From Frankia alni ACN14a (GTDB lineage Bacteria > Actinomycetota > Actinomycetes > Frankiales > Frankiaceae): a DNA stretch of 64,000 bases. The notes beneath the pieces were generated by a model, which worked only from the letters and a program-made list of their open reading frames with translations, had not been told where the DNA came from and searched no databases. This document shows, in pieces, positions 1 to 64,000 of the stretch. How positions within the stretch are numbered: the first letter of the stretch is position 1; every line of letters starts with the position of its first letter. The DNA lies in assembly GCF_000058485.1 (NCBI RefSeq), contig NC_008278.1:3714962-3778961 (forward strand), given 5' to 3'. The translations under genes and the position numbers were made by a program.

Positions 1-32
1 GTCGTGGCGGCTGCCTTCAGGTCCAACGTCAT
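1..32 (-). CDS. 5' end of a gene leaving the window on the left
   Basis: An ATG on the minus strand at 32-30 is preceded by GAGGAG with a 5-base spacer, an excellent ribosome binding site. The only visible coding is M-T-L-D-L-K-A-A-A-T. The product cannot be identified. It is divergent from the CitE-like gene, and the shared region holds a pair of palindromes, so the two genes may be co-regulated. Confidence 0.5.
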   Translation of the reverse strand, partial: MTLDLKAAAT

Positions 33-178
33 CGGGACTCCTCGCGTGAAGCCGGCACGGGGGCCGGGCGGGCGGGGCCGCCGCGGGGACCGTCATCCGG
101 TTGCCCGCCGGCCGCCCCGGGCGGAACGTCGTGAACGGCGGCCCCGCCGCACCGTCCGGCAACGGGAACGGCGTGACC

Positions 179-211
179 TGCCACACGTGGCACGTTATGC
201 CACCTGCGGCA
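179..211. promoter_or_regulatory. Pair of 14-bp palindromic sites, likely operator
   Basis: TGCCACACGTGGCA (179-192, perfect 6-bp arms) is followed by TGCCACCTGCGGCA (198-211), with 19 bp from centre to centre, about two helical turns. The sites lie in the 389-bp region between two divergent genes (starts 32 and 422). The spacing and shared TGCCAC/GGCA halves suggest a dimeric repressor or activator site. Nothing else is recognised in 33-421. Confidence 0.5.
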
Positions 212-421
212 TGTTCTGCAAGAGTCCGGCGGCCGTCTCTGACAGCTCGTACACGGATCTCGAGCGCGAGTTCGACGTCGCGTGAGACCGGTCGGCGCTG
301 GCGTCCATCGGTGGGCGCCGACGGGTCGGGCAGCCGGCGAACCGGGCGGAAATGTATCGTGCGTCTGACGAACACGTCACGGCTGTGGCGGCTGGCGCGC
401 CAGGTCCGAGGGAGTGGTGAG

Positions 422-1426
422 GTGTCGGGACACCCGGCGGGGCAGCACGACGAGGGTCGGAACACGGGCGGCGCCGACGGCGGCTCCGTGGGTCCGGGGG
501 ACGGCGGGCCGGGGGGCCCCGCGAGCGCGGGTGACGGCGGATCGGGCGGGGGCGCGGGTCGCTGCCGGGCGATCCTGTCGGTGCCGGCAACGGAGGAGAA
601 GCGGATCCTGCGCGCCTTCGACCGGGGCGCCGACGAGCTCGTCCTCGATCTCGAGGACGCGGTGGCGCCGCAGCGCAAGGACGACGCCCGCGCCCTGCTG
701 GCCGGGGTGCTCGCGGAGGTTCTCGCGGGGCCCCGGGCAGGCGGGGTCGGGGTGTCCGTGCGGGTGAACGCGATCCGGTCGCCGTGGTGCCATCTCGACA
801 TCGCGGCCTGCGTGGGGGCCGGTGACGGGCCGCTGTCCCTCGTCGTCCCCAAGGTGTCGGACGCGGGCGATCTCGCCTTCGTCGAGCGGCTGCTCGACGG
901 GATCGTCGCGGCCACGGGGCGCACGGCACCCGTGCGGGTGCAGGCGCTGATCGAGAACGCCGAGGGCCTGTCCCGGGTGGCGGAGATCGCCGCGCACGGC
1001 GGCCGGCTGGAGGGGCTGATCCTCGGGTACGCCGACCTCGGCGCCTCGCTGGGCCGGGCGCCGAGCACACCGCCACAGCGCTGGCTGTACGTCCAGGACC
1101 AGGTGCTCACCGCCGCGCGCGCCCACGGTCTGCGGGCCATCGACGGGCCCTATCTCGGCACCGCCGACGACGCCGGGCTGCGCGCGGCCGCCGAGCACGC
1201 CCGGGAGCTGGGCTACGACGGCAAGTGGGTCATCCACCCGGCGCAGATCGCCACCGTGCGGGAGACGTTCACCGCCGGGCCCGAGGAGGTCGCCCGCGCC
1301 CGGGCGGTGCTCGCGGCGCTCGAGGACGCGCACCGCCGCGGCGCCGGCGCGGTCGGTCTCGACGGCGAGATGATCGACGAGGCGCTGGCCGTCGCCGCCC
1401 GCCGAACCCTCGCCCGCGCGCAGTAG
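422..1426 (+). CDS. HpcH/HpaI aldolase / citrate lyase beta-like (CitE family) protein
   Basis: A 334-residue TIM-barrel C-C lyase of the CitE/MclA family, which cleaves or forms acyl-CoA-type beta-hydroxy or keto acids using Mg2+. Visible motifs in order: LDLEDAVAP (metal/substrate acidic cluster), VRVNA, LVVPKV, ALIENAEGL with the conserved Glu, GYADLGASLG, and the C-terminal GKWVIHPAQI signature. The GTG at 422 is chosen because it follows GGGAG and removes an implausible upstream extension. The first 45 residues or so are Gly/Asp-rich and outside the conserved fold. The exact substrate is unknown; neighbours give no pathway. Confidence 0.85.
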   Translation: MSGHPAGQHDEGRNTGGADGGSVGPGDGGPGGPASAGDGGSGGGAGRCRAILSVPATEEKRILRAFDRGADELVLDLEDAVAPQRKDDARALLAGVLAEVLAGPRAGGVGVSVRVNAIRSPWCHLDIAACVGAGDGPLSLVVPKVSDAGDLAFVERLLDGIVAATGRTAPVRVQALIENAEGLSRVAEIAAHGGRLEGLILGYADLGASLGRAPSTPPQRWLYVQDQVLTAARAHGLRAIDGPYLGTADDAGLRAAAEHARELGYDGKWVIHPAQIATVRETFTAGPEEVARARAVLAALEDAHRRGAGAVGLDGEMIDEALAVAARRTLARAQ

Positions 1427-1505
1427 CTCGCCTGCCCTGGGGCCTCCCGGGCTCAGGCGGCGGCCTCGGTCACGGGGCCGGGCTGGGTCACGGGGCCGGG
1501 CTGGG

Positions 1506-2873
1506 TCAGGCGGCGGCGTGGCCGATCGGTCGGCCGTTGAGCAGGCCCCGCTCGATGACGGTGCCCAGCAGCGCGGCGGCCTCGTCGGGGGTCTTCGGCG
1601 GGGCCATGTTGACCGCGGTGTCCGGCAACCGTTCGAGCAGGCAGAAGAACACCAGGCCGGCGACGTCGAGGTCGAGGGGATAGGTCCGCTCCACCTGTTC
1701 GAGCAGGGCCGCGTAGTCGGCCCACATCTCGTGCCCCACCTGGCGGCGCACCACGTCCAGGCGGGGGTCCTGCGGCGCCGCCTCGATCCAGGTCCGGGTG
1801 ACCCCGACGTAGCGCAGGTGGAACGCGACGAAGTCGGAGAGCCAGCCGCGCAGCCGGCCGAGACCCTCCGGGCCGAGCGTGATGCCGCGGATCTCGACGC
1901 CCAGGCGGGTGCTGACCGCCGACGCCTCGGCGCTCAGCGCCAGCAGCAGGTCCAGCTTCTCGTCGAAGTACTTGTAGAAGGTGCCGCGGGCCAGGCCGGC
2001 CGTCGCGACGATGTCGTCGACGAACGAGAGGTGGTAGCCGCGCTCGGCGAAGCACTGGATGCCGGCGTCGAGGATCTGGCGGACGGTCGCCGACGCCCGT
2101 GGGCTCAGGGAGGCGAACCGCTCGGTCACCTCGGGCACCGGCGGGGACGGGACCGCGGCCAGCGGTGGGCGACGCACCGGGCGGGGGGCGCGCGCCGACC
2201 CGACACCCTCGGCCCCGAGCTGCGCGAAGGCGCTGGCCGGGGTGTGCGGGAACAGGATGAGCTGGAGCACGACGGCGAGGTTGTCGACGAGCTTCTCGAC
2301 CGGCAGCCCGTCCCCGAAACCGCTGTGCCGGAAGTAGTTGAACCGGTTCACCAGGGTGGTGAGCGTCATCGCGGCGTCGACGGGGTCGATGCCCTCGACC
2401 TGTGAGGAGACCAGGCGCTCGGCGATCCGGTCGTAGTACGACTCCAGAAAGCCGCTGATCATCGGCCGGAGCGACGTGCGCGGCGAGTCGACGTTCGCCC
2501 ACTGCACGAACATCGTGGCGTACTTGTCGTAGACCCAGGCCCACTCGCCGAGCCACCAGTGCAGATTGTCGAAGCCGAGAGCGGTGGGCCCGAGCGGACC
2601 GATCCGGCGCACGACCCGCATGAGGGCGCCGCCGCACTCGTTGAGCAGCTCGACGAATATCGTCTCCTTGCTCTCGAAGTACTGGTAGAGGGTGGCGCGC
2701 GAGACACCGGCCGCGGTGGCGATCTCGTCGACCGACGTCCCGTGGAAGCCCTGCGACTCGAACAGGTCCAGCGCCGCCGTCACGATGCGCGCACGAGTGC
2801 GGGTGCCGCGCGCGCCGACCACGGGACTGGTCGGACCGTAGCTGGCCCGTCGGAGGATCTCGTTCTCGGACAT
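1506..2873 (-). CDS. Tandem TetR-family regulator with two HTH domains
   Basis: A 455-residue protein carrying two complete TetR N-terminal DNA-binding domains, about twice the usual TetR length. The first HTH spans roughly residues 26-72 (ends LYQYFESKE), followed by a helical ligand-type region to about 225 and a Pro/Arg linker. The second HTH spans about 263-310 (ends TFYKYFDEK), followed by a second helical C-terminal region. One polypeptide may therefore act as a pseudo-dimer. The ATG at 2873 lies 32 bp from a GGTAG/CTACC palindrome, fitting autoregulation. The likely targets are itself and the MDR gene at 3341 on the other side of the intergenic region. The ligand is unknown. Confidence 0.85.
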   Translation of the reverse strand: MSENEILRRASYGPTSPVVGARGTRTRARIVTAALDLFESQGFHGTSVDEIATAAGVSRATLYQYFESKETIFVELLNECGGALMRVVRRIGPLGPTALGFDNLHWWLGEWAWVYDKYATMFVQWANVDSPRTSLRPMISGFLESYYDRIAERLVSSQVEGIDPVDAAMTLTTLVNRFNYFRHSGFGDGLPVEKLVDNLAVVLQLILFPHTPASAFAQLGAEGVGSARAPRPVRRPPLAAVPSPPVPEVTERFASLSPRASATVRQILDAGIQCFAERGYHLSFVDDIVATAGLARGTFYKYFDEKLDLLLALSAEASAVSTRLGVEIRGITLGPEGLGRLRGWLSDFVAFHLRYVGVTRTWIEAAPQDPRLDVVRRQVGHEMWADYAALLEQVERTYPLDLDVAGLVFFCLLERLPDTAVNMAPPKTPDEAAALLGTVIERGLLNGRPIGHAAA

Positions 2874-2904
2874 CTATGTCAGAGTATGCGATCCCCTCCG
2901 GCGT

Positions 2905-2920
2905 GGTAGTGGCACCTACC
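2905..2920. promoter_or_regulatory. Palindrome upstream of the tandem TetR gene
   Basis: GGTAG-TGGCAC-CTACC, five-base arms around six bases, lies 32 bp upstream of the TetR start codon. It is a candidate autoregulatory operator. The rest of 2874-3340 holds no gene; it contains an AT-richer patch at 3011-3075 that could carry the promoter for the + strand MDR gene. Confidence 0.35.
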
Positions 2921-3340
2921 CGGCTGGGCGAGTCGGGCTCGCGACGACGGCGGGCCGCCGGAATGCCGGGTATCGAGGGTTGGCGGGGGACTTGCGTCCA
3001 GCCAGGCCGATCATCTAGATAGCCAAGTCTGTTGTGTTACAGGAATACATCGTGTCAGAAATTCGAAATAGGACGGACCAACGAGGACGGACCCTCCCTG
3101 GCCGCCGAGGCTCGGCCGGCTGCGGCACGGGGTCGACGCGCGCCGGCCGGGCCCCCTCCCGCCGTCCCGGCCCGGGACCGGCGAGGATACGGGCGGTCGA
3201 GGACCGGGCGCGGGGACGCGGGGGACGAGGACGCGAACGGTTCCCCTCGGTCCCGCGGACGCGGCCCGGCGCGGACCGGCACCGACCGGCGCGGAGGGGA
3301 GCGGGACCAGAATGCAGGCATGGACAACGAGGATGCTCGC

Positions 3341-4312
3341 ATGAAGGCGATGAGTTTCGAGGAGACCGGCGGCCCTGAGGTCCTCCACCTGGTCGACGTG
3401 CCGCAGCCGCACGCGGGGCCGGGGCAGATCCGGATCGCGGTGCGCGCGGCCGGCGTGAACCCGGTCGACTGGAAGATCCGCAACGGCTCGACGCTGCGCA
3501 CCATCCCCGTGCCGCTGCCGCACATCCCGGGCCTGGAGGCAGCGGGCGTGGTCGACGAGGTCGGCGCCGGCGTCGAGGGTGTGTCGGTCGGTGACGAGGT
3601 GTTCGGCGCGGCGCAGAACGCCTCGGCCGAGTACGCCGTGCTCGACGAGTGGGCGCCGAAGCCGCCCGAGCTGACCTGGGCGCAGGCCGCGGGCCTGGCG
3701 ATGGCCGTCGAGACCGCCGCACGCGGCCTCGACCTGCTCGGCATCACCGCCGACCAGGAGCTGGGGGCCGGTCTGGAGGCGGCGGCCGGGTCGGAGCAGG
3801 GCGGGTCGGCGTCGGCCGGGACGACGCTCCTGGTCAACGGCGCGGCCGGCGGCGTCGGGCTGGCCGCCGTGCAGCTCGCGCAGGCGCGCGGGGCGCGGGT
3901 GATCGGCACCGCCAGCCGGGACAACCAGGAGTACCTGCGCTCGCTCGGCGTGGCGGCGACGGACTACGGTCCGGGCCTGGTCGACCGGGTCCGGGCGCTG
4001 GCCTCCGACGGGGTCGACGCCGCCCTCGCGGTGTCGGGCGAGGGGGCGCTGCCGGATCTGATCACGCTGACCGGCAGCCCGGACCGGGTGGTGTCCATCG
4101 GCGACGCCACCGCGGCGGACCACGGCGTCCGGTTCACCACCGGGGCGGAGGGGCGGGCCTTCTACTCGCTGCGGGAGGCGGCGACGCTCGCGGCGGCGGG
4201 CCGGCTCACCATGCCGGTCGCCCGGGCCCTGCCGCTCGCCGAGCTCGGCGAGGCGCACCGGCTCAGCGAGGCGGGCCACGTGCGCGGGAAGTTCGTCGTC
4301 GTCCTCGACTGA
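3341..4312 (+). CDS. Zinc-independent MDR NADP-dependent oxidoreductase (quinone reductase-like)
   Basis: A 323-residue medium-chain reductase. The N-terminus MKAMSFEETGGPEVL is typical of quinone oxidoreductase-like enzymes that reduce alpha,beta-unsaturated carbonyls or quinones with NADPH. The dinucleotide-binding loop VNGAAGGVG is at residues 165-173; no catalytic or structural zinc ligands are seen. About 20 Gly/Ala/Ser-rich residues (140-160) are inserted just before the Rossmann domain. The ATG at 3341 has GAGG eight bases upstream; an in-frame ATG at 3320 is the alternative. The gene faces away from the tandem TetR gene, a common arrangement for a regulated detoxification enzyme. Confidence 0.85.
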   Translation: MKAMSFEETGGPEVLHLVDVPQPHAGPGQIRIAVRAAGVNPVDWKIRNGSTLRTIPVPLPHIPGLEAAGVVDEVGAGVEGVSVGDEVFGAAQNASAEYAVLDEWAPKPPELTWAQAAGLAMAVETAARGLDLLGITADQELGAGLEAAAGSEQGGSASAGTTLLVNGAAGGVGLAAVQLAQARGARVIGTASRDNQEYLRSLGVAATDYGPGLVDRVRALASDGVDAALAVSGEGALPDLITLTGSPDRVVSIGDATAADHGVRFTTGAEGRAFYSLREAATLAAAGRLTMPVARALPLAELGEAHRLSEAGHVRGKFVVVLD

Positions 4313-4387
4313 GCGCGTCGGGCGTGCCGGTGGCGGCGCGGACCGCCCGGGACGAGGCTGCGACGCGGGCGGCGGTAGGGTCGCAAA

Positions 4388-4401
4388 CGGAGGATCCTCC
4401 G
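4388..4401. promoter_or_regulatory. Perfect 14-bp palindrome
   Basis: CGGAGGATCCTCCG is a perfect palindrome in the 183-bp gap upstream of the luciferase-like gene at 4496. It could be an operator, but GC-rich DNA makes chance palindromes more likely. Confidence 0.25.
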
Positions 4402-4495
4402 GTACATCTGGTTCCGCTGGATCCACCGGCACCTCGGCGCTCACCGGCGCGCCACGTGCGCCGGGATCGGTCCCCATCCGACGGGAAGGACGGCC

Positions 4496-5368
4496 ATGGA
4501 AATCGGGCTGCACGTCTCCGACTTCACCTGGTCCGGCGGGCCACAGACCCTCGCGCAGGACCTCACGCGCGTGGCGGTCGCGGCCGAGGACGCGGGCTTC
4601 TCGAAGCTCAGCGTCATGGACCACGTCTGGCAGATCGGCATGATCGGCCCGCCCGAGCACGACATGCTCGAGGCCTACACGACGCTCGGCTACCTGGCCG
4701 CGCGCACGACCCGCATCGAGCTGCTCGCCTGGGTGACCGCGGTCGTCTACCGGGAGCCCGGACTGCTCGCGAAGCTCGTGACCACGTTGGACGTGCTGTC
4801 CGAGGGCCGGGCGTGGCTCGGCATCGGCGCCGCCTGGAACGAGCCGGAGGCGCGCGGTCTCGGCCTGCCGTTCCCGCCGACCGCCGAACGCTTCGAGCGC
4901 CTCGAGGAGGCGCTGGAGATCATTCTGCAGATGTGGAGCGGCAGGGACGCGCCCTACAGCGGTCGGCACTACCAGCTCGAGCGCACCCTCAACGTGCCGG
5001 CGCCGCTGCGCCGGCCGCACCCGCCGATCCTCATCGGCGGCAGCGGCGAGAAGAAGACCCTGCGCCTGGTCGCGCGCTACGCGCAGGCCTGCAACCTGTT
5101 CGCCGGTCCCGACGTCGAGCACAAGCTCGACGTGCTGCGCGCGCACTGCCAGGACGTCGGGCGGGACTACGACGAGATCGAGAAGACGGTGATCGGCCCG
5201 CTCGACCCCGGGCCCGGCGGCGAGAAGATCGACGCCCTGCTCGCCGAGATCCAGCGGCTGGCCGGGCTCGGCGTCACCCACTACCACGGGTCGGTGCCGG
5301 GCGTGGACACGCTGCGTCCGCTGGAGCTGCTCGGCGAGCGCCTCATCCCGGCGGCCGCCGAACTCTGA
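4496..5368 (+). CDS. LLM-class F420/flavin-dependent oxidoreductase
   Basis: A 290-residue luciferase-like TIM-barrel enzyme using F420 or FMN. Family landmarks include GLHVSDFTW at the N-terminus, the region MDHVWQIG, a beta-strand segment ending RAWLGIGAAWNEPEA, and PPILIGGSGEKKTLRLVARYA, which resembles the cofactor phosphate-binding region of F420-dependent members. The ATG at 4496 follows GGAAGG. The substrate is unknown. It lies 183 bp downstream of the MDR gene on the same strand, so a redox pair is possible but not shown. Confidence 0.85.
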   Translation: MEIGLHVSDFTWSGGPQTLAQDLTRVAVAAEDAGFSKLSVMDHVWQIGMIGPPEHDMLEAYTTLGYLAARTTRIELLAWVTAVVYREPGLLAKLVTTLDVLSEGRAWLGIGAAWNEPEARGLGLPFPPTAERFERLEEALEIILQMWSGRDAPYSGRHYQLERTLNVPAPLRRPHPPILIGGSGEKKTLRLVARYAQACNLFAGPDVEHKLDVLRAHCQDVGRDYDEIEKTVIGPLDPGPGGEKIDALLAEIQRLAGLGVTHYHGSVPGVDTLRPLELLGERLIPAAAEL

Positions 5369-5384
5369 GCCCAGAGGTTCGGAG

Positions 5385-5432
5385 CTCAGGGGCGCAGGAG
5401 TTCAGGGGCACAGAAGTTCAGGGGCGCAGAAG
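5385..5432. repeat. Three 16-bp tandem repeats
   Basis: Three adjacent copies of a 16-bp unit close to TTCAGGGGCGCAGAAG begin at 5385, 5401 and 5417 in the gap between two convergent genes. It is one of many short arrays in the window. Confidence 0.8.
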
Positions 5433-5433
5433 T

Positions 5434-6387
5434 TCAGACGTCTAGGCGGGCGCGGGCGTCGTCGAGCGCGGCGCGGGCGCCCGCCCACGTCTGGCCGATG
5501 ATGTCGGCGACCGCCTCGACCCGTCCGATCCGGCCGGCCACCTGGCCCGTGTTCGCCATGCTGGCCGCCAGGTCGCCGGCGAAGTACAGCGTCGGGATGC
5601 CGTCGAGGCCCACGTCGGCGCGGCCGGCGGCCAGGGCCCGCTCGGCGGTGGGGGTGCGTAGGACCCGCATGGTCGGCAGTCCCCGCACCGACAGCATCAC
5701 GGTGGCGGTCTCGTCCGCGCCGACGACAGCGTTCTTGAGGTTGTCGTGGATCGGCGACTCCGCGGACGTCAGCATCCGCGTGCCCATCTGCACGCCCTGG
5801 GCTCCCAGGACGAGCGCCGCGGCCATCGACGGCCCGTCGCAGATCCCCCCGGCGGCGATGATCGGCAGGTCCAGGCGGGAGGCGACCAGGGGCAGCAGGA
5901 CGAGGGTCGACGCGGCCTGCGGGTTCTTGAACCCGCCGCCCTCGACGCCCTCGACGATCACCCCGTCGACGCCCGCGTCGGCGGCTTTGAGCGCGTTGCG
6001 CAGGCTGCCGACGACGTGGAACACGGTCATCCCGGCGTCCTGGAGCCGCCCGGTCATCACCCTGGGGTCGCCGGCGGAGGTGATCACGGTGCGGATGCCG
6101 GCGTCGGCGAGCACGTCGACGGTGGCGGGTTCGTTGCGCGCGGCCAGCGCGATGTTCGCCGCGACCGGCGCGTCGGTGAGGTCGCGGACCCGCTTGAGGT
6201 CCTCGCGGCCCTGCGGCGAGGTCGTCTCGATGACGCCGAGCGCGCCGGCGTTCGACACGGCCGCGGCGAGCTGAGCCCCGGCGATGTAGGTCATCGGCGC
6301 CTGGACGATCGGGATCCGCACGCCGAGCAGCGCGGCGAGCCCCGCGGGGGAGCGGATCGGGGCGGTTGGTACTCCATCGACGGGCAT
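5434..6387 (-). CDS. Nitronate monooxygenase-family FMN enzyme
   Basis: A 317-residue FMN-binding TIM barrel of the NPD/2-nitropropane dioxygenase family. Seen: the N-terminal IPIVQAPM segment, the phosphate-binding stretch PIIAAGGICDG and the AQGVQMGTRML segment. The usual catalytic EAGGH motif is replaced by EGVEGGGF, with Phe in place of His, so nitronate oxidation is doubtful and another FMN reaction (for example on an enoyl or diketone substrate) is possible. The ATG at 6387 starts directly at the conserved fold; longer upstream reading frame is low-complexity Arg/Pro. Confidence 0.8.
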   Translation of the reverse strand: MPVDGVPTAPIRSPAGLAALLGVRIPIVQAPMTYIAGAQLAAAVSNAGALGVIETTSPQGREDLKRVRDLTDAPVAANIALAARNEPATVDVLADAGIRTVITSAGDPRVMTGRLQDAGMTVFHVVGSLRNALKAADAGVDGVIVEGVEGGGFKNPQAASTLVLLPLVASRLDLPIIAAGGICDGPSMAAALVLGAQGVQMGTRMLTSAESPIHDNLKNAVVGADETATVMLSVRGLPTMRVLRTPTAERALAAGRADVGLDGIPTLYFAGDLAASMANTGQVAGRIGRVEAVADIIGQTWAGARAALDDARARLDV

Positions 6388-6522
6388 GAGGCGACTCCCG
6401 GGGCGCGCAGGGCTGCCGACAAGGGCCAGACCATAAACAGGTCGAATCGTAGGCCTGCGGGTTCCCACGCTCGACCGGTTGCCTTCGGGTGGAGGCGGGC
6501 GATCCGGGGTACTGATCGAGAC

Positions 6523-6771
6523 ATGTTCAGGTGGTTGCAGCGGGTGTCCGGGCGGGGCCGTGGCCGGGCGGCAGACAGCTCGGCGTGGAATCCGACCGGC
6601 TGGTGGTGGTGCCTCGATCACGGGCGGGCGGAGAACCCGCCGGACTCGCCGGGACACCGCCGCCTCGGTCCCTACGACAGCGCCGAGCAGGCGGCGCACT
6701 GGCGGGAGCGGTTGGACGACCGCAACGAGGCCTGGGACGAGTCCGACCGCCGCTGGACCGCCGGCCGCTGA
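6523..6771 (+). CDS. Small SPOR-like conserved hypothetical protein
   Basis: An 82-residue protein with the segment WWWCLDHGRAE, then RLGPYDSAEQAAHWRERLDD and NEAWDESDRRW. This pattern matches short actinobacterial proteins annotated as SPOR-domain-like, in which a Cys-containing strand is followed by a GPY-x-S/T-x-E-E-A helix. It is divergent from the nitronate monooxygenase-like gene (135 bp apart). Function is unknown. The ribosome binding site is weak, so the start at 6523 is judged from conservation. Confidence 0.65.
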   Translation: MFRWLQRVSGRGRGRAADSSAWNPTGWWWCLDHGRAENPPDSPGHRRLGPYDSAEQAAHWRERLDDRNEAWDESDRRWTAGR

Positions 6772-6814
6772 CCCGCTCGCTGACCCGATCCGCTCGCTGA
6801 CCCGATCCGCTCGC
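6769..6814. repeat. 17-bp tandem repeats
   Basis: Two perfect copies of TGACCCGATCCGCTCGC (6781 and 6798) follow a truncated copy at 6769, between two convergent genes. Confidence 0.8.
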
Positions 6815-6840
6815 TGACCGGACCCGACGGGGCCGGCGGC

Positions 6841-7716
6841 TCAGGTCGGGTCGGGCCGGGGGCCGTCGACCTCGGCGGAGCCGGCGAGGCGCAGCTTGCG
6901 GGCGGCCCGCTCGTAGAAGGTCGTCCGGCCGAGGCGGACGACCCCCGCCGCGCCGGGCCGAGGGTGCAGCTCGACCGTCGCGCCGGCCTCCAGATAGTCG
7001 TGCACCCGGCCGTCGACCTCGACGGCGAGGCGCGCACTGCCGGGCAGCACGTCGAGGGCGAGGGCGTCGCGCACGGACAGCACCACCCCCCGGTTGAACG
7101 CCGAGTGCGGCGCGGCCGGGGTGACCAGCAGCGCCTCCACGGACGGGCTGACGATCGGCCCGCCGGCCGAGAAGCTGTACGCCGTCGAGCCCGCCGGGGT
7201 GGAGACGACGACGGCGTCGGCGGCGTAGCGGACGAAGGGCCGGCCGTCGACCCGCAGCGCCACCGCCGCGCTGCCGCCGTGCCCCGGTACCCGGACGACG
7301 GCGACGTCGTTGAAGGCGCTCACGGTCGTCGCGCCGATCCGCGCGTCGACGGCGAGGCGCGGCTCCACCGCGTACTCGTCACGGTCGATCGCCGTCAGCG
7401 CCGCCGCCAGGTCCGGCACGTCGACCTCCGTGAGGAAGCCGAGCCGGCCGAGGTTCACCCCGAGCACGGGGGCCGTGCGCCTGTCGGCCAGCCGCATCGC
7501 GCGCAGCATCGTCCCGTCCCCGCCGAGGCTGACCAGCAGGTCGCTGCGCTCCGCCAGCTCCTCGGCGGGCACCGCCACCGCGGCGCACCGAAGCCGCTCG
7601 ATCTCGTCGCCGATGCCGAGCACGGCCACGTCCCGCTCGGCGGCCCAGTCCAGGACCGCCCCGACGGCCTCGGCCGAGTCCCGCCGCGGATGCAGCACTA
7701 TTCCCACCGCCCGCAC
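6841..7716 (-). CDS. nadK: NAD kinase
   Basis: A 291-residue ATP-NAD kinase that makes NADP+ in the cytoplasm. The family signatures are present: LVSLGGDGTM (GGDGT at 65-69), VNLGRLGFLTEVD at 87-99, the FNDVAV segment, and STPAGSTAYSFSAGGPIVSP, which contains the NAD-binding Gly-rich motif. Its length agrees with bacterial NadK. The start is GTG at 7716; a GTG three codons later is also possible. The usual actinobacterial neighbours (recN, rRNA methyltransferase) are absent, so this may be a second copy. Confidence 0.93.
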   Translation of the reverse strand: MRAVGIVLHPRRDSAEAVGAVLDWAAERDVAVLGIGDEIERLRCAAVAVPAEELAERSDLLVSLGGDGTMLRAMRLADRRTAPVLGVNLGRLGFLTEVDVPDLAAALTAIDRDEYAVEPRLAVDARIGATTVSAFNDVAVVRVPGHGGSAAVALRVDGRPFVRYAADAVVVSTPAGSTAYSFSAGGPIVSPSVEALLVTPAAPHSAFNRGVVLSVRDALALDVLPGSARLAVEVDGRVHDYLEAGATVELHPRPGAAGVVRLGRTTFYERAARKLRLAGSAEVDGPRPDPT

Positions 7717-7930
7717 GACCCTCCCGCCCTCCGCGCCACTCGCACCGTCCGACCCTGCGCCCTGCCGCTACGCCGACCCGGCCGACCCACCAACCCGCCG
7801 ATCCGCCCAACCCGCCGATCCGCCCGGCCCGCCGGCCAGCCCGGCCGACCGGCAGACCCGCCGACCCGTGCCCCACCGATCGTGCCCAACCCCGCTCTGC
7901 CCACCCACAGGTGTTGCGCCGGCTCTGCCG
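7717..7930. repeat. Pyrimidine-rich imperfect repeats upstream of NAD kinase
   Basis: The 213-bp gap between two minus-strand genes consists largely of imperfect CCGACCCGCCGATCCGCC-like units (about 7765-7870) on the + strand. No gene or clear hairpin is recognised. Confidence 0.5.
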
Positions 7931-8485
7931 TCACGGGGCGGCGGGCATGCCCTCGGGCAGCCAGGGGCGCGGCTCGGCGGGTTCGGCGGGGTGCTCGTCG
8001 ACCAGGGTCAGCCCGAACCAGCCGACGTCGTGCCAGGCGCCGAGCTTGTACCCCACGTCGGTGAACACCCCGATCGGCCGGAAACCCACCGAGGTGTGCA
8101 GCGCGACGCTCGCCGCGTTCGGCAGGGTGATGCACGCGTACAGGTTGAGGTAGCCCAGCGTCCGGACCTGCGCGATCAGCTCGTCGTAGAGGCGGCGGCC
8201 GAGCCCGCGCCGGTGGTGCCCGGCCGCCAGGTAGACCGACGTGTCCACCGACCAGCGGTAGGACGCCCGCGTACGGTGCGCGCTGGCGTAGGCGTAGCCG
8301 ACGATCTCCCCGCCGGCCTCGGCGACCAGCCACGGCCGGCGGGGCGAGGCGAGCATGCGCGCCTGGAGGTCCGCCGGCGTCGGGAGCTCCTCCTCGAAGG
8401 TCGACGGCGATCCGGCGACGTAGGGCGCGTAGATCGCCCGGATGCCCGCCGCGTCGGACGGGTGCGCTGCCCTGATGGTGACCAT
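7931..8485 (-). CDS. GNAT N-acetyltransferase, phosphinothricin acetyltransferase-like
   Basis: A 184-residue GNAT enzyme of the Pat/Bar/YncA type, which acetylates small amines (phosphinothricin, methionine sulfoximine or amino acids) with acetyl-CoA. Seen: IRAAHPSDAAGIRAIYAPYV at the N-terminus, the STFEEELPT segment typical of Pat proteins, the acetyl-CoA loop HHRRGLGRRLYDELI, and LYACITLPNAASVALHTSVG near the C-terminus. The ATG at 8485 begins at the conserved fold. It is a lone gene; resistance to a specific compound cannot be concluded. Confidence 0.85.
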   Translation of the reverse strand: MVTIRAAHPSDAAGIRAIYAPYVAGSPSTFEEELPTPADLQARMLASPRRPWLVAEAGGEIVGYAYASAHRTRASYRWSVDTSVYLAAGHHRRGLGRRLYDELIAQVRTLGYLNLYACITLPNAASVALHTSVGFRPIGVFTDVGYKLGAWHDVGWFGLTLVDEHPAEPAEPRPWLPEGMPAAP

Positions 8486-8640
8486 GCCCCCGGATCCTCC
8501 CTCGCCCCGGCCCCCGGTGCGGACCGCACCGGTGACGGTGACGAGGTCGTAACGGAACCGCGCACCGCAGCGCCCCCGCTCCGCAGCGCCCCCGCTCCGC
8601 AGGCCTCCCCGCCCGCCGGGCCGATCCGGACTACTCCGTA

Positions 8641-10866
8641 CTACTTCTCGAGGCCCGTCCCGGCTCCGCGGCCGAGGGCCGATGGCGTGCCGGGGCTCGC
8701 CGCCGCGGCCCGGGGAGCCGGCGTGAACGAGGATGTCAGCAGCTCGGCCAGCAGGTCACGCAGGACCGGCAGGCCGTCCTCGCTGAGTACCGACTCGGGA
8801 TGGAACTGCACCCCGGTGAACGCCGCCCCGCGCAGTGCGTGCACCGACCCGTCGGTGCGGTCGAGTGCCAACCGGACCGGACCGTACGCGGTGGCGAGCT
8901 CGTCGCTGTCGGCCATCGCGGTGAAGGTGGAGTAGAACCCGACGCGACAGGGCCGGCCGAACAGGTCGATGGTGCGCGCGAGCCCCTGGTAGGGGGCGTC
9001 GCGACGGTGCAGCCGCAGCCCCAGCAGCCCGGCGAGCAGCTGGTGGCCGAGGCAGACGCCGAGCAGCGGCCGCCGCGCCGCCAGCCGATCCGCGATCACC
9101 CGCCGCATGGTCGCCATCTTCACGTCGGAGACGTCGTCGGGGTCGCCGGGCCCGGGCCCGGCCACCACCAGGTCGAACCCCGCGCCACCATGGTCGCCGT
9201 CAGCCGCACCGGGATCGCCGCCATCCGCTCCGAGATCGCCGCCATCCGCTCCGGGATCGCCGCCAGCCGCACCAGGGCCGACCGCCTGCGCCCCAGGGCC
9301 GCCGCCATCCGGTCCCCGGCCGCCACCGTCCGTGCCCTGGACAGGCTGTCCGGCCGCCTGGTCCCACGGCCGGAGGGTGACCGCGAGGCCGAGCTCCCGC
9401 AGCAGGTGGGCGAGCATGCCGGCGAAGCTGTCCTCGGCGTCGACGATGAGGGCGCTGCGGCCGGTCAGCGCGGGCACCGCGGCCGTCCCCGGCTCGCCCC
9501 GCCGCAGCCAGAAGGGGGCGAGGTGGGTGTTGCGGGCGGCGAGCGCCCCCGCTATGCGTGGATCCGCCGCAAGCGGCACGCGCGGACCGTCCGGCGAGGG
9601 CTGGCCGAGGTCCCGCCGCGAGTCGGTGGCGTCGCGGACGGTGGGTGGGAGGCTGGTGGGGAGGAGGCTGGTGGGGCTGGTGGGGAGGGGGCCGGCGGGT
9701 GGGCGCAGGCCGAGGGCGGCGAGGATGCCGGCGGCCTTGGTGTAGGTCTCGGCGACCTCGCCCGCGGCGGTGGAATGGCGGACCAGCGTCGCCCCGACGG
9801 GCACCCGCAGCCGCCCGTCGGGGGTGATCTCCGCCGTGCGGATGAGGATCGGGGCGTCGAGCGTCTGGCGGCCGGCCTCGTCGCGGCCGAGCAGGGCGCA
9901 CACCCCGCCGTAGTAGCGCCGTCCCCGGCGTTCGTGGCGGGCGATGACCCGCAGGGCGTTGTCCAGCGGGCTGCCGGTGACGGTCGGGGCGAACATCGTC
10001 TCGCGCAGCACGTCGCGCACGTCGGCGTCACCGCGGCCGGCGAGCAGGTACTCGGTGTGCACGAGGTGGGCCATCTGCTTGAGCTGCGGACCGATGACCT
10101 CGCCGCCGCGCTCGGCGACCCGGGCCATCATCTTCAGCTCCTCGTCGAGCACCATGTACAGCTCGTCGATCTCCTTGGGATCGGCGAGAAACCGCAGCAG
10201 CGCCGCGGGGTCCGGGCCGGTGGCGGGCAGCCAGTGGGTGCCGCTGATCGGGTTCATCATCACGAGCCCGGCCTCGACGCTGACGTGCCGCTCCGGCGTG
10301 GCCCCCACCAGCGTCCGGGTCCCGGTGTGGACGAGGAACGTCCAGTAGGCGCCGCGCTCACCGAGTAGCAGGCGGCGCAGCGCGGCGAGCCCGGCGGCCA
10401 GCGGCGGGGTGTCGAGGTCGGCGGAGTAGACGCGGTGGATGACGAAGTTCGCGCCCTCGCCGCGGCCGATCTCCTCCCGCAGCACCGTGGAGACCGTCTC
10501 GGCGTACTGCTCGTCGCTGAGGTCGAAGTGCCCGCCGGTGGCGGTGATCGCACGGTCGGGCAGCGCGGCGAGGGCCGTCGCGAGCGGGATCCGAACGTGT
10601 TCGTCGACGCGCAGGCACTCCAGCGGCATCGCGTCGTCGACGCAGGTCAGGCCGCGTTCGGTGAGCTGGCGGTGGGGCACGAGGGCGAGCGTGCGCGGCC
10701 CGGCGGGACCGGCGGCGGGCAGGGGGAGGTCGGCGAGCCGGTCGACGACGTCGAGTTCGCCGCGCAGTACGTCGAGATGGTCGGCGCCCTCGCGGCGCAG
10801 CAGCGCGAACGGACCAGGTTCGCCGCCGGCGCCGGCGGTGGCGAGCAGGGAACGGAGCAGATCCAT
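8641..10866 (-). CDS. PhzE-like fused aminodeoxyisochorismate/anthranilate synthase
   Basis: A 741-residue fusion of a chorismate-binding domain (about 70-420) and a class I glutamine amidotransferase (about 480-715). The first domain shows FVIHRVYSA, MMNPISGT and the metal-site segment around LDEELKMMARV and TVTGSPLDNAL. The second shows VVAGPGPGDP, GVCLGHQLLAG with the nucleophilic Cys, and TGVQFHPES with the catalytic His. Such fusions make 2-amino-2-deoxyisochorismate (phenazine-type pathways) or anthranilate from chorismate and glutamine. About 50 Gly/Asp-rich repetitive residues are inserted in the amidotransferase domain before VVAGPGPG. ATG 10866 has GAGG eight bases upstream. No other phenazine gene lies nearby, so the pathway is open. 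Confidence 0.85.
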   Translation of the reverse strand: MDLLRSLLATAGAGGEPGPFALLRREGADHLDVLRGELDVVDRLADLPLPAAGPAGPRTLALVPHRQLTERGLTCVDDAMPLECLRVDEHVRIPLATALAALPDRAITATGGHFDLSDEQYAETVSTVLREEIGRGEGANFVIHRVYSADLDTPPLAAGLAALRRLLLGERGAYWTFLVHTGTRTLVGATPERHVSVEAGLVMMNPISGTHWLPATGPDPAALLRFLADPKEIDELYMVLDEELKMMARVAERGGEVIGPQLKQMAHLVHTEYLLAGRGDADVRDVLRETMFAPTVTGSPLDNALRVIARHERRGRRYYGGVCALLGRDEAGRQTLDAPILIRTAEITPDGRLRVPVGATLVRHSTAAGEVAETYTKAAGILAALGLRPPAGPLPTSPTSLLPTSLPPTVRDATDSRRDLGQPSPDGPRVPLAADPRIAGALAARNTHLAPFWLRRGEPGTAAVPALTGRSALIVDAEDSFAGMLAHLLRELGLAVTLRPWDQAAGQPVQGTDGGGRGPDGGGPGAQAVGPGAAGGDPGADGGDLGADGGDPGAADGDHGGAGFDLVVAGPGPGDPDDVSDVKMATMRRVIADRLAARRPLLGVCLGHQLLAGLLGLRLHRRDAPYQGLARTIDLFGRPCRVGFYSTFTAMADSDELATAYGPVRLALDRTDGSVHALRGAAFTGVQFHPESVLSEDGLPVLRDLLAELLTSSFTPAPRAAAASPGTPSALGRGAGTGLEK

Positions 10867-11215
10867 GATCATGGCCTCGTGGGGTCGGGCGGGCGCCGTG
10901 GGCGACGGCCGTCCCTCGCCGTGTCGAGGTGACGATGGCGGCCGCCGGGGTGGGCGGCCGCGTGCGTGGACTACGCGCGCTGGGTGCGGACCGCCGATGT
11001 GGCGGCCCACCAGAGACTCCGGCGCGCGGGCATGCGGTTACTCTAGCGTGCCGTCGGCCGCGGTCCATGCGTGCGTCCTGTGGTCCCCGGTTGCCCCGTG
11101 GGCCCACCGGCCGCGTCTGGTCCTGGTGGCGGGTCCTGTCCCCGGCGGCGGTCCTGGCTGGGTGGATGTGGTGTTCGGGCGGAAACCCACCTGACCGATC
11201 GGTATGCTGACGACC
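10867..11215. other. Divergent intergenic region
   Basis: This stretch of about 340 bp separates the PhzE-like gene (minus) from the luciferase-like gene (plus). It holds no credible gene. The only regulatory signal seen is the palindrome at 11194-11203 next to the + strand start. Confidence 0.6.
11194..11203. promoter_or_regulatory. ACCGATCGGT palindrome at the gene start
   Basis: A perfect 10-bp palindrome within TGACCGATCGGTA ends immediately before the ATG at 11204 and 12 bases before the GTG at 11216. Short GACCGATCGGTC-like palindromes are typical TetR operators, and a TetR gene lies just past the end of the adjacent gene (12425-13144). That this repressor binds here is inference. Confidence 0.4.
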
Positions 11216-12304
11216 GTGAAGTTCGTCGTGCTTTCGCTGATCGTCAATGCTCCGGACCCGCACACGGGCGTGACGATGAGCCAGCACGACAAGCTCGCCA
11301 GCGTCCTGGACCAGGCGGCGCTGGTCGAGCAGCTCGGCTACGACGCCTACCAGATCGGCGAGCGGCACGGCGCCCCGTTCCTGTGCTCGTCGCCGGCGGT
11401 GCTGCTGACCGCGGTCGCCGCCCGCACCCGCCGGGTCCGCCTGCTCACCGGGGTCACCGTGCTGAGCATCCACGACCCCGTGAAGGTGGCCGAGGAGTAC
11501 GCGCTGCTCGACCACATCAGCGGCGGCCGGCTCGACCTCGTCATCGCGAAGGGCAACCACGCGCCGCACTACGCGACCTTCGGGCTCGACCCGGCCGAGC
11601 AGTGGGACGTGCTCGCCGAGAAGTACGAGCTGCTGCGCCTGCTGTGGTCGCAGGAGAGCGTGACCTGGTCCGGGCGTTACCGGGAGCCCCTGGTCGACCT
11701 GACGACGCAGCCGCGCCCCTACCAGTCGACGATCCGGGTCTGGCACGGCAGCGCGACAAGCCGGCAGACGACGGAGCTGGCCGCGAAGCACGGCGACCCG
11801 CTGTACTCGGCCAACGGGTTCTTCAGGGTGGCCCAGTACCAGGACCTCATCGACCACTACCGCCAGCGCTGGGCCGAGCACGGCCATCCGGGCGAGCCCC
11901 TGGTCGGCAGCGGTTTCCCGGCCCTGCTGATCCGTAAGACCTCGCAGGAGGCCCTGGAGGCGTACCGGCCGTTCTGGAACGCCCAGCGCGCCACCCCCGC
12001 CGCCAAGCACAACAACTCGCCGTTCTGGGAGCTGGAGGAGTTCATCGAGCAGGGCTCCGCCCTCGTCGGCAGCCCGCAGCAGGTCCTCGACAAGATCCAC
12101 CGGTTCACCGAGCTCTACGGCCAGCAGCTCACCGGCATCGGCGTCGACTCCCTGCCGGTCGCCTGGCAGCGTGAGCAGCTCGAATGGTTTGCCGCCGACA
12201 TCGCCCCCGAGCTGCGCCGCACCTACCCCGACACCCTGTGGGAGTCCGAGCCGACGACCGACCCCACCGCCACCCCGGCCGCGGCTGACGCCCTTTCTGG
12301 GTAG
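11216..12304 (+). CDS. LLM-class flavin-dependent monooxygenase
   Basis: A 362-residue luciferase-like monooxygenase from the GTG at 11216 (366 from ATG 11204). Landmarks: LVEQLGYDAYQIGERHGAPF, the strand RRVRLLTGVTVLSIHDPVKV, DHISGGRLDLVIAKGNHAPH, and RVWHGSATSRQTTELAAKHG. It probably oxidises a small organic substrate with FMNH2 supplied by a separate reductase; the substrate is unknown. No Shine-Dalgarno sequence is obvious, and the promoter side carries a palindrome, so translation may be leaderless. The C-terminal 20 residues are Thr/Ala/Pro-rich and outside the fold. Confidence 0.85.
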   Translation: MKFVVLSLIVNAPDPHTGVTMSQHDKLASVLDQAALVEQLGYDAYQIGERHGAPFLCSSPAVLLTAVAARTRRVRLLTGVTVLSIHDPVKVAEEYALLDHISGGRLDLVIAKGNHAPHYATFGLDPAEQWDVLAEKYELLRLLWSQESVTWSGRYREPLVDLTTQPRPYQSTIRVWHGSATSRQTTELAAKHGDPLYSANGFFRVAQYQDLIDHYRQRWAEHGHPGEPLVGSGFPALLIRKTSQEALEAYRPFWNAQRATPAAKHNNSPFWELEEFIEQGSALVGSPQQVLDKIHRFTELYGQQLTGIGVDSLPVAWQREQLEWFAADIAPELRRTYPDTLWESEPTTDPTATPAAADALSG

Positions 12305-12424
12305 GTGGCTGGCCCGGCCCCGGCGACTGGGGCGCACCCTCCTGCGGCGCGCCGGGGGTAGTCGTCGCCGGACGAGCAGGCTCTTGGCCGGGCAGGCGGC
12401 TGCCGACAGACGTCGACAGGGCCG

Positions 12425-13144
12425 TCAGGCGATCTCGAGGTTCAGCGATCGCACGAGGCCGACCAGCTCGTCGCGGTACAGCGTCGTGGGGTCGCCGGTC
12501 ACCGAGCGGAGGTGGCCGTAGATCTCGAGGGCGACGGGGCCGTGCATCCGGCCCCACACCCGGGCGGTGAGGGCGAGCCCGGCCGGCGGCAGGTCGGGGT
12601 AGGCGTCGCGCACGGCGGACACCATCGCCGGCGCGAAGTCGGACCACTGGTAGCCACTGCCGAACTGGTCGGTTCGGATGCGCGGCCAGGCAGCGGCGAC
12701 GAGGCCCGTGATGCCCAGGCAGGCGCGCTTGGCGGCCGCGGGGACGGGCCCGTCCGCCGGCGCCTGGTAGCCGGGCACGGCGTCGCCGTAGATCAGCCGG
12801 AAGCCCTGCTGGTTGGCCAGCGACCATCGACGGAACGCCTCGCCCCAGGCCACGATCCGGCCGCCGAGATCGTCGGGCGGGACGGCGTCGCGGGCCGCCT
12901 CCAGCTCGTCGATGACCGAGACGTACGTGTCGGCGATCAGCGTGGTGATGAGCGCGTCGCGGGTGGCGAAGTAGCCATAGATGGCACTGCCGCTCATGCC
13001 CATCGCGCGCGCGATGGCGCGCAGCGAGATGGCGTCGGGTCCGCCCTCGGCCATGTGCGCCAGCGCCACCGCCTGGATCTCCGCGGTCGTCTGCGCACGC
13101 AGCCGCGCGCGTCGACCCAACGTCTGCTCACCCACCCTTGACAT
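12425..13144 (-). CDS. TetR-family regulator
   Basis: A 239-residue regulator. The HTH is at about residues 18-62 (ISLRAIARAMGMSGSAIYGY is the recognition region), followed by AWGEAFRRWSLANQQGFRLI and YQWSDF, a pattern typical of TetR proteins with a WHG-type C-terminal domain. The ATG at 13144 is used because upstream sequence is not TetR-like. It is divergent, by only 28 bp, from the deleted dehydrogenase at 13173, so that gene was probably its target before decay; the palindrome at 11194 offers another possible target. Confidence 0.85.
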   Translation of the reverse strand: MSRVGEQTLGRRARLRAQTTAEIQAVALAHMAEGGPDAISLRAIARAMGMSGSAIYGYFATRDALITTLIADTYVSVIDELEAARDAVPPDDLGGRIVAWGEAFRRWSLANQQGFRLIYGDAVPGYQAPADGPVPAAAKRACLGITGLVAAAWPRIRTDQFGSGYQWSDFAPAMVSAVRDAYPDLPPAGLALTARVWGRMHGPVALEIYGHLRSVTGDPTTLYRDELVGLVRSLNLEIA

Positions 13145-13172
13145 CGTACAGCGCGCGAATAAAGTGCGGCTC

Positions 13173-13880
13173 ATGAAAACCGAGCACCGCACGGAAATCG
13201 AACGGCCCTCGCTATCGGTGGTCTCGACCGGTCCGTCGAGCGCCAGGGCAGTCCTGTTCGACACGCTGGGCGCGCCCGACGTGCTCTACCTCGACGACGT
13301 CGAGCTGGTCGAGGTCGGACGGATGCAGCCCGGCGACACGGTGGTGATCACGGCCGCGTCCAGCGCGGTCGGGCTGGCCGCGATCCAGCTCGCGAACTGT
13401 CTCGGGGCCACGCCCGTCGCCGTCACCAGGACCGGCGCCAAAGCCGAGCGGCTGCGGGAGATCGGCGCCGCGCACGTCATCGCCAGCGACGACGGCGCTG
13501 TGGTCGAGCAGGTGCACGCGCTCACCGGCGGCCACGGTGCTCGCCTCGTCTTCGACAGCGTCGGCGGCCCCGACCTGCCGACGCTCGCGCGAGCCGTGGC
13601 CGCCGACGGCATGCTGATCGTCTACGGATCCCTCGACCCGCGGCCTGCTCCCCTTCCGATGTGGTGGCCGGTCAACGTGTACGGCTACGCCGTCTTCCAC
13701 CTGTTCGCCGACCCGGGGCGCATCCGGCGCGCCGAGGCGTTCATCGGCAACGGCGTGCGCCGCGGAGTCCTGGCACCGGTGATCGACCGAACGTTCGACC
13801 TCAGCGACGTCGCCGCGGCACACCGTCGCATGGAGACCAACAACCAGATCGGCAAGATCGTCATCACCGTCGGGCACTGA
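13173..13880 (+). pseudogene. MDR dehydrogenase with in-frame internal deletion
   Basis: A 235-codon open frame, against about 325 for the family. It begins like an MDR enzyme (ARAVLFDTLGAPDVLYLDDV, about residues 28-47), then jumps directly to the cofactor domain: VEVGRMQPGDTVVITAASSA, followed by VGLAAIQLAN, and FDSVGGPDLPTLARA. The 80-100 residues that form most of the GroES-like catalytic domain are missing although the frame is kept. The cofactor domain and C-terminus (IGKIVITVGH) look intact. It probably is non-functional as an oxidoreductase. The first 25 residues are also atypical. A truncated but expressed Rossmann protein cannot be excluded. Confidence 0.7.
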
Positions 13881-13911
13881 TGCGAACACCGATCAGAAGG
13901 AAGCGTCCGCC

Positions 13912-13980
13912 ATGAGCTCGGCCCCCATCGACCCGGCCAGTGCCGCGCAGCTCGTCCAGGAACCCGACCACCGGCTGAGA
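13912..13980 (+). pseudogene. Possible 5' gene fragment
   Basis: ATG at 13912 follows AGAAGGAAG with a seven-base spacer and encodes MSSAPIDPASAAQLVQEPD. This resembles the start of a real gene placed 31 bp after the deleted dehydrogenase, but the frame then turns into Arg/Pro-rich low-quality coding. I read it as the surviving start of a deleted gene. Low confidence. Confidence 0.25.
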
Positions 13981-14120
13981 GTCCCCGCCGGCACACCTGT
14001 CCCGAGGTGGACCGCCCGCCGAGCCCGGACCGCCCGCCCACCCGCGTGCGGGAGCTGCGCCCAGCTCCGCGCCGGCCGGACGGCCGGCGCGACAGGCGCG
14101 GTGTCGAGTCGCCGGCGCGG

Positions 14121-14507
14121 TCAGCCGAGGGCGGCGGTGGCCTCGATCTCGACGAGGGCCTCCGGGCGGCCGAGGCCGGCAACCCGCAGGACCGTGACGG
14201 CGGTGGGATGGGGTCCCCACACCGGGCCGGTCGCCGCGTACGCCTCGGCGGGATCGACGTGCGCGGCGAGGTAGACGTTCAACCGGGCGACGTGCTCGGG
14301 CCCCGCGCCGGCGGCGGCGAGCAGCGTGAGGACGTTGCGCAGCGCCTGAGCGGTCTGCTCGGCGATCCCGCCGGTGATGACGCCGTCGCGGTCGGTCCCG
14401 TTCTGGCCGCCGATGTAGAGGGTCCGGCCGGCCTCGGCCACCGTCGCCTGCGAGTAGGCGGGCGAGGAGTGCAGCTCCGGCGGGTTGAGATGGGTGACGG
14501 TGCTCAT
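14121..14507 (-). CDS. RidA/YjgF-family protein
   Basis: A 128-residue RidA-superfamily protein, trimeric enamine/imine deaminases or related enzymes. Seen: YSQATVAEAGRTLYIGGQNG, EQTAQALRNVLTLLAAAGAG, VARLNVYLA and a C-terminal LVEIEATAAL. The Arg usually found in the C-R-E-N/KIE region of true RidA is not evident (the segment reads TVLRVAGLGRPEALVEIEA, which has an Arg further along), so this is a family-level call. ATG 14507 follows AGGAACGAG. It is separated from the PKS gene by 700 bp on the opposite strand. Confidence 0.8.
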   Translation of the reverse strand: MSTVTHLNPPELHSSPAYSQATVAEAGRTLYIGGQNGTDRDGVITGGIAEQTAQALRNVLTLLAAAGAGPEHVARLNVYLAAHVDPAEAYAATGPVWGPHPTAVTVLRVAGLGRPEALVEIEATAALG

Positions 14508-15209
14508 CGGTCTCGTTCCTCCTTGGGTGATGTCCTGACTCGAGGGTGACCGAGGGGGCGCCAGATCGGGCCGATGGCGGCGCCCTCGCCGAGGGTTCCT
14601 TCGGGCGTGGTTCTCGCAACTGTCGCCGTCCCGGCGGGGGACGCTGCGCGGACGTCGGGCCGGACCCGTTCTGCCCGGCGGCGGGGGCGCCCCCACCGCC
14701 GGGGCGACCAGGCGTGAGCATGCAGACACCCCGTGCCCGACCAGCGGCCGTCACCTGCGCGGATGGTGGCCCGGCTCGGACTGGCATGGCCCGATCGCGC
14801 CAGGGTCATTTGTCGTAATTCGACCGCGTCGGGCACGATTCCACCATGCGTCCAAGGTGATCAACTCTCGGGCGCCGGCACCTGAGTCGTCCGACCGGGA
14901 CAACGAGCCGTCGCACTCCACCTGCGGCCGCCCAGCCCGGTCCGGCCGCCCGCCGGCCGCCCGCGTCGGCGTCCGCGTGGCCACGCGGACGCACCGGATT
15001 GGCCCCGGTCCACCGGGACGCAGTCTCCATCTCTGTGCTGCACACCGGCGGCTGGCGCGTCGCCTCAGCGCGGGCACGGACCCGTCCGTGCCCGTCGCGC
15101 CTGCGCGCCGGTCGTCCGCTGGCCGCGTGCGGGCGCAGGCAACCGTCGCCGACAGATCGATGCCCTGTTCCTGAGCGTTGCCCTGTTCCTGAGCAAGGTG
15201 GGAGTTCGC
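14508..15209. other. Long divergent intergenic region upstream of the PKS
   Basis: About 700 bp between the RidA gene (minus) and the PKS (plus), with no credible gene. It contains an AT-richer patch at 14800-14865 that may be a promoter, and a tandem 15-bp repeat just before the PKS. It probably carries the PKS promoter. Confidence 0.6.
15162..15194. repeat. Direct repeat just upstream of the PKS start
   Basis: GCCCTGTTCCTGAGC occurs at 15162-15176 and again at 15180-15194, an 18-bp period, ending 15 bp before the PKS ATG. It could be an activator site or a chance duplication. Confidence 0.7.
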
Positions 15210-18200
15210 ATGCGCGATTTGCGCCAGACCCTCGGACGATCCCCGCGCGCGGCGGGCGAGTCGGCCGAGGCGTGGCGGGCCCGGCTGGCCGGCCGGTCGG
15301 CGGACGCCCAGCATGAGCTGCTGCTCGACCTGGTCGCGGCCCAGGTGGCCGCGGTGGCCGGCCCGGGCGCCGGCATCGTCGATGCGGAGGCGCCGTGGCG
15401 CGCTCTGGGGATCTACCGCCACATCGCCGAGCGGCTGCGGGCGGCGCTGGCCGAGCAGACGGGTCTGCGCCTGTCCGCCACCCTGTTCTTCGACCGGCCG
15501 ACGCCGCGGGCCCTGGCGGACCATCTGCGCCGCGAACTGCTCGGGATCGGTGACGAGATCACCGCCGTGAGGCCGACCGCGGCGGGCCCCGCGGCGGGAC
15601 CGCTGGCGGGTGGGGCCGCGGCCGGCGACGGGCAGCGGCCGGCGGACGACCCGATCGTCATCGTCGGCATGGGTTGCCGGCTGGCCGGCGGCGTCGACTC
15701 GCCGGAGGCGCTGTGGGAACTGGTGCACGCCGGGCGAGACGCGGTCGCCGGACTGCCCGACGACCGGGGCTGGGACCTGGCCGGGCTCTACGACCCGAAC
15801 CCCGACCATCCCGGCACCGCCTACACCCGCCACGGTGGGTTCCTCACCGGCATCGACCAGTTCGATCCGGCGTTCTTCGGCATCGGCCCGCGGGAGGCCA
15901 ACGCCCTCGACCCGCAGCAGCGGTTGATGCTGGAGGTCTCCTGGGAGGCGGTGGAGCGGGCCGGCATCGATCCCCGGTCCCTGCGCGGCAGCCGCACCGG
16001 CGTGTTCACCGGCGTCTCGCTGCAGGACTACGGGCCGGCCTGGCACACCGCGCCGCAGGACGCGCAGGGCCAGTTGCTCACCGGCAACGCCTCCGGGGTG
16101 ATCGCCGGCCGGGTCGCCTACACCTTCGGGCTGGAGGGACCGGCGCTGAGCGTGGACACCCAGTGCTCCGCCTCGCTGGTCGCGACGCATCTCGCCAGCC
16201 AGTCGCTGCGCGCGGGGGAGTGTGACCTGGCGCTTGTCGGCGGGGTGACCGTCATGTCGACGCCGGGGATCCTGGTGGAGTTCAGCCGCAAGCGGGGGCT
16301 GGCGCCCGACGGACGGTGCAAGGCGTTCTCCGCCGACGCCGACGGCACCGGCTGGGCCGACGGCGCGGGCGTGCTGCTGCTGGAACGGCTCTCCGACGCC
16401 CGCCGCCGCGGCCACCGGGTCCACGCGGTGCTGCGCGCCACGGCGATCAACCAGGACGGCGCCAGCAACGGGCTGACCGCCCCCAACGGCCTGTCCCAGC
16501 AGCGGCTCATCCGCCAGGCGCTGGCCAACGCCGGCCTGCGGACCGCCGACGTCGACGCGGTGGAGGCGCACGGCACCGGCACCACGCTCGGCGACCCGAT
16601 CGAGGCCCAGGCCGTCCTCGCGACCTACGGTCAGGACCGGCCGGCCGGCCGGCCGCTGTACCTGGGCTCGCTGAAGTCCAACATCGGCCACGCCCAGGCC
16701 GCGGCCGGGGTCTGCGGGATCATCAAGATGGTCCAGGCGCTGCGGCACGAGGTGCTGCCGCGCACCCTGCACGTCCGCGAGCCCTCGCCGCACGTCGACT
16801 GGTCGGCCGGCGACGTCGAGCTGCTCACCGAAAACGTCGCCTGGCGGCGCCGTGAGGGCCGCCCGCGCCGGGCCGGCGTGTCCGCGTTCGGGGTGAGCGG
16901 CACCAACGCCCACGTCATCCTCGAGGAGCCCCCGGCCGAGCCGCGCCCGCCCGCGCCGCGCAGCGGCTGCGCCGACCGGCCCCGCACCACCACCCCACCC
17001 GCACCCACCACCCCGCCCGCACCCGTCACGCCGCCCGCCGCTGCCATCCCACCCACCACCGAACCCACCACTCCACCTGCCACTCCGACCGCCACCCCTC
17101 CCGCCGCCGCGGTGCCGGTGGCGTCCGGGGCGCCGGTCGCCGTCAGCGGCGCGGCGGTGCCGATCGTGCTGTCCGGTCGGACGCCGGCGGCGCTGCGCGC
17201 CCAGGCCGAGCGGCTTGCCGCGTACCTGGACCGCCGTCCGGGCCTCGACCCCGTCGACGTCGCCCACACCCTCGCCGGCCGGTCCCGCTTCGAGCACCGG
17301 GCGGTGGCGCTGGCCGGCCCGCGTCGAGGCGGCGACGGCGGCCGACGTCTCGCCGGTGCGCTGTCCGCGCTCGCGGCGGGCCGACCGGCGGCCGGGCTCG
17401 TTCTCGGCACGCGCCCCGCCACCCCGCCGGGCCGCACCGCCATGCTGTTCACCGGGCAGGGCAGCCAGCGCAACGGCATGGGCCGCGACCTCTACGACGC
17501 CTTCCCCGCGTTCGCCGACGACCTCGACGAGATCTGCGACCGGTTCGCCGACCACCTCGCCCGGCCGCTGCGGGAGGTGATGTTCGCCGCCCCCGGCACG
17601 CCCGACGCCGCCCTGCTCCACCGCACCGAGTACACCCAGCCGGCGCTGTTCGCCTTCGGTACGGCGCTGTACCGACTGGTCACCTCCTGGGGGGTGACCC
17701 CGGCACTGCTCGCCGGGCACTCGATCGGCGAGCTGACCGCCGCCCACGTCGCGGGCGTGTGGTCCCTGGACGACGCGGTGACGCTGGTCGCCGCCCGCGG
17801 CCGGCTCATGCAGTCCTGCCGTCCCGGCGGCGCGATGATCGCGATCCGGGCGGGTGCCGGCGAGGTCGCCGCGTCGCTGGCCGGCCAGGAGGGGCGGGTG
17901 GAGATCGCCGCCGTCAACGGTCCCGAGGCGACGGTCATCGCCGGGGACGCCGACGCCGCCGAGCGGATCGCCGCGGCCTGGGCGGCCCGCGGCCACGCGA
18001 CGAGGCGCCTCGCGGTCAGCCACGCCTTCCACTCCCCGCACATGGCGGGCATGCTCGACGAGTTCCGGGTCATCGCCGGGCAGGTCACCCACCACGCACC
18101 GGCGATTCCGATCGTGTCCACCCGCACCGGCGAGCCCGCCGGCGACGAGCTGTGCACCCCCGACTACTGGGCCGGTCACGCGCGTGGCGCGGTGCGCTTC

Positions 18201-21200
18201 CTCGACGCCGCCCGCCGCCTGCACGCCGAGGGCGCCGGCGCCTTCGTCGAGCTCGGCCCCGACGCGGTCCTCACCGCGCTGCTGCCCGGCTGCCTGCCGG
18301 CGGACGCCGCGGCGCCGATCGCGGTCGCGACGACCCGAGCCGGGCGGCCGGAGGCCGACACGCTGCTCACCGCCCTCGCCGGCCTTGACACGCACGGCGT
18401 CGACGTCGACTGGCGGGCCGTGATCGGCCGGGCCGGCACCGTGATCGACCTGCCCACCTACCCCTTCCAACGCCGGCGCTACTGGTTGGCGGGCACCGGC
18501 GCCGCCATCCCCGCCCCCCGTCAGGCCGACGGCACCCCGACCCCCGCCCCGCAAGGCGCCGCTGCCCCGCAAGGCGCCGCTGCCCCGCAAGGCGCCGCCG
18601 CCCGGCAAGCCGCCGACGCGCAGGCCGCCGACACGCTGCGCCTGGCGTGGACGGGCCGGCCCAGGGCCGCCGGACTCGGCGAGCCGGCGCAGCCCGCAGC
18701 CGGGGCCGCCGGTGATCCCGGCACCTGGCGGTACCGCACCGTCTGGCAGCCGATGGCCGACGCCGACCTCACCGCGGCCATCGCCGCGCAGGCCGCCACC
18801 ACCGGACCGTTGAGCGGCCGGTGGCCCGTGCTCATCCCGCCGGACGGGGTGGACGACGCGCTGCTCGCCCGCGTCACCTGGATGATCGAGCGTCTCGGTG
18901 GCACGCCGCTGCCGATCCCGCTCGCCCGGGCCGACCGGTCCGCGGTTGCCGCGCGCCTGGCCGAGGCGATCCGCCGCGACACGGGGTTCGGCGACACCGG
19001 ATTCGGCGAGGCGGCGGCGCCCGCAGGGGCCGTGCCCAGGGCCGACCGTGTCGGCGTCGACCGTGTCGGCATCGATCGAGTCGGCATCGATCGAGTCGGC
19101 ATCGATCGAGTCGGCGGCGTCGTGTCCCTGCTCGCCCTCGACGGCACCCCCCACCCGGACCACCCGCATCTCACCACCGGCCTCGCCCTCACCGTCACCG
19201 GCGTCCAGGCGCTGGGCGACCTGGGGGTCGGCGCGCCGCTGTGGGCCGTCACCCGCGGTGCGGTCACGACGGGCGCCGAGGATCCCGTCACCCAGCCGGA
19301 GCAGGCGATGGTCTGGGGTCTGGGCCGTACCCTCGCGCTGGAGACGCCGCAGGTCTGGGGCGGCCTCATCGACCTGCCGACCAGCCTCGACGACCAGACC
19401 CTGCTGTGGTTCGGCACCGCGTTGACCGCCCCCGGCGGCGAGGACCAGTTCGCCCCCCGCCCGCAGGGCCTGCGAGTACCCCGCCTGCTGCGCATCCCCG
19501 CATCGGACCCCGCCCCGACGGCGGCCCTGACGCCGGGGGAGGCGACCTGGCGGCCGGACGGGACCGTACTGATCACCGGCGGCACCGGCGCGCTCGGCGC
19601 GCACACCGCCCGCCGCCTGGCCCGCGACGGGGCCCGCCGTGTCGTCCTCGCCAGCCGGCGCGGTCCCGACAGCCCCGGCGCCCGGGAACTGCTCGGCGAG
19701 CTGGCGGCGCTGGGCACGCACGCCACGATCGACGCCTGCGACGTGGCCGACCCCGGCCGGCTCGCCGGGCTGCTGCGCGAGCTGGCCGACGCCGGCGAAC
19801 CGGTCACCGCCGTCGTGCACGCCGCGGGCACCGCCGGCCCGACCACGCCGCTGGCCCAGCTCACTCTGGCCGAGTTCGCGGGCGTGGTCGCCGGCAAGGT
19901 CGCCGGCGCCGGCACGCTCGACCGCCTGCTCGACGGCCCGGACGGGGCGAAGGTGGCGGCGTTCGTGCTGTTCTCGTCGATCTCGGGGGTCTGGGGCAGC
20001 GGTAACCAGGCCGCCTACAGTGCCGGCAACGCCTACCTCGACGCCCTCGCCGCCCGCCGTCGCGCCGAGGGCCGACCGGCCACCGCGGTGGCCTTCGGCC
20101 CCTGGGCCGATGCCGGTCTCGGCGCCGAGCCGGCGCTGCGCGACTACCTGACCCGCCGCGGCCTGCGCCCGCTGGCCCCCGAACCGGCCGTCACCGCGCT
20201 CACCCAGGCCGTCGCCGCGGGCGAGACGGCGCTGACCGTCGTCGACGTCGCCTGGGAGACGTTCCTGCCGTCCATCACCGCGGCCCGGCCCAGCCGCTTC
20301 TTCGAGGAGCTGCCCGTCGCCGCCCTGCCCGTCGCCGCGCTGCCCGCGGGACGGCTCGGGCAGTCGGCGACACCGGCCCAGGCGGGGCAGGCCCAGGCGG
20401 GGCAGGCCGCCCCGACCGTGCTCGACCTGCGCCCGCCGCGGCGCGCCCAGGTGCTGGTGGAGCTGGTCCATGCCGAGGCCGCGGCCATCCTCGGCCACGA
20501 CACCCCCGACGAGCTCGACCCGACCCGCCGCTTCCTCGAACTCGGCTTCGACTCCCTCGCCTCCGTCGAGCTCAGCCGCCGCCTGGCCACGGCGACCGGC
20601 CTGACGCTCGCCACCCAGGTGGTGTTCGAGCATCCGACGGTCACCGAACTCGCCGCCCACCTGGACACCCTCGCCGCCCAGGTGTCCGCCGCCCAGGTGT
20701 CCGCCGCCCGGGTGTCCGCCGCCCAGGTGTCCGCCGCTGGTCCGATGTCCGCCGCCGCGCGCCTGGCCGGCGCCTCCGGCGTCGCCGCGTCGGCGGGCAC
20801 GGGCACGACGGGTGGTGCGGTCGAGGTCGGGGTGCGTGGGCTGTACCGCCAGGCCTGCGCGCAGGGCAAGTTCGCCGCCGGCGTCGGCGTGCTGCGCGCC
20901 GCCGCCCGGCTGCGCCCGGTGTTCGACTCGGCCGCCGAGTTCGGCCCGCCCGCCAGACCGGTGCGCCTGGCCACCGGCCCGGCACCCGTCGCGCTGGTGT
21001 GCCTGCCGTCGATGGTGGCCCCGTCCGGGCCCCACAACTTCGCCCGGATCGCCCTGCACCTGCACGGTCTGCGCGACGTCTTCGCCCTGCCGCACCCGGG
21101 ATTCGGCGACGGCGAGCTGCTGCCGGCGAACGCGGAGCTCGTCGTCGAGATGCACGCCGACACCGTCGCGCGCGCCTTCCCCGTCACACCCGTCGTCCTC

Positions 21201-21671
21201 GCCGGGTACTCCTCCGGCGGCTGGCTGGCGCACGCCATCGCCTCCGCGCTGGAGGACCGGGGGGTGCACCCCGCGGCGGTGGCGCTGCTTGACACGTGGC
21301 TGCCCACCGACCGCATCCCGGAGGAGGACATCCACGAGGAGCTGCGCGGCATCGCCGTCAACGACCAGGCGTTCGCCCTGATGACCGAGGCGCAGATCAC
21401 CGCGCAGGGTGCCTACCTCGACCTGTTCGAGCACTGGCGGCCGCGCGCCGTCGCCGCCCCGGTCATGCTCCTGCGCGCGGCCGAGCGGATGCCCCGGGGC
21501 ACCGTCGCCGAGGACATCACCGGGCACGGCCAGGCGTGGACGACCGACTGGTCGATGGATCACGACTCCTTCGACGTGGCCGGCGACCACCAGTCGATGA
21601 TGAACGAGCACGCCGCGTCGACCGCCCGGGACCTGCACCGCTGGCTGGAGCGGCTGGAAGGGGCGAGGTAG
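15210..21671 (+). CDS. Type I polyketide synthase: degenerate ACP-KS-AT-KR-ACP-TE
   Basis: A 2153-residue single-module PKS. Order: an N-terminal ACP-like domain (about 30-110) whose LGFDSL is LGIYRH, so no phosphopantetheine Ser; KS (about 150-570) with Cys319 in VDTQCSASL, plus HGTGT and SNIGH; AT (about 740-1050) with GHSIGE (Ser838) and HAFH, predicting malonyl-CoA; KR (about 1445-1640) with TGGTGALG, GVWGSG and Tyr1603, no LDD, hence predicted A-type; ACP (about 1745-1820) with Ser1782 in LGFDSL; TE (about 1880-2150) with GYSSGG (Ser2001) and a late GDHQSM His. No DH, ER or methyltransferase domain is seen. Repetitive linkers occur (VGIDR units at about 1290, VSAAQ units at about 1830). 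ATG 15210 follows GGTGGGAG. It likely adds malonate to a tailored acyl starter and leaves a hydroxyl. Confidence 0.93.
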   Translation: MRDLRQTLGRSPRAAGESAEAWRARLAGRSADAQHELLLDLVAAQVAAVAGPGAGIVDAEAPWRALGIYRHIAERLRAALAEQTGLRLSATLFFDRPTPRALADHLRRELLGIGDEITAVRPTAAGPAAGPLAGGAAAGDGQRPADDPIVIVGMGCRLAGGVDSPEALWELVHAGRDAVAGLPDDRGWDLAGLYDPNPDHPGTAYTRHGGFLTGIDQFDPAFFGIGPREANALDPQQRLMLEVSWEAVERAGIDPRSLRGSRTGVFTGVSLQDYGPAWHTAPQDAQGQLLTGNASGVIAGRVAYTFGLEGPALSVDTQCSASLVATHLASQSLRAGECDLALVGGVTVMSTPGILVEFSRKRGLAPDGRCKAFSADADGTGWADGAGVLLLERLSDARRRGHRVHAVLRATAINQDGASNGLTAPNGLSQQRLIRQALANAGLRTADVDAVEAHGTGTTLGDPIEAQAVLATYGQDRPAGRPLYLGSLKSNIGHAQAAAGVCGIIKMVQALRHEVLPRTLHVREPSPHVDWSAGDVELLTENVAWRRREGRPRRAGVSAFGVSGTNAHVILEEPPAEPRPPAPRSGCADRPRTTTPPAPTTPPAPVTPPAAAIPPTTEPTTPPATPTATPPAAAVPVASGAPVAVSGAAVPIVLSGRTPAALRAQAERLAAYLDRRPGLDPVDVAHTLAGRSRFEHRAVALAGPRRGGDGGRRLAGALSALAAGRPAAGLVLGTRPATPPGRTAMLFTGQGSQRNGMGRDLYDAFPAFADDLDEICDRFADHLARPLREVMFAAPGTPDAALLHRTEYTQPALFAFGTALYRLVTSWGVTPALLAGHSIGELTAAHVAGVWSLDDAVTLVAARGRLMQSCRPGGAMIAIRAGAGEVAASLAGQEGRVEIAAVNGPEATVIAGDADAAERIAAAWAARGHATRRLAVSHAFHSPHMAGMLDEFRVIAGQVTHHAPAIPIVSTRTGEPAGDELCTPDYWAGHARGAVRFLDAARRLHAEGAGAFVELGPDAVLTALLPGCLPADAAAPIAVATTRAGRPEADTLLTALAGLDTHGVDVDWRAVIGRAGTVIDLPTYPFQRRRYWLAGTGAAIPAPRQADGTPTPAPQGAAAPQGAAAPQGAAARQAADAQAADTLRLAWTGRPRAAGLGEPAQPAAGAAGDPGTWRYRTVWQPMADADLTAAIAAQAATTGPLSGRWPVLIPPDGVDDALLARVTWMIERLGGTPLPIPLARADRSAVAARLAEAIRRDTGFGDTGFGEAAAPAGAVPRADRVGVDRVGIDRVGIDRVGIDRVGGVVSLLALDGTPHPDHPHLTTGLALTVTGVQALGDLGVGAPLWAVTRGAVTTGAEDPVTQPEQAMVWGLGRTLALETPQVWGGLIDLPTSLDDQTLLWFGTALTAPGGEDQFAPRPQGLRVPRLLRIPASDPAPTAALTPGEATWRPDGTVLITGGTGALGAHTARRLARDGARRVVLASRRGPDSPGARELLGELAALGTHATIDACDVADPGRLAGLLRELADAGEPVTAVVHAAGTAGPTTPLAQLTLAEFAGVVAGKVAGAGTLDRLLDGPDGAKVAAFVLFSSISGVWGSGNQAAYSAGNAYLDALAARRRAEGRPATAVAFGPWADAGLGAEPALRDYLTRRGLRPLAPEPAVTALTQAVAAGETALTVVDVAWETFLPSITAARPSRFFEELPVAALPVAALPAGRLGQSATPAQAGQAQAGQAAPTVLDLRPPRRAQVLVELVHAEAAAILGHDTPDELDPTRRFLELGFDSLASVELSRRLATATGLTLATQVVFEHPTVTELAAHLDTLAAQVSAAQVSAARVSAAQVSAAGPMSAAARLAGASGVAASAGTGTTGGAVEVGVRGLYRQACAQGKFAAGVGVLRAAARLRPVFDSAAEFGPPARPVRLATGPAPVALVCLPSMVAPSGPHNFARIALHLHGLRDVFALPHPGFGDGELLPANAELVVEMHADTVARAFPVTPVVLAGYSSGGWLAHAIASALEDRGVHPAAVALLDTWLPTDRIPEEDIHEELRGIAVNDQAFALMTEAQITAQGAYLDLFEHWRPRAVAAPVMLLRAAERMPRGTVAEDITGHGQAWTTDWSMDHDSFDVAGDHQSMMNEHAASTARDLHRWLERLEGAR

Positions 21672-21677
21672 CCGCGC

Positions 21678-21718
21678 GTCGGCAGGTCGGCAGGTCGGCA
21701 GGTCGGCAGGGTCGGCAG
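21678..21718. repeat. 8-bp tandem repeats after the PKS
   Basis: Five copies of GTCGGCAG, with one extra base before the last, lie directly after the PKS stop codon. Confidence 0.8.
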
Positions 21719-21735
21719 GTCCACTGACCGGGTGT

Positions 21736-21777
21736 GCGGTGCGGTGCGGGGACGGCCCTGTCCCCGCACCGCACCGC
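21736..21777. terminator. Perfect 18-bp stem hairpin, bidirectional terminator
   Basis: GCGGTGCGGTGCGGGGAC (21736-21753) pairs perfectly with 21760-21777 across the six-base loop GGCCCT. It lies between the convergent PKS and phosphodiesterase genes. There is no U-tract, as is common in high-GC actinobacteria. Confidence 0.75.
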
Positions 21778-21801
21778 CGCCGCGCCGTGGCGCGGCAGCT
21801 C

Positions 21802-22992
21802 TCAGGTCGCCGAGTGCGGGGCCGGCTGGACGGCGGCGATCGACTGCCCGGCGGCGACGGCCCGGGCGAGGACGCCGATGTCCGCCTGGTCGGTGAACAG
21901 CCCGTCGACGCCGGCCCTGAGGTAGGCGACCTGCTCGTCGATGGCCCGGCCGAAGTCGTTCGGCGAGGTGCCGCGGCGGTAGTCCGCCGGCAGGAACGTG
22001 TTCTCCGCCCGGAACGTGTACGGGTGCAGGACGAGCCCGGCGGCGTGCGCGTCGGCGACCAGCGAGGTCGGCCGCCCCAGCGTTCCGTCGGCGGCCTTGG
22101 GGATGACCTGCAGCTTGTCGGGGCCGATGCCGGTGGCGTAGGCGGCGATGCCCCGCAGGCCGGCCGGCGTCACGAGGTCGGCGTAGGTCCGCTTGTCCCC
22201 GGCGTCGACGAGGTCGAACGGCGCCCCCTCGGCCGACAGCAGCTGCACCACCGGCGTGCGCAGCCCCAGCGTGCGCAGCTGGGCGAGGTTCGCCGTCTCG
22301 AAGGACTGGACGAACACCGCCGCATCCCGCCGGTTCAGGCCGTAGCGGTTCAGCGTGTCGACGAGGCGCTGTTCCAGGGGCAGCCCGGCCTTGGTGAAGT
22401 AGGTCGGGTGCTTGGTCTCCGGGTAGACGCCGATTTCCCGGCCGAGCTCCTTCGACAGCCGGACCCGCAGGTCGAGGACCTCGGTGAAGGTCGGGATCTC
22501 GAACAGCCCGTCGTAAAGGGTGTTCTCCTGGCGCACGTCGGGCAGCCGCTCCTTGGCGCGCAGCGTCTTGAGCTCGGCCAGGGTGAAGTCCTCGGTGAAC
22601 CAGCCGGTGGTCGCGACGCCGTCGAGGGACACCGTCTTCTTCCGGCCGGCGAACTCGGGGTGGTCGGCGACGTTCGTCGTCCCGCCGATCTCCGGTTCGT
22701 GCCGGCAGACGAGGACGCCGTCCTTCGTGGGCACCAGGTCGGGCTCCACGAAGTCCGCGCCCAGGCGGGCGGCCAGCTCGTAGGAGGCCAGGGTGTGCTC
22801 GGGGCGGTAGCCGGAGGCGCCGCGGTGCCCGATGACCAGCGTCGAACGGCGGCGCTCGGCACCGGCGGCGGGCGCACCGGCGGGGGGTGCACCGGCGGCG
22901 AGCGCGGGCCCGGCCGCCGCCACCGAGGCGACGAGCGGAGCGGCGGCGAGAGGTGTGGCGACGATTCCCGCAAGCACCCGGCGGCGGTCCAC
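21802..22992 (-). CDS. Secreted glycerophosphodiester phosphodiesterase
   Basis: A 396-residue GDPD that hydrolyses glycerophosphodiesters to glycerol-3-phosphate and an alcohol. Seen: VIGHRGASGYRPEHTLASY (catalytic His and metal Glu), FVEPDLVPTKDG (metal ligands), and YPETKHP. The N-terminus starts DRRRVLAG and continues with an Ala-rich hydrophobic stretch ending ALAAG, a Tat-type signal peptide lacking one Arg-Arg consensus position, so export is likely. The GTG at 22992 has GGAGGA five bases upstream, deciding the start. It is on the strand opposite to the PKS cluster; whether it belongs to it is unclear. Confidence 0.9.
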   Translation of the reverse strand: MDRRRVLAGIVATPLAAAPLVASVAAAGPALAAGAPPAGAPAAGAERRRSTLVIGHRGASGYRPEHTLASYELAARLGADFVEPDLVPTKDGVLVCRHEPEIGGTTNVADHPEFAGRKKTVSLDGVATTGWFTEDFTLAELKTLRAKERLPDVRQENTLYDGLFEIPTFTEVLDLRVRLSKELGREIGVYPETKHPTYFTKAGLPLEQRLVDTLNRYGLNRRDAAVFVQSFETANLAQLRTLGLRTPVVQLLSAEGAPFDLVDAGDKRTYADLVTPAGLRGIAAYATGIGPDKLQVIPKAADGTLGRPTSLVADAHAAGLVLHPYTFRAENTFLPADYRRGTSPNDFGRAIDEQVAYLRAGVDGLFTDQADIGVLARAVAAGQSIAAVQPAPHSAT

Positions 22993-23288
22993 GGATCCTC
23001 CAGCGTGCCCGGATGGCGACCCTCGCCCCTGGCGGCGCCCACCCAGCGAAGCGAGCACAGATTTCGGCGCGGAGGATCGGGCCTTGCCCGCCGGGGTCGC
23101 CCAGCCGTCGAGTTGGTGAACACCCCCACGGAACATCGACGGGAAAAGTGGCTCCGGCGATTCGATATTCCAATGGCCACGGCGGATCCGGCGCCGTCGT
23201 GGTTAGCGTTGGGCCCGTCCTGGAGCAAATGCCCCGATGCTCCGACGGGATGCGTCGAGCAGCGACGTGACCAGGAGGGAGACCGCGC

Positions 23289-24302
23289 ATGGCGAGTGTC
23301 GATCCTGCTGTCCGCGCCGCCGGAGCCCGCGCCGCCGGAGCCCGCGCCGTGGCGTCGGAGCCGCGCCGCAAGACGGTCAGCAATTCCTTTCTGCACCGCC
23401 TCCAGCGCCGTCACTTCCTGATGTTCGACGTGCTCCCGATCGCCGGTACCGCGGCCGCCGTCGCCTTTCTGTGGGTGCAGCCGCTCGGCGTCACCGAAAT
23501 CGCGTTGCTGTTCACCTTCTGGCTGGTGACCGGACTGGGCATCAGCGTCGGATATCATCGGTTGTTCACTCATCGCACCTTCAAGTCCGCGCCGTCGGCG
23601 GCGGCGGTTCTCGCGGTCTGCGGCTCCATGGCCGGGCAGGGTGGCGTCGTGTCCTGGGTCGCGCTGCACCGTCGGCACCACGAGTGCAGCGACCGCGAGG
23701 GCGATCCGCATTCGCCGAACCTCGCCGGCGGCGGGCTACGGGGGCGGCTGCGCGGACTGGCGCACTCGCACTTCCTGTGGATGCGCCGGCACGAATATCC
23801 CAATGTCGCGCACTATGCCCCGGACCTGATCCGCAACCGGCCGCTGATGCGCGTCGCCCGCCGCTACCACCTGTGGGTCGTGCTGGGCCTGCTGCTGCCG
23901 GCCCTCGTCGGCGGCCTGGCCCACCGCAGCTGGGAAGGCGCCGTCAGCGGCCTGCTCTGGGGTGGCCTCGTGCGCATGTTCGTGCTGGAACACACGATCT
24001 GGGCGATCAACTCGTTCCTGCACATGTTCGGTACGCGGCCGTACGAGTCCCGGGAGAACAGCCGCAACGGCGGGATCTTCGCCCTGCTGACCTTCGGGGA
24101 ATCCTGGCACAACAACCATCACGCCTTCCCCGACTCGCCGTCGTTCGGGCTCACCTGGTACCGGCTCGACCCCGGCTACTGGCTGATCCGGATCCTGGCG
24201 GCCGGCGGGCTCGCCCGGGACATCCGGTTGCCGTCCGGGCAGCGCAGGGCGGCCCAGCGGACGGGGCGCCGCGAGGCCGCCGGCCTCGACCCCGCTACCT
24301 GA
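23289..24302 (+). CDS. Membrane fatty acid desaturase (acyl-CoA/acyl-ACP desaturase family)
   Basis: A 337-residue di-iron integral membrane desaturase of the stearoyl-CoA desaturase type. The three histidine boxes are intact: HRLFTH (H90, H95), HRRHH (H127, H130, H131) and HNNHH (H274-H278). Hydrophobic segments lie at about 45-63, 66-86, 103-122, 193-212 and 220-240. It inserts a cis double bond into an acyl chain using O2 and reductant. ATG 23289 follows AGGAGGGAG. In this cluster the substrate may be the chain on the ACP encoded 118 bp downstream; enzymes of this fold also act as acetylenases in alkyne pathways. Confidence 0.9.
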   Translation: MASVDPAVRAAGARAAGARAVASEPRRKTVSNSFLHRLQRRHFLMFDVLPIAGTAAAVAFLWVQPLGVTEIALLFTFWLVTGLGISVGYHRLFTHRTFKSAPSAAAVLAVCGSMAGQGGVVSWVALHRRHHECSDREGDPHSPNLAGGGLRGRLRGLAHSHFLWMRRHEYPNVAHYAPDLIRNRPLMRVARRYHLWVVLGLLLPALVGGLAHRSWEGAVSGLLWGGLVRMFVLEHTIWAINSFLHMFGTRPYESRENSRNGGIFALLTFGESWHNNHHAFPDSPSFGLTWYRLDPGYWLIRILAAGGLARDIRLPSGQRRAAQRTGRREAAGLDPAT

Positions 24303-24318
24303 CCTACGGACTCCGGGG

Positions 24319-24360
24319 CCTGGCCCGCGGATTCCCGGACCTGGCCCGCGGATTCCCGGA
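24319..24360. repeat. Two 21-bp direct repeats between desaturase and ACP
   Basis: Two identical 21-bp copies, 24319-24339 and 24340-24360, beginning CCTGGCCCGCGG, occupy the 117-bp gap before the ACP gene. Confidence 0.85.
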
Positions 24361-24419
24361 GCTGACCGCCGATCTCCGGATCTGACACACGCCAGACCTG
24401 ACGTACGGAGGAGGAGACA

Positions 24420-24704
24420 GTGGACGCCGCCGCTCGGGAGGGCATCGCCCAGTGGTGTCGGGATCATGTCGCGGACATCCTGGAGCAGCCGGTGTCCGAG
24501 ATCGACCTCGACGCTGACTTCGACCGCCTCGGGGTGGATTCGGCCGTCGCGGTCTCGCTGCTGATCGCGGTCGAGGACCACTACGGCGTCGACGTAGCCC
24601 CCGAGTCGCTGTTCGAGAACCCGACGCTCAACGCGCTCGCGGCCCACCTGTACGACCAGGGCGCCCGGGAGCCGGTGGCCAGCCCGGACCTGGCCCAGCG
24701 GTGA
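24420..24704 (+). CDS. Free-standing acyl carrier protein
   Basis: A 94-residue ACP. The phosphopantetheine site is Ser41 in LGVDSAV, within the usual four-helix pattern, with LFENPTLNALAAHLY as the last helices. The GTG at 24420 follows GGAGGAGGAG. The stop overlaps the start of the methyltransferase gene (GTGA). It is expected to carry the acyl chain made by the fatty acyl-AMP ligase and present it to the tailoring enzymes and the PKS. That partner assignment is from gene order and family knowledge. Confidence 0.9.
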   Translation: MDAAAREGIAQWCRDHVADILEQPVSEIDLDADFDRLGVDSAVAVSLLIAVEDHYGVDVAPESLFENPTLNALAAHLYDQGAREPVASPDLAQR

Positions 24705-25627
24705 CGGCGCCCGCCGACGCTGACCGGGCGGCGGGGGCGGCGGCGGCCGTCCGCCATCATTACGACGTCGGCGACGAGTTCTACCGCCTTTGGCTGGACA
24801 GCTCGCTGACCTACTCCTGTGCGATGTGGGAGCCGGTCGGCGGGGAGACCCTCGACGGCGGCGGGGACGCCCTGGCGGTCGCCCAGGAACGCAAGCTGCG
24901 CTTCCACCTCGACGCGGTGGGGGCCGACCGGGCCCGGGCGGTCCTCGACGTCGGCTGTGGCTGGGGGTCGGTGCTGGCCCGGCTGGCGGTGCGGCACGGG
25001 GTGCCGCGGTCGGTCGGCCTCACGCTCAGCGAGCGGCAGGCGGCCCATGTCCGGTCGCAGGCCCTTCCCGGCGTCGAGGTCCGCCTCGAGAACTGGATGG
25101 ACTACACCCCGCAGGGCCGCTTCGACGGCATCATCTCGATCGGCGCGTTCGAGCACTTCGCCACGCCGGCGGACCCGCCGGCCGAGAAGATCCGCATCTA
25201 CCGCGAGTTCTTCACCCGCTGTCACCGCTGGCTGACGCCGGACGGCGTGCTGTCCCTGCAGACGATCGCCTACGCGAGCATGCGCCGCGAGCAGGCCAAC
25301 GGGTTCATCCAGCGGGAGATCTTCCCCGACGCCGACCTGCCCACCCTCGCCGAGATCACCGCCGCCGCCGAGGGGATCTTCGAGGTCCGGGCGCTGCACA
25401 ACGGTCGGTTCGACTACGCCCGCACCTGCGAGGAATGGGCCCGCCGGCTGCGGGCCCGCCGCGACGAGGCGGTGGCGCTCGTCGGGCCGGATGTCGTCGC
25501 CCGCTACGAGCGTTACCTGCGGTTGTCTGCGGTCGGCTTCCGGATGCGCCGGATCTGCCTGCTGCGCCTGGTGCTCGTCCCCTACCGCGGCACCGACGTA
25601 GACGGCCCCGGCGGTCCGGCCCGATGA
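24701..25627 (+). CDS. Cyclopropane-fatty-acid-synthase-like SAM methyltransferase
   Basis: A 308-residue member of the CFA/mycolic acid cyclopropane synthase family, which transfers a SAM methyl group to a cis double bond to give a cyclopropane or a methyl branch. Seen: HHYDVGDEFYRLWLDSSLTY at 19-38 (family N-terminal motif), SAM loop VLDVGCGWG at 81-89, GLTLSERQ, and GAFEHF. It starts on GTG overlapping the ACP stop, and its own stop overlaps the P450 start, so it is translationally coupled. It presumably acts on the double bond made by the neighbouring desaturase; outcome (ring versus branch) cannot be told from sequence. Confidence 0.9.
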   Translation: MTAPADADRAAGAAAAVRHHYDVGDEFYRLWLDSSLTYSCAMWEPVGGETLDGGGDALAVAQERKLRFHLDAVGADRARAVLDVGCGWGSVLARLAVRHGVPRSVGLTLSERQAAHVRSQALPGVEVRLENWMDYTPQGRFDGIISIGAFEHFATPADPPAEKIRIYREFFTRCHRWLTPDGVLSLQTIAYASMRREQANGFIQREIFPDADLPTLAEITAAAEGIFEVRALHNGRFDYARTCEEWARRLRARRDEAVALVGPDVVARYERYLRLSAVGFRMRRICLLRLVLVPYRGTDVDGPGGPAR

Positions 25628-27045
25628 CGCACCGCCCGGCCGCGTCCACGGCACCGGCCGTGCCAACGCCATCGCCTGTGCCAACGCCATCGGCTGTGCC
25701 AACGCCATCGGCTGTGCCAACGCCATCGACCGCGTCCACGGCATCGGCGGCGCCTACGGCACCTGCCGCGGCGCGGTTCAACCCGTTCAGCGCTGCGTTC
25801 CGCGCCGACCCCTACCCGGTCTACCGGGAGCTGCGCCGGACGTCGCCGGTCCTGCGGACGATGGGCATGTGGGTGCTGACCCGCCACGCCGACGTCCGCG
25901 CCGTGCTGCACGACCGCACCTTCAGCGCCGGGCTGATCCCACGGCTGGTCAGCCGAGCCGCTGGCGGCGACGCCCTCGGCTCCGTCGCTGCCGGCAACTC
26001 GGGCAGGTCCGGCAACGCCGAGCGGATGGTCCAGCTGGCGCACACCTCGCTCGTCTTCACCGACAACCCGCAGCACGCTCGGCTGCGTGCCCTGGTCAAC
26101 CGGGTGTTCACCACCGCTGAGGTCACCCGGCTGCGGCCCCGGATCGCCGCGATCGCCCGCGGCCTGCTCGACCGGGCGCTGTCCGACTGCGGCGGTCTGG
26201 ACGCGGTCACCGACCTCGCCGGGCCCCTGCCGATCGCCGTCCTCAGCGAGTGGATGGCGCTGCCGGACGATGTGCGTGGCGAGGTCGGTCGGTGGACGCA
26301 CGACGTCCGGTTCCTGCTCGAACCCGGCCTGATGGCGCCCGGCGAGGTCGACCGCGTCGGCGAGGTCGTCGCGACCTTCGCCGACGCCATGGCCGGCGTC
26401 ATCGCCGCCCGCCGCGCCCGGCCCGGCGACGACCTGGTCAGCCGGCTGCTCGCCGCGCGCACCGGCGGCGGGGACCGGCTCACCGACACCGAACTCGGCT
26501 TCCTGTGCATCATGTGCTTCGTTGCCGGCGTCGAGACGACAACGGCCCTCATCGGCAACGGGCTGCTCGCCCTGGTGCACCATCCCGACACCGCGGCGCT
26601 GCTGCACCGGCGGCCGGAGCTGGTCGCTGCCGCCGTCGAGGAGGCGCTGCGCTACGACAGCCCCCTGCAGCTCACCAAGCGCCTCGCCACCCGCGACGTC
26701 GAGCTCGGCGGCAGCCGGATCCGTGCCGGCGAGCAGGTGCTGCTCTGCCTCGGCGCGGCCAACCGGGACCCCGCGGTGTTCGACCGGCCGGACACCTTCG
26801 ACATCACCCGCCCGGCGGGGGGCCACCTCGCCTTCGGCCATGGGATGCACGGCTGCCTCGGCGGCATGCTCGCCAGGGCTCAGGCCGAGATCGTCTTCGG
26901 CTGCCTCACCGGCCGCGCCGAACGCCTCGCGCCCGCGGTCGACCGGCACGGTGACGCCGGCGGGCGGGACCTTCCCCGCCAGGAGCACAGCCTCATCGTC
27001 CGCGGGCTGACCAGCCTGCCCGTCGCGCTGGCGGGGGCCTGGTGA
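25624..27045 (+). CDS. Cytochrome P450
   Basis: A 473-residue bacterial class I P450. The I-helix oxygen-binding segment is FVAGVETTTALIGNG, the ExxR motif is in EEALRYDSP, and the heme loop FGHGMHGCLGG puts the thiolate at Cys411. The first 45 residues or so are a repetitive PTPSAV linker encoded by 18-bp tandem repeats (about 25665-25720), not part of the fold. It overlaps the genes on both sides by 4 bp. It likely hydroxylates or epoxidises the ACP-bound or free lipid; no dedicated ferredoxin gene is seen in the cluster. Confidence 0.93.
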   Translation: MTHRPAASTAPAVPTPSPVPTPSAVPTPSAVPTPSTASTASAAPTAPAAARFNPFSAAFRADPYPVYRELRRTSPVLRTMGMWVLTRHADVRAVLHDRTFSAGLIPRLVSRAAGGDALGSVAAGNSGRSGNAERMVQLAHTSLVFTDNPQHARLRALVNRVFTTAEVTRLRPRIAAIARGLLDRALSDCGGLDAVTDLAGPLPIAVLSEWMALPDDVRGEVGRWTHDVRFLLEPGLMAPGEVDRVGEVVATFADAMAGVIAARRARPGDDLVSRLLAARTGGGDRLTDTELGFLCIMCFVAGVETTTALIGNGLLALVHHPDTAALLHRRPELVAAAVEEALRYDSPLQLTKRLATRDVELGGSRIRAGEQVLLCLGAANRDPAVFDRPDTFDITRPAGGHLAFGHGMHGCLGGMLARAQAEIVFGCLTGRAERLAPAVDRHGDAGGRDLPRQEHSLIVRGLTSLPVALAGAW

Positions 27046-28886
27046 CGGGCGGGCCTGCGGCGGGGACGCGAACCGATCACGACGTGGCGGGCGCCCTGCT
27101 GCCGGACGTGCTGCGCCGACGCGCCGCCGGCGACCCGGACGGGCGGGCGTTCATCCTGCTCGACGAGCACGGCGACGAGCGGGCCGCGCTGACCTACCGG
27201 GAGCTGTACACCCGGGCGCTGGCCATCGCCGACCGGCTGGGCCGCCGCTGCGGGCCGGGGGAGCGGGCGCTGCTGGTCTTCCCGCAGGGCCTGGAGTTCA
27301 TCGTTGCCTACTTCGGCTGCCTGTACGCCCGCGTCATCGCCGTGCCGGTCAACCCGCCGCGCCGCGGCGCGGTCCAGGACGCCACCCGCGCGATCGTGCG
27401 GGACTGCGCGCCCACCGCCGTCCTGTCCACCGGCCCGATGATCGACGTGGTCCGGGTGCCGCTGGAGGCCGTCACCGGCCCGCTGGCGTGGATCGCGGTG
27501 GACGAGACCGTCCCCGAGCCGACCCTGGAGCCGACCGACGCTGCGCCGGACTGGTCGGGCGAGCCGGACACGGTCGCGTTCCTTCAGTACACCTCCGGGT
27601 CCACGGCCGACCCGAAGGGCGTGATGGTCACCCATCGCAACCTGGCGGCGAACCAGGAGATGATCCGGCTCGCCTTCGGCCACGACCGGCACTCGACGTT
27701 CGTCGGCTGGGCGCCGCTGTTCCACGACCAGGGCCTCATCGGCAACGTGCTGCAACCGCTGTACCTCGGCGCGACCGGCGTGCTGCTGGACCCGGGGGCG
27801 TTCATCCGCCGCCCACTGCTGTGGCTCGCGGCGATCTCCCGCTACCGCGCCCACACCAGCGGCGGTCCGAACTTCGCCTTCGACGTCTGCGCGGCCGCGG
27901 CGGCCGGCGGCGGCGTGCCCGACCTGGACCTGAGCTGCTGGCGGGTCGCGTTCAACGGCGCCGAACCGATCCGCGCCGACACGCTGCGCCGCTTCGCCGA
28001 CGCCTTCGCCCCGGTCGGATTCGACCCGCGCGCGCTCTACCCCTGCTACGGCCTGGCCGAGGCGACGCTGCTGGTCACCGGCAGCCGCAAGGGCCGCGGC
28101 CCCCGCACCCTCGACGCGGACGCCGACGGGCTCGGCGCGGGCCGTTACACCCCGACCCCACCCGGCCGCGGCCGGCCCCTCGTCGGCTCCGGCCTTGCCC
28201 CCGCCGCCTTCGATGGCGCCACGGCGCAGGCCGAGGGCGCCATGGCGCTCGGGCCGTGGGTCGCAGCCGAGGTGCGGATCGTCGATCCGGAGACCGGGCG
28301 CGGCGCTCCGCCCGACCGGATCGGGGAGATCTGGGTCGCCGGCGACCACGTGGCGGCCGGCTACTGGCAGCGCCCGGCGGCCACCGCCGACACCTTTCAG
28401 GCCCGCTGCGCCGACGCGCCCGGCCGCTCCTATCTGCGCACCGGCGACCTCGGCCTGATCGTCGACGGCGAGCTGTACGTCGTGGGTCGGCACAAGGACA
28501 TGCTGGTCCTGCGCGGCCGCAACCACTACCCGCAGGACCTCGAACAGACCGCCGCGGCGGCGCACCCCGCGCTGCGGCCCGGCGGGTGCGCCGCCTTCGC
28601 GGTCCCGGGCCCGGGCGGGGAACGCCCCGTCGTCGTCCAGGAGGTGCGCGGCGAACCCGGCACGGACGCCGACCCCGCGGACGTCGCCGGGTCGATCCGC
28701 GCCGCGGTGGTGCGCCAACACGACCTCACGCTGGCGGACCTGGTGCTCGTCCGCCCGGGCACACTGCCCAAGACCAGCAGCGGCAAGATCATGCGAGCCG
28801 CCGCCCGCCGCCGCTACCTGGCTGGCGACCTCGCACCGTGGGCGGCTTCGCCCCCTGCCGCGCCGGCGTCGTCCCCGGCCGGCTGA
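27042..28886 (+). CDS. Fatty acyl-AMP ligase (FAAL)
   Basis: A 614-residue ANL-superfamily adenylating enzyme. The P-loop-like motif is LQYTSGSTADPKG at 181-193, followed by GWAPLFHDQGLIG, LYPCYGLAEATLLVTG, the hinge region LGLIVDGELYVVGRHKDM and the C-terminal KTSSGKIMR lysine motif. The early motifs (FPQGLEF, PVNPP), the length and the HDQGLIG segment are those of FAALs, which form acyl-AMP and hand the acyl group to an ACP or PKS rather than to CoA. The start GTG overlaps the P450 stop. It is the likely chain-initiation enzyme of the cluster. Confidence 0.9.
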   Translation: MTGGPAAGTRTDHDVAGALLPDVLRRRAAGDPDGRAFILLDEHGDERAALTYRELYTRALAIADRLGRRCGPGERALLVFPQGLEFIVAYFGCLYARVIAVPVNPPRRGAVQDATRAIVRDCAPTAVLSTGPMIDVVRVPLEAVTGPLAWIAVDETVPEPTLEPTDAAPDWSGEPDTVAFLQYTSGSTADPKGVMVTHRNLAANQEMIRLAFGHDRHSTFVGWAPLFHDQGLIGNVLQPLYLGATGVLLDPGAFIRRPLLWLAAISRYRAHTSGGPNFAFDVCAAAAAGGGVPDLDLSCWRVAFNGAEPIRADTLRRFADAFAPVGFDPRALYPCYGLAEATLLVTGSRKGRGPRTLDADADGLGAGRYTPTPPGRGRPLVGSGLAPAAFDGATAQAEGAMALGPWVAAEVRIVDPETGRGAPPDRIGEIWVAGDHVAAGYWQRPAATADTFQARCADAPGRSYLRTGDLGLIVDGELYVVGRHKDMLVLRGRNHYPQDLEQTAAAAHPALRPGGCAAFAVPGPGGERPVVVQEVRGEPGTDADPADVAGSIRAAVVRQHDLTLADLVLVRPGTLPKTSSGKIMRAAARRRYLAGDLAPWAASPPAAPASSPAG

Positions 28887-28896
28887 GACGCCCGCG

Positions 28897-29475
28897 GTGG
28901 CGGTGCGCCCGGCCAACCCCGACTACGTCCGGTTCGTCACCGAGACGGTTCTCAGCATGCCCGCTGCGGCCCGGCTGGGTTTCCGGGTCGGGCGGGTGAC
29001 ACCCGGCGAGGTCGAACTCCTCCAGCCCTGGCGCCATGAGCTCACCCAGCATGACGGCCACCTGCAGGCTGGCGTCCTCGCCTCGCTGGCGGACCTCGCC
29101 GCCGGTTGCGCCGCGGGAACCCTGCTGCCGGCCGGCTGGGTCAACATGACCGTCGACGTCACCCTGAAGATCCTCGCCCCGGCGAGCGGCGCGGCCTTCC
29201 TCGCCCACGGCCGGGTGGTCCACGCGGGCCTGACGACGACCATCGCCGCCGCCGACGTCTGGTGCGTCCCGACCACTGACGGCGCAACCGTCCTTTCCGG
29301 TGCCGAGGGCGATGAAGGGTTCGACATCGACGCCGACTCAGGGACGGGCCGATCCGGGTCCGACGATCCACTCGGCCCCCGCCGACCCGCAGAGACGATG
29401 TGCGCCACCGCGCTGATCACCTTCCGCAACATCCGCCGCCATCCGCCCCGTCCGCCGAGCCGCCGCCCCAGCTGA
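28897..29475 (+). CDS. PaaI-type hotdog thioesterase
   Basis: A 192-residue hotdog-fold protein. ELTQHDGHLQAGVLASLADL matches the catalytic/substrate helix region of PaaI/YdiI-like acyl thioesterases, followed by NMTVDVTLKILAPA and the outer strand HAGLTTTIAAADVW. About 45 low-complexity residues (Asp/Ser/Gly/Pro) interrupt the C-terminal part before ATALITFRN. It lies 10 bp after the ligase and is the last gene of the operon. Possible roles are release or editing of acyl chains. Confidence 0.85.
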   Translation: MAVRPANPDYVRFVTETVLSMPAAARLGFRVGRVTPGEVELLQPWRHELTQHDGHLQAGVLASLADLAAGCAAGTLLPAGWVNMTVDVTLKILAPASGAAFLAHGRVVHAGLTTTIAAADVWCVPTTDGATVLSGAEGDEGFDIDADSGTGRSGSDDPLGPRRPAETMCATALITFRNIRRHPPRPPSRRPS

Positions 29476-29575
29476 CACGCCCTTGCGCGGGCAGGATCGC
29501 CTGGCGGAACCAGGACACCGAAGATCAGAAACCGCGGCAGATCGTCCAGCGGGCGAACCCGGCCTGACGGAGGCA

Positions 29576-29971
29576 CTAGATATCCCCGGTCACGATTCGC
29601 TCTGCCTGACTGCGCTCCACACAGAATTCGTTCCCTTCAATGTCGATCATGACGACCCAGCCCGTACCGTCCGGCTTGCGGAAGTCCGCGACAACCTTCG
29701 CGCCCAGGCCCAACAGCCGCTCGACTTCTTCATCTCGAGATCGGTCCTGTGGCTGAAGATCCAGGTGCAGCCGGTTCTTGACCTTCTTGCCCTCGGGTAC
29801 GAGGAGGAAAAGAAGGCCTGGACCGCTGCCCTCTCCGGTGCTCACGAGTACCTCCGGAACCTCGGGCCGGTCGTCCTGGTGCAGGACCCCTCCCAGGACC
29901 TCTGCCCAAAAGGACCCGAGAGCGTAGGCATCGGCGCAGTCGAACTCGATATTGCGTATGAGCGAAGTCAT
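29576..29971 (-). CDS. VOC/glyoxalase-family protein in a lower-GC patch
   Basis: A 131-residue protein beginning MTSLIRNIEFDCADAYALGS, with LLFLLVPEGKKVKNRLHLDL (the dimer/metal strand) and WVVMIDIEGNEFCVERS, the pattern of small VOC proteins, many of which are glyoxalases or antibiotic-binding proteins. The surrounding DNA (about 29570-30180) is visibly less GC-rich than the rest, suggesting recent acquisition. The ATG at 29971 is taken because upstream codons are not family-like. It is unrelated to the preceding cluster by strand. Confidence 0.8.
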   Translation of the reverse strand: MTSLIRNIEFDCADAYALGSFWAEVLGGVLHQDDRPEVPEVLVSTGEGSGPGLLFLLVPEGKKVKNRLHLDLQPQDRSRDEEVERLLGLGAKVVADFRKPDGTGWVVMIDIEGNEFCVERSQAERIVTGDI

Positions 29972-30249
29972 GGTGTCACTATCGGCCGTAGGGGCGACCG
30001 TTGCGTGCAATGCCCTGACTCGCAACTCGACTGGTCAACCTGGCCTTGCACCAGCGAGCACCGAAAATGGCCAAGTAGCCGCGATCCCGAAGCGTTCCGG
30101 CTGGCCAACGAGTCCATCTGGGCAGCTCGGGCGGCCATCTTTACCTGATCCAGGAGGACGGCCGCGCGGTAACCTGCGGTCCGCATGCGCCTTCCCGAGT
30201 CGGGTGACGAGGGCCGGACAGGCGGTCGGGCCGGGCCGGTTCGCGCCGC

Positions 30250-31695
30250 TCAGGCGGTGTTCCGTAGGTGTGGTGGGGGTTGGCTGTAGGGGTTGCGGCG
30301 GGGTCGGCGTAGTGGGTCGATGCGGTGGGGTGGGATGAGTGCGGGGCGGTGGTCGTCGGTGAAGATGATGTCCCAGCCGTCGTGGTGGACCCGGCGGTGG
30401 TGGGTGGCGCAGAGCAGGAGCAGGTTGTGCAGAGCGGTGGGTCCGCCGTCGCGCCAGTGGATCGCGTGGTGTGCTTCGCACCAGGACGGTGGCCGATCGC
30501 AGCCCGGGAACACGCATCCCTGATCGCGGATGGCCAGGGCGCGGCGCAGGTGCGCGGGAACGGTGCGGGTTGATCGTCCGACGTCGAGGGGGACACCGGC
30601 GGGGTCGAGCAGGATGCGGCTGATTTCCGCGTCGCAGCTCAGTCGGGCCAGGGCAGCGCGGGGCAGGGGAAGCCCCCAGCTGGTGGTGGCGGGGATGGTG
30701 TCGGCGGCGAGCAGGGTCTTCCAGGGGATCGTGACGGTCAGGTGGGGTCGAACTCCGCCGGATTCCGGTAGTGCGGCGGCGCCGAGGGCGCGGCTGATCA
30801 GGTCGATGAGGGCGTCGGCGCGGCGGCGGGCCGGGCTGCGGGAATCAGAGGTGCCGTCGACGGCGGGGTGGGGTGCGGCGAGGCTGTCCAACGCGGTGCG
30901 GAGCATCGCGGCGCCTTCGGCGTCGAGCTCGCCGCTGAGCAGGGTGGTGCCGGCGGGGGTGTCGGTGAGGGTCAGGCGGCGGATGTCGGCGGGATCGGGG
31001 CTTGGCCTCTCGCGGTTGTTCGTGTCCGCGCTGTCACCATCCCCGCCAGCATTGCCGGCGCCAGCATTGCCGGCGCCAGCATTGCCCGTGCGGCCGCTGC
31101 CGGGGTTGTTGTGTTCGCCGGTCTGGCTGTCGGCGTGGGGGTCGTCGCCGCCGGGGGAGGTGTCGACCATGGTCAGTGCTTCGCGTTGGCGGGCGGCGAG
31201 TTTCACCAGCTGGTAGGGGTCGAACGTGTGGGCGAAGGCGAGCAGGGCCAGTTCGGCTTCGCCGCGCTGTTCGGGTGTCACCCCGGCAGGCAGCGACCGC
31301 ATCGCCTCGCAGATCACGACGGCGTGCTCGACGGTGAGCTCACCGGCCGCCAGGGCCGCGCCGGTGGCCCGGCACACCTCGTGAACATCACGGGCGAGAG
31401 TGATCTGCCTACGCGCCTCCCGGGACGCCAGCGCCAGCCGATCCCGCAACCAGGCAGCAGTGTCCACCGCTCCCTGACGCAGCGCGAAACCCCGATCCTG
31501 CGCCTCGACCAGCAGCCGACCACGCGCCGCCGCGACCCGCCCGACCAGCCGGCAGACCCCTTCGATCAACGCCTCCAACTCGCCGTCCGACAGCCGCCAG
31601 GTCTCATCCGACAGCAGCCCCTCGACCTGCCCGGCGATCACCGCCAGCCGCGCCGGTGGCACCGGCCCGTCTCGCGCGCCGTCCTCGAAACTCAT
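30250..31695 (-). CDS. DUF222 / 13E12-type HNH endonuclease
   Basis: A 481-residue member of the DUF222-HNH family, common in many paralogous copies in actinobacteria. DUF222 occupies about 20-330 (SDGELEALIEGVCRLVGRVA, HTFDPYQLVKLAARQREAL). The HNH domain near the C-terminus reads CVFPGCDRPPSWCEAHH, HWRDGGPTALHNLLLLC, HHRRVHHDGW. The central linker has GNAGA repeats. The biological role of the family is unclear. It sits right next to a truncated SnoaL-like gene, so its arrival may have caused that truncation. Confidence 0.9.
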   Translation of the reverse strand: MSFEDGARDGPVPPARLAVIAGQVEGLLSDETWRLSDGELEALIEGVCRLVGRVAAARGRLLVEAQDRGFALRQGAVDTAAWLRDRLALASREARRQITLARDVHEVCRATGAALAAGELTVEHAVVICEAMRSLPAGVTPEQRGEAELALLAFAHTFDPYQLVKLAARQREALTMVDTSPGGDDPHADSQTGEHNNPGSGRTGNAGAGNAGAGNAGGDGDSADTNNRERPSPDPADIRRLTLTDTPAGTTLLSGELDAEGAAMLRTALDSLAAPHPAVDGTSDSRSPARRRADALIDLISRALGAAALPESGGVRPHLTVTIPWKTLLAADTIPATTSWGLPLPRAALARLSCDAEISRILLDPAGVPLDVGRSTRTVPAHLRRALAIRDQGCVFPGCDRPPSWCEAHHAIHWRDGGPTALHNLLLLCATHHRRVHHDGWDIIFTDDHRPALIPPHRIDPLRRPRRNPYSQPPPHLRNTA

Positions 31696-31741
31696 AGGTC
31701 AACGGTAGGACAACGAGATCCCGATGTCGAACGTATGTTCG

Positions 31742-31872
31742 TCTGCGTGAGCGGCGTCGACGGGCATCAGGACGGGGGAAAGATCTTCCTGTATCGCGAC
31801 TACCTGGATCCGCTTGCCCTTGCGGCGGCACGGTCGGAGCTGTCCACCCCGGCTGAGCAGGGGGCGGGCTGA
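31742..31872 (+). pseudogene. 3' fragment of a SnoaL-like (NTF2-fold) gene
   Basis: The frame ending at the TGA 31870-31872 reads VCVSGVDGHQDGGKIFLYRD then YLDPLALAAARS. DGKI-x-x-YRDY-x-DPLALAAA is the usual C-terminal strand of SnoaL-like polyketide-cyclase/limonene-epoxide-hydrolase proteins. Upstream, coding similarity stops about 45 bp from the start of the DUF222-HNH gene on the other strand. The first two thirds of the gene are missing. Confidence 0.55.
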
Positions 31873-31929
31873 GAACACGAGTCCTTCGCGGCGCGACGGG
31901 TTCCGTGTCGCCGGCCGGTTTCGGGGTGG

Positions 31930-33918
31930 TCAGGAGGTCCTGCCCGCGGCCGTGGTCGAGGCCGGCGCGGCGACCCCCGCGGGCGCTGGGGTGATGCCGT
32001 GCGTGCGCAGGTAGCGTTCCAGCCGGCCGACGGGGTCGGTGGTCGACCGGTAGGCGAGGTAGCCGTCGGGACGGACGAGGACGGCCTCACCTATCGCGGC
32101 GCCGTAGCGTGCCCGCGCCCGGCCGGCCGGGTCGAGGACGGTGCCATCGTCGCCGGAATGCGCTCCGCCGGAACGCGCTCCGCCGGAGTGATCGCCGCCG
32201 GAATGCTCACCGCCGGAAGGATCGTCGCGGGTATCCCGGACGGTGGGTGCAGTCGCGACGATCCGGGCGGTGACGAGGTCGCCGAAGCGGGCGTGGATCA
32301 GGGCGGCGTCGTCGTGCAGCCGCCGGGCTGCGGCGTCGTCGCTGCCGGCGAACAGCAGGAGCGAGAACCAGGGGGTCCGGGTCGCCTGGCGCAGCGTCGG
32401 GCCGTCCGGGGCGGCGAGCGCGACGTCGGGGGCGAGCGCGACGTCCGGGGCGAGGGCGCCCGGGCCCGGCACACCGCGCCGGCGTCCGATGCGGTGCGGG
32501 TCGCGGTCGGTGAGGGGACCGTGGGGGTAGCCGAGCCCGAGCTGGCTGAGTGCGGCGGCCGCGCGGCGGCCCAGCGGCGGGCTCGCGGCGACGAGTCGCA
32601 GGGCGAGGCCGCGCGCCCGCCGGGCGACCGGGTGCTGGGCGGTGATCACGCGGGTCGCCCGGGCCGTGCCGGCCAGCAGCCGGTCGGCGACCGGCTCGCG
32701 CTCGGCGGCGTAGGTGTCGAGCAGGGTCGCGTCCGCCCGGCCGGTGGCGACCAGCGCGAGGCGCCAGCCCAGGGCGTAGGCGTCCTGCAGGCCGGTGTTC
32801 ATGCCCTGCCCGCCCACGGGACTGTGCGAGTGCGCCGCGTCACCGGCGAGCAGCACCCGCCCGCGGCGAAAACTCTCCGCCCGGCGCTGATGGACGCGGA
32901 ACGTGGTGGTCCAGAGCGTCTCGGTCAGCCGCGGCGGGTCGGTCAGCCGCGCGTCGAGCAGCCGTTGCAGCTCCGCCGCCACGTCGGGATCGGCCCGGTC
33001 GTCGGAGTGGTCGGCCCGGTCGTCGGCCCGGCCGTCGGAGTGGTCGGAGTGGTCGGAGTGGTCGGCGTGATCGTCGGAGTGGTCGGCGTGGTCGTCGGAG
33101 TGGGCGCCGGGGAGGTCATCGATGCCGGGGAGGTCGGGGAGGTCGGCGATGAAGCGCCAGTGCCGGGGGCCGGGCATCGGGAAGGCGGCGACGACCCCGG
33201 CGGGAGAGAAGGTCACCTGTCCGTGCGCGCGCTCGCGGGCCCAGTCGGTCACGACGTCGCCGAGGGCGAAGGTCTCGGGCAGGTCGAAGCCGTGCGTGGC
33301 GATGCCGGCGGCGCGCCGGACCTGACTGTGCGCGCCGTCGCAGCCGACCAGCCAGTCGGTGTGGACGGTGCGCGTCGAACCGTCGGCGTGCCGCAGCTGC
33401 GCGACGACATGGTCGCCCTCCTGCCGGACCGCCGCGCACTCGACGCCGGTGTCGATCCGCACCCCCAGCCGCGCGGCGTGTGCGCGCAGCAGGTCCTCGG
33501 TCTGCGGCTGTGGCAGCGACAGGGTGAACGGGAAGGGGCTCGGCACCCGACCGATGGGCAGCCGCACGACCGTCCCCCCGCTCCGCCCCGCCCCCCGACC
33601 CGCACTCCGTCCGCTCCCGCCGGGTCCGCTCCCGCCGGGCCGCCCGCCGCCCGCGTCGGGTCGGCCGCTGACGTCGTGCACCTCGACCTGGCGCAGCGGA
33701 TGACCGCGGCGCACCGCCTCGGCGGCCAGGTCGAGGTCGTCGAGCAGCATCAGCGTGCGGCTGCTGACGGCGAGGGCGCGGCTGGCGGGGGATCGGACCG
33801 ACTCCCGCTCCACGATCCGGGCGCGCACCCCGCGTCGGACCAGCTCGGCGGCCAGCAGCAGGCCGGTCGGGCCGGCGCCGACGATCAGGACTCCGGCCCG
33901 GTCCGCGGCACTCGGCAT
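31930..33918 (-). CDS. FAD-dependent aromatic hydroxylase (PheA/TfdB family)
   Basis: A 662-residue group A flavoprotein monooxygenase that hydroxylates phenols or polyketide aromatics with NADPH and O2. Seen: VLIVGAGPTGLLLAAELVRR (FAD Rossmann), WLVGCDGAHSQVR (DG motif) and VLLAGDAAHSHSPVGGQGMN (GD motif), then a C-terminal thioredoxin-like domain. An unusual His/Ser/Asp repeat of about 45 residues (around 33000-33110 in DNA) sits in the substrate domain, and a second His/Ser/Gly repeat lies near the C-terminus. The ATG at 33918 begins directly at the FAD domain. The substrate is unknown. Confidence 0.9.
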   Translation of the reverse strand: MPSAADRAGVLIVGAGPTGLLLAAELVRRGVRARIVERESVRSPASRALAVSSRTLMLLDDLDLAAEAVRRGHPLRQVEVHDVSGRPDAGGGRPGGSGPGGSGRSAGRGAGRSGGTVVRLPIGRVPSPFPFTLSLPQPQTEDLLRAHAARLGVRIDTGVECAAVRQEGDHVVAQLRHADGSTRTVHTDWLVGCDGAHSQVRRAAGIATHGFDLPETFALGDVVTDWARERAHGQVTFSPAGVVAAFPMPGPRHWRFIADLPDLPGIDDLPGAHSDDHADHSDDHADHSDHSDHSDGRADDRADHSDDRADPDVAAELQRLLDARLTDPPRLTETLWTTTFRVHQRRAESFRRGRVLLAGDAAHSHSPVGGQGMNTGLQDAYALGWRLALVATGRADATLLDTYAAEREPVADRLLAGTARATRVITAQHPVARRARGLALRLVAASPPLGRRAAAALSQLGLGYPHGPLTDRDPHRIGRRRGVPGPGALAPDVALAPDVALAAPDGPTLRQATRTPWFSLLLFAGSDDAAARRLHDDAALIHARFGDLVTARIVATAPTVRDTRDDPSGGEHSGGDHSGGARSGGAHSGDDGTVLDPAGRARARYGAAIGEAVLVRPDGYLAYRSTTDPVGRLERYLRTHGITPAPAGVAAPASTTAAGRTS

Positions 33919-34029
33919 GCGCCGAACGTAGCGATGTCACGGATGGTAGGCAACCGCTGACCACGACCCCCGCTCGGCCGCTCGTCCTGGTGCGGGGCGT
34001 CAGCGGCGGTCAGCGGGTGTCAGGGGGTG

Positions 34030-34932
34030 TCAGCGCTCGCGGATCACCGTCGCCACCGTGTACGGACGGCCGGCCGGGCCGCCCGCGCTGACCTCGTACA
34101 CCGCGAGGGAACGGCCCCGGTGGACCGCGCGGGTCGTGAAGGTGACGGGATGGTTGCCGTCGCCGGGGCGCAGGAAGCTGATCCGGACCGATGTGGTGTG
34201 TGGCGGCCCGTCCGGGTCCGCCAGCGCCACCGCGAGATCGGAGCCGCACAGCAGCACACCGCCGTGCACGGTGTTGTGCGGGTTCTGCATCCCGGGACCG
34301 CTCGGCAGGACGAGCGCCGGCCAGCCCGCCTCGGGCCCCGCCGCCCCGGCCGCCGACAACGCCCCGGCCGCCGGTGACGTCTGCTCGGGGATCGCTCCGG
34401 CCGACGCCGACGCCGACGCCGACGTCGACGCCGGCGCCAGGTCGAGGGTGTCGAACAGGGACTCGTGGTCCGCGGGCGGCAGGGGCGGGCGCATTCCGCC
34501 CGGCGGCAGGATGTCCGCCGGCACGTAGCGGCAACGGCCGGTCGCCACGGCCACCACCCGGCCCTCGCCGTCGTACACGGTGGCGGCGGCGAGCCCGCCG
34601 ACGGCGTCGCGGCCCAGCAGCGTGGCGTGCGCGGTCAGCTCCGGGCCGGCCCACGGCGGGGGGACGACGACCTCCAGCGAGAGCTGGGAGGTCACCGAAT
34701 GCCGGTCGCCGAGGCGGGCCCGCAGGATCGCCGAGCCGATCGCGTCGTCGACCACGACCCCGAGCGAGCCGACCGTCGGGACGCCGTCGGGTCCGGCCAG
34801 CCACGGCCCGATCCGCATCCGTACCCGGGTACCGTCGTCGCCGTGCACGGGGGGCAGCACCCGAAAGCGCGTCTCGGCGTACTCCCTGGCCCGGGCGCCG
34901 GGCGGCTCGGCCCGGCCAGTCGTGGTGGTCAA
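34030..34932 (-). CDS. Double-hotdog acyl-CoA thioesterase-like protein
   Basis: A 300-residue protein with two hotdog-like halves. The first includes GSLGVVVDDAIGSAIL and SQLSLEVVVPPP. The second includes NTVHGGVLLCGSDLAVALAD and TTSVRISFLRPG, a PaaI-like layout. The halves are joined by a Ser/Ala-rich linker with short repeats. Translation probably starts at TTG 34932, which overlaps the stop of the upstream reductase by 4 bp, so the two are coupled. It likely hydrolyses or binds acyl-CoA intermediates formed in this catabolic block. Confidence 0.8.
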   Translation of the reverse strand: MTTTTGRAEPPGARAREYAETRFRVLPPVHGDDGTRVRMRIGPWLAGPDGVPTVGSLGVVVDDAIGSAILRARLGDRHSVTSQLSLEVVVPPPWAGPELTAHATLLGRDAVGGLAAATVYDGEGRVVAVATGRCRYVPADILPPGGMRPPLPPADHESLFDTLDLAPASTSASASASAGAIPEQTSPAAGALSAAGAAGPEAGWPALVLPSGPGMQNPHNTVHGGVLLCGSDLAVALADPDGPPHTTSVRISFLRPGDGNHPVTFTTRAVHRGRSLAVYEVSAGGPAGRPYTVATVIRER

Positions 34933-35690
34933 GCCTTCGGCCCGCCGGCGACGTAGATGATCTGGCCGGAGACGAAGCCGGCGCCCTCGCTGACGAAGAA
35001 CGACACGGTGTGCGCGATGTCGTCGACCTCGCCGACCCGGCCGACCGGGATCACCCCCGACGACGCGGCGACGTACTCCTCCCAGGTCTTGCCCATGCGG
35101 GCGGCGGTGGCCCGGGTCATGTCGCTGGCGATGAAGCCCGGCGCGATGCAGTTCGCGGTGACGCCGAACTTGCCGAGCTCGATCGCCGCCGTCTTCGTGA
35201 AGCCCTGCAGGCCGGCCTTGGCGGTGGAGTAGTTCAGCTGGCCGCGGTTGCCCAGCGCCGACGTGCTCGACAGGTTGACGATGCGGCCCCAGCCGGCGTC
35301 GACCATGTGCTTCTGAACCGCGCGGGTCATCAGGAACGCGCCGCGCAGGTGCACGCCGATCACCGAGTCCCAGTCGGCCTCGCTCATCTTGAACAGCAGG
35401 TTGTCCCGGGTGATGCCGGCATTGTTGATCAGCACGGTCGGCGCGCCGAGCCCCTCGGTGACGGCCGCGACGGCCGCGGTGACCTGCTCGGGGTCGGCGA
35501 CGTCCGCGCCGACCGCCAGGGCGCGACCGCCGGCCGCGGTGATCGCCTCGACGGTGCCCTTGGCGGCGGCCTCCTCCAGGTCGAGCACGGCGACCGCCAG
35601 GCCGTCGCGGGACAGCCGCTGGGCGATCGCGGCGCCGATGCCGCGGGCCGCCCCGGTGACGATCGCGACGCGGGTGGGGGATTCGGACAC
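34929..35690 (-). CDS. FabG-like SDR (3-oxoacyl-ACP/CoA reductase)
   Basis: A 253-residue classical short-chain reductase. Cofactor motif TGAARGIGAA, NNAGIT, catalytic Ser in NLSSTSALG and Tyr/Lys in YSTAKAGLQG, and the C-terminal FVSGQIIYVAGGPKA. It reduces 3-oxoacyl thioesters or oxidises 3-hydroxyacyl ones with NADP(H). The GTG at 35690 has AGGAG seven bases upstream, which decides the start. It forms an operon with the thioesterase downstream. Repeats lie in its leader region. Confidence 0.9.
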   Translation of the reverse strand: MSESPTRVAIVTGAARGIGAAIAQRLSRDGLAVAVLDLEEAAAKGTVEAITAAGGRALAVGADVADPEQVTAAVAAVTEGLGAPTVLINNAGITRDNLLFKMSEADWDSVIGVHLRGAFLMTRAVQKHMVDAGWGRIVNLSSTSALGNRGQLNYSTAKAGLQGFTKTAAIELGKFGVTANCIAPGFIASDMTRATAARMGKTWEEYVAASSGVIPVGRVGEVDDIAHTVSFFVSEGAGFVSGQIIYVAGGPKA

Positions 35691-35702
35691 GGGCGCACTC
35701 CT

Positions 35703-35792
35703 AGCAGTAGAGGTCACGGCAGCAGTAGAGGTCACGGCAGCAGGGTGAGGTCACGGCAGCAGTTGAGGTCAGGGCAGTTGAGGTCACGTGGC
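35703..35792. repeat. Five imperfect 17-19 bp tandem repeats
   Basis: Units close to AGCAGTAGAGGTCACGGC start at 35703, 35721, 35739, 35758 and 35776, in the region between the FabG-like and GntR genes (35691-36092). Each holds GAGGTCA, so an iterated protein-binding site is possible. No gene is recognised in this gap. Confidence 0.75.
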
Positions 35793-36009
35793 AGGTGGGC
35801 AGGCAGCCAGGCGGCGGTCGGCGTGGCCGGGCGCGAGGGCCCCAGGGGCACATTTGCGCCCACCTTCCGGCCAGTCAAGCGAATGGTCACCCTGGGCGGC
35901 CGGCGCGCCGCGGTGATCTGCGGCGCGCGCCGGATGGGGTATGAAGGAACTCGTGGTCGGCCGGGCCGGTACAGCCGGCGACGCACGTGTCGTCGTGAGT
36001 GTCGTCGTC

Positions 36010-36069
36010 GGTGTCGACGTGACTGTCGTCGACGTGAATGTCGTCGACGTGACTGTCGTCGACGTGAAT
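36010..36069. repeat. Four 15-bp tandem repeats upstream of a GntR gene
   Basis: Units alternate between GTCGTCGACGTGAAT and GTCGTCGACGTGACT (36025, 36040, 36055, plus a degenerate one before). Each contains the palindrome GTCGAC. The array ends 23 bp before the GntR start codon and may be an autoregulatory site. Confidence 0.8.
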
Positions 36070-36092
36070 GTCATTGTGAGGAAACTGCGGAC

Positions 36093-36884
36093 ATGACTGT
36101 TGCCGGGCCCGTCGGAGCGGCCCCCGAGGAGCGCCCGGGGGCGGACCGGCGCGTGCGCCTGCCGAAGTCGGCCGAGCTCGTCGCCGGGCACCTGCGTCGG
36201 CAGATCGTCCGCGGGGAGCTCGCCGCCGGCGAGGCGCTGCCCCCCGAAAGCGCGCTCATGGCCCAGTTCCACGTGTCGCGCCCGACGCTGCGCGAGGCCT
36301 TCCGGGTGCTGGAGAGCGAATCGCTGATCACGGTGCGGATGGGGCCGGGCGGCGGAGTGCGGGTGCGCCCGCCGAACGTCGACGTCGCCGCCCGCTACGC
36401 CGGGCTGATCCTGCAGCACCAGGGCACCGCGCTCGCCGACGTGCTGGCGGTCCGCGAGGTCGCCGAGCCGCAGGCCGTCGCCCACCTCGCCCGTGCCGGC
36501 GGGCCGACGGAGATCACCCGGCTGCGGGCCGCCCTCGACGAGCCGGCCGAACCCGCCGAGTCGCCGTTGGACACGCTGCGCCGCCTCGAGCGGTTCCACC
36601 CGCTGCTGATCGAGCTGACCGGCAACCAGACGCTGCGGGTCCTGATGGGCATGATCGAGCACATCGTCGAGCTCGCCGACCGGTCGCGGGTGCAGTCGGA
36701 CGCCGGCTCGCCCGACCTGGACACGGCGGTCGCGCGCAGCCGGGCCGCCCACGCCCGGGTCGTGGACCTCATCGAGGCCCGCGACGCCGAGCGCGCCGAG
36801 CGGCTGTGGCGCCGCCACCTCGTCGCCGGCCGGGACTACCTCGAGCGCGGCGACGGCACCACCGTCCTGGACATGTTCGGCTGA
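36093..36884 (+). CDS. GntR/FadR-family transcriptional regulator
   Basis: A 263-residue regulator. The winged HTH is at about 20-85 (LPPESALMAQFHVSRPTLRE followed by AFRVLESESLITVR), with a GPGGGVRVR wing, then an all-helical FCD-type domain (VLAVREVAEPQAVAHLAR, LTGNQTLRVLMGMIEHIVEL). Such proteins usually respond to acyl-CoA or organic acids. ATG 36093 follows GAGGAAA. It is a close paralogue of the regulator at 39533-40363, and the pair brackets two acyl-CoA dehydrogenase genes, which are the likely targets. Confidence 0.9.
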   Translation: MTVAGPVGAAPEERPGADRRVRLPKSAELVAGHLRRQIVRGELAAGEALPPESALMAQFHVSRPTLREAFRVLESESLITVRMGPGGGVRVRPPNVDVAARYAGLILQHQGTALADVLAVREVAEPQAVAHLARAGGPTEITRLRAALDEPAEPAESPLDTLRRLERFHPLLIELTGNQTLRVLMGMIEHIVELADRSRVQSDAGSPDLDTAVARSRAAHARVVDLIEARDAERAERLWRRHLVAGRDYLERGDGTTVLDMFG

Positions 36885-36895
36885 CCCGCCCGCCC

Positions 36896-36915
36896 GGTGC
36901 CGGGCGTCCGGCACC
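36896..36915. terminator. Short hairpin between convergent genes
   Basis: GGTGCCGG-GCGT-CCGGCACC, a perfect eight-base stem with a four-base loop, lies between the convergent GntR and acyl-CoA dehydrogenase genes. Confidence 0.5.
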
Positions 36916-36952
36916 CGCCGGCTGCCCGCCGCGCTGCGCCCGCCGGCCGGGT

Positions 36953-38131
36953 TCACCTCTCCGTGGAGCCGGCGAGGACGTCGACGGCCGCGGCCCCGTC
37001 CGGCTGCGCGGGGGCGTGGGCGGTGATGCCGGCGAGCGCGGCGATGCGGTCGAGCTGCTCCTGCGGGTCGCGCAGCAGCAGCCGGTCGGTCGTGGCCCGC
37101 TTGAGGTACAGGTGGGCGGAGTGCTCCCAGGTGAAGCCGATGCCGCCGTGCACCTGGACGTTCTCGCCGGCGGCGAGCAGGGCCGCCTCCGAGCAGGTCA
37201 GGCCGGCGATGCTGGCCACCTCGGGCAGCTCGGCGGGGGACTCGTCGGCGGTCCACGCCGCGTACATCACCGCCGACGTGGCCGCCTCCACCTCCAGCAG
37301 CACGGTCGCCAGCTTGTGCTTGATCGCCTGGAAGGAGCCGATCGGCCGGCCGAACTGCTCGCGCTGCTTGGCGTAGTCCACCGCCGACGCCAGGGCCGCC
37401 TCGGCGACGCCGAGCTGCTCGGCGGCGAGCAGGGTGACCGCCGCGTCGAGGGTGCGGGCCAGGCCCGGCGCACCGGCGCCGTCGGCGCCGAGCAGGACAC
37501 CGGGCGTGCCGGTGAGGGTGACCCGGGTGACCTGCCGGGTCGGGTCGACGACGGGCAGCGCCTCGACGGCCAGGCCTGCGGCGCCGGCGTCGACGAGGAA
37601 CAGCGACGTCCCGGCGGCGGTCGTGGCGGTGACGACGAACAGCCCGGCGCTCTGCCCGTCGAGCACCCAGTCCTTGACGCCGCTCAGCGCCCAGCCGTCC
37701 CCGGCGCGCTCGGCCGTGGTCGTGGGGGTGGCGTCCCAGGGCCGACCGGGTTCGCGGGCGGCGAGGGTGCCGGTGGTGGTGCCGGCGGCCAGGCCCGGCA
37801 GGTGGGCGGCGGCGGCGTCGGGGTCGCCGGCGTGCAGCAGCGCCTGGGTGGCGATGCTGGTCGACAGCAGGGGCGCGCACAGCAGGCTGCGGCCGGCCTC
37901 GCTCAGCGCGATGCCGAGCTCCACCAGGCCGAACCCGGCGCCGCCGTACTCCTCCGGCACGGCGAGGGCCGGCAGCTCCAGCTCGTCGCACAGCCGCTGC
38001 CAGGTCACCGGGTCCCACCCGGTCGGCGTCGCCATGTCGCGCCGCACCGCATCGGCGTCGGCGACCTCGGCGAAGTAGCGCCGGATGCCGCGGCGCAGCT
38101 CTTCGTGCTCGGGACTGTACCGGAACTGCAC
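36953..38131 (-). CDS. Acyl-CoA dehydrogenase family protein
   Basis: A 392-residue FAD-dependent acyl-CoA dehydrogenase. Seen: VPEEYGGAGFGLVELGIALS near the N-terminus, REQFGRPIGSFQAIKHKLA, and ENVQVHGGIGFTWEHSAHLY at the C-terminus. The middle beta domain (WALSGVKDWVLDGQSAGLFV) is degenerate compared with FadE proteins of straight-chain oxidation, resembling subunits of heteromeric steroid-side-chain enzymes. GTG 38131 has GGAGG four bases upstream. It is divergent from a second acyl-CoA dehydrogenase (38330), and the shared promoter holds a repeat array. The two proteins might form one complex. Confidence 0.88.
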   Translation of the reverse strand: MQFRYSPEHEELRRGIRRYFAEVADADAVRRDMATPTGWDPVTWQRLCDELELPALAVPEEYGGAGFGLVELGIALSEAGRSLLCAPLLSTSIATQALLHAGDPDAAAAHLPGLAAGTTTGTLAAREPGRPWDATPTTTAERAGDGWALSGVKDWVLDGQSAGLFVVTATTAAGTSLFLVDAGAAGLAVEALPVVDPTRQVTRVTLTGTPGVLLGADGAGAPGLARTLDAAVTLLAAEQLGVAEAALASAVDYAKQREQFGRPIGSFQAIKHKLATVLLEVEAATSAVMYAAWTADESPAELPEVASIAGLTCSEAALLAAGENVQVHGGIGFTWEHSAHLYLKRATTDRLLLRDPQEQLDRIAALAGITAHAPAQPDGAAAVDVLAGSTER

Positions 38132-38192
38132 GGAACCTCCAGCGGGTGACCGGGCCCGGCGACCGGAGTGTGGCGGCGAGTCGGCGGACGTC

Positions 38193-38268
38193 GACGGGAC
38201 CCTGTGCTTCAGACGGGACCCTGTACTCGAGACAGGACCCTGTGGTCGAGACAGGACCCTGTGCTCGA
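38193..38268. promoter_or_regulatory. Four tandem 19-bp palindromic repeats in a divergent promoter
   Basis: Units at 38193, 38212, 38231 and 38250 follow GAC-A/G-GGACCCTGT-N-CTCGA. Each includes ACAGG-N2-CCTGT or its close variant, an inverted repeat. The array lies in the 198-bp gap between two divergent acyl-CoA dehydrogenase genes, followed by an AT-rich promoter-like stretch at 38276-38302. Phased palindromes strongly suggest cooperative binding by a regulator, perhaps one of the flanking GntR proteins. Confidence 0.65.
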
Positions 38269-38329
38269 CACACAAGGATAGGGATATTGTTTATCTGATT
38301 CTAGCCGTCGCGGGTGTGGGGAGGTCAGG

Positions 38330-39556
38330 GTGGACACGCGGTATCCGGCGGAGGTGGAGCAGTTCCGTGCCGAGGTGCGGGCGGTGCTGGCGGAGGAGCT
38401 GCCCCCGGACTGGCCGGGGACGGGCGCCCTGGGCGACGCGGCGGCGGTCCGCGAGTTCGTGACCGGATGGCGCCGGACGCTGCACCGCCGCGGGCTGCTG
38501 GGGGTGGCCTGGCCGGTGGAGCACGGCGGCCGGGGGCTGACCACCCTGCACCAGGTGGTGCTGGTGGAGGAGCTGACCCGGGCCGGGGTGCCGTTCGGGG
38601 TGCAGCCGCAGGACTCGACCGGGTTCAAGATGCTGGGCAACACCCTGCTGCGCTACGGCACCGAGGCGCAGAAGGCGACCATCCTGCCCGGCCTGCTGTC
38701 CGGCGAGCAGATCTGGTGCCAGGGCTTCTCCGAGCCGAACGCCGGCTCCGACCTCGCCGCGGCGGGGACGCGGGCACGCCTGGTCGACGGCGAGTGGCAC
38801 ATCGACGGGCAGAAGATCTGGACGTCGGGGGCGCACCGCAGCACGGGGATCTTCGTGCTGGCCCGCACCGAGCCCGAGGCGGCCAAGCACCGGGGGCTGT
38901 CGTTCCTGCTGGTGCCGCTGGACCAGCCGGGGGTGGAGGTCCGCCCGATCCGGCACATGACCGGCGGGGAGGACTTCTGCGAGGTGTTCTTCACCGACGC
39001 CCGCTGCCCCGCGGACGCCATCGTCGGCAAGCCCGGCGACGGGTGGAAGGTCGCCTCGACCCTGCTGACCTACGAGCGCGGCGAGGAGGCGGCGACCAAC
39101 CCGATCCTGTTCGCCGCGGAGCTCGACCGGCTGGTGGAGCTGGCCCGCCGGCGCGGGGTCGCGGACGAGCCCTCGGTGCGCCGGCGGCTGGCGTACTTCC
39201 GGTCCCGGGTGGAGGTCATGCGCTTCCTCGGCTACCGGATCCTCAGCGACGTGCTGGCCGGCGGCGAGCTGGGGGCGGCGTCCTCGGTGTCGAAGCTCTA
39301 CTGGAGCGAGTACCACCGCGAGGTCACGCAGCTCGCGCTGGACATCGAGGGGCTCGACGGCCTGGTGCTCGTCGGCAAGGGGCCGTCGCGGCCGCTGCGG
39401 ACCGACGACCCGGGCGCCGACCCGGAGTCGACGACGAGCTGGTGGGAGGTCTCGCTCAACGCCCGGGCGGGCACGGTGTACGCGGGCACCTCGGAGGTGC
39501 AGCGCAACATCCTCGCCGAGCGCGTCCTCGGCCTACCCCGCGAGCCAGCCGTCTGA
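38330..39556 (+). CDS. Acyl-CoA dehydrogenase
   Basis: A 408-residue acyl-CoA dehydrogenase. Seen: LGVAWPVEHGGRGLTTLHQV, the flavin-stacking segment WCQGFSEPNAGSDLAA, DGQKIWTSGAHRS, SKLYWSEYHREVTQLAL and the C-terminal GTVYAGTSEVQRNILAERVL. It is more canonical than its divergent neighbour. GTG 38330 follows GGGGAGG. The last 24 bp overlap the end of the convergent GntR gene. It likely oxidises an acyl-CoA thioester in the same route as the hotdog and FabG-like proteins. Confidence 0.92.
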   Translation: MDTRYPAEVEQFRAEVRAVLAEELPPDWPGTGALGDAAAVREFVTGWRRTLHRRGLLGVAWPVEHGGRGLTTLHQVVLVEELTRAGVPFGVQPQDSTGFKMLGNTLLRYGTEAQKATILPGLLSGEQIWCQGFSEPNAGSDLAAAGTRARLVDGEWHIDGQKIWTSGAHRSTGIFVLARTEPEAAKHRGLSFLLVPLDQPGVEVRPIRHMTGGEDFCEVFFTDARCPADAIVGKPGDGWKVASTLLTYERGEEAATNPILFAAELDRLVELARRRGVADEPSVRRRLAYFRSRVEVMRFLGYRILSDVLAGGELGAASSVSKLYWSEYHREVTQLALDIEGLDGLVLVGKGPSRPLRTDDPGADPESTTSWWEVSLNARAGTVYAGTSEVQRNILAERVLGLPREPAV

Positions 39557-40363
39557 GTCGATCGGCGCCCCGGGCTCGCCGGGGCGCCCGAGCAGGTCCA
39601 GCGTGGCCTCGTCGCGCCCGCCCTGGCCGAGGTAGCGGGCGCCGGCGGCCAGGTGGCGCCGCCAGAGGTCCTGCGCGCCGGTGGCGTCCCCGGCCTCGAC
39701 GAGGTCGACGAGCATGGCGTGCACCCGCACGGTGCCGCGCTCGGCCCGCGCCAGCTCCGGGGTGCCGAGGTCGGCCTCGACGCGCGTCCAGGTGGTCCGG
39801 TTGATGATCTCGCCGAGCAGGGTGATCAGCAGGGCGAGCGTCTCGTTGCCGGCGAGGCGGACCACGAGGGTGTGGAACTCGTTGTGCAGCCGCACCCCCT
39901 GCACCCGCTCCGTGGCCGCGTCGTGCTCGGCCAGCAGGGCACGCAGCGCCCGCAGGTCGGCCCGGGTGCGCCGGCGGGCCAGCGCGGCGGCGGTCGGCGG
40001 TTCGAGCAGCAGCCGGGCGTCCCAGACGTCGGCGATCGTGGTGGCGCGGTGCTCCAGGACGAGCCCCGCGTAGCGCGCCGCGACCGCCGGGTTCGGCGAC
40101 TGGACGCGGGCCCCGCCGCCCGCGCCCCGGCGGACCGTGATGAGCGACTCCGCCTCCAGGATGCGCAGCGCCTCCCGCAGGGTCGGCCGCGAGACCCCGT
40201 ACTGCCCCATGAGCACGGCCTCGGGCGGCAGCGCCTGACCTTCGGCGAGGGTGTTGCGGACGATGGCCTGCCGCAGGTCCGAGGCGACCAGCTCGGCCAT
40301 CTTCGGCACGCGCATCCGCCGGCCGATGGCGTCGGGTGACCGGTGCGGACCGCCTGCGGCCAC
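39533..40363 (-). CDS. GntR/FadR-family transcriptional regulator (paralogue)
   Basis: A 276-residue regulator sharing layout and many residues with the one at 36093: ALPPEAVLMGQYGVSRPTLR in the HTH, GAGGGARVQSPNPAVAARYA, then an FCD-type helical domain (LHNEFHTLVVRLAGNETLAL). GTG 40363 has AAGGAG six bases upstream. Its 3' end overlaps the convergent acyl-CoA dehydrogenase gene by 24 bp. Its own upstream region contains an AT-rich element, AGATATAGATAATTTA, near 40443. Confidence 0.9.
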   Translation of the reverse strand: MAAGGPHRSPDAIGRRMRVPKMAELVASDLRQAIVRNTLAEGQALPPEAVLMGQYGVSRPTLREALRILEAESLITVRRGAGGGARVQSPNPAVAARYAGLVLEHRATTIADVWDARLLLEPPTAAALARRRTRADLRALRALLAEHDAATERVQGVRLHNEFHTLVVRLAGNETLALLITLLGEIINRTTWTRVEADLGTPELARAERGTVRVHAMLVDLVEAGDATGAQDLWRRHLAAGARYLGQGGRDEATLDLLGRPGEPGAPIDSDGWLAG

Positions 40364-40759
40364 GCTGTCTCCTTCGGTCGGGCGGGGAGGGATCGGGCGG
40401 GGAGGGATCGGGCGGAGCGAGGGCCCGTCGGCGAACACTCTAAGATATAGATAATTTAGCGCTCAAGGCCGACTGGACCGTGTCCCTCGTGTCACTCGGC
40501 AGGACCGGGACGGCGTCGCGCGGAAGCGGTGCGGCCACGTAAACGACAGGTGTGGCGGATGTCGGTATATTTCGGTAGCGTCTCCTTTCGCTGGTCAGCG
40601 TGCCTCGCCGCGGCAGAAGCCGGGCGGTTGGCCGCACCGGCAGCTATGACGAACCGCGAGTACGGGGGTGCGCGCGTCCGGCGAATTCCGGAGTGATCCT
40701 TCTCGTCCGCGGGTTCGTGTTCCGCACGCCGCTCGCGTCCGCTCGGGAGTCCTGCCGGT
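40364..40759. other. Divergent intergenic region with AT-rich promoter patch
   Basis: This 396-bp stretch has a 16-bp tandem repeat (CCCGCCCGATCCCTCC-like, about 40378-40415) and an AT-rich segment (40440-40465) between the GntR gene and the lipoprotein gene. No gene is credible here. Confidence 0.6.
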
Positions 40760-41986
40760 ATGCCTCGCACACGCTCGTCCCTGGTCCTGACCGTCGCGCT
40801 GCTCGCGCTGAGTGCGCTTGCGGGCGGCTGCTCGTCGGACACGCAACCCGCGTCCGCCGCCTGTGACACCCCCGGGGTCACCGCCGACCAGGTCCGCCTC
40901 GGCCTGCTCTACCCCGACTCGGGCCCCACCGCGTCGACGCTGGCGGCCGTGCGGGGCGGTGTCGACGCCCGCCTGGGGCTGGCGAACGAGGCCGGCGGCG
41001 TCCACGGCCGGAAGATCGTCTACGACTGGCGGGACGACCAGGGCACGACGGAGGCGAACGCGATCGGCGCCCGCGACCTGGTCGAGGGCAAGGGGGACTT
41101 CGGCATCCTCGAGTACTCCCTGGCCGCCGACGGCAGCGCGGGCTACCTCGCCGAGCGGGACGTGCCGGTGGCGGGCCTGGCCGCCAGCGACGGCTGGTCG
41201 ACCCGGCGGAACATGTTCTCCTTCTCCTACACCAACGGCGCGCCCACCGACACCTACGGCACGTTCGTGAAGTCCCACGGCGGCACCCGGGCGGTCCTGC
41301 TCACCACCGCCCTGTCCACCGGCGTCAACGACGCCGGCGCCCGCCTGTCCACGAGCCTGCGCGCGGTCGGCATCGGTGTCGTCGACCAGATCGGCTACAC
41401 CGCCAACGCGGACAACCCGGCCGCGATCGCCCGGCGGCTTGCCGCCACCGGCGCCGACACGCTGCTCACCGTCGTCGGCACCCCCGACCTGCCGGCGGTG
41501 CTGCGCGAGCTGCCCGCCACCGGGTGGAACCCGAAGGTGATCCTCTCGCTCAGCGGCTACGACGGCCAGGCGCTGGCCGAGGCGGACGGCGCCATGACCG
41601 GCGTCGTCGTGCCGGTGTTCTACCGGCCGTTCGAGGCCGGCGGGGCGCCCATCGCCGGCTACCTCGACGCGATGTCGCGCTACGCCCCCCAGATCGCCAA
41701 TCCTCGCCAGGACCTCGCGATGATCGCCTACATCGACACCGACCTGTTCCTGCGGGGGCTGCAGGAGGCCGGCGCCTGCCCGACCCGCAAGGGCTTCGTC
41801 GACGCCCTGCGCGCGGTGCACAGCTACGACGCCGGGGGCCTGATCTCGCCCCTGAACCTCAGCACCAACCTGGGCCGGCCCACCACCTGCCTCGCGTTCG
41901 TCCAGGCCACCGCCGCCGGCACCTTCGACGTCCTCGACGAGCGGCTGTGCGGCCGGGAGCTGCCCGCCTCCGGCGGTGCCGGCTGA
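40760..41986 (+). CDS. LivK-like substrate-binding lipoprotein
   Basis: A 408-residue periplasmic-binding-protein-fold lipoprotein of the branched-chain amino acid/amide type. The signal is short and hydrophobic with lipobox LAGGC (Cys about residue 24). The mature part starts DTPGVTADQVRLGLLYPDSG and contains NEAGGVHGRKIVYDWRDDQG, typical of the family. No ABC permease or ATPase genes flank it, so it either uses a distant transporter or has a sensing role. It stands between regulators of acyl-CoA genes and a CaiB transferase, suggesting a carboxylic acid ligand. Confidence 0.88.
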   Translation: MPRTRSSLVLTVALLALSALAGGCSSDTQPASAACDTPGVTADQVRLGLLYPDSGPTASTLAAVRGGVDARLGLANEAGGVHGRKIVYDWRDDQGTTEANAIGARDLVEGKGDFGILEYSLAADGSAGYLAERDVPVAGLAASDGWSTRRNMFSFSYTNGAPTDTYGTFVKSHGGTRAVLLTTALSTGVNDAGARLSTSLRAVGIGVVDQIGYTANADNPAAIARRLAATGADTLLTVVGTPDLPAVLRELPATGWNPKVILSLSGYDGQALAEADGAMTGVVVPVFYRPFEAGGAPIAGYLDAMSRYAPQIANPRQDLAMIAYIDTDLFLRGLQEAGACPTRKGFVDALRAVHSYDAGGLISPLNLSTNLGRPTTCLAFVQATAAGTFDVLDERLCGRELPASGGAG

Positions 41987-42064
41987 GCGATCACCGCGCC
42001 GGATTCGGCCATATCCGATAGACAGGTAGACAGCGCTTTCTCGGCGCCAGGAACCGGAGGTCAG

Positions 42065-43162
42065 ATGGATCGGGGTGCGGGACCGCTGGCCGGACTGCGC
42101 GTGGTGGAGCTCGCCGGCCTCGGCCAGGTGGCGATGGCCGCGATGGCGCTCGCCGACCTCGGCGCGGACGTGGTCCGCCTGATCCGGCCGGGCGGCGGCC
42201 CCTACCCGGCCACGGCCGGCGACCCGGTGCTGCGCGGGCGCCGGCACGTCACGGTCGACCTGCGCTCGCCGCAGGGGCGGGACACCGCCCTCGACCTCGC
42301 CGCGGCGGCCGACGTCGTGCTGGAGGCGATGCGTCCCGGCGTCGCCGAGCGCCTCGGGATCGGCCCGCAGGACTGCCTCGCCCGTAACCCCCGGCTGGTC
42401 TACGCGCGGATCACCGGGTGGGGCCAGCAGGGGCCGCTGTCCCACCAGGCCGGCCACGACATCAACTACATCGCGCTGACCGGGGTGCTGGGGGCACTGG
42501 GCCGCGCCGGGGAACGGCCGCTGCCACCGCTGAACCTGCTCGGCTTCGCCGGCGGCGCGATGCAGGGCGTCATCGGGGTGCTCGCGGCGCTGCACGAGGT
42601 GGAGCGCTCCGGCCGGGGCCAGGTCGTCGACGCCGCCATCGTCGACGGCGTCAGCATGCTCGCGCAGATGGTCTGGTCGTTTCGCGGCCAGGGGCGGTGG
42701 AACGACGCCCGGGAGAGCAACCTGTTCGACGGGCACGCGCCCTTCTTCGACACCTACACCTGCGCCGACGGTCGCTTCGTCGCCGTCGCCGCACTGGAAC
42801 CGGCCTTCTACGCGAACCTGCTGCTCGGCCTGGACCTGGCCGGCGCCGACCTCCCGGCGCAGGACGACGAGGCGGGCTGGCCGGTGCTGCGCGCCCGCTT
42901 CACCGAGGCCTTCGCCCGGCGCACCCGCGACGAGTGGGTCGCCGCGTTCGCCGACCTCGACGCCTGCCTCACCCCGGTGCTGACCTTCGACGAGGTGACG
43001 GCGCACCCGCAGATCGCCGCCCGCGGCACGGTCGTCGAGGTCGACGGCGTCACCCAGGCCGCGCCGACCCCGCGCTTCTCCGCCACCCCGGCGCCGCCCC
43101 CGCGCCCGCACACCGACCCCGAGTCGGCCGAGAAGGTCCTCGCCGCCTGGCGCGACCGCTGA
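42065..43162 (+). CDS. CaiB/BaiF-type CoA transferase (class III)
   Basis: A 365-residue class III CoA transferase or alpha-methylacyl-CoA racemase. Seen: LADLGADVVRLIRPGGGPYP, LDLAAAADVVLEAMRPGVAE, the segment ARITGWGQQGPLSHQAGHDI with the conserved His-Asp of the racemase subgroup, and NLFDGHAPFFDTYTCADGRF. The GHDINY segment favours the racemase branch, which epimerises 2-methylacyl-CoAs during branched-chain oxidation. ATG 42065 has GGAGG upstream. It fits the acyl-CoA dehydrogenases nearby. Confidence 0.9.
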   Translation: MDRGAGPLAGLRVVELAGLGQVAMAAMALADLGADVVRLIRPGGGPYPATAGDPVLRGRRHVTVDLRSPQGRDTALDLAAAADVVLEAMRPGVAERLGIGPQDCLARNPRLVYARITGWGQQGPLSHQAGHDINYIALTGVLGALGRAGERPLPPLNLLGFAGGAMQGVIGVLAALHEVERSGRGQVVDAAIVDGVSMLAQMVWSFRGQGRWNDARESNLFDGHAPFFDTYTCADGRFVAVAALEPAFYANLLLGLDLAGADLPAQDDEAGWPVLRARFTEAFARRTRDEWVAAFADLDACLTPVLTFDEVTAHPQIAARGTVVEVDGVTQAAPTPRFSATPAPPPRPHTDPESAEKVLAAWRDR

Positions 43163-43241
43163 CGCCGGCGGGCGCCTGCGCGACACCTCGAGCGGCCCGG
43201 CACGGCTATGTTGGGGATCTTCTACCCTGGAGGTGAGGGCG

Positions 43242-43433
43242 ATGGCCAGTCCGACGCCGCGGATCCCCCGACACATTCCCGTCGACGCCGCCGCCCGGCA
43301 CGGCTCGCTGCGCATCGCCGACTACCAGATCGGCGATCACCGTGTCTGGGCGGCCACCGACGATCTCGGTGTCGTCGCCCTGGCCGGGACGCGCGAGGAG
43401 CTTCAGCAGGCGCTGGAGGAGTTCCCGCAGTAG
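43242..43433 (+). CDS. Small conserved hypothetical protein
   Basis: A 63-residue protein (MASPTPRIPRHIPVDAAARH, GSLRIADYQIGDHRVWAATD, then LAGTREELQQALEEF). The ATG at 43242 has GGAGG eight bases upstream, a strong signal. It looks like a small alpha/beta protein with a final helix. I do not recognise the family and assign no function. Confidence 0.65.
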   Translation: MASPTPRIPRHIPVDAAARHGSLRIADYQIGDHRVWAATDDLGVVALAGTREELQQALEEFPQ

Positions 43434-43479
43434 CGGCGGGCGGCGGAAGGTACCTGGGGCACCGCGGTCGGTGCCGGTT

Positions 43480-45915
43480 CTAGGCGGACGGCTCCGCGGC
43501 CGGCGGGGGATCGTCCCAGGTCCAGGTGCGGATCTCGGGCAGGTCCTCCAGATGGTCGCGAATGTAGCCGTGGTGGCGGCTGAGCTGAGTTTCGCAGTGG
43601 GTGACGAGGCGGTCGGTGCCGGGACGGGTGGTGCGGGCGAACTCGATGGCGAGGCGCGCGAGGTGGTAACGACTGACCTCGTTGCGGACGAGCATGTCGA
43701 ACGGGGTGGTCGTCGTCCCCTGCTCGATGAAGCCGCGGACGTGGAAGCGCTGGGGGTTGTGCCGGCCGTGCAGGAGCTGGTGCACGCCGCGGCTGTAGCC
43801 GTGGAACCCGACGACGACGTCGGTCTCGTCGGTGAACAGGGCCCGGAACATCGGGTTGGAGAAACCGTGCGGGTGCAGGTCGCTGCGCAGCAGGGCCATC
43901 AGGTCGATGACGTTGACGACACGCACGGAGAGGCTGGGCACGAACCGGCGTAGCAGCTGGGCGGCGGCGAGGATCTCCATGGTGGGGACGTCACCGATGC
44001 CGAGGAGAACGATGTCGGGATCGCGCCCGAGCGGGGTCTCGGTGCCCGCCCAGTCCCAGACGGAGCCGCCCCGGGCCGCATGCTCGTCGGCCTCGGCGGC
44101 GGTGAGGTACTGCAGGTGCGGCTGCTTGTCGGCCACGAGCAGGTTGACGTGGTCGCGGCTGCGCAGGCAGTGGTCGGCGACGGACAGCAGGCTGTTGGCG
44201 TCCGGCGGCAGCCAGACCCGCACGACGCCGGGGGACAGCGGGACGACGGTGTCGATGAGGCCGGGTCCCTGGTGGGAGAAACCGTTGTGATCATTGCGCC
44301 AGCAGGTGCTGGTCAGCAGCACGTTGAGGCTGGGGACGGGCTCGCGCCAGCCGAGCCGGGCCGCTTCCTGCAGCCACTTCGTGTGCTGGATGAGCATCGA
44401 GGCGGACACCATGGCGAACGCCTCGTAGGTGGCGAACAGGCCGTGGCGGCCGGTGAGGGTGTAGGCCTCCAGCCAGCCCTGGCACAGGTGCTCGGAGAGC
44501 ACCTCCATGACCCGGCCGGAGGGGGAGACCCGGTCGTCGTGCGGGTCGATCGGGGCGACCAGGCAGCGGTCGGTCACCTCCAGGATGGCGCCGAGCCGGT
44601 TGCTGGTGAGCTCGTCCGGGCTGAAGACCCGGAAGGTGGTCGGGTTGTCGCGGTAGACGTCGCGCAGCAGCTCGCCGAGCGGCCGGGTCGTCTCGTAGGA
44701 GTCGCGGCCGCGGTGGAGCGGGTCGATGTCCAGCGCGTGTGTCCGCCAGTCGGGCAGGCGCAGCGGTTCGGTGCGCCTGCCCCCGTTGGCATAGCTGGTG
44801 GCCCCCAGCCGCTTGTCCCCGGCCGGGGCGAGGGCGGCCAGTTCGGCGGCAAGCCGGCCGTCGGCGTCGAACAGCCGCTCGGGCTGGTAGGACCGCAGCC
44901 ACGCGTCGAGCTGGGCCAGGTGCTCCGGGTTCTCGCGGACCGTGGCCAGCGGCACCTGGTGGGCGCGGAAGGTGCCCTCCACCTGCACGCCGTCGACCTC
45001 GTGCGGGCCGGTCCAGCCCTTCGGGGTGCGCAGCACGATCATCGGCCAGACCGGGGTGTCGGTGACCGTACCGCCCGGGCGGCGGGCGGCGTGCTGGAGG
45101 CGCCGGATCGCCTGGTGGGCCGTGGCGAGGGCGGCGGCGAAGTCCCGGTGGACCTGGCGGACGTCGCTGCCCTCGACCCACAGGACCTCGTACCCGTGGC
45201 CGGCGAGGTAGGCGGTCACCTGGTCGCGGCTGCGCCGGCCGAGCACGGTGGGGTTGGCGATCTTGTACTGGTTGAGGTTCAGGATCGGCAGGACCGCGCC
45301 GTCGCGGGCCGGGTTGAGGAAGGTGATGCCCTTCCAGCTGCCCTCCAGCGGGCCGGTCTCGGCCTCCCCGTCGCCGACGACGGCGGCGACCAGCAGGTCG
45401 GGATGGTCGAAGGCGGCGCCGAAGGCGTGCACCAGGGCGTAGCCGAGCTCGCCGCCCTCGTGGATGGACCCCGGTGTCGGCACGCTGACGTGGCTGGGGA
45501 TGCCCCCCGGGGTGGAGAACTGCTCGACCAGCCTGGTCAGCCCGGCCGTGTCCGCGGACACCGCCGGGTAGATCTCCGAGTAGGTGCCCTCCAGGTAGGT
45601 GTTCGCGACCAGGGCCGGGCCGCCGTGCCCGGGGCCCGCCACGTACAGCACGTCCTGGCCGGTCAGGCCGACCAGGCGGTTGAGGTGCGCGTACACGAGG
45701 TTCAGCGCCGGTGACGTCCCCCAGTGCCCGAGCAGCCGCGGCTTGATGTGCTCGGGGCGCAGCGGCTCCCGCAGCAGGGGGTTGGCCCGCAGATAGATCT
45801 GCGCGACCGTCAGGTAGTTGGCGGCATTCCAGTAGGCGATCAGCCGGTCCAGCGACGGCTCGTCCAGCTCCGGAACGGGACTGTCGAGCTCCTCGACATC
45901 CACCGTGGCAGTCAT
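43480..45915 (-). CDS. xfp: Xylulose-5-phosphate/fructose-6-phosphate phosphoketolase
   Basis: An 811-residue TPP-dependent phosphoketolase producing acetyl phosphate from sugar phosphates. Seen: YWNAANYLTVAQIYLRANPL, LLGHWGTSPALNLVYAHLNR, VVGDGEAETGPLEGSWKG (TPP-binding region), RNDHNGFSHQGPGLID, and VNVIDLMALL in the C-terminal domain. Length is as expected for the family. The ATG at 45915 starts the conserved protein. Acetate kinase is not adjacent. DevR-box-like palindromes 215-250 bp upstream suggest low-oxygen or redox control. Confidence 0.95.
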   Translation of the reverse strand: MTATVDVEELDSPVPELDEPSLDRLIAYWNAANYLTVAQIYLRANPLLREPLRPEHIKPRLLGHWGTSPALNLVYAHLNRLVGLTGQDVLYVAGPGHGGPALVANTYLEGTYSEIYPAVSADTAGLTRLVEQFSTPGGIPSHVSVPTPGSIHEGGELGYALVHAFGAAFDHPDLLVAAVVGDGEAETGPLEGSWKGITFLNPARDGAVLPILNLNQYKIANPTVLGRRSRDQVTAYLAGHGYEVLWVEGSDVRQVHRDFAAALATAHQAIRRLQHAARRPGGTVTDTPVWPMIVLRTPKGWTGPHEVDGVQVEGTFRAHQVPLATVRENPEHLAQLDAWLRSYQPERLFDADGRLAAELAALAPAGDKRLGATSYANGGRRTEPLRLPDWRTHALDIDPLHRGRDSYETTRPLGELLRDVYRDNPTTFRVFSPDELTSNRLGAILEVTDRCLVAPIDPHDDRVSPSGRVMEVLSEHLCQGWLEAYTLTGRHGLFATYEAFAMVSASMLIQHTKWLQEAARLGWREPVPSLNVLLTSTCWRNDHNGFSHQGPGLIDTVVPLSPGVVRVWLPPDANSLLSVADHCLRSRDHVNLLVADKQPHLQYLTAAEADEHAARGGSVWDWAGTETPLGRDPDIVLLGIGDVPTMEILAAAQLLRRFVPSLSVRVVNVIDLMALLRSDLHPHGFSNPMFRALFTDETDVVVGFHGYSRGVHQLLHGRHNPQRFHVRGFIEQGTTTTPFDMLVRNEVSRYHLARLAIEFARTTRPGTDRLVTHCETQLSRHHGYIRDHLEDLPEIRTWTWDDPPPAAEPSA

Positions 45916-46129
45916 GCTGCCAAGACTCCCACCTGTTCCGCCCACCACCTACAGGTGTCCGATTCCGCGTCGCCCGGCCAGGCCCAGCCGGGCCCGGCCA
46001 GGCCCGGAAGGTCGGCCTCGGCAGGTCCGAAGGACCCGCGGCCGGGTGCCTTCCGGCACTCGTCGCCGAGAAGTGCCGCGGGGAGGGCGACGACCGGCCC
46101 GTCGCGGTGGGCTGTTCGCGGGGCGTGTC

Positions 46130-46165
46130 GGGACCTTCGTCCCGGTGGCGGCGGACCTTCGGTCC
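46130..46165. promoter_or_regulatory. Two DevR/DosR-box-like palindromes
   Basis: GGGACCTTCGTCCC (46130-46143) and GGACCTTCGGTCC (46153-46165) lie about two helical turns apart. They resemble the actinobacterial DevR box (GGGAC-N4-GTCCC). They sit upstream of phosphoketolase (start 45915, minus strand) and near a DevR-like gene fragment at 48200-48454. Binding is an inference. Confidence 0.45.
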
Positions 46166-46521
46166 CTCCGGGGGCGACCTGCGCACGATTACCCGGCAGA
46201 CGCGCCGAGCAGCTCGGTGGCACCCGCACCCTCGCCACGCCGACCGGCGGGGGCACCCACCTGCACTGGGCCACCCCGCTGTAACCGCCGCCCGGGAGAT
46301 CCTCGCCGGGACGAGCTCCGGGCCGTCGTCGACGCGGCGCAACCGGTGTCCGTCGAGATTCGCCCCGCCGGCCCGCGGTGGACAGGGACGAACGGCTCGC
46401 CGGCCAGGACCTTCGGCACGCCGGCACCGCCGGAGCCGCCGGACAACCCACCTTCCTCCGTCCCGCCCGCACCAGAGGTAACGGGCCGGTGGGACCGGCT
46501 GCAGGCGGCCGCCGACCGGAG

Positions 46522-46740
46522 CGCACGTTGGCGGTGCCCGCCGGCGAGATCGCGCGGCGTGAGCTCGGATGGGCACGCCCAACACCGCCCTGCTGGGCGG
46601 CTTTGCCGCGCTGACCGGCGCGGTGTCCCTCGCGGCGGCCGAAACGGCGATCCGCGAGTGTCTCAGCGGCCGGTTGGTGCACGACACCATCGAGGCGGCG
46701 CGGGATGCCTTCGCGTACGTCCGGTACCAGCAGCGAGAGC
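46522..46740 (+). pseudogene. Remnant of a 2-oxoacid:ferredoxin oxidoreductase gamma subunit
   Basis: One frame reads RTLAVPAGEIARRELG, and the next frame continues MGTPNTALLGGFAALTGAVS and AAAETAIRECLSGRLVHDT. Together they match the VPA-x-EIA-x-ELG … N-x-x-LG-x-x-AALTG-x-V C-terminal part of PorG-type gamma subunits. The join near 46566 needs a one-base frameshift, and the N-terminal half is missing, so the gene is dead. Confidence 0.6.
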
Positions 46741-46781
46741 GCGCCTCGCCGCCACCGCGGCGTCGACCTCGCCGGGGGTGG

Positions 46782-46830
46782 CATCGGGGTTGCCGGCATC
46801 GGGGTTGCCGGCATCGGGGTTGCCGGCATC
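46782..46830. repeat. 15-bp tandem repeats
   Basis: Three to four copies of GGCATCGGGGTTGCC lie about 90 bp upstream of the CoA transferase gene. Confidence 0.8.
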
Positions 46831-46914
46831 GTCGGGGACGGCACGTGGCGTGGCCGCGAGCGGTTGAGGCCGGGTACCTGATCGCCCCCGGCCGCGGATT
46901 GCGACGATGAGGGT

Positions 46915-48177
46915 ATGCGAGTCGTCAGCACGTCCCTGCTCGGCCAGATGGTCGCGGGGCACCTCGCCGGTCGCGGTGACGGCGCCGGCAGCCGGCGGCC
47001 GGTGGTGGTGGCGTCGGGGAACTTCGCGAGTCCGACGGTGGCGCTGCGGGCGGTGGACGAGGTCGTCGAGTCCTACCGGCTGTTCGTGCTCAATCCGCAG
47101 GTGGGTCTGCCGGTGCGAGCGGGGGTGTCGCCGGTGACGCCGTTCGTCGGTCCCGGCATGCGGGGGGTGGCGACGCTGGAGTACGTGCCCTGCCGGCTGA
47201 GCCTGGTTCCCCGCCTGCTGGCAGGGCCCTGCCGGCCCGATGTGGTCGTGCTGCACACCAGCCCGCCGGTGAACGGGCGGGTGTCGCTCGGCACTGAGGT
47301 CAACATCCTGCCGGCGGCGGTGGAGGCGGCACGGGCCGGCGGCGGGCTGGTGATCGCCCAGCTGAACCCGGCGATGCCGTACACGTTCGGCGACGGGGAG
47401 CTGGCGTTGGACATCGTCGACCTGGCCGTCGAGGCGCACCAGCCCCTGCCGAACCCCGCGGTCCGGGCGGGAGACGAGGTGGTGCGGGCGATCGGGGAGC
47501 GGGTCGCGGCCCTGGTGGCCGACGGCGCGACCCTGCAGCTCGGCATCGGTGGGGTGCCGAACGCCACGCTCGCCGCGCTGACCGGCCGTCGCGGGCTGCG
47601 GGTCTGGACCGAGACGTTCTCCGACGGCGTGCTGGCCCTCGACCGGGCGGGCGCGCTCGACACCGGCGCCGATCTGGTCACCAGCTTCCTGTTCGGCTCG
47701 GCGGAGCTGTACGGGTGGGTGGACCGCAACCCGCGGGTGCGGCTGCTGCGTACCGAGACCGTGAACGATCCCGGCGTGATCGCCCGCCAGCCGGCGATGA
47801 CGTCGATCAACACGGCGTTGCAGGTCGACCTGCACGCTCAGGTGAACGCCTCGCACGTGCGGGGGCGGGTCTGGTCCGGTTTCGGCGGGCAGCCCGACTT
47901 CGTCGCCGGTGCTCTGCACGCGCCGGGCGGGCATGCGGTGATCGCGCTGCCGAGCTGGCATGCCAAGTCGGACACCTCGACCGTCGTGGCGGCACTCGAC
48001 GAGCCGACGACCAGCTTCCAACACAGCTATGTCGTCAGTGAGCACGGCACGGCCGCACTGTGGGGGCGCAGCGTGCAGGGACAGGCCCGGGACATCATCG
48101 CCCACGTCGCCGACCCGCGCGCCCGCGACGGGCTCACCCGGCACGTCGAGGCCACGGCCGCGACGCCCTCGGGCTGA
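46915..48177 (+). CDS. Acetyl-CoA hydrolase/transferase family (class I CoA transferase)
   Basis: A 420-residue class I CoA transferase of the 4-hydroxybutyrate/acetate:CoA-transferase type, which moves CoA between acids through a glutamyl-CoA intermediate. Seen: LQLGIGGVPNATLAAL, then WTETFSDGV with the catalytic Glu, LFGSAELYGWVDRN, GRVWSGFGGQPDFVAGAL and VVSEHGTAALWGRSVQGQAR. ATG 46915 is used. Next to phosphoketolase it could handle acetyl units, but no shared operon exists (opposite strands). Confidence 0.9.
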   Translation: MRVVSTSLLGQMVAGHLAGRGDGAGSRRPVVVASGNFASPTVALRAVDEVVESYRLFVLNPQVGLPVRAGVSPVTPFVGPGMRGVATLEYVPCRLSLVPRLLAGPCRPDVVVLHTSPPVNGRVSLGTEVNILPAAVEAARAGGGLVIAQLNPAMPYTFGDGELALDIVDLAVEAHQPLPNPAVRAGDEVVRAIGERVAALVADGATLQLGIGGVPNATLAALTGRRGLRVWTETFSDGVLALDRAGALDTGADLVTSFLFGSAELYGWVDRNPRVRLLRTETVNDPGVIARQPAMTSINTALQVDLHAQVNASHVRGRVWSGFGGQPDFVAGALHAPGGHAVIALPSWHAKSDTSTVVAALDEPTTSFQHSYVVSEHGTAALWGRSVQGQARDIIAHVADPRARDGLTRHVEATAATPSG

Positions 48178-48199
48178 GCGGCACCGCGGCTGCCCGGGC

Positions 48200-48454
48200 G
48201 CGTTCCCGGGCGCTGAGGGAGGCCAGCGCCGGGTCCGTCTTCGGCCCTTCGCGCATGCGTTCCAGCACACGGCGGGTGACCGACGGGGAGAGCAACGACT
48301 GCCCGGCCGCGGCCGCCCGGATGGCGCTCACGAGGTCGTTGCCACGGATCTCCTTGAGCACGTAGCCGGCCGCGCCCGCCATGATGGCGGAGAACAGCGC
48401 CTCGTCGTCGTCGTCGTCGTACGACGTCAGAATCAGACAGGCGATGTCGGGGTG
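48200..48454 (-). pseudogene. Fragment of a DevR/NarL-type response regulator
   Basis: The minus frame reads HPDIACLILTSYDDDDDEAL, AIMAGAAGYVLKEIRGNDLV, IRAAAAGQSLLSPSVTRRVL. This is the second half of a receiver domain (with the conserved Thr/Ser and Lys) and the linker of a DevR/DosR-like regulator. The phosphoacceptor half is not recognisable and the LuxR HTH is lost, replaced by unrelated Arg/Pro sequence. A GAC/GTC trinucleotide run lengthens the Asp tract. Confidence 0.65.
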
Positions 48455-48604
48455 GGCGGAGCACGGCTCGGAGCAGGCGGCAGGGTGCACCGTCACCACC
48501 ATCCCGGTGCGGCATGTCCGACTCCGGGCGGAGCGGACCGTTTGTCTTCCCGGGCAGGACGATCGGCCCGTGTGGCCGGATGGCTGCCGCGGGATGGTCC
48601 TCTC

Positions 48605-48925
48605 ATGAATCTCCCCGGCATTCACCAGTCCCGGTCGGCCGTGACGGCCAGGCCGGATGTGCAGAACGGTGCGCCCAGGGTGGGCCCGCGCCCGCCGCAC
48701 CGGGCGATCGAGCCCGGCAGCCGGTCCTGCTGCTGCCCCTCCGAGCCGGTCGCCCAGGTAACGCTCGCCCCGAGCGAGACGCGTGCCCACGAGGTCGACA
48801 TCCTGCTGTGCGCCCACCATCTGCGCCGCAGCGCCCTGGCACTGAGATCGTCGGGGGTCGCCGTCTACGACCAGAAGGGCAACCTCATCGAGGACCCGGC
48901 CAGGGTGTTCGGCCGGGATCGCTGA
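48605..48925 (+). CDS. Small DUF7455-like protein
   Basis: A 106-residue protein whose core, SCCCPSEPVAQVTLAPSETR followed by EVDILLCAHHLRRSALALRS, resembles small actinobacterial zinc-ribbon-like proteins with Cys pairs and a C-x-HH motif. Here the first Cys group is CCC and the second is CAHH. ATG 48605 has only a weak ribosome binding site. Function unknown. Confidence 0.5.
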   Translation: MNLPGIHQSRSAVTARPDVQNGAPRVGPRPPHRAIEPGSRSCCCPSEPVAQVTLAPSETRAHEVDILLCAHHLRRSALALRSSGVAVYDQKGNLIEDPARVFGRDR

Positions 48926-49114
48926 CAGGCCGCCCGCTGGATCCGGCGAGCGTCCGCAGGGTGGGCGCGGTGTCCGGAAGACCGGTCAGACCGGTCAGAC
49001 CGGCGGGACCAATCGGGTTTGTCCGTCCCTGTGGGGACACAAGGTATGCGGAGGTTGAGTGGCGGTAAGCGCGCAGGCGGTTCCTGCCTGGTGCGAGGGG
49101 AGGGGGACGTGGGC

Positions 49115-51016
49115 ATGTCGGCTGTGCCGAACGACGGCGTGCCGAACGACGGCGTGCCGGACGCCGCGGGGCCGGACGGGGGCGACCCGAGCGGCTGGTT
49201 CCCCCCGCACGTCCTGCGCGACTACGCCTTCCTCGGCGACGGGGAGCGTGGGGCGCTGGTCGGCCCGGACGGCGACCTGGCCTGGATGTGCGCGCCGAGC
49301 TGGGACTCCGACGCCGTCTTCGCCACGCTGATCGGCGGCGCCGGCTGCTACGCGGTCACGCCGGTCGGCCGCTACAGCTGGGGCGGCCACTACGACCGCC
49401 GGTCGCTGATCTGGAACGGGCGCTGGGTCACCACCGACGGCGTCGTCGAGTGCCGCGACGCGCTCGCGCTGCCCGCCGACCCGCACACCGCGGTGGTCCT
49501 GCGCCGCATCCGGGTCCTGGCCGGCTCCGCGCAGATCCGGGTCGTCCTCGACGTCCGGGCCGGTTTCGGCCTGGCGGACATGGGCGAGCTCACCCTCGGC
49601 GACGAACGCGACGGTGGGTACGACGGTGGGTACGGGGGCGAGCACGGCGCGGGCGCCGCCTGGACCGGCCGGTCCGGGCCGGTGACCTTCCGCTGGTGGG
49701 GCGCCGCGAACGCGACCCGCACCCGTGGCGGACCGTTGGTCGTCACGCTGAAGCTGGCGGCCGGCGAGCAGCACGACCTGCTGTTGGAGATCTCCGACCG
49801 GCCCCTGCGGCGGCCGCGGGTCGGCGGCGCGTGCGACCTGTGGCGGGCGACCGAGGCCGGGTGGCGCGACGCCGTCGGTGCACCGGCTGCCGGCTCCCTG
49901 GCCGCCGGTGCTCTGGCCGTCCACGACACCGAGCAGGCGCTCGCGGTCCTGACCGGGCTCACCAGCAGCGCGGGAGGGATGGCGGCGGCCGCGACGATGA
50001 GCCTGCCCGAGCGGGCCCGCGCCGGGCGCAACTACGACTACCGCTACGCCTGGATCCGCGACCAGTGCTACGCCGGACGGGCGGTCGCCGCGCACCGCCA
50101 GTACCGGCTGCTCGACACCTCGGTCGGCTTCGTGGCGCAGCGGCTGCTGGCCGACGGCCCGGCGATGAAACCCGCCTACACGACCCGCGGTGGCGCGGTG
50201 CCCGACGAGCGCGTGCTGTCCCACCTCGCCGGGTACCCGGGCGGATCCGACCGGGCGGGCAACCGGGCGGGCGGCCAGTTCCAGCTCGACGCGTTCGGCG
50301 AGGCGCTCGAGCTGTTCGGCCTCGCCGCCCGCCACGGCCGGCTCGACGCCGACGGCTGGCGGGCCGCGCAGGCGGCGGTCGACGCGATCGTGCGTCGCGG
50401 CCACGAACCCGACGCCGGCATCTGGGAGATCGACGACCGGCGGTGGGCCCACTCCCGGCTGACCTGCGTCAGCGGCCTGCACGCAGTCGCGGCCCACGCG
50501 CCGGCCCGGCTGGCCTCCCGCTGGCACGACCTGGCCGAGGCGATCCTGGCCGACGTCAGCGCCGACTGCCTGCATCCCGGCGGCCGCTGGCAACGCAGTC
50601 CCGGCGATCGGCGGATCGACGCGTCGCTGCTGCTGCCGGCCCTGCGCGGCGCGCTGCGGCCCGACGACCCCCGCAGCCGGGCCACCGTCGCCGCGGTGGA
50701 GGCCGAGCTCGTCCGCGACGACTACGTCTACCGGTTTCCCCCGGACGGTGGCGGGCCGCTCGGCGACTCCGAAGGCGCCTTCCTGCTCTGCGGCTTCCTG
50801 CTCGCCCTGGCCCGCCATGACCGGGGCGACCGGCTCGGCGCGCGGGTGCTGTTCGAACGCGCGCGGGCGAGCTGCGGCAGCCCCGGCCTGTTCGCGGAGG
50901 AGTTCGACGTCGACCAACGCCAGCTGCGCGGCAACCTGCCGCAGGCGTTCGTCCACGCCCTGCTGCTGGAATGCGCCGCTGTTCTCGCCCCGGATGAACA
51001 CCGGGATGGCGGGTAG
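49115..51016 (+). CDS. Glycoside hydrolase family 15 (glucoamylase/trehalase-like)
   Basis: A 633-residue GH15 protein. An N-terminal beta-sandwich (DYAFLGDGERGALVGPDGDL, WDSDAVFATLIGGAGCYAV) precedes the (alpha/alpha)6 barrel. Barrel motifs: NYDYRYAWIRDQCYAGRAVA, GHEPDAGIWEIDDRRWAHSR with the first catalytic Glu, and FAEEFDVDQRQLRGNLPQAF with the second acidic site. Bacterial relatives hydrolyse trehalose or alpha-glucans. No signal peptide is seen, so cytoplasmic. The ATG at 49115 follows GAGGGGAGGGGG. Tandem ACCGGTC palindromes lie near 48980-49000 upstream. Confidence 0.9.
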   Translation: MSAVPNDGVPNDGVPDAAGPDGGDPSGWFPPHVLRDYAFLGDGERGALVGPDGDLAWMCAPSWDSDAVFATLIGGAGCYAVTPVGRYSWGGHYDRRSLIWNGRWVTTDGVVECRDALALPADPHTAVVLRRIRVLAGSAQIRVVLDVRAGFGLADMGELTLGDERDGGYDGGYGGEHGAGAAWTGRSGPVTFRWWGAANATRTRGGPLVVTLKLAAGEQHDLLLEISDRPLRRPRVGGACDLWRATEAGWRDAVGAPAAGSLAAGALAVHDTEQALAVLTGLTSSAGGMAAAATMSLPERARAGRNYDYRYAWIRDQCYAGRAVAAHRQYRLLDTSVGFVAQRLLADGPAMKPAYTTRGGAVPDERVLSHLAGYPGGSDRAGNRAGGQFQLDAFGEALELFGLAARHGRLDADGWRAAQAAVDAIVRRGHEPDAGIWEIDDRRWAHSRLTCVSGLHAVAAHAPARLASRWHDLAEAILADVSADCLHPGGRWQRSPGDRRIDASLLLPALRGALRPDDPRSRATVAAVEAELVRDDYVYRFPPDGGGPLGDSEGAFLLCGFLLALARHDRGDRLGARVLFERARASCGSPGLFAEEFDVDQRQLRGNLPQAFVHALLLECAAVLAPDEHRDGG

Positions 51017-51083
51017 GGAGGCCCGCGCGGGGGATCGGCAGCGGCGATGAATGGCAGCTCACGCTGAATGGAGGCAGGCCGGC

Positions 51084-52133
51084 ATGGCGGAACGCAAGGT
51101 GGCTCTGGTAACCGGGGCGTCGGCGGGAGTCGGACGGGCCACGGCGCTCGCCCTGGCCGATCACGGCTACGACGTCGCACTGCTGGCGCGCGGACGCGCC
51201 GGGCTGCAGACGGCGGCGGCCGAGATCGAGTCGCGCGGAAGGCGCGCGCTCGTCCTGCCCACCGACGTCGCCGACCACGCGGCGGTGGACCGCGCCGCCA
51301 CCACCGTGGAGGACCGACTCGGGCCCCTCGACGTGTGGGTCAACAACGCCATGACGACCAGCTTCGCCCCGCTGGCGCAGACCTCGCCGGCGGACTTCCA
51401 GCGGGCGATCGAGGTCACGTTCCTCGGTCAGGTCTGGGGCACCATGGCCGCGCTGACCAGGATGCGCCCCCGCGACCGCGGCTCGATCGTCAACGTCGGC
51501 TCGGCCCTGGCCTTCATCGGTATCCCGCTGCAGGCCCCGTACTGCGCGGCGAAGTTCGCCAGCCGCGGCTTCTTCGAATCGGCCCGCGCCGAACTGCTGC
51601 ACGACGGCAGCAGAGTCCGGATGTCAATGGTGCACCTGCCCGCGGTCAACACCCCGCAGTTCTCCTGGTGCCACACCTCGCTGGACCGCCACCCCCAGCC
51701 CGTCCCGCCGATCTACCAGCCGGAGCTGTGCGCGAAGGTCATCGTGCGCGCCGCCGTCGACGGCCGCCGCTCGAAAATCATCGGGTCGTGGAACAAGGCC
51801 CTGGTCGCCGCCGGTTCGATCGCTCCCGGCTTCGGCAACCACTACGCCGCCCTGGGCGCGTGGGAGTCCCAGCTCACCGACGCCCCGCTGGCGCCGGACC
51901 GGCCGGACAACCTGCGCGCGCCGGCCGACGGTGACCGCGACGCCGGGGCGCACGGCATCTTCGACGACCGCGCCGGCGGGTTCACCGACCCCGGTTTCCT
52001 GCGCTCGCTGCCCCAGACCGGCCGCACGTTCGCCCGGGCCCTGGTCGCCACCGTCCGAGACCGCCGGCGCCCCCGCGCGCAGCGCCCCCGACCCACGACC
52101 GGCGCCCCCGCGCGGCACACGGCCGACGTCTGA
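51084..52133 (+). CDS. SDR oxidoreductase with extended C-terminus
   Basis: A 349-residue short-chain dehydrogenase. TGASAGVGRA, NNAMTTS (an NNAG variant), VNVGSALAF (Ser) and YCAAKFASRG (Tyr/Lys) are present. It is about 90 residues longer than classical SDRs; the extension ends in Arg/Pro-rich sequence. Similar proteins are common in actinobacterial lipid and steroid catabolism, without known substrates. ATG 51084 follows GGAGG. It is 68 bp downstream of the GH15 gene on the same strand. Confidence 0.87.
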   Translation: MAERKVALVTGASAGVGRATALALADHGYDVALLARGRAGLQTAAAEIESRGRRALVLPTDVADHAAVDRAATTVEDRLGPLDVWVNNAMTTSFAPLAQTSPADFQRAIEVTFLGQVWGTMAALTRMRPRDRGSIVNVGSALAFIGIPLQAPYCAAKFASRGFFESARAELLHDGSRVRMSMVHLPAVNTPQFSWCHTSLDRHPQPVPPIYQPELCAKVIVRAAVDGRRSKIIGSWNKALVAAGSIAPGFGNHYAALGAWESQLTDAPLAPDRPDNLRAPADGDRDAGAHGIFDDRAGGFTDPGFLRSLPQTGRTFARALVATVRDRRRPRAQRPRPTTGAPARHTADV

Positions 52134-52160
52134 GCGAGGCCGGCACGGTCGTGGACGTGA

Positions 52161-52196
52161 CCGCGCGGGCCGGCCGGAACCGGCCGGACCGCGCGG
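52161..52196. terminator. 17-bp stem hairpin, bidirectional terminator
   Basis: CCGCGCGGGCCGGCCGG pairs with CCGGCCGGACCGCGCGG (one mismatch) across an AA centre, between the convergent SDR and amidohydrolase genes. Confidence 0.7.
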
Positions 52197-52216
52197 GTGG
52201 GACTATGCGGGTGGGA

Positions 52217-53509
52217 CTACTGGCCCGAGCTGCCCGTGGCGGCCACGGAGCCGAGCAGCGAGGCGTTGCCGGAGTCGGCCTCCGCCTTGCGGCGACCCAT
52301 GCTCTTGGGCTCGATGTCGACGTCGGCCGCCTCGGCGCGCAGCGCCGCGACGGTGCACTTCTCCCGCGGCCGGATGGCGAAGGGGTCGAACGAGAAGGCC
52401 CGCATCGCGTTCTCATGGGTGATCTTGTTGATGTCGGCGTCCGAGACCCCGGCAAGGTCCTTGAACAGCTTCTCGGGACCGTGCGGCCAGGTGGAGTCCG
52501 AGTGCGGGTAGTCCAGCTCCCACATGATCTTGTCGATGCCGACCTGGTCGCGCAGCTTCACGCCCACCGGGTCGTCGATGAAGCAGGTCCAGATGTGGTC
52601 GTAGAAGACCTGGCTGGGCAGCCGGCCGCCGAGGTCGGTGAACGTCCACGCGTGGTGGTGCTGGTAGACGTAGTCGGCGCGCTCGAGGGCGTAGGGCAGC
52701 CAGCCGATGCCCCCCTCGGACAGGGCCATCTGCAGGTTCGGGATCCGCTTGAAGATCCCGGAGAAGACCAGGTCGGTGACCGCCATCAGGCTGTTCACCG
52801 GGGTCAGGGCGATCATGACCTCCGGCGGCGCGTCCGGGGCGGTGATGTTCATCGACGACGACGAGCCGATGTGGATGCACACGACCACGTTGTTGTCCGC
52901 GCAGGCGCGCAGGAACGGGTCCCAGTACTCGGTGTGGTAGCTCGGCAGGCCCAGCTTGGTCGGGTTCTCGGAGAAGGTCACCGCGCGGGCGCCCTTCGCC
53001 GCGACCCGGCGGACCTCCTCGGCGGCGAGCTCGGGGTCCCACAGCACCGGCAGGCTGATCGGGATCAGCCGGTCCGGGTGGGAGCCGGCCCACTCGTCGA
53101 TGTGCCAGTCGTTGTAGGCGCGCACGCTGGCCAGCGCGAGGTCCTTGTCCTTCGCGCGAAGGAAGAGCTGGCCGCAGAAGTGCGGGAAGGTGGGGAAGTT
53201 GATGCCGGCGAGCACGCCGCCGGCGCTCATGTCCCGCACGCGCTCGTCGGCGTCGTAGCAGCCGGGGCGCATCTGGGCGTACTCGGTGGGGTCGAGCCCG
53301 TACTCCTCCGGGGGACAGCCGGCGACGGCGTTGAGGCCGACGTTCGGGGCGAAGCCGTCCTCGAACGCCCACAGGTCGCCGCCGTTGGGGCCCTTGACGA
53401 TGTGCGGAGCCCGGTCCTTGTACTTCGCCGGGATGTGCGCGTCGAACAGCGTGGGCGGTTCCACGACGTGGTCGTCGACGCTGATCAGAATAAGGTCTTC
53501 GACCTGCAT
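52217..53509 (-). CDS. ACMSD-like amidohydrolase (copy A)
   Basis: A 430-residue metal-dependent TIM-barrel hydrolase of the amidohydrolase_2/ACMSD family (hydrolases and non-oxidative decarboxylases). Seen: LISVDDHVVEPPTLFDAHIP (D-x-H metal motif), RAYNDWHIDEWAGSHPDRLI, VVCIHIGSSS (metal His), LSEGGIGWLPYALERADYVY and MWELDYPHSDSTWPHGPEKL (catalytic Asp). It is a clear paralogue of copy B at 57116-58402. The ATG at 53509 follows GGAGTG. Probably a decarboxylase or hydrolase in the degradative pathway of this block. Confidence 0.9.
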   Translation of the reverse strand: MQVEDLILISVDDHVVEPPTLFDAHIPAKYKDRAPHIVKGPNGGDLWAFEDGFAPNVGLNAVAGCPPEEYGLDPTEYAQMRPGCYDADERVRDMSAGGVLAGINFPTFPHFCGQLFLRAKDKDLALASVRAYNDWHIDEWAGSHPDRLIPISLPVLWDPELAAEEVRRVAAKGARAVTFSENPTKLGLPSYHTEYWDPFLRACADNNVVVCIHIGSSSSMNITAPDAPPEVMIALTPVNSLMAVTDLVFSGIFKRIPNLQMALSEGGIGWLPYALERADYVYQHHHAWTFTDLGGRLPSQVFYDHIWTCFIDDPVGVKLRDQVGIDKIMWELDYPHSDSTWPHGPEKLFKDLAGVSDADINKITHENAMRAFSFDPFAIRPREKCTVAALRAEAADVDIEPKSMGRRKAEADSGNASLLGSVAATGSSGQ

Positions 53510-53629
53510 GACACTCCTTGACGCTTGCGGAGGACGGAGGAACGCACCAGATGCCTCCCAGCTCCTCGTCGGTGAACGTGACGCAGCTCTATGAGCTGTA
53601 ACACTACTAAGACTACCGTCAGGATGAGG

Positions 53630-53701
53630 GCGTTGTCAGTGATGGAAGCGTCTTCAGTGATGGAAGCGTTGTCGGCGATGAAAGCGTTGTCAGCGATGAG
53701 G
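53630..53701. repeat. Four 18-bp tandem repeats upstream of amidohydrolase A
   Basis: Units close to GCGTTGTCAGTGATGGAA begin at 53630, 53648, 53666 and 53684, with a partial fifth. They lie 120 bp upstream of the amidohydrolase start and just beyond the end of the next gene; the role is unknown. Confidence 0.85.
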
Positions 53702-53766
53702 GCGTTGGCGGGGACGGAAGAGCTGCCGGCCTCGGACCGCCGGGGGCGGCCCGATCCCGGCGGGGC

Positions 53767-54564
53767 TCAGAACGCCGAGCGGTGGTGGCCGCCGTCGACC
53801 TCGATCCAGTTGCCGGTGACGTAGCCGGCCTGCTCCGAGCACAGGTAGACGATCATCGAGGCGATCTCGTCCGGGCGGCCGAGGCGCGCGGCGGGCACCC
53901 CGGCGTTGGTGCGCATCCACTCGCGGCGGGCGTCGGCGTCGTGCACGCCGACGTTGGCGTCCATGTACGCGATCGCGTTGGCGGTCTCGATCCAGCCCGG
54001 CGCGACCGTGTTCACGGTGATGCCGTAGCGGGCGTACTCGTCGGAGACGGTCTTGAGCAGGCCGATCGTCGACGGGCGGGTGGCGTTGGCGATGGCGTGG
54101 TGGATCGCGCCCACCGGCTCCTTGGCGGTCGCCGAGCCGATGTGGACGAAGCGGCCCCAGCCGGCCTCGCGCATCCCGGGCAGCACGGCGTGCAGCAGGT
54201 AGACCTGGCTCATCGTGTAGCTGCGGAACGACTCGACATAGTGCTCGGGCTCGGTGATGTCCTCGAAGTCGCCCGGAATGTTGAACACGGTCTGGCCGAT
54301 CACGATCAGCGGCGGCCCGAACGTCGCCGTGACCTCGGCGACCGCCCGGTCGACGTCGGCGCGGTCGGTGAGGTCGGCCGACACCCCGATCGCGGTGCCG
54401 CCGTCGGCCGTGATCTGCTCGACGGCCTCGTCGATGGCGGTCTTCGTCCGGGCGACGATCGCCACCTTGCAGCCTTCGGCGGCCAGCAGGCGGGCGGCCT
54501 CGCGGCCCATCCCCTTGCTCCCGCCGGTTAAGAAGACGACCTTGCCGGCGATCCCGAGATCCAT
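53767..54564 (-). CDS. Atypical SDR lacking the YxxxK pair
   Basis: A 265-residue SDR. The cofactor loop TGGSKGMGRE and C-terminal GYVTGNWIEVDGGHHRSAF are normal. The NNAG stretch is replaced by IGQTVF, and where YxxxK should be the sequence reads HHAIANATRPSTIGLLK, so the catalytic Tyr and Lys are missing. Similar SDRs with an N-A-T/V-R stretch are known and some are active with other residues. The ATG at 54564 follows AGGAGG. It may share control with the divergent CaiB gene, as two palindromes lie between them. Confidence 0.87.
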   Translation of the reverse strand: MDLGIAGKVVFLTGGSKGMGREAARLLAAEGCKVAIVARTKTAIDEAVEQITADGGTAIGVSADLTDRADVDRAVAEVTATFGPPLIVIGQTVFNIPGDFEDITEPEHYVESFRSYTMSQVYLLHAVLPGMREAGWGRFVHIGSATAKEPVGAIHHAIANATRPSTIGLLKTVSDEYARYGITVNTVAPGWIETANAIAYMDANVGVHDADARREWMRTNAGVPAARLGRPDEIASMIVYLCSEQAGYVTGNWIEVDGGHHRSAF

Positions 54565-54723
54565 GCGTTGTGCCTCCTGGGCGTGGGTGCCCGCTCGCCC
54601 GCCGGCCTGCGGCCGGGGCGTCGGGTGGTCAGGTGGGGAACGGCGGTCGGCTCCCGGGGCCCCGCGCCTCGCGGCGGGGTTCGCGGCGGGGAACGAGGTG
54701 TGGTCAAGCCGGCAGCCGCGATG

Positions 54724-54738
54724 TAGAACACAATTCTA
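54724..54738. promoter_or_regulatory. TAGAA-N5-TTCTA palindrome
   Basis: TAGAACACAATTCTA resembles the TetR-type operators (TAGAAC-x-GTTCTA) of actinobacterial lipid/steroid regulators. It is 160 bp upstream of the atypical SDR gene. Confidence 0.45.
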
Positions 54739-54831
54739 GGAACGTCCTGGCGGGAGCGTCAACGCATCGGCGGCGCGGCCACGCGGGGCGTGGGCGGCCG
54801 AACCGGCCCCCGTGCCGGGCTGGTGCGGGGG

Positions 54832-54855
54832 AAACTTGATGCTTCCGTCAAGTTT
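54832..54855. promoter_or_regulatory. 24-bp perfect inverted repeat upstream of CaiB
   Basis: AAACTTGA-TGCTTCCG-TCAAGTTT: perfect eight-base arms with an eight-base spacer, 107 bp upstream of the CaiB start. The spacer plus one arm reappears, with 14 of 16 bases matching, at 62992-63007 upstream of the VOC gene. Confidence 0.6.
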
Positions 54856-54961
54856 CGGTCGCCCTGACGAACTGACGAACGGACGAGGTGATCCCGAACT
54901 CCGGTGATCATCATGGGGTGCGGCCGGCCGGCCGACCACAGGGAGACCAGGTGTTGATCTT

Positions 54962-56173
54962 ATGACGTTTCCCCTCGCGGGTATCAGGGTGCTGGAGTTC
55001 TCCGAGCACGGTTTCGTGCCGTCCGCCGCGGCGGCGCTGGCCGACTTCGGCGCGGACGTCGTCAAGCTGGAACGGCCCACCGGCGATCCGATGCGCCAGA
55101 TCCACGCCAACCGCCTCGTGCCCGAGGCCGACGGTGAGGAGTTCATGTTCGAGCTGGTCAACCGCAACAAGCGGGGCGTCGCGCTCGACGTGGAGACGGC
55201 GGCCGGCCGGGCCGTGTTCGAACGGCTCGTCCGCTGGGCGGACGTCTACATCACCAACCAGCTGCCCCGGGTGCGCCGCAAGCTGCGCACCGAACCCGCG
55301 GACCTGCTGGCCCTCAACCCGAAGCTCGTCGTGGCCAAGGGCCACGGCCAGGGCCAGGCCGGCCCGGACGCCGAGGCCGGCGGCTACGACGGGGTCTCCT
55401 ACTGGGCCCGCGGCGGCGTCGCCCACGTGCTCACCGCGCCGGACGCGCCGGAGCCGACGATGCAGCGCCCGGCCCTCGGTGACGTGCCGACGGGCATGTT
55501 CCTCGCGGGCGCGGTCTGCGCCGCCCTCGTCGGAGTCCTGCGCACCGGCAAGGGCGTCGTCGTCGACACCGCCCTGCTGAACGGCGCGACCTGGACGATG
55601 GGCCCCGACCTGGCCTACAGCTCGCTGACCGGCCGCCAGATGCAGATGACCGGCGGCGGCCCGCGCAGCCCCCTGGTCAACACCTACCGCACCGGCGACG
55701 GCCGCTTCGTCAACCTCGTGATGCTCGACGAGGCCCGCTACTGGGCGCCCGCCTGCACCGCCGTCGGTCTGCCCGAGCTGATCGACGCCTACCCGGACGC
55801 CGCGTCGCGCCGGGCCGCCTGGGGCGAGCTGGGCGAGGCGTTCCGCGCGGCGATCGGCGCGCTCACCCGCGCCGAGTTCGACGCCCGGCTGCGGGAGCAG
55901 GACTGCATCTTCTCGTTCTACGCGGTGCCCGAGGAGGTCGTCGCCGACCCGGCCGTCGTCGACAACGGCTACCTCATGGCCCATCCGACCCGCCCCGGGC
56001 TGCGCCTGCCCGCCGCGCCGGCCCAGTTCGACGACGCGCATCCGGTGATGCGCCTGGGCGCGCCCGCGCTCGGCGAGCACTCCCGCGAGGTGCTGCGCGA
56101 GGTGGGCTACGACACCGACGAGATCGACCGTCTGGTCAAGGACGGCGTCCTCGGCAGCCCCCCGGCCGCCTGA
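54962..56173 (+). CDS. CaiB/BaiF-type CoA transferase (class III)
   Basis: A 403-residue class III CoA transferase. Seen: GIRVLEFSEHGFVPSAAAAL, DFGADVVKLERPTGDPMRQI, LVNRNKRGVALDV, and GGYDGVSYWARGGVAHVL, which carries the catalytic Asp that forms the aspartyl-CoA intermediate. It activates a carboxylic acid by transfer of CoA. It faces the atypical SDR gene and is the only + strand enzyme in this part of the catabolic block. ATG 54962 is the first Met at the family start; its ribosome binding site is weak. Confidence 0.9.
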   Translation: MTFPLAGIRVLEFSEHGFVPSAAAALADFGADVVKLERPTGDPMRQIHANRLVPEADGEEFMFELVNRNKRGVALDVETAAGRAVFERLVRWADVYITNQLPRVRRKLRTEPADLLALNPKLVVAKGHGQGQAGPDAEAGGYDGVSYWARGGVAHVLTAPDAPEPTMQRPALGDVPTGMFLAGAVCAALVGVLRTGKGVVVDTALLNGATWTMGPDLAYSSLTGRQMQMTGGGPRSPLVNTYRTGDGRFVNLVMLDEARYWAPACTAVGLPELIDAYPDAASRRAAWGELGEAFRAAIGALTRAEFDARLREQDCIFSFYAVPEEVVADPAVVDNGYLMAHPTRPGLRLPAAPAQFDDAHPVMRLGAPALGEHSREVLREVGYDTDEIDRLVKDGVLGSPPAA

Positions 56174-56190
56174 CCCGCCGCCCGTGACCC

Positions 56191-56226
56191 GGGCCGGATC
56201 CGCCGGTCGCCCAGCGGATCCGGCCC
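56191..56226. terminator. 13-bp perfect stem hairpin, bidirectional terminator
   Basis: GGGCCGGATCCGC (56191-56203) pairs with GCGGATCCGGCCC (56214-56226) over a 10-base loop between the convergent CaiB and SDR genes. Confidence 0.7.
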
Positions 56227-56241
56227 GCCTGCCCGCGACCG

Positions 56242-57060
56242 CTAGCCGGCGACCGGCTCGTGGGGGACGACGCGGGGGACGACCGGCTGGTGGCTGGTCG
56301 CGCCGCCGTCGACGGTGAGCTGCGTGCCGGTGACGTACTTCGACTCGTCGGCCGCCAGGTAGACCGCGGCGGCGGCGATGTCGGCGGGCTCGCCGAGCCG
56401 CGGCAGCGACAGCATGCTGCGGATGACGTGCATGTACTCCTCGTCGGCGAGCAGCTTGCGCATGACGTCGCCCTCGGTGTTGATGAACCCGACGATGATC
56501 GCGTTGGCGCGGATGGAGTCCGGGCCGTAGTCGACCGACATCTGCCGGGTCAGCGCGTTGATCGCACCCTTGGACGCCTGGTAGGCGGGCCGGGAGCGCA
56601 CGGACAGGATGCTCGACGACGCCGAGATGTTGATGATCGAGCCGCCGCCCGCCGTGCGCATGTGCGGGATCGCGTACTTGCTCGCCCACAGCGTCCCGTA
56701 CAGCGCGGTCCGGACGGTGTAGTCCCAGTCCTCGTTGGTGATCTCGTCGACGTGGTTGTCGACGCCGCTGATCGTCACGTCCGTCGCCGCCGCGTTGTTC
56801 ACCAGCACGGTGACCGGGCCATAGGCGTCGACGGTCGCGGCGATGGCACCCGCGACCTCCGACTCGATCTTGTTGTCGGCGCGCACGAAGGTCGCGGTGC
56901 CGCCGGCGTCGCGTAACTCCTTCTCCAGCGTGGTGCCGGTCTCGATGTTGCGCCCGGTGAACGCCACCGCCGCGCCCTCGGCGACGAACATCCGCACGAT
57001 CCCGGCGCCGATGCCGGCGGTGCCGCCGGTGACCAGCGCGACCTTGCCCTGAAGCCTCAT
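56242..57060 (-). CDS. Classical SDR oxidoreductase
   Basis: A 272-residue SDR with TGGTAGIGAG, NNAAATD, NISASSSILS (Ser) and YQASKGAINA (Tyr/Lys), plus KYVTGTQLTVDGGATSH near the end. It should be an active NAD(P)-dependent alcohol dehydrogenase. It is the last gene of a minus-strand operon after the PanC-like and amidohydrolase B genes, 55 bp downstream of the latter. ATG 57060 follows GAGAGGA. The substrate is unknown. Confidence 0.9.
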   Translation of the reverse strand: MRLQGKVALVTGGTAGIGAGIVRMFVAEGAAVAFTGRNIETGTTLEKELRDAGGTATFVRADNKIESEVAGAIAATVDAYGPVTVLVNNAAATDVTISGVDNHVDEITNEDWDYTVRTALYGTLWASKYAIPHMRTAGGGSIINISASSSILSVRSRPAYQASKGAINALTRQMSVDYGPDSIRANAIIVGFINTEGDVMRKLLADEEYMHVIRSMLSLPRLGEPADIAAAAVYLAADESKYVTGTQLTVDGGATSHQPVVPRVVPHEPVAG

Positions 57061-57115
57061 CTGCCGTCCTCTCGGTGCGACCGGTACGACCGGACCTGCT
57101 GCTGGTGCGGGGCGC

Positions 57116-58402
57116 TCATCCCCTGCCCGCGGCCTGCACGGCGATCGCGGCCAGCTCGCCCGGGGTGCTGCCGCGGTGCTCGCGCAGGATGTGGCGCAGC
57201 GTCAGGTCGACGTCGGCGCCCTCGGCCCGCAGCGCGGCGACGGTGGAACGCTCGCGCGGGCGGTGGGAGAAGGCGTCGAAGTCGAACGCCCGCAGCGCGT
57301 TGAGGTGCGTGATCGCGTTGACCTCGTCGTCGGGGATGCCGGCCAGCGAGCGGGCCAGCTCCTCGGGGCTGTTCGGCCAGGTCGAGTCGCCGTGCGGGTA
57401 GTCGCACTCCCACATGATCGTGTGCAGGCCGACCCGCTCGCGCAGCACGAGACCGGCCGGGTCGTCGATGAAGCAGCTGTAGATCTGGTCGCGGAACAGC
57501 TCGCTGGGCAGCCGGTCGCCGAGCTCGGTGCCCGTCCACGCGCGGTGGTGGCGGTAGACGTAGTCGCAGCGCTCGAGGGTGTAGGGGATCCAGCCGATGC
57601 CGCCCTCGGACAGCGCGATCCGCAGGTCCGGGTAGCGGGGGAGCACGCCGGAGAACAGCAGGTCGGTCAGGGTCGACTGGGTGTTCATCGGGCTGAGCGC
57701 GATGGAGACCTCCATCGGCGCGTCCTCGGCGGTCACCGGCACCTGCGACGACGAGCCGATGTGCAGGCAGACGACGACGCCCGTCTCGGCGCAGGCCGCC
57801 CAGAACGGGTCCCAGGAGCGGCTGTGCAGGCTCGGCAGGCCGAGCTTCGCCGGGTTCTCCGAGAAGGTCACCGCGCGGCAGCCCTTCGCGGCGACCCGCC
57901 GGATCTCGGCGGCCATGAGCTCGGCGTCCCACAGCGGCATGACGGCCAGCGGGATGATCCGGCCGGGATGCGCGCCGGCCCACTCGTCGATGTGCCAGTC
58001 GTTGTAGGCGCGCACGACGGCGAGTCCGAGCTCGCGGTCGGCGGTGGCCCGGGTGAGGAACTGGCCGCAGAACTGGGCGAACGTCGGGAAGTTCAGGCTG
58101 GCCAGCACCCCGTTGACGTTCATGTCGCGGATGCGCTCGTCGATGTCGTGACACCCCGGCCGCATCTGGTCGAACCGGGTCGGGTCTAAGCCGTAGTCCT
58201 CGGGGCGAACGCCGGCGACCGCGTTGAGGCCGATGTTCGGGGTGATCTGCCCCTCGTAGGTCCAGATCTGGTTGCCGTCGGCGGTCTCGACGACGTGCGG
58301 CGCGCGGTCGCGGTAGCGGGCGGGGATGTGCGCGTCGAACATGGTGGGCGGCTCGACGACGTGGTCGTCGACGCTGACGAGGATGAGGTCACCGACATCC
58401 AT
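57116..58402 (-). CDS. ACMSD-like amidohydrolase (copy B)
   Basis: A 428-residue paralogue of the protein at 52217-53509, aligning along nearly its full length: LVSVDDHVVEPPTMFDAHIP, NDWHIDEWAGAHPGRIIPLA, VVVCLHIGSSSQ, LSEGGIGWIPYTLERCDYVY, MWECDYPHGDSTWPNSPEEL. All metal and catalytic positions are kept. Two such paralogues in one block may work on successive or related substrates, or form a heteromer. It lies between the PanC-like gene and an SDR in one operon. Confidence 0.9.
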   Translation of the reverse strand: MDVGDLILVSVDDHVVEPPTMFDAHIPARYRDRAPHVVETADGNQIWTYEGQITPNIGLNAVAGVRPEDYGLDPTRFDQMRPGCHDIDERIRDMNVNGVLASLNFPTFAQFCGQFLTRATADRELGLAVVRAYNDWHIDEWAGAHPGRIIPLAVMPLWDAELMAAEIRRVAAKGCRAVTFSENPAKLGLPSLHSRSWDPFWAACAETGVVVCLHIGSSSQVPVTAEDAPMEVSIALSPMNTQSTLTDLLFSGVLPRYPDLRIALSEGGIGWIPYTLERCDYVYRHHRAWTGTELGDRLPSELFRDQIYSCFIDDPAGLVLRERVGLHTIMWECDYPHGDSTWPNSPEELARSLAGIPDDEVNAITHLNALRAFDFDAFSHRPRERSTVAALRAEGADVDLTLRHILREHRGSTPGELAAIAVQAAGRG

Positions 58403-58495
58403 GGGGCGCTCCTGTCAGGGGTGGCGGTTGGCGGTTGGCGGTTCGCGGCTGTCAGGCCGTGGCGGCGGGGGCGGGGCGGACGTGGGCCCCGCCGC

Positions 58496-59371
58496 TCAGG
58501 CGGTGGGGACGGTGACGCCGATGTTGTCGACCAGCGGGGTGGTGCCGAAGCGGACCGAGGCGAGCAGGCGGACCTCGCCGTCGCTCGGCCCGCCCTCCGC
58601 GGCCGGGTCGAGGGTGTCCAGCGGGCGCAGCGTCGCGGCCTCGACGGCGACGATGTAGTCCGGGTCGGCGACCGGGCGCAGCCGGGCCAGGGCGACCTCG
58701 GCCGCGGCGCGGGCGTCGCGTTCCCCGGCGGCGATCGCGTCGGCCGCGGCGGTCAGCGCGGCGTACAGCGCCGGCGCGGCGGCGCGCTGCTCGGGGGAGA
58801 GCTTGGTGTTGCGGCTGGAGATCGCCACCCCGTCGGGCTCCCGGCGGGTGGGGCAGCCGATGACCCGCGACGGCAGGTGCAGGTCCTCGGCCATCCGCTG
58901 GAACATCACCAGCTGCTGCCAGTCCTTCTCGCCGAAGAACGTCAGGCAGGGCCCCGCGATGTTGAGCAGGGTCGCGACCATCGTGACGAGCAGCTCCATG
59001 TGCTCGCCCTCGGGCATGCCGGTCAGGTGCCGCAGCATCCCCGGCATGGCCATGAAGGTGTTCGAGGGCCGCTGGTAGAGGTCGTCGCGCATCGGGATGT
59101 AGAAGATGTCGACGCCGGCCGCCTCGAACAGCGCCTGGTCGTGGGCGAGGTCGCGGTTGTAGGCCTGCACGCCGCCGGAGGCCCACTCCAGCTTCAGCGC
59201 CCCGTTCCAGAACACCGCGACGACGTCGCACTCCTTCTTCGCCTGTTCGACCAGGGAGATGTGCCCGGCGTGGGTGCCGCCGCTGGTGCCGACCATGGCG
59301 ACCCGTCGCCCGGCCGCCCGCTCGGCGTCGAGCAGCTCGCGGACCTCGGCATGCTTCTCAGTCGTGATCAT
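58496..59371 (-). CDS. Divergent pantothenate-synthetase-like (PanC family) ligase
   Basis: A 291-residue PanC-fold protein. ATP-binding motifs are kept: HAGH at 34-37, GEKDWQQL at 147-154, and SSRN at 185-188. The pantoate-binding parts are changed: the usual FVNPTQF and YPR segment reads VFWNGALKLEWASGGVQAYN, and the usual RPGHFRG stretch reads TGMPEGEHMELL. So it probably forms an acyl-adenylate of some acid and joins it to an amine, but not pantoate. It heads an operon with amidohydrolase B and an SDR. The promoter carries overlapping palindromes. A degenerate true PanC is the alternative. Confidence 0.8.
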   Translation of the reverse strand: MITTEKHAEVRELLDAERAAGRRVAMVGTSGGTHAGHISLVEQAKKECDVVAVFWNGALKLEWASGGVQAYNRDLAHDQALFEAAGVDIFYIPMRDDLYQRPSNTFMAMPGMLRHLTGMPEGEHMELLVTMVATLLNIAGPCLTFFGEKDWQQLVMFQRMAEDLHLPSRVIGCPTRREPDGVAISSRNTKLSPEQRAAAPALYAALTAAADAIAAGERDARAAAEVALARLRPVADPDYIVAVEAATLRPLDTLDPAAEGGPSDGEVRLLASVRFGTTPLVDNIGVTVPTA

Positions 59372-59485
59372 GACGCGCTCCAGGGTCGAGGATCATCGCC
59401 GCGCTCTTCCGGGGAAAAGGGGCGGGGAAAGATGGTGAGGGGATGTGATGACACTCACGGATCGCTGTCGCCGTGTCAAAGTGCC

Positions 59486-59512
59486 GTTCAGATTACTGAA
59501 CAACTGTTCAGT
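59486..59512. promoter_or_regulatory. Overlapping palindromes upstream of the PanC-like operon
   Basis: GTTCAG-ATTA-CTGAAC (59486-59501) overlaps ACTGAACA-AC-TGTTCAGT (59495-59512); both are perfect inverted repeats, giving three half-sites. This is a classic repressor-operator layout, about 115-140 bp upstream of the PanC-like start codon. Confidence 0.6.
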
Positions 59513-59524
59513 CGACGGACGCGA

Positions 59525-59567
59525 CTGAGCCACCGCGTCGCGACTGCTCGCGAACGCGGTGGCTCAG
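59525..59567. terminator. Hairpin after the enoyl-CoA hydratase operon
   Basis: CTGAGCCACCGCGT (59525-59538) pairs with ACGCGGTGGCTCAG (59554-59567), and TCGCGA segments in the loop can extend the stem. It lies about 60 bp after the hydratase stop codon (minus strand) and insulates that operon from the PanC-like promoter. Confidence 0.65.
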
Positions 59568-59624
59568 GTAGGCAGGAAGGGTTGTGTAGCGGGGTTGTGT
59601 AGCGGGGCTGTGCAGGCCGGGTGG

Positions 59625-60521
59625 CTAGGGCCGGTTCTTGTCGGCCGGCAGGATGGCGGGGGCGTTGCGCCAGTCGTCCAGGCCGTACTCGGCGGTGCCG
59701 ACGTACACCTTGCCGCCGGAGACCTCGCTCCAGTGCGCGTGGTTGAGCTGGTGCAGGGTGAAGGCGGCGTCGAGCGCCGAGCTGAAGCCCATCGCGTCCT
59801 GCGCCTGGTTGACCGACTCCTTGACCAGCAGCGCCGCCATCGTCGGGACCTTCGCGATCCGGGCGGCGAACTCCACCGTGCGCTCGGAGACGTCGGCGAC
59901 GGGGAAGACCTTGCTCACCATGCCCAGCGCGTGGGCCTCGTCGGCGCCGAGGGAGTCGCCGGTGAGCAGCAGCTCCTTGGCCTTGCGCGGGCCGAATTCC
60001 CACGGGTGGGCGAAGTACTCCACCCCGCACATGCCCAGGCGGGTGCCGACGACGTCGGCGAACACGGTGTTGTCCGCGGCCACGATCAGGTCGCAGCACC
60101 AGGCCAGCATCAGCCCGGCGGACAGCACGTTGCCGTGCACCTGGGCGATGGTGATCTTGCGCAGGTTCCGCCAGCGCTTCGTGTTCTCGTAGTAGTAGTG
60201 CCACTCCTGGCGGGTGCGGTTCTCCGCGCCGCCGTAGGAGGCGCCGTTGCACAGGAAGGTGGGATGCAGGTCGGGGCCGTCCGGGTCGCGCTCGGCGATG
60301 CTTTCGGGGGTGCCGAGGTCGTGGCCCGCGGAGAACGACGCCCCGGCGCCGCGCAGGATCACCACGCGCACGCCGTCGTCGGCCTCCGCCCGGGCGAACG
60401 CCTCCCCGAGCTCGACGAGCAGGCCCCGGTTCTGGGCGTTGCGCGCCTTCGGCCGGTTGAGGGTGATCCGCGCGATCCGGCCCTCACCGAGCGTGTCGTA
60501 GTCGATGTAGCGGTAGCTCAC
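59625..60521 (-). CDS. Enoyl-CoA hydratase/isomerase family protein
   Basis: A 298-residue crotonase. Seen: RITLNRPKARNAQNRGLLVE, the oxyanion-hole segment SFSAGHDLGTP, IAQVHGNVLSAGLMLAWCCD, and ADVVGTRLGMCGVEYFAHPW. The second oxyanion Gly region is NVLSAG in place of GxxxGGG, and the usual catalytic Glu near LPGGG is not obvious, so the exact reaction is uncertain. A 40-residue insertion with ENRTRQEWHYYYENTKRWRN is typical of a mycobacterial/Frankia-type subgroup. The GTG start overlaps the acyl-CoA synthetase stop by 4 bp. Confidence 0.88.
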   Translation of the reverse strand: MSYRYIDYDTLGEGRIARITLNRPKARNAQNRGLLVELGEAFARAEADDGVRVVILRGAGASFSAGHDLGTPESIAERDPDGPDLHPTFLCNGASYGGAENRTRQEWHYYYENTKRWRNLRKITIAQVHGNVLSAGLMLAWCCDLIVAADNTVFADVVGTRLGMCGVEYFAHPWEFGPRKAKELLLTGDSLGADEAHALGMVSKVFPVADVSERTVEFAARIAKVPTMAALLVKESVNQAQDAMGFSSALDAAFTLHQLNHAHWSEVSGGKVYVGTAEYGLDDWRNAPAILPADKNRP

Positions 60522-62212
60522 GCGGACACCTCTCGCGGCACCTCGTGCGGCGCGGCCGCCAGCCGGGCACGCAGCGCCTTCTTGTCGATCTTTCCGGTCG
60601 GCAGGACGGGTAGTGCGTCGACGACCACCGCGGACCGCGGTGACTTGTAGCGGGCGATCCGGGTGGCCACGTGCTCGCGCAGCTCGCCCGAGGTGAGCGT
60701 GGCGCCGGGGGCGAGGACGACGACGGCGCACACGGCCTCGCCCCAGCGCTCGTCGGGCACGCCGACCACGGCGCACTGCACGACGGCGGGGTGGGTGAGC
60801 ACGGCGTCCTCGACCTCGAGGGAGTAGATGTTCTCCCCGCCGCTGATGATGACGTCCTTCTTGCGGTCGACCAGGTGCAGCAGACCCTCCTCGTCGAACA
60901 CGCCGACGTCGCCGGTGTGGCACCAGCCCTCGGCCAGGGTCACGCCGGTGGTCGCCGAGTCGTTCCAGTACCCGCGGAACATCGCCGGCGAGGCCACCAC
61001 GATCTCGCCGGGCACGCCCGGCGGGCACTGCGCCCCGTCGTCGTCGAGGATGCGGATCTCGGTGTCCGGGTAGGGGAAGCCGACGGAGGTGAGCCGGCGG
61101 TCGCGCTCGGGCCCGGAGCCGCGGTGCAGTTCGCGGGGCAGCCCGGAGGTGATCACCTCGGTCTGGCCGTACAGGTTGAGGAAGCCGGTGTCCGGCATCG
61201 CGGCGAGCGCCGCGGCCAGCGTCGGCGCCGTGATGGGCGCGGCCGAGTAGACGATGGAGCGCACCCCGCGCAGCGCCGCCACCGGCGCCGGGTCGGCCAC
61301 CCCCGGGCCCGCCCCGGCCTCGGTCAGCACCGCCTGCAGCATGCTCGGCGCCAGGTGCAGCACCGTGATCCCCTCGGCCGGCACCGTGGCCAGCAGCGCC
61401 GCCGGCTCGAACTGCCGGTGCAGCACCGCGGTCCCGCCGCGGGCGTGCAGGCCGAAGGCCATCGCCATCGCGCCGATGTGGAACAGCGGCATCACCAGCA
61501 GGATCCGGTCATCGCTGCCCGTGCGCATCTCGACGTTCATCGTCTGGCCGACGCGGAACATCTCCCGCTGGCCCATGATGCAGCCCTTCGGCCGGCCGGT
61601 GGTGCCGCTGGTGTAGATCAGGCAGGCGATGTCGTCGGGCCGGGCGGCGAACGGCAGCGCGTCGCCGAGCGCGGCGTCGCGGAACTCCGCCAGCCCCACG
61701 ACCTCGCCGCCCGCGCCGTCCGCGGCCACGCTCGCGCCGTTCACGCCGGCGCCGTTCACGTTCGTGCCGTTCACGCCGGCGCCGTCCGGGTCCGCGGCCG
61801 GGTCGTCGAGACGGACGACCAGTTCGAGGCCGAGCTCCGCGCGCAGCGCCGTCACCATCGGCAGGAACTCGGCGTCGACGAAGATCGCCCGAGGCTTCGC
61901 GTCGGTGAGGATGCGGGCGATCTCGGGCGCCGCGAGGCGGAAGTTGACGGTTGCGATGACGAGGCCGCTGAGCTGCCCGGCCGCCAGTACCTCACCGAAG
62001 GCGATGCTGTTGCGACCGAGCAGGGCCACCCGGTCCTGGCGGCGCAGGCCGGCTCGGGCGAGGGCCGCCGCGATCGCCGTCGCGCGACGCAGCAGCTCAC
62101 GGTGGGTGACGCTGCGCCCCTCGTACAGGTAGGCGGGAACGTCGCCGAACCGCTCCGCATTGCGGCGCAGGATGTCGGCGAGGCAGGGATCCGGGATGTG
62201 TTTCGTCGGCAC
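60518..62212 (-). CDS. AMP-dependent acyl-CoA synthetase
   Basis: A 564-residue ANL ligase that makes an acyl-CoA from an acid, ATP and CoA. Seen: CLIYTSGTTGRPKGCIMGQR, LVMPLFHIGAMAMAFGLHAR, FLNLYGQTEVITSGL, GWCHTGDVGVFDEEGLLHLV, DRKKDVIISGGENIYSLEVE and the C-terminal LPTGKIDKKALR lysine motif. A short Asn/Gly repeat (NGAGVNG units, DNA about 61735-61790) interrupts the N-domain. It is coupled to the hydratase gene and divergent from the isochorismatase-like gene; a palindrome lies between them. Start is GTG 62212. Confidence 0.92.
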   Translation of the reverse strand: MPTKHIPDPCLADILRRNAERFGDVPAYLYEGRSVTHRELLRRATAIAAALARAGLRRQDRVALLGRNSIAFGEVLAAGQLSGLVIATVNFRLAAPEIARILTDAKPRAIFVDAEFLPMVTALRAELGLELVVRLDDPAADPDGAGVNGTNVNGAGVNGASVAADGAGGEVVGLAEFRDAALGDALPFAARPDDIACLIYTSGTTGRPKGCIMGQREMFRVGQTMNVEMRTGSDDRILLVMPLFHIGAMAMAFGLHARGGTAVLHRQFEPAALLATVPAEGITVLHLAPSMLQAVLTEAGAGPGVADPAPVAALRGVRSIVYSAAPITAPTLAAALAAMPDTGFLNLYGQTEVITSGLPRELHRGSGPERDRRLTSVGFPYPDTEIRILDDDGAQCPPGVPGEIVVASPAMFRGYWNDSATTGVTLAEGWCHTGDVGVFDEEGLLHLVDRKKDVIISGGENIYSLEVEDAVLTHPAVVQCAVVGVPDERWGEAVCAVVVLAPGATLTSGELREHVATRIARYKSPRSAVVVDALPVLPTGKIDKKALRARLAAAPHEVPREVSA

Positions 62213-62243
62213 GGGCTACTCCGTCGAAGCTCCGAGCGTTAAT

Positions 62244-62263
62244 GTTTGACGATGATGTCAAAC
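62244..62263. promoter_or_regulatory. 20-bp perfect inverted repeat at a divergent start
   Basis: GTTTGAC-GATGAT-GTCAAAC: perfect seven-base arms with a six-base spacer. It lies 32 bp from the acyl-CoA synthetase start and overlaps the candidate start codons of the isochorismatase-like gene, so a bound repressor could block both. Confidence 0.6.
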
Positions 62264-62899
62264 AACGACACCGCGGGCAAGCGCCCCCCGCGGCCGATCG
62301 ACCCCCGGACCAGCGCGGTCGTCCTGGTGGAGTGCCAGAACGGGGTGCTCGGCCCGGACTCCATGCTGCCGTCGCTCGCGGCCGACTCGGCCGACATCCG
62401 CGACGGCCTGCGCCGGCTGGTCACCGCCGCGCGGTCCGCCGGAGTGCTCGTCGTGCATGCCACGTTCGAGGGCTGGCTGGGGTCCACCGACCCCGGGACC
62501 GCGCCGCTGTGGCGGACCGCCGCCCAGAGCAGCAAGGACTGGGGCCCCGGCCACCCGGCCACCCAGGTCGTGCCCGACCTGCTCGACCCCACAGACCTGA
62601 TCATCCCGCGCCACCACGGCCTGTCGCCGACCTGGGGCAGCGAGCTGCTGCCGATCCTGCGCGGGCACCGGGTGAACACGGTCGTCTTCGCCGGCGTCTC
62701 GCTCAACGTCGCGATCCCGCTCGCGGTGGGGCAGACCGTGCACGAGGGCTTCCACGTCATCGTCACGCGCGACGCGGCCGCGTCGACCCCGGCCGAGTAC
62801 GGCCAGCACATCCTGGCGAACACGATCGCCATGCTCGCCCGCGTCACCACGGTCGACGACCTCGCCGCCGCCTGGGCCGCCGCCACCGCGACCGTCTGA
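62252..62899 (+). CDS. Isochorismatase-like protein without the catalytic cysteine
   Basis: A 215-residue protein with the isochorismatase/cysteine hydrolase fold: SAVVLVECQNGVLGPDSMLP at the N-terminus, PRHHGLSPTWGSEL, and TVVFAGVSLNVAIPLAVGQT where active members have a nucleophilic Cys after NV. Here that position is Ala, and the N-terminal acidic residue is Glu in VECQN. A standard Cys-dependent amidase mechanism is therefore impossible; PhzD-like members work without Cys. ATGs at 62252 and 62255 and a TTG at 62246 all fall in the palindrome. It is divergent from the acyl-CoA synthetase. Confidence 0.85.
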   Translation: MMSNNDTAGKRPPRPIDPRTSAVVLVECQNGVLGPDSMLPSLAADSADIRDGLRRLVTAARSAGVLVVHATFEGWLGSTDPGTAPLWRTAAQSSKDWGPGHPATQVVPDLLDPTDLIIPRHHGLSPTWGSELLPILRGHRVNTVVFAGVSLNVAIPLAVGQTVHEGFHVIVTRDAAASTPAEYGQHILANTIAMLARVTTVDDLAAAWAAATATV

Positions 62900-62950
62900 G
62901 CTGCCGAGCCGTCTGAGCTGCCGAGCCGTCTGAGCTGCCGAGCCGTCTGA
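62893..62950. repeat. Three 17-bp tandem repeats
   Basis: Copies of GTCTGAGCTGCCGAGCC begin at the last codons of the isochorismatase-like gene and run past its stop. Confidence 0.8.
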
Positions 62951-62991
62951 CGCCGCGAGGCAGCCTGAGCCGAGTTCGCGACAAGTGTTGG

Positions 62992-63007
62992 CGGAAGTGT
63001 CAAGTTT
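62992..63007. promoter_or_regulatory. Half of the CaiB-type inverted repeat upstream of the VOC gene
   Basis: CGGAAGTGTCAAGTTT matches 14 of 16 bases of the arm plus spacer at 54832-54855 (read on the other strand). It is 150 bp upstream of the VOC gene start and suggests a common regulator. Confidence 0.45.
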
Positions 63008-63156
63008 GGCTAGGGTCAGGCGGAGCTCGATGGCCGCGGTGCTGGGCCCGTGACGGTCCGCCGAGCGTCCTCGCGTACCCGCACCGAACGTGACCGCACC
63101 GCCGGACCGGCCGTGGTCCCCGCGGCCGATCCGGCTCCCCTTCCCGGAGGCGCCCC

Positions 63157-64000
63157 ATGAGCACCAGCACCGAGTCGACGGCGAGCGGCGTCCCGGCGGC
63201 GTCGCCGTCCGCCCGCCCTGCCCCCTCTGCCAGCCCGGCCCCCTCTGCCCGCCCGGCCCCCTCTGCCAGCCCGGCCCACCATGCCCACGCCGTGCTGCAC
63301 TGCAACCTCAACACCGTCGACGTCGACCGCTCCGCCGCCTTCCACCTGTCGCTGTTCGGCGGCGAGCCGCGGATGCGCTCGATCAGCACCGACGGCGACA
63401 CCGCCACCATGGGCCTGGGCGCCGGCACCGCCAGCGTCACCACGTTCCTCTACGACCTGCGCGGCCCGCGCTCGGCCCCCGCCGTCGAGCTGGTCGGCTG
63501 GACCACGCCGCACACCGTGCCCGCCACCGCCGACCAGCGGCCCACCGGGTTCACGGCGCTGGGCTACCGCGTCGAGTCCCTGCGCATCGTCACCGCGCGC
63601 CTGGAGGCCACCGGCGTCGCGTTCACACCGGTGCCCGAGGGACTGGCGGTCCGCGGCGCCGTTCGCCCGGCGTTGCGGCTGACCGACCCCGACGGAGCCG
63701 TCATCGAGGTCGTCGAGATCCCCGCCGCCCCCGGCGATCCGCGCCGGCTGCCGCTGCTGTCCCACGAGCGGATGCGCTGCACCGACCTCGAACGCACCCT
63801 CGCCTGGTACACCGGGATCGGCTGGACGGTGCGTGACCGTGGCGAGAGCCCGACCGGACCGACCGCGTCGCTGGTCCTGCCCGAGGACCCGACGTTCTCC
63901 CTGGAGTTCGTCCAGCAGCCCGCGCCCGCCGGGGCCACGGCGACGCCGCCGGCCAACGTCCAGGGCCTCTACCGGATCGCGCTCGCCGTGGAGGACGTCC
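63157..64000 (+). CDS. VOC-family (glyoxalase/extradiol dioxygenase-like) protein, 3' end outside window
   Basis: An open frame of 281 codons from ATG 63157 (GGAGG six bases upstream) to the window end, without a stop. After about 40 residues of PAPSASPAPSAR-type repeats come HAHAVLHCNLNTVDVDRSAA, then FHLSLFG, ALRLTDPDGAVIEVVEIPAA, and a second module RMRCTDLERTLAWYTGIGWT. This is a tandem VOC layout, as in glyoxalases and ring-cleavage dioxygenases. Metal ligands cannot be judged without the C-terminus. It belongs to the catabolic block by position. Confidence 0.75.
   Translation, partial: MSTSTESTASGVPAASPSARPAPSASPAPSARPAPSASPAHHAHAVLHCNLNTVDVDRSAAFHLSLFGGEPRMRSISTDGDTATMGLGAGTASVTTFLYDLRGPRSAPAVELVGWTTPHTVPATADQRPTGFTALGYRVESLRIVTARLEATGVAFTPVPEGLAVRGAVRPALRLTDPDGAVIEVVEIPAAPGDPRRLPLLSHERMRCTDLERTLAWYTGIGWTVRDRGESPTGPTASLVLPEDPTFSLEFVQQPAPAGATATPPANVQGLYRIALAVEDV

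What the first reader, a model, noticed from the sequence alone, without database searches (positions are those of the whole stretch)
15210..29475. Lipid-polyketide cluster combining FAAL, ACP, desaturase, CFA-type methyltransferase, P450 and a one-module PKS
The sequence shows all seven enzymes on one strand. Family knowledge gives each step: FAAL loads a fatty acid on the ACP, desaturase adds a double bond, CFA-like enzyme methylates or cyclopropanates it, P450 oxidises, and the PKS adds a malonate unit and reduces it to a hydroxyl before TE release. I infer a cyclopropyl or methyl-branched, oxidised beta-hydroxy lipid or a lactone. I know of no described cluster with this exact set.
Basis: partly seen in the sequence, partly recalled or inferred. 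Interest (0 to 1): 0.78.

Follow-up and report, generated by a model that had tools for sequence, protein, structure and literature searches.

The report
Frankia fatty-acid tailoring operon beside unrelated PKS
A nitrogen-fixing plant symbiont carries an operon that appears to load a fatty acid onto a carrier protein, put in a double bond, methylate it and oxidise it; much the same cassette, with an unusual methyltransferase active site, recurs in cyanobacteria and some other bacteria, while the large polyketide synthase next door is probably not part of it.

Summary
The genes are real and mostly named correctly; the genome matches Frankia alni ACN14a (FRAAL3447-3453). Two points change the picture. 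(1) A phosphodiesterase gene on the opposite strand (21802-22992) and a strong hairpin separate the PKS from the rest. PKS relatives are common in Frankiaceae, often without the lipid genes; adjacency was seen in 3 of 17 module-bearing genomes. (2) Desaturase, ACP, CFA-type methyltransferase, P450, FAAL and thioesterase form one tight operon. Its five core genes stand in this order in 14 of 35 Frankiaceae genomes, in Nocardia vinacea and in one cyanobacterium; a shorter FAAL-desaturase-ACP-methyltransferase cassette recurs in other cyanobacteria. The methyltransferase has Gln where cyclopropane synthases have the bicarbonate-binding His; of seven solved relatives whose alignments I saw, only MmaA4 shares it. 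Loci with the Gln form have a FAAL within 8 kb in 41 of 57 cases, loci without it in 1 of 66 (related, partly pre-selected loci). I read it as ACP-bound fatty-acid tailoring giving a methyl-branched, oxidised acid; a cyclopropane is uncertain, PKS extension unlikely. Three genes are on a published symbiosis list, but the link is weak in my survey.

The parts
23289..24302 (+). membrane fatty-acid desaturase (FRAAL3449), three His boxes HRLFTH, HRRHH, HNNHH
   Evidence: PF00487 88 bits; sequence; orthologs of 69-96% identity (some partial) in 16 other Frankiaceae genomes
24420..24704 (+). free-standing acyl carrier protein, Ser in LGVDSA
   Evidence: PF00550 68 bits; sequence
24701..25627 (+). 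CFA/mycolic-acid-type C-methyltransferase (FRAAL3451); Cys40, Glu151, Tyr239 kept, bicarbonate His replaced by Gln187
   Evidence: PF02353 211 bits; alignments
25624..27045 (+). cytochrome P450 with heme Cys in FGHGMHGCLGG
   Evidence: PF00067 100 bits; sequence; start chosen by the 4-bp overlap with the methyltransferase gene
27042..28886 (+). fatty acyl-AMP ligase (FRAAL3453, called putative peptide synthetase in PMC10252897)
   Evidence: fatty acyl-AMP-ligase models 326-448 bits, best CoA-ligase model 299, none over its cut-off; solved FAALs up to 473 bits
28897..29475 (+). hotdog-fold thioesterase
   Evidence: TIGR00369 44.5 bits, cut-off 36.6
   Evidence: PF03009 154.7 bits; FRAAL3448 glpQ named in PMC9956245 (passages)
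21736..21777 (.). hairpin with a 19-bp GC-rich stem between the convergent PKS and GDPD genes, possibly a two-way terminator
   Evidence: 130-nt region 21672-21801 folds at z -3.97, 0 of 200 shuffles as low; palindrome also in sister loci L172 and L173. The consensus scan did not list it as a terminator
15210..21671 (+). one-module type I PKS KS-AT-KR-ACP-TE with a serine-less N-terminal ACP remnant (FRAAL3447 by numbering); neighbour, probably not part of the pathway

Best explanation
The six genes 23289-29475 are a self-contained operon for tailoring a fatty acid while it is bound to a small carrier protein. Proposed order: FAAL adenylates a fatty acid and loads it on the free-standing ACP; the membrane desaturase puts in a double bond; the CMAS-type enzyme moves a methyl group from SAM to that double bond; the P450 oxidises the chain; the hotdog thioesterase releases the acid. 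Because the methyltransferase has Gln in place of the bicarbonate-binding His, I lean to a methyl-branched product (alcohol or shifted double bond, as with MmaA4) over a simple cyclopropane. The PKS upstream is a separate gene. Shown here: the genes, their overlaps, the conserved order and linkage, the Gln substitution and its link to FAAL genes, the separate distribution of the PKS. Inferred: every reaction, the order of steps, the substrate and the product.
For: Gene families. Overlapping genes. Desaturase ortholog in 17 of 35 Frankiaceae; the five core genes in the same order on one contig in 14 of these 17; one decayed, two split by contig ends. Same five genes plus hotdog thioesterase in Nocardia vinacea and in G361, same order in cyanobacterium G719 (P450 34%, thioesterase match only 52 bits). 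Tree of 115 methyltransferases: clade of 34, support 100/99, 32 Gln; FAAL within 8 kb in 27 of 34 against 1 of 81 outside. With more loci 41 of 57 against 1 of 66. PKS relatives in ten genomes without the module methyltransferase, and 1.6 Mb from the module in single-contig G002. Sister locus in G003 keeps PKS and GDPD but lacks the module. GDPD is near the PKS in G000, G003, G004, G007, G010 and G011, of which G003 and G010 have no module methyltransferase.
Against: No chemistry, expression or metabolite was tested. Many loci were fetched with the cassette methyltransferase as query and are related, so the linkage counts are not independent; in the genome scan alone it is 6 of 11 Gln loci against 1 of 69 others. 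Of 64 Gln rows, 17 lack a FAAL match over 150 bits, among them paralogs in mycobacterial methyltransferase arrays; three rows inside the extended clade are not Gln. In the extended, weakly supported tree FAAL linkage is 46 of 55 inside and 4 of 87 outside. Cys40 is Ala, Ser or Gly in several cassette enzymes outside Frankia. Cassettes elsewhere do abut a PKS (21 of 55 clade rows), so feeding a PKS is a real mode of this cassette.
Confidence: 0.6

Rival explanations
1. One reading: the tailored acyl-ACP is passed to the PKS, which adds one malonate, reduces it to a hydroxyl and releases a beta-hydroxy acid or lactone.
For: In cyanobacteria the cassette methyltransferase is often followed at once by a KS (6 of 16 fetched loci, a seventh 3 kb on). 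PKS-module adjacency is kept in G000, G011 and G004, and G014 has another PKS there. The window PKS lacks a carrier serine at its N-terminus and so may need an outside donor. Its AT has the HAFH motif of malonyl-type domains (rule recalled, sequence).
Against: GDPD gene and hairpin in between; PKS relatives in ten genomes without the module and away from it in others; the missing N-terminal serine is the same in module-negative G003.
Confidence: 0.2
2. Same operon, but the methyltransferase is a true cyclopropane synthase despite Gln187, giving an oxidised cyclopropane fatty acid (a variant of the best explanation, not exclusive of its other parts).
For: Cys40, Glu151 and Tyr239 are kept in all 14 rows of A2; the Gly before AFEH is as in cyclopropane synthases, not the Glu of MmaA4.
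Against: The five best PDB relatives (CmaA1, CmaA2, 1l1e, MmaA2, CFA synthase 7qos) have His; MmaA4, which makes an alcohol and no ring (recalled), has Gln.
Confidence: 0.35
3. It is an alkyne (JamABC-type) cassette with extra genes.
For: FAAL, desaturase and ACP together are the published screening criterion for alkyne potential (PMC8406139, passages).
Against: An alkyne needs no methyltransferase, which is kept in the module; no rubredoxin or second desaturase among the genes scanned around it.
Confidence: 0.05

Closest known systems
JamABC alkyne cassette and polyyne clusters (caryoynencin, protegencin)
   Same: FAAL + free ACP + membrane desaturase; thioesterase in polyyne clusters, a P450 in some actinobacterial ones (PMC8406139, passages)
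   Different: One desaturase, no rubredoxin seen next to it, and a CFA-type methyltransferase in the cassette
Mycolic-acid methyltransferases, especially MmaA4 (hydroxymycolate synthase)
   Same: CMAS family, methyl transfer to a chain double bond (recalled), Gln at the bicarbonate-His position
   Different: The cassette enzymes form a separate clade from mycobacterial mycolate-type rows and sit beside a FAAL and an ACP
FadD32-Pks13 (mycolate condensation; pathway recalled)
   Same: FAAL near a one-module PKS with an N-terminal ACP-like region
   Different: Window PKS scores 731 bits against the Pks13 cut-off of 2100 and has a KR; its N-terminal ACP lacks the serine; not linked to the FAAL in most relatives

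Membership tests
Fatty acyl-AMP ligase | Scores better against FAAL than CoA-ligase models | tested here: met
   326-448 bits for fatty acyl-AMP-ligase models, 299 for the best CoA-ligase model; no cut-off passed
Fatty acyl-AMP ligase | Adenylates a fatty acid and loads ACP, not CoA | not testable with these tools
   bench assay needed
Cyclopropane fatty acid synthase | CMAS domain | tested here: met
   211 bits, cut-off 27
Cyclopropane fatty acid synthase | Bicarbonate-binding His in the L-H-T-I motif (role recalled) | tested here: not met
   Gln187 in the window enzyme and all 14 rows of A2; His in the five best solved relatives
Cyclopropane fatty acid synthase | Closes a cyclopropane ring | not testable with these tools
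   product assay needed
JamABC alkyne / polyyne cluster | FAAL + desaturase + ACP side by side | tested here: met
JamABC alkyne / polyyne cluster | Two further desaturases and a rubredoxin (polyyne) | tested here: not met
   none among the window proteins scanned with Pfam around the operon; not searched genome-wide as a set
FAAL-primed type I PKS cluster | PKS kept together with FAAL/ACP in relatives | tested here: not met
   adjacent in 3 of 17 module-bearing genomes, G009 not judgeable, G014 with another PKS; relatives elsewhere without the module
NF045894 type I PKS (window PKS) | Score over the curated cut-off | tested here: met
   1957 bits, cut-off 1740

The most novel reading that the evidence does not exclude
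FAAL-desaturase-ACP-methyltransferase is an unnamed biosynthetic cassette found in actinobacteria, cyanobacteria and at least one gammaproteobacterium, in which a CFA-synthase relative with a rewritten active site (His to Gln) makes methyl-branched or methyl-carbinol acyl-ACP instead of cyclopropane. Cyanobacteria use it, sometimes with three methyltransferases in a row, as a starter unit for PKS/NRPS lines; Frankiaceae add a P450 and a thioesterase and release a free acid that may matter in nodules.
Probability: 0.4. Interest if true: 0.72.

Novelty: new variant of a known kind. Interest (0 to 1): 0.56.

Why it matters
It gives a sequence marker (Gln at the bicarbonate site plus a neighbouring FAAL) for what look like carrier-protein-bound methyltransferases that are named as phospholipid cyclopropane synthases, and predicts a new kind of lipid starter unit. 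Screens that count FAAL + desaturase + ACP as alkyne potential may have included such cassettes (inference). In Frankia it names a concrete lipid operon, three genes of which stand on a published list of genes kept in symbiotic strains (PMC10252897), in a symbiosis whose bacterial signals remain elusive.

Tried and rejected
PKS as part of a single cluster: rejected on synteny. Serine-less N-terminal ACP of the PKS as a sign that it depends on the operon's ACP: not supported, the same in module-negative G003. Strict symbiosis marker: nifH over cut-off in 25 of 35 genomes; module in 15 of 25 with nifH and 2 of 10 without, Fisher p 0.06, kinship ignored. In the nodule proteome paper PMC8951365 the only FRAAL34xx number in the main text is FRAAL3408, so no module protein is named there (passages). 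Literature on bicarbonate His/Gln in CMAS enzymes: listings showed nothing useful. Promoter/terminator scan: nothing above chance. Model name NF045894 in papers: none. No structure prediction was run; it would not decide the chemistry. Left unused at the end: 1 genome search, 8 protein-family and 4 solved-structure searches.

First alignment A1 held two rows read on the wrong strand (18% identity) and was replaced by A2. The extended FastTree had weak deep support (0.30 for the 56-tip group used); the support quoted elsewhere is, whose rows include 15 Frankiaceae orthologs but not the window enzyme itself (the window enzyme is). Row numbers of second and third copies differ. Dropped before counting: methyltransferase matches under 80 bits or covering under about 200 residues. 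Mechanism facts on CmaA1, E. coli CFA synthase, MmaA4, PcaA (name for 1l1e) and Pks13 are recalled.

Full report
What is there. The window is G000:C1:3714962-3778961 of a 7,497,934-base single-contig genome. Gene starts given for Frankia alni ACN14a in PMC10252897 (FRAAL3449 3738250, FRAAL3451 3739662, FRAAL3453 3742003; table passages) fall exactly on the desaturase, methyltransferase and FAAL of the window (23289, 24701, 27042), so I take the organism to be that strain. The desaturase has three His boxes, the ACP its serine, the P450 its heme cysteine, and the PKS the expected KS, AT, KR, ACP and TE motifs (read; motif rules recalled).

A GlpQ-type phosphodiesterase (21802-22992, minus; FRAAL3448 glpQ in PMC9956245, passages) lies between the PKS and the desaturase. 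The 130 bases between the PKS and this gene hold a hairpin with a 19-bp stem (z -3.97). The PKS thus ends against a convergent gene, and the lipid genes start on the far side of it, divergent from it. From ACP to FAAL the genes overlap by 4 bases each; the thioesterase follows after 10 bases.

The PKS is independent. I searched 35 Frankiaceae genomes. The desaturase ortholog (69% or more) is in 17; the methyltransferase in 16, the seventeenth (G034) being split by contig ends. Desaturase-ACP-methyltransferase-P450-FAAL stand in this order on one contig in 14 of the 17; G004 has the order but decayed genes, and G005 and G034 are broken by contig ends. The window's PKS is next to them only in G000, G011 and G004; G009 cannot be judged (its contig starts at the desaturase); G014 has a different PKS there. 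The ACP-TE end of the PKS has matches of 59-92% identity in many Frankiaceae, among them G001, G003, G008, G010, G012, G016, G018, G021, G028 and G033 (partial in some), which showed no module methyltransferase at E 1e-40. In G002, a single contig, PKS and module are 1.6 Mb apart. GlpQ, by contrast, is near the PKS in G000, G003, G004, G007, G010 and G011. In G003 the PKS (84%) and GlpQ (94%) stand side by side and a homolog of the oxygenase gene that lies downstream in the window is 3 kb on, but the module is missing. FRAAL3447, the PKS by numbering, heads the list of proteins overabundant in propionate- against fumarate-fed nitrogen-fixing cells (10.8-fold, tied with FRAAL4683; PMC10252897, table passage). 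FRAAL3449, 3451 and 3453 occur once each in that text, in Table 1, and FRAAL3450, 3452 and 3454 not at all, so no module protein is in that list.

The module elsewhere. A sample of 393 genomes of the class gave 22 with a strong match: 16 Frankiaceae and 6 others. All six others have Gln; five of six have a FAAL match in the 20 kb fetched. A sample of 388 genomes of the Scytonema order gave 17. In the 16 besides Scytonema itself, each has a Gln enzyme (two also have a second, His one), 15 an ACP near it, 13 a desaturase, 11 a FAAL and 7 a KS within the fetched stretch, several cut by contig ends. One of them, G719, has desaturase-ACP-methyltransferase-P450-FAAL-desaturase-thioesterase, the Frankia order with one desaturase more; its P450 is 34% identical and its thioesterase match weak (52 bits).

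The methyltransferase. In the 16 Frankiaceae rows aligned, the motif of cyclopropane synthases reads LQTI instead of LHTI. The His is, from recalled structural work, a bicarbonate ligand in CmaA1 and E. coli CFA synthase. CmaA1, CmaA2, 1l1e (PcaA, recalled), MmaA2, CFA synthase 7qos and UmaA show His in the alignments printed; MmaA4 shows Gln. Two further CFA synthases and MmaA1 were listed but their alignments not shown. The host's own ordinary CFA synthase (G000:C1:4793698) has His. In a tree of 115 rows the 15 Frankiaceae orthologs sit in a clade of 34 (support 100/99), 32 with Gln; outside it 8 of 81 have Gln. A FAAL match over 150 bits within 8 kb was found for 27 of 34 and 1 of 81. With further cyanobacterial and Solirubrobacteraceae loci: 41 of 57 loci with a Gln enzyme against 1 of 66 without; by row, FAAL in 47 of 64 Gln and 2 of 77 His rows. 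These loci are related and many were found with the cassette itself, so the counts show linkage, not a probability; the genome scan alone gives 6 of 11 against 1 of 69. Gln also occurs without FAAL, for instance in mycobacterial methyltransferase arrays.

Mechanism. The simplest reading is a carrier-bound fatty-acid pathway like the JamABC alkyne cassette (PMC8406139, passages), with C-methylation in place of further desaturation. In cyanobacteria the modified chain probably starts a PKS or NRPS line; in Frankiaceae, where no PKS is kept, a P450 acts and a thioesterase frees the acid: a hotdog one in 9 of 17 genomes, and in 7 a gene between P450 and FAAL that looks like a type II thioesterase (one of the seven tested with Pfam, the rest by position and start of sequence). 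Loss of the His suggests that the carbocation formed on methyl transfer is not closed to a ring; this is inference, and MmaA4 is the only characterised parallel I saw.

Symbiosis. FRAAL3449, 3451 and 3453 are among 108 genes listed as kept in seven symbiotic strains and absent from two non-infective ones (PMC10252897, results, methods and table passages). In my wider set the module is in 15 of 25 genomes with nifH and 2 of 10 without (p 0.06, kinship ignored): a tendency, not a rule. The passages I saw of the nodule proteome paper name no module protein (PMC8951365).

Verdict. The gene observation is right but incomplete; the one-cluster reading is not supported; a conserved cassette found in several phyla, with an altered methyltransferase, is the more interesting finding. 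No paper combining FAAL, cyclopropane and desaturase was found, nor one with Frankia, gene clusters and fatty acyl-AMP ligase; that library holds open-licence papers only.

Noticed in passing
L054 9394-12179 and L200 9543-12676: A Scytonema MAG carries two clusters each with three tandem methyltransferases after FAAL-desaturase-ACP, one before a FAAL-NRPS and one before a PKS-NRPS; one of the six enzymes reads Ser, not Gln, at the key position in the alignment.
   Followed up: partly
L155 9344-11905, L156 9155-11725, L157 7638-11974: Three genomes of one other genus share a PKS and a Gln-type methyltransferase next to one or two FAALs.
   Followed up: partly
L057 6877-8825: An actinobacterial Gln-type methyltransferase overlaps an acyl-ACP-type desaturase gene (PF03405), which fits an ACP-bound substrate.
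   Followed up: partly
L172 1400-4600: Where sister G003 lacks the module there are other genes (an HTH_20 gene, and by eye a transposase-like reading frame), suggesting gain or loss of the module as a unit.
   Followed up: partly
L036 12950-17230: In G004 the desaturase, P450 and FAAL are in pieces: the module is decaying there while the PKS and GlpQ match over nearly their whole length.
   Followed up: no
15210-21671 (PKS linkers) and 21672-21730: Short in-frame repeats in the PKS linkers (such as GIDRV, PQGAA, AQVSA) and a GGCAGGTC repeat just before the hairpin.
   Followed up: no
30250-31695: DUF222 gene on the minus strand downstream of the operon, matched also in G004 and G009.
   Followed up: no
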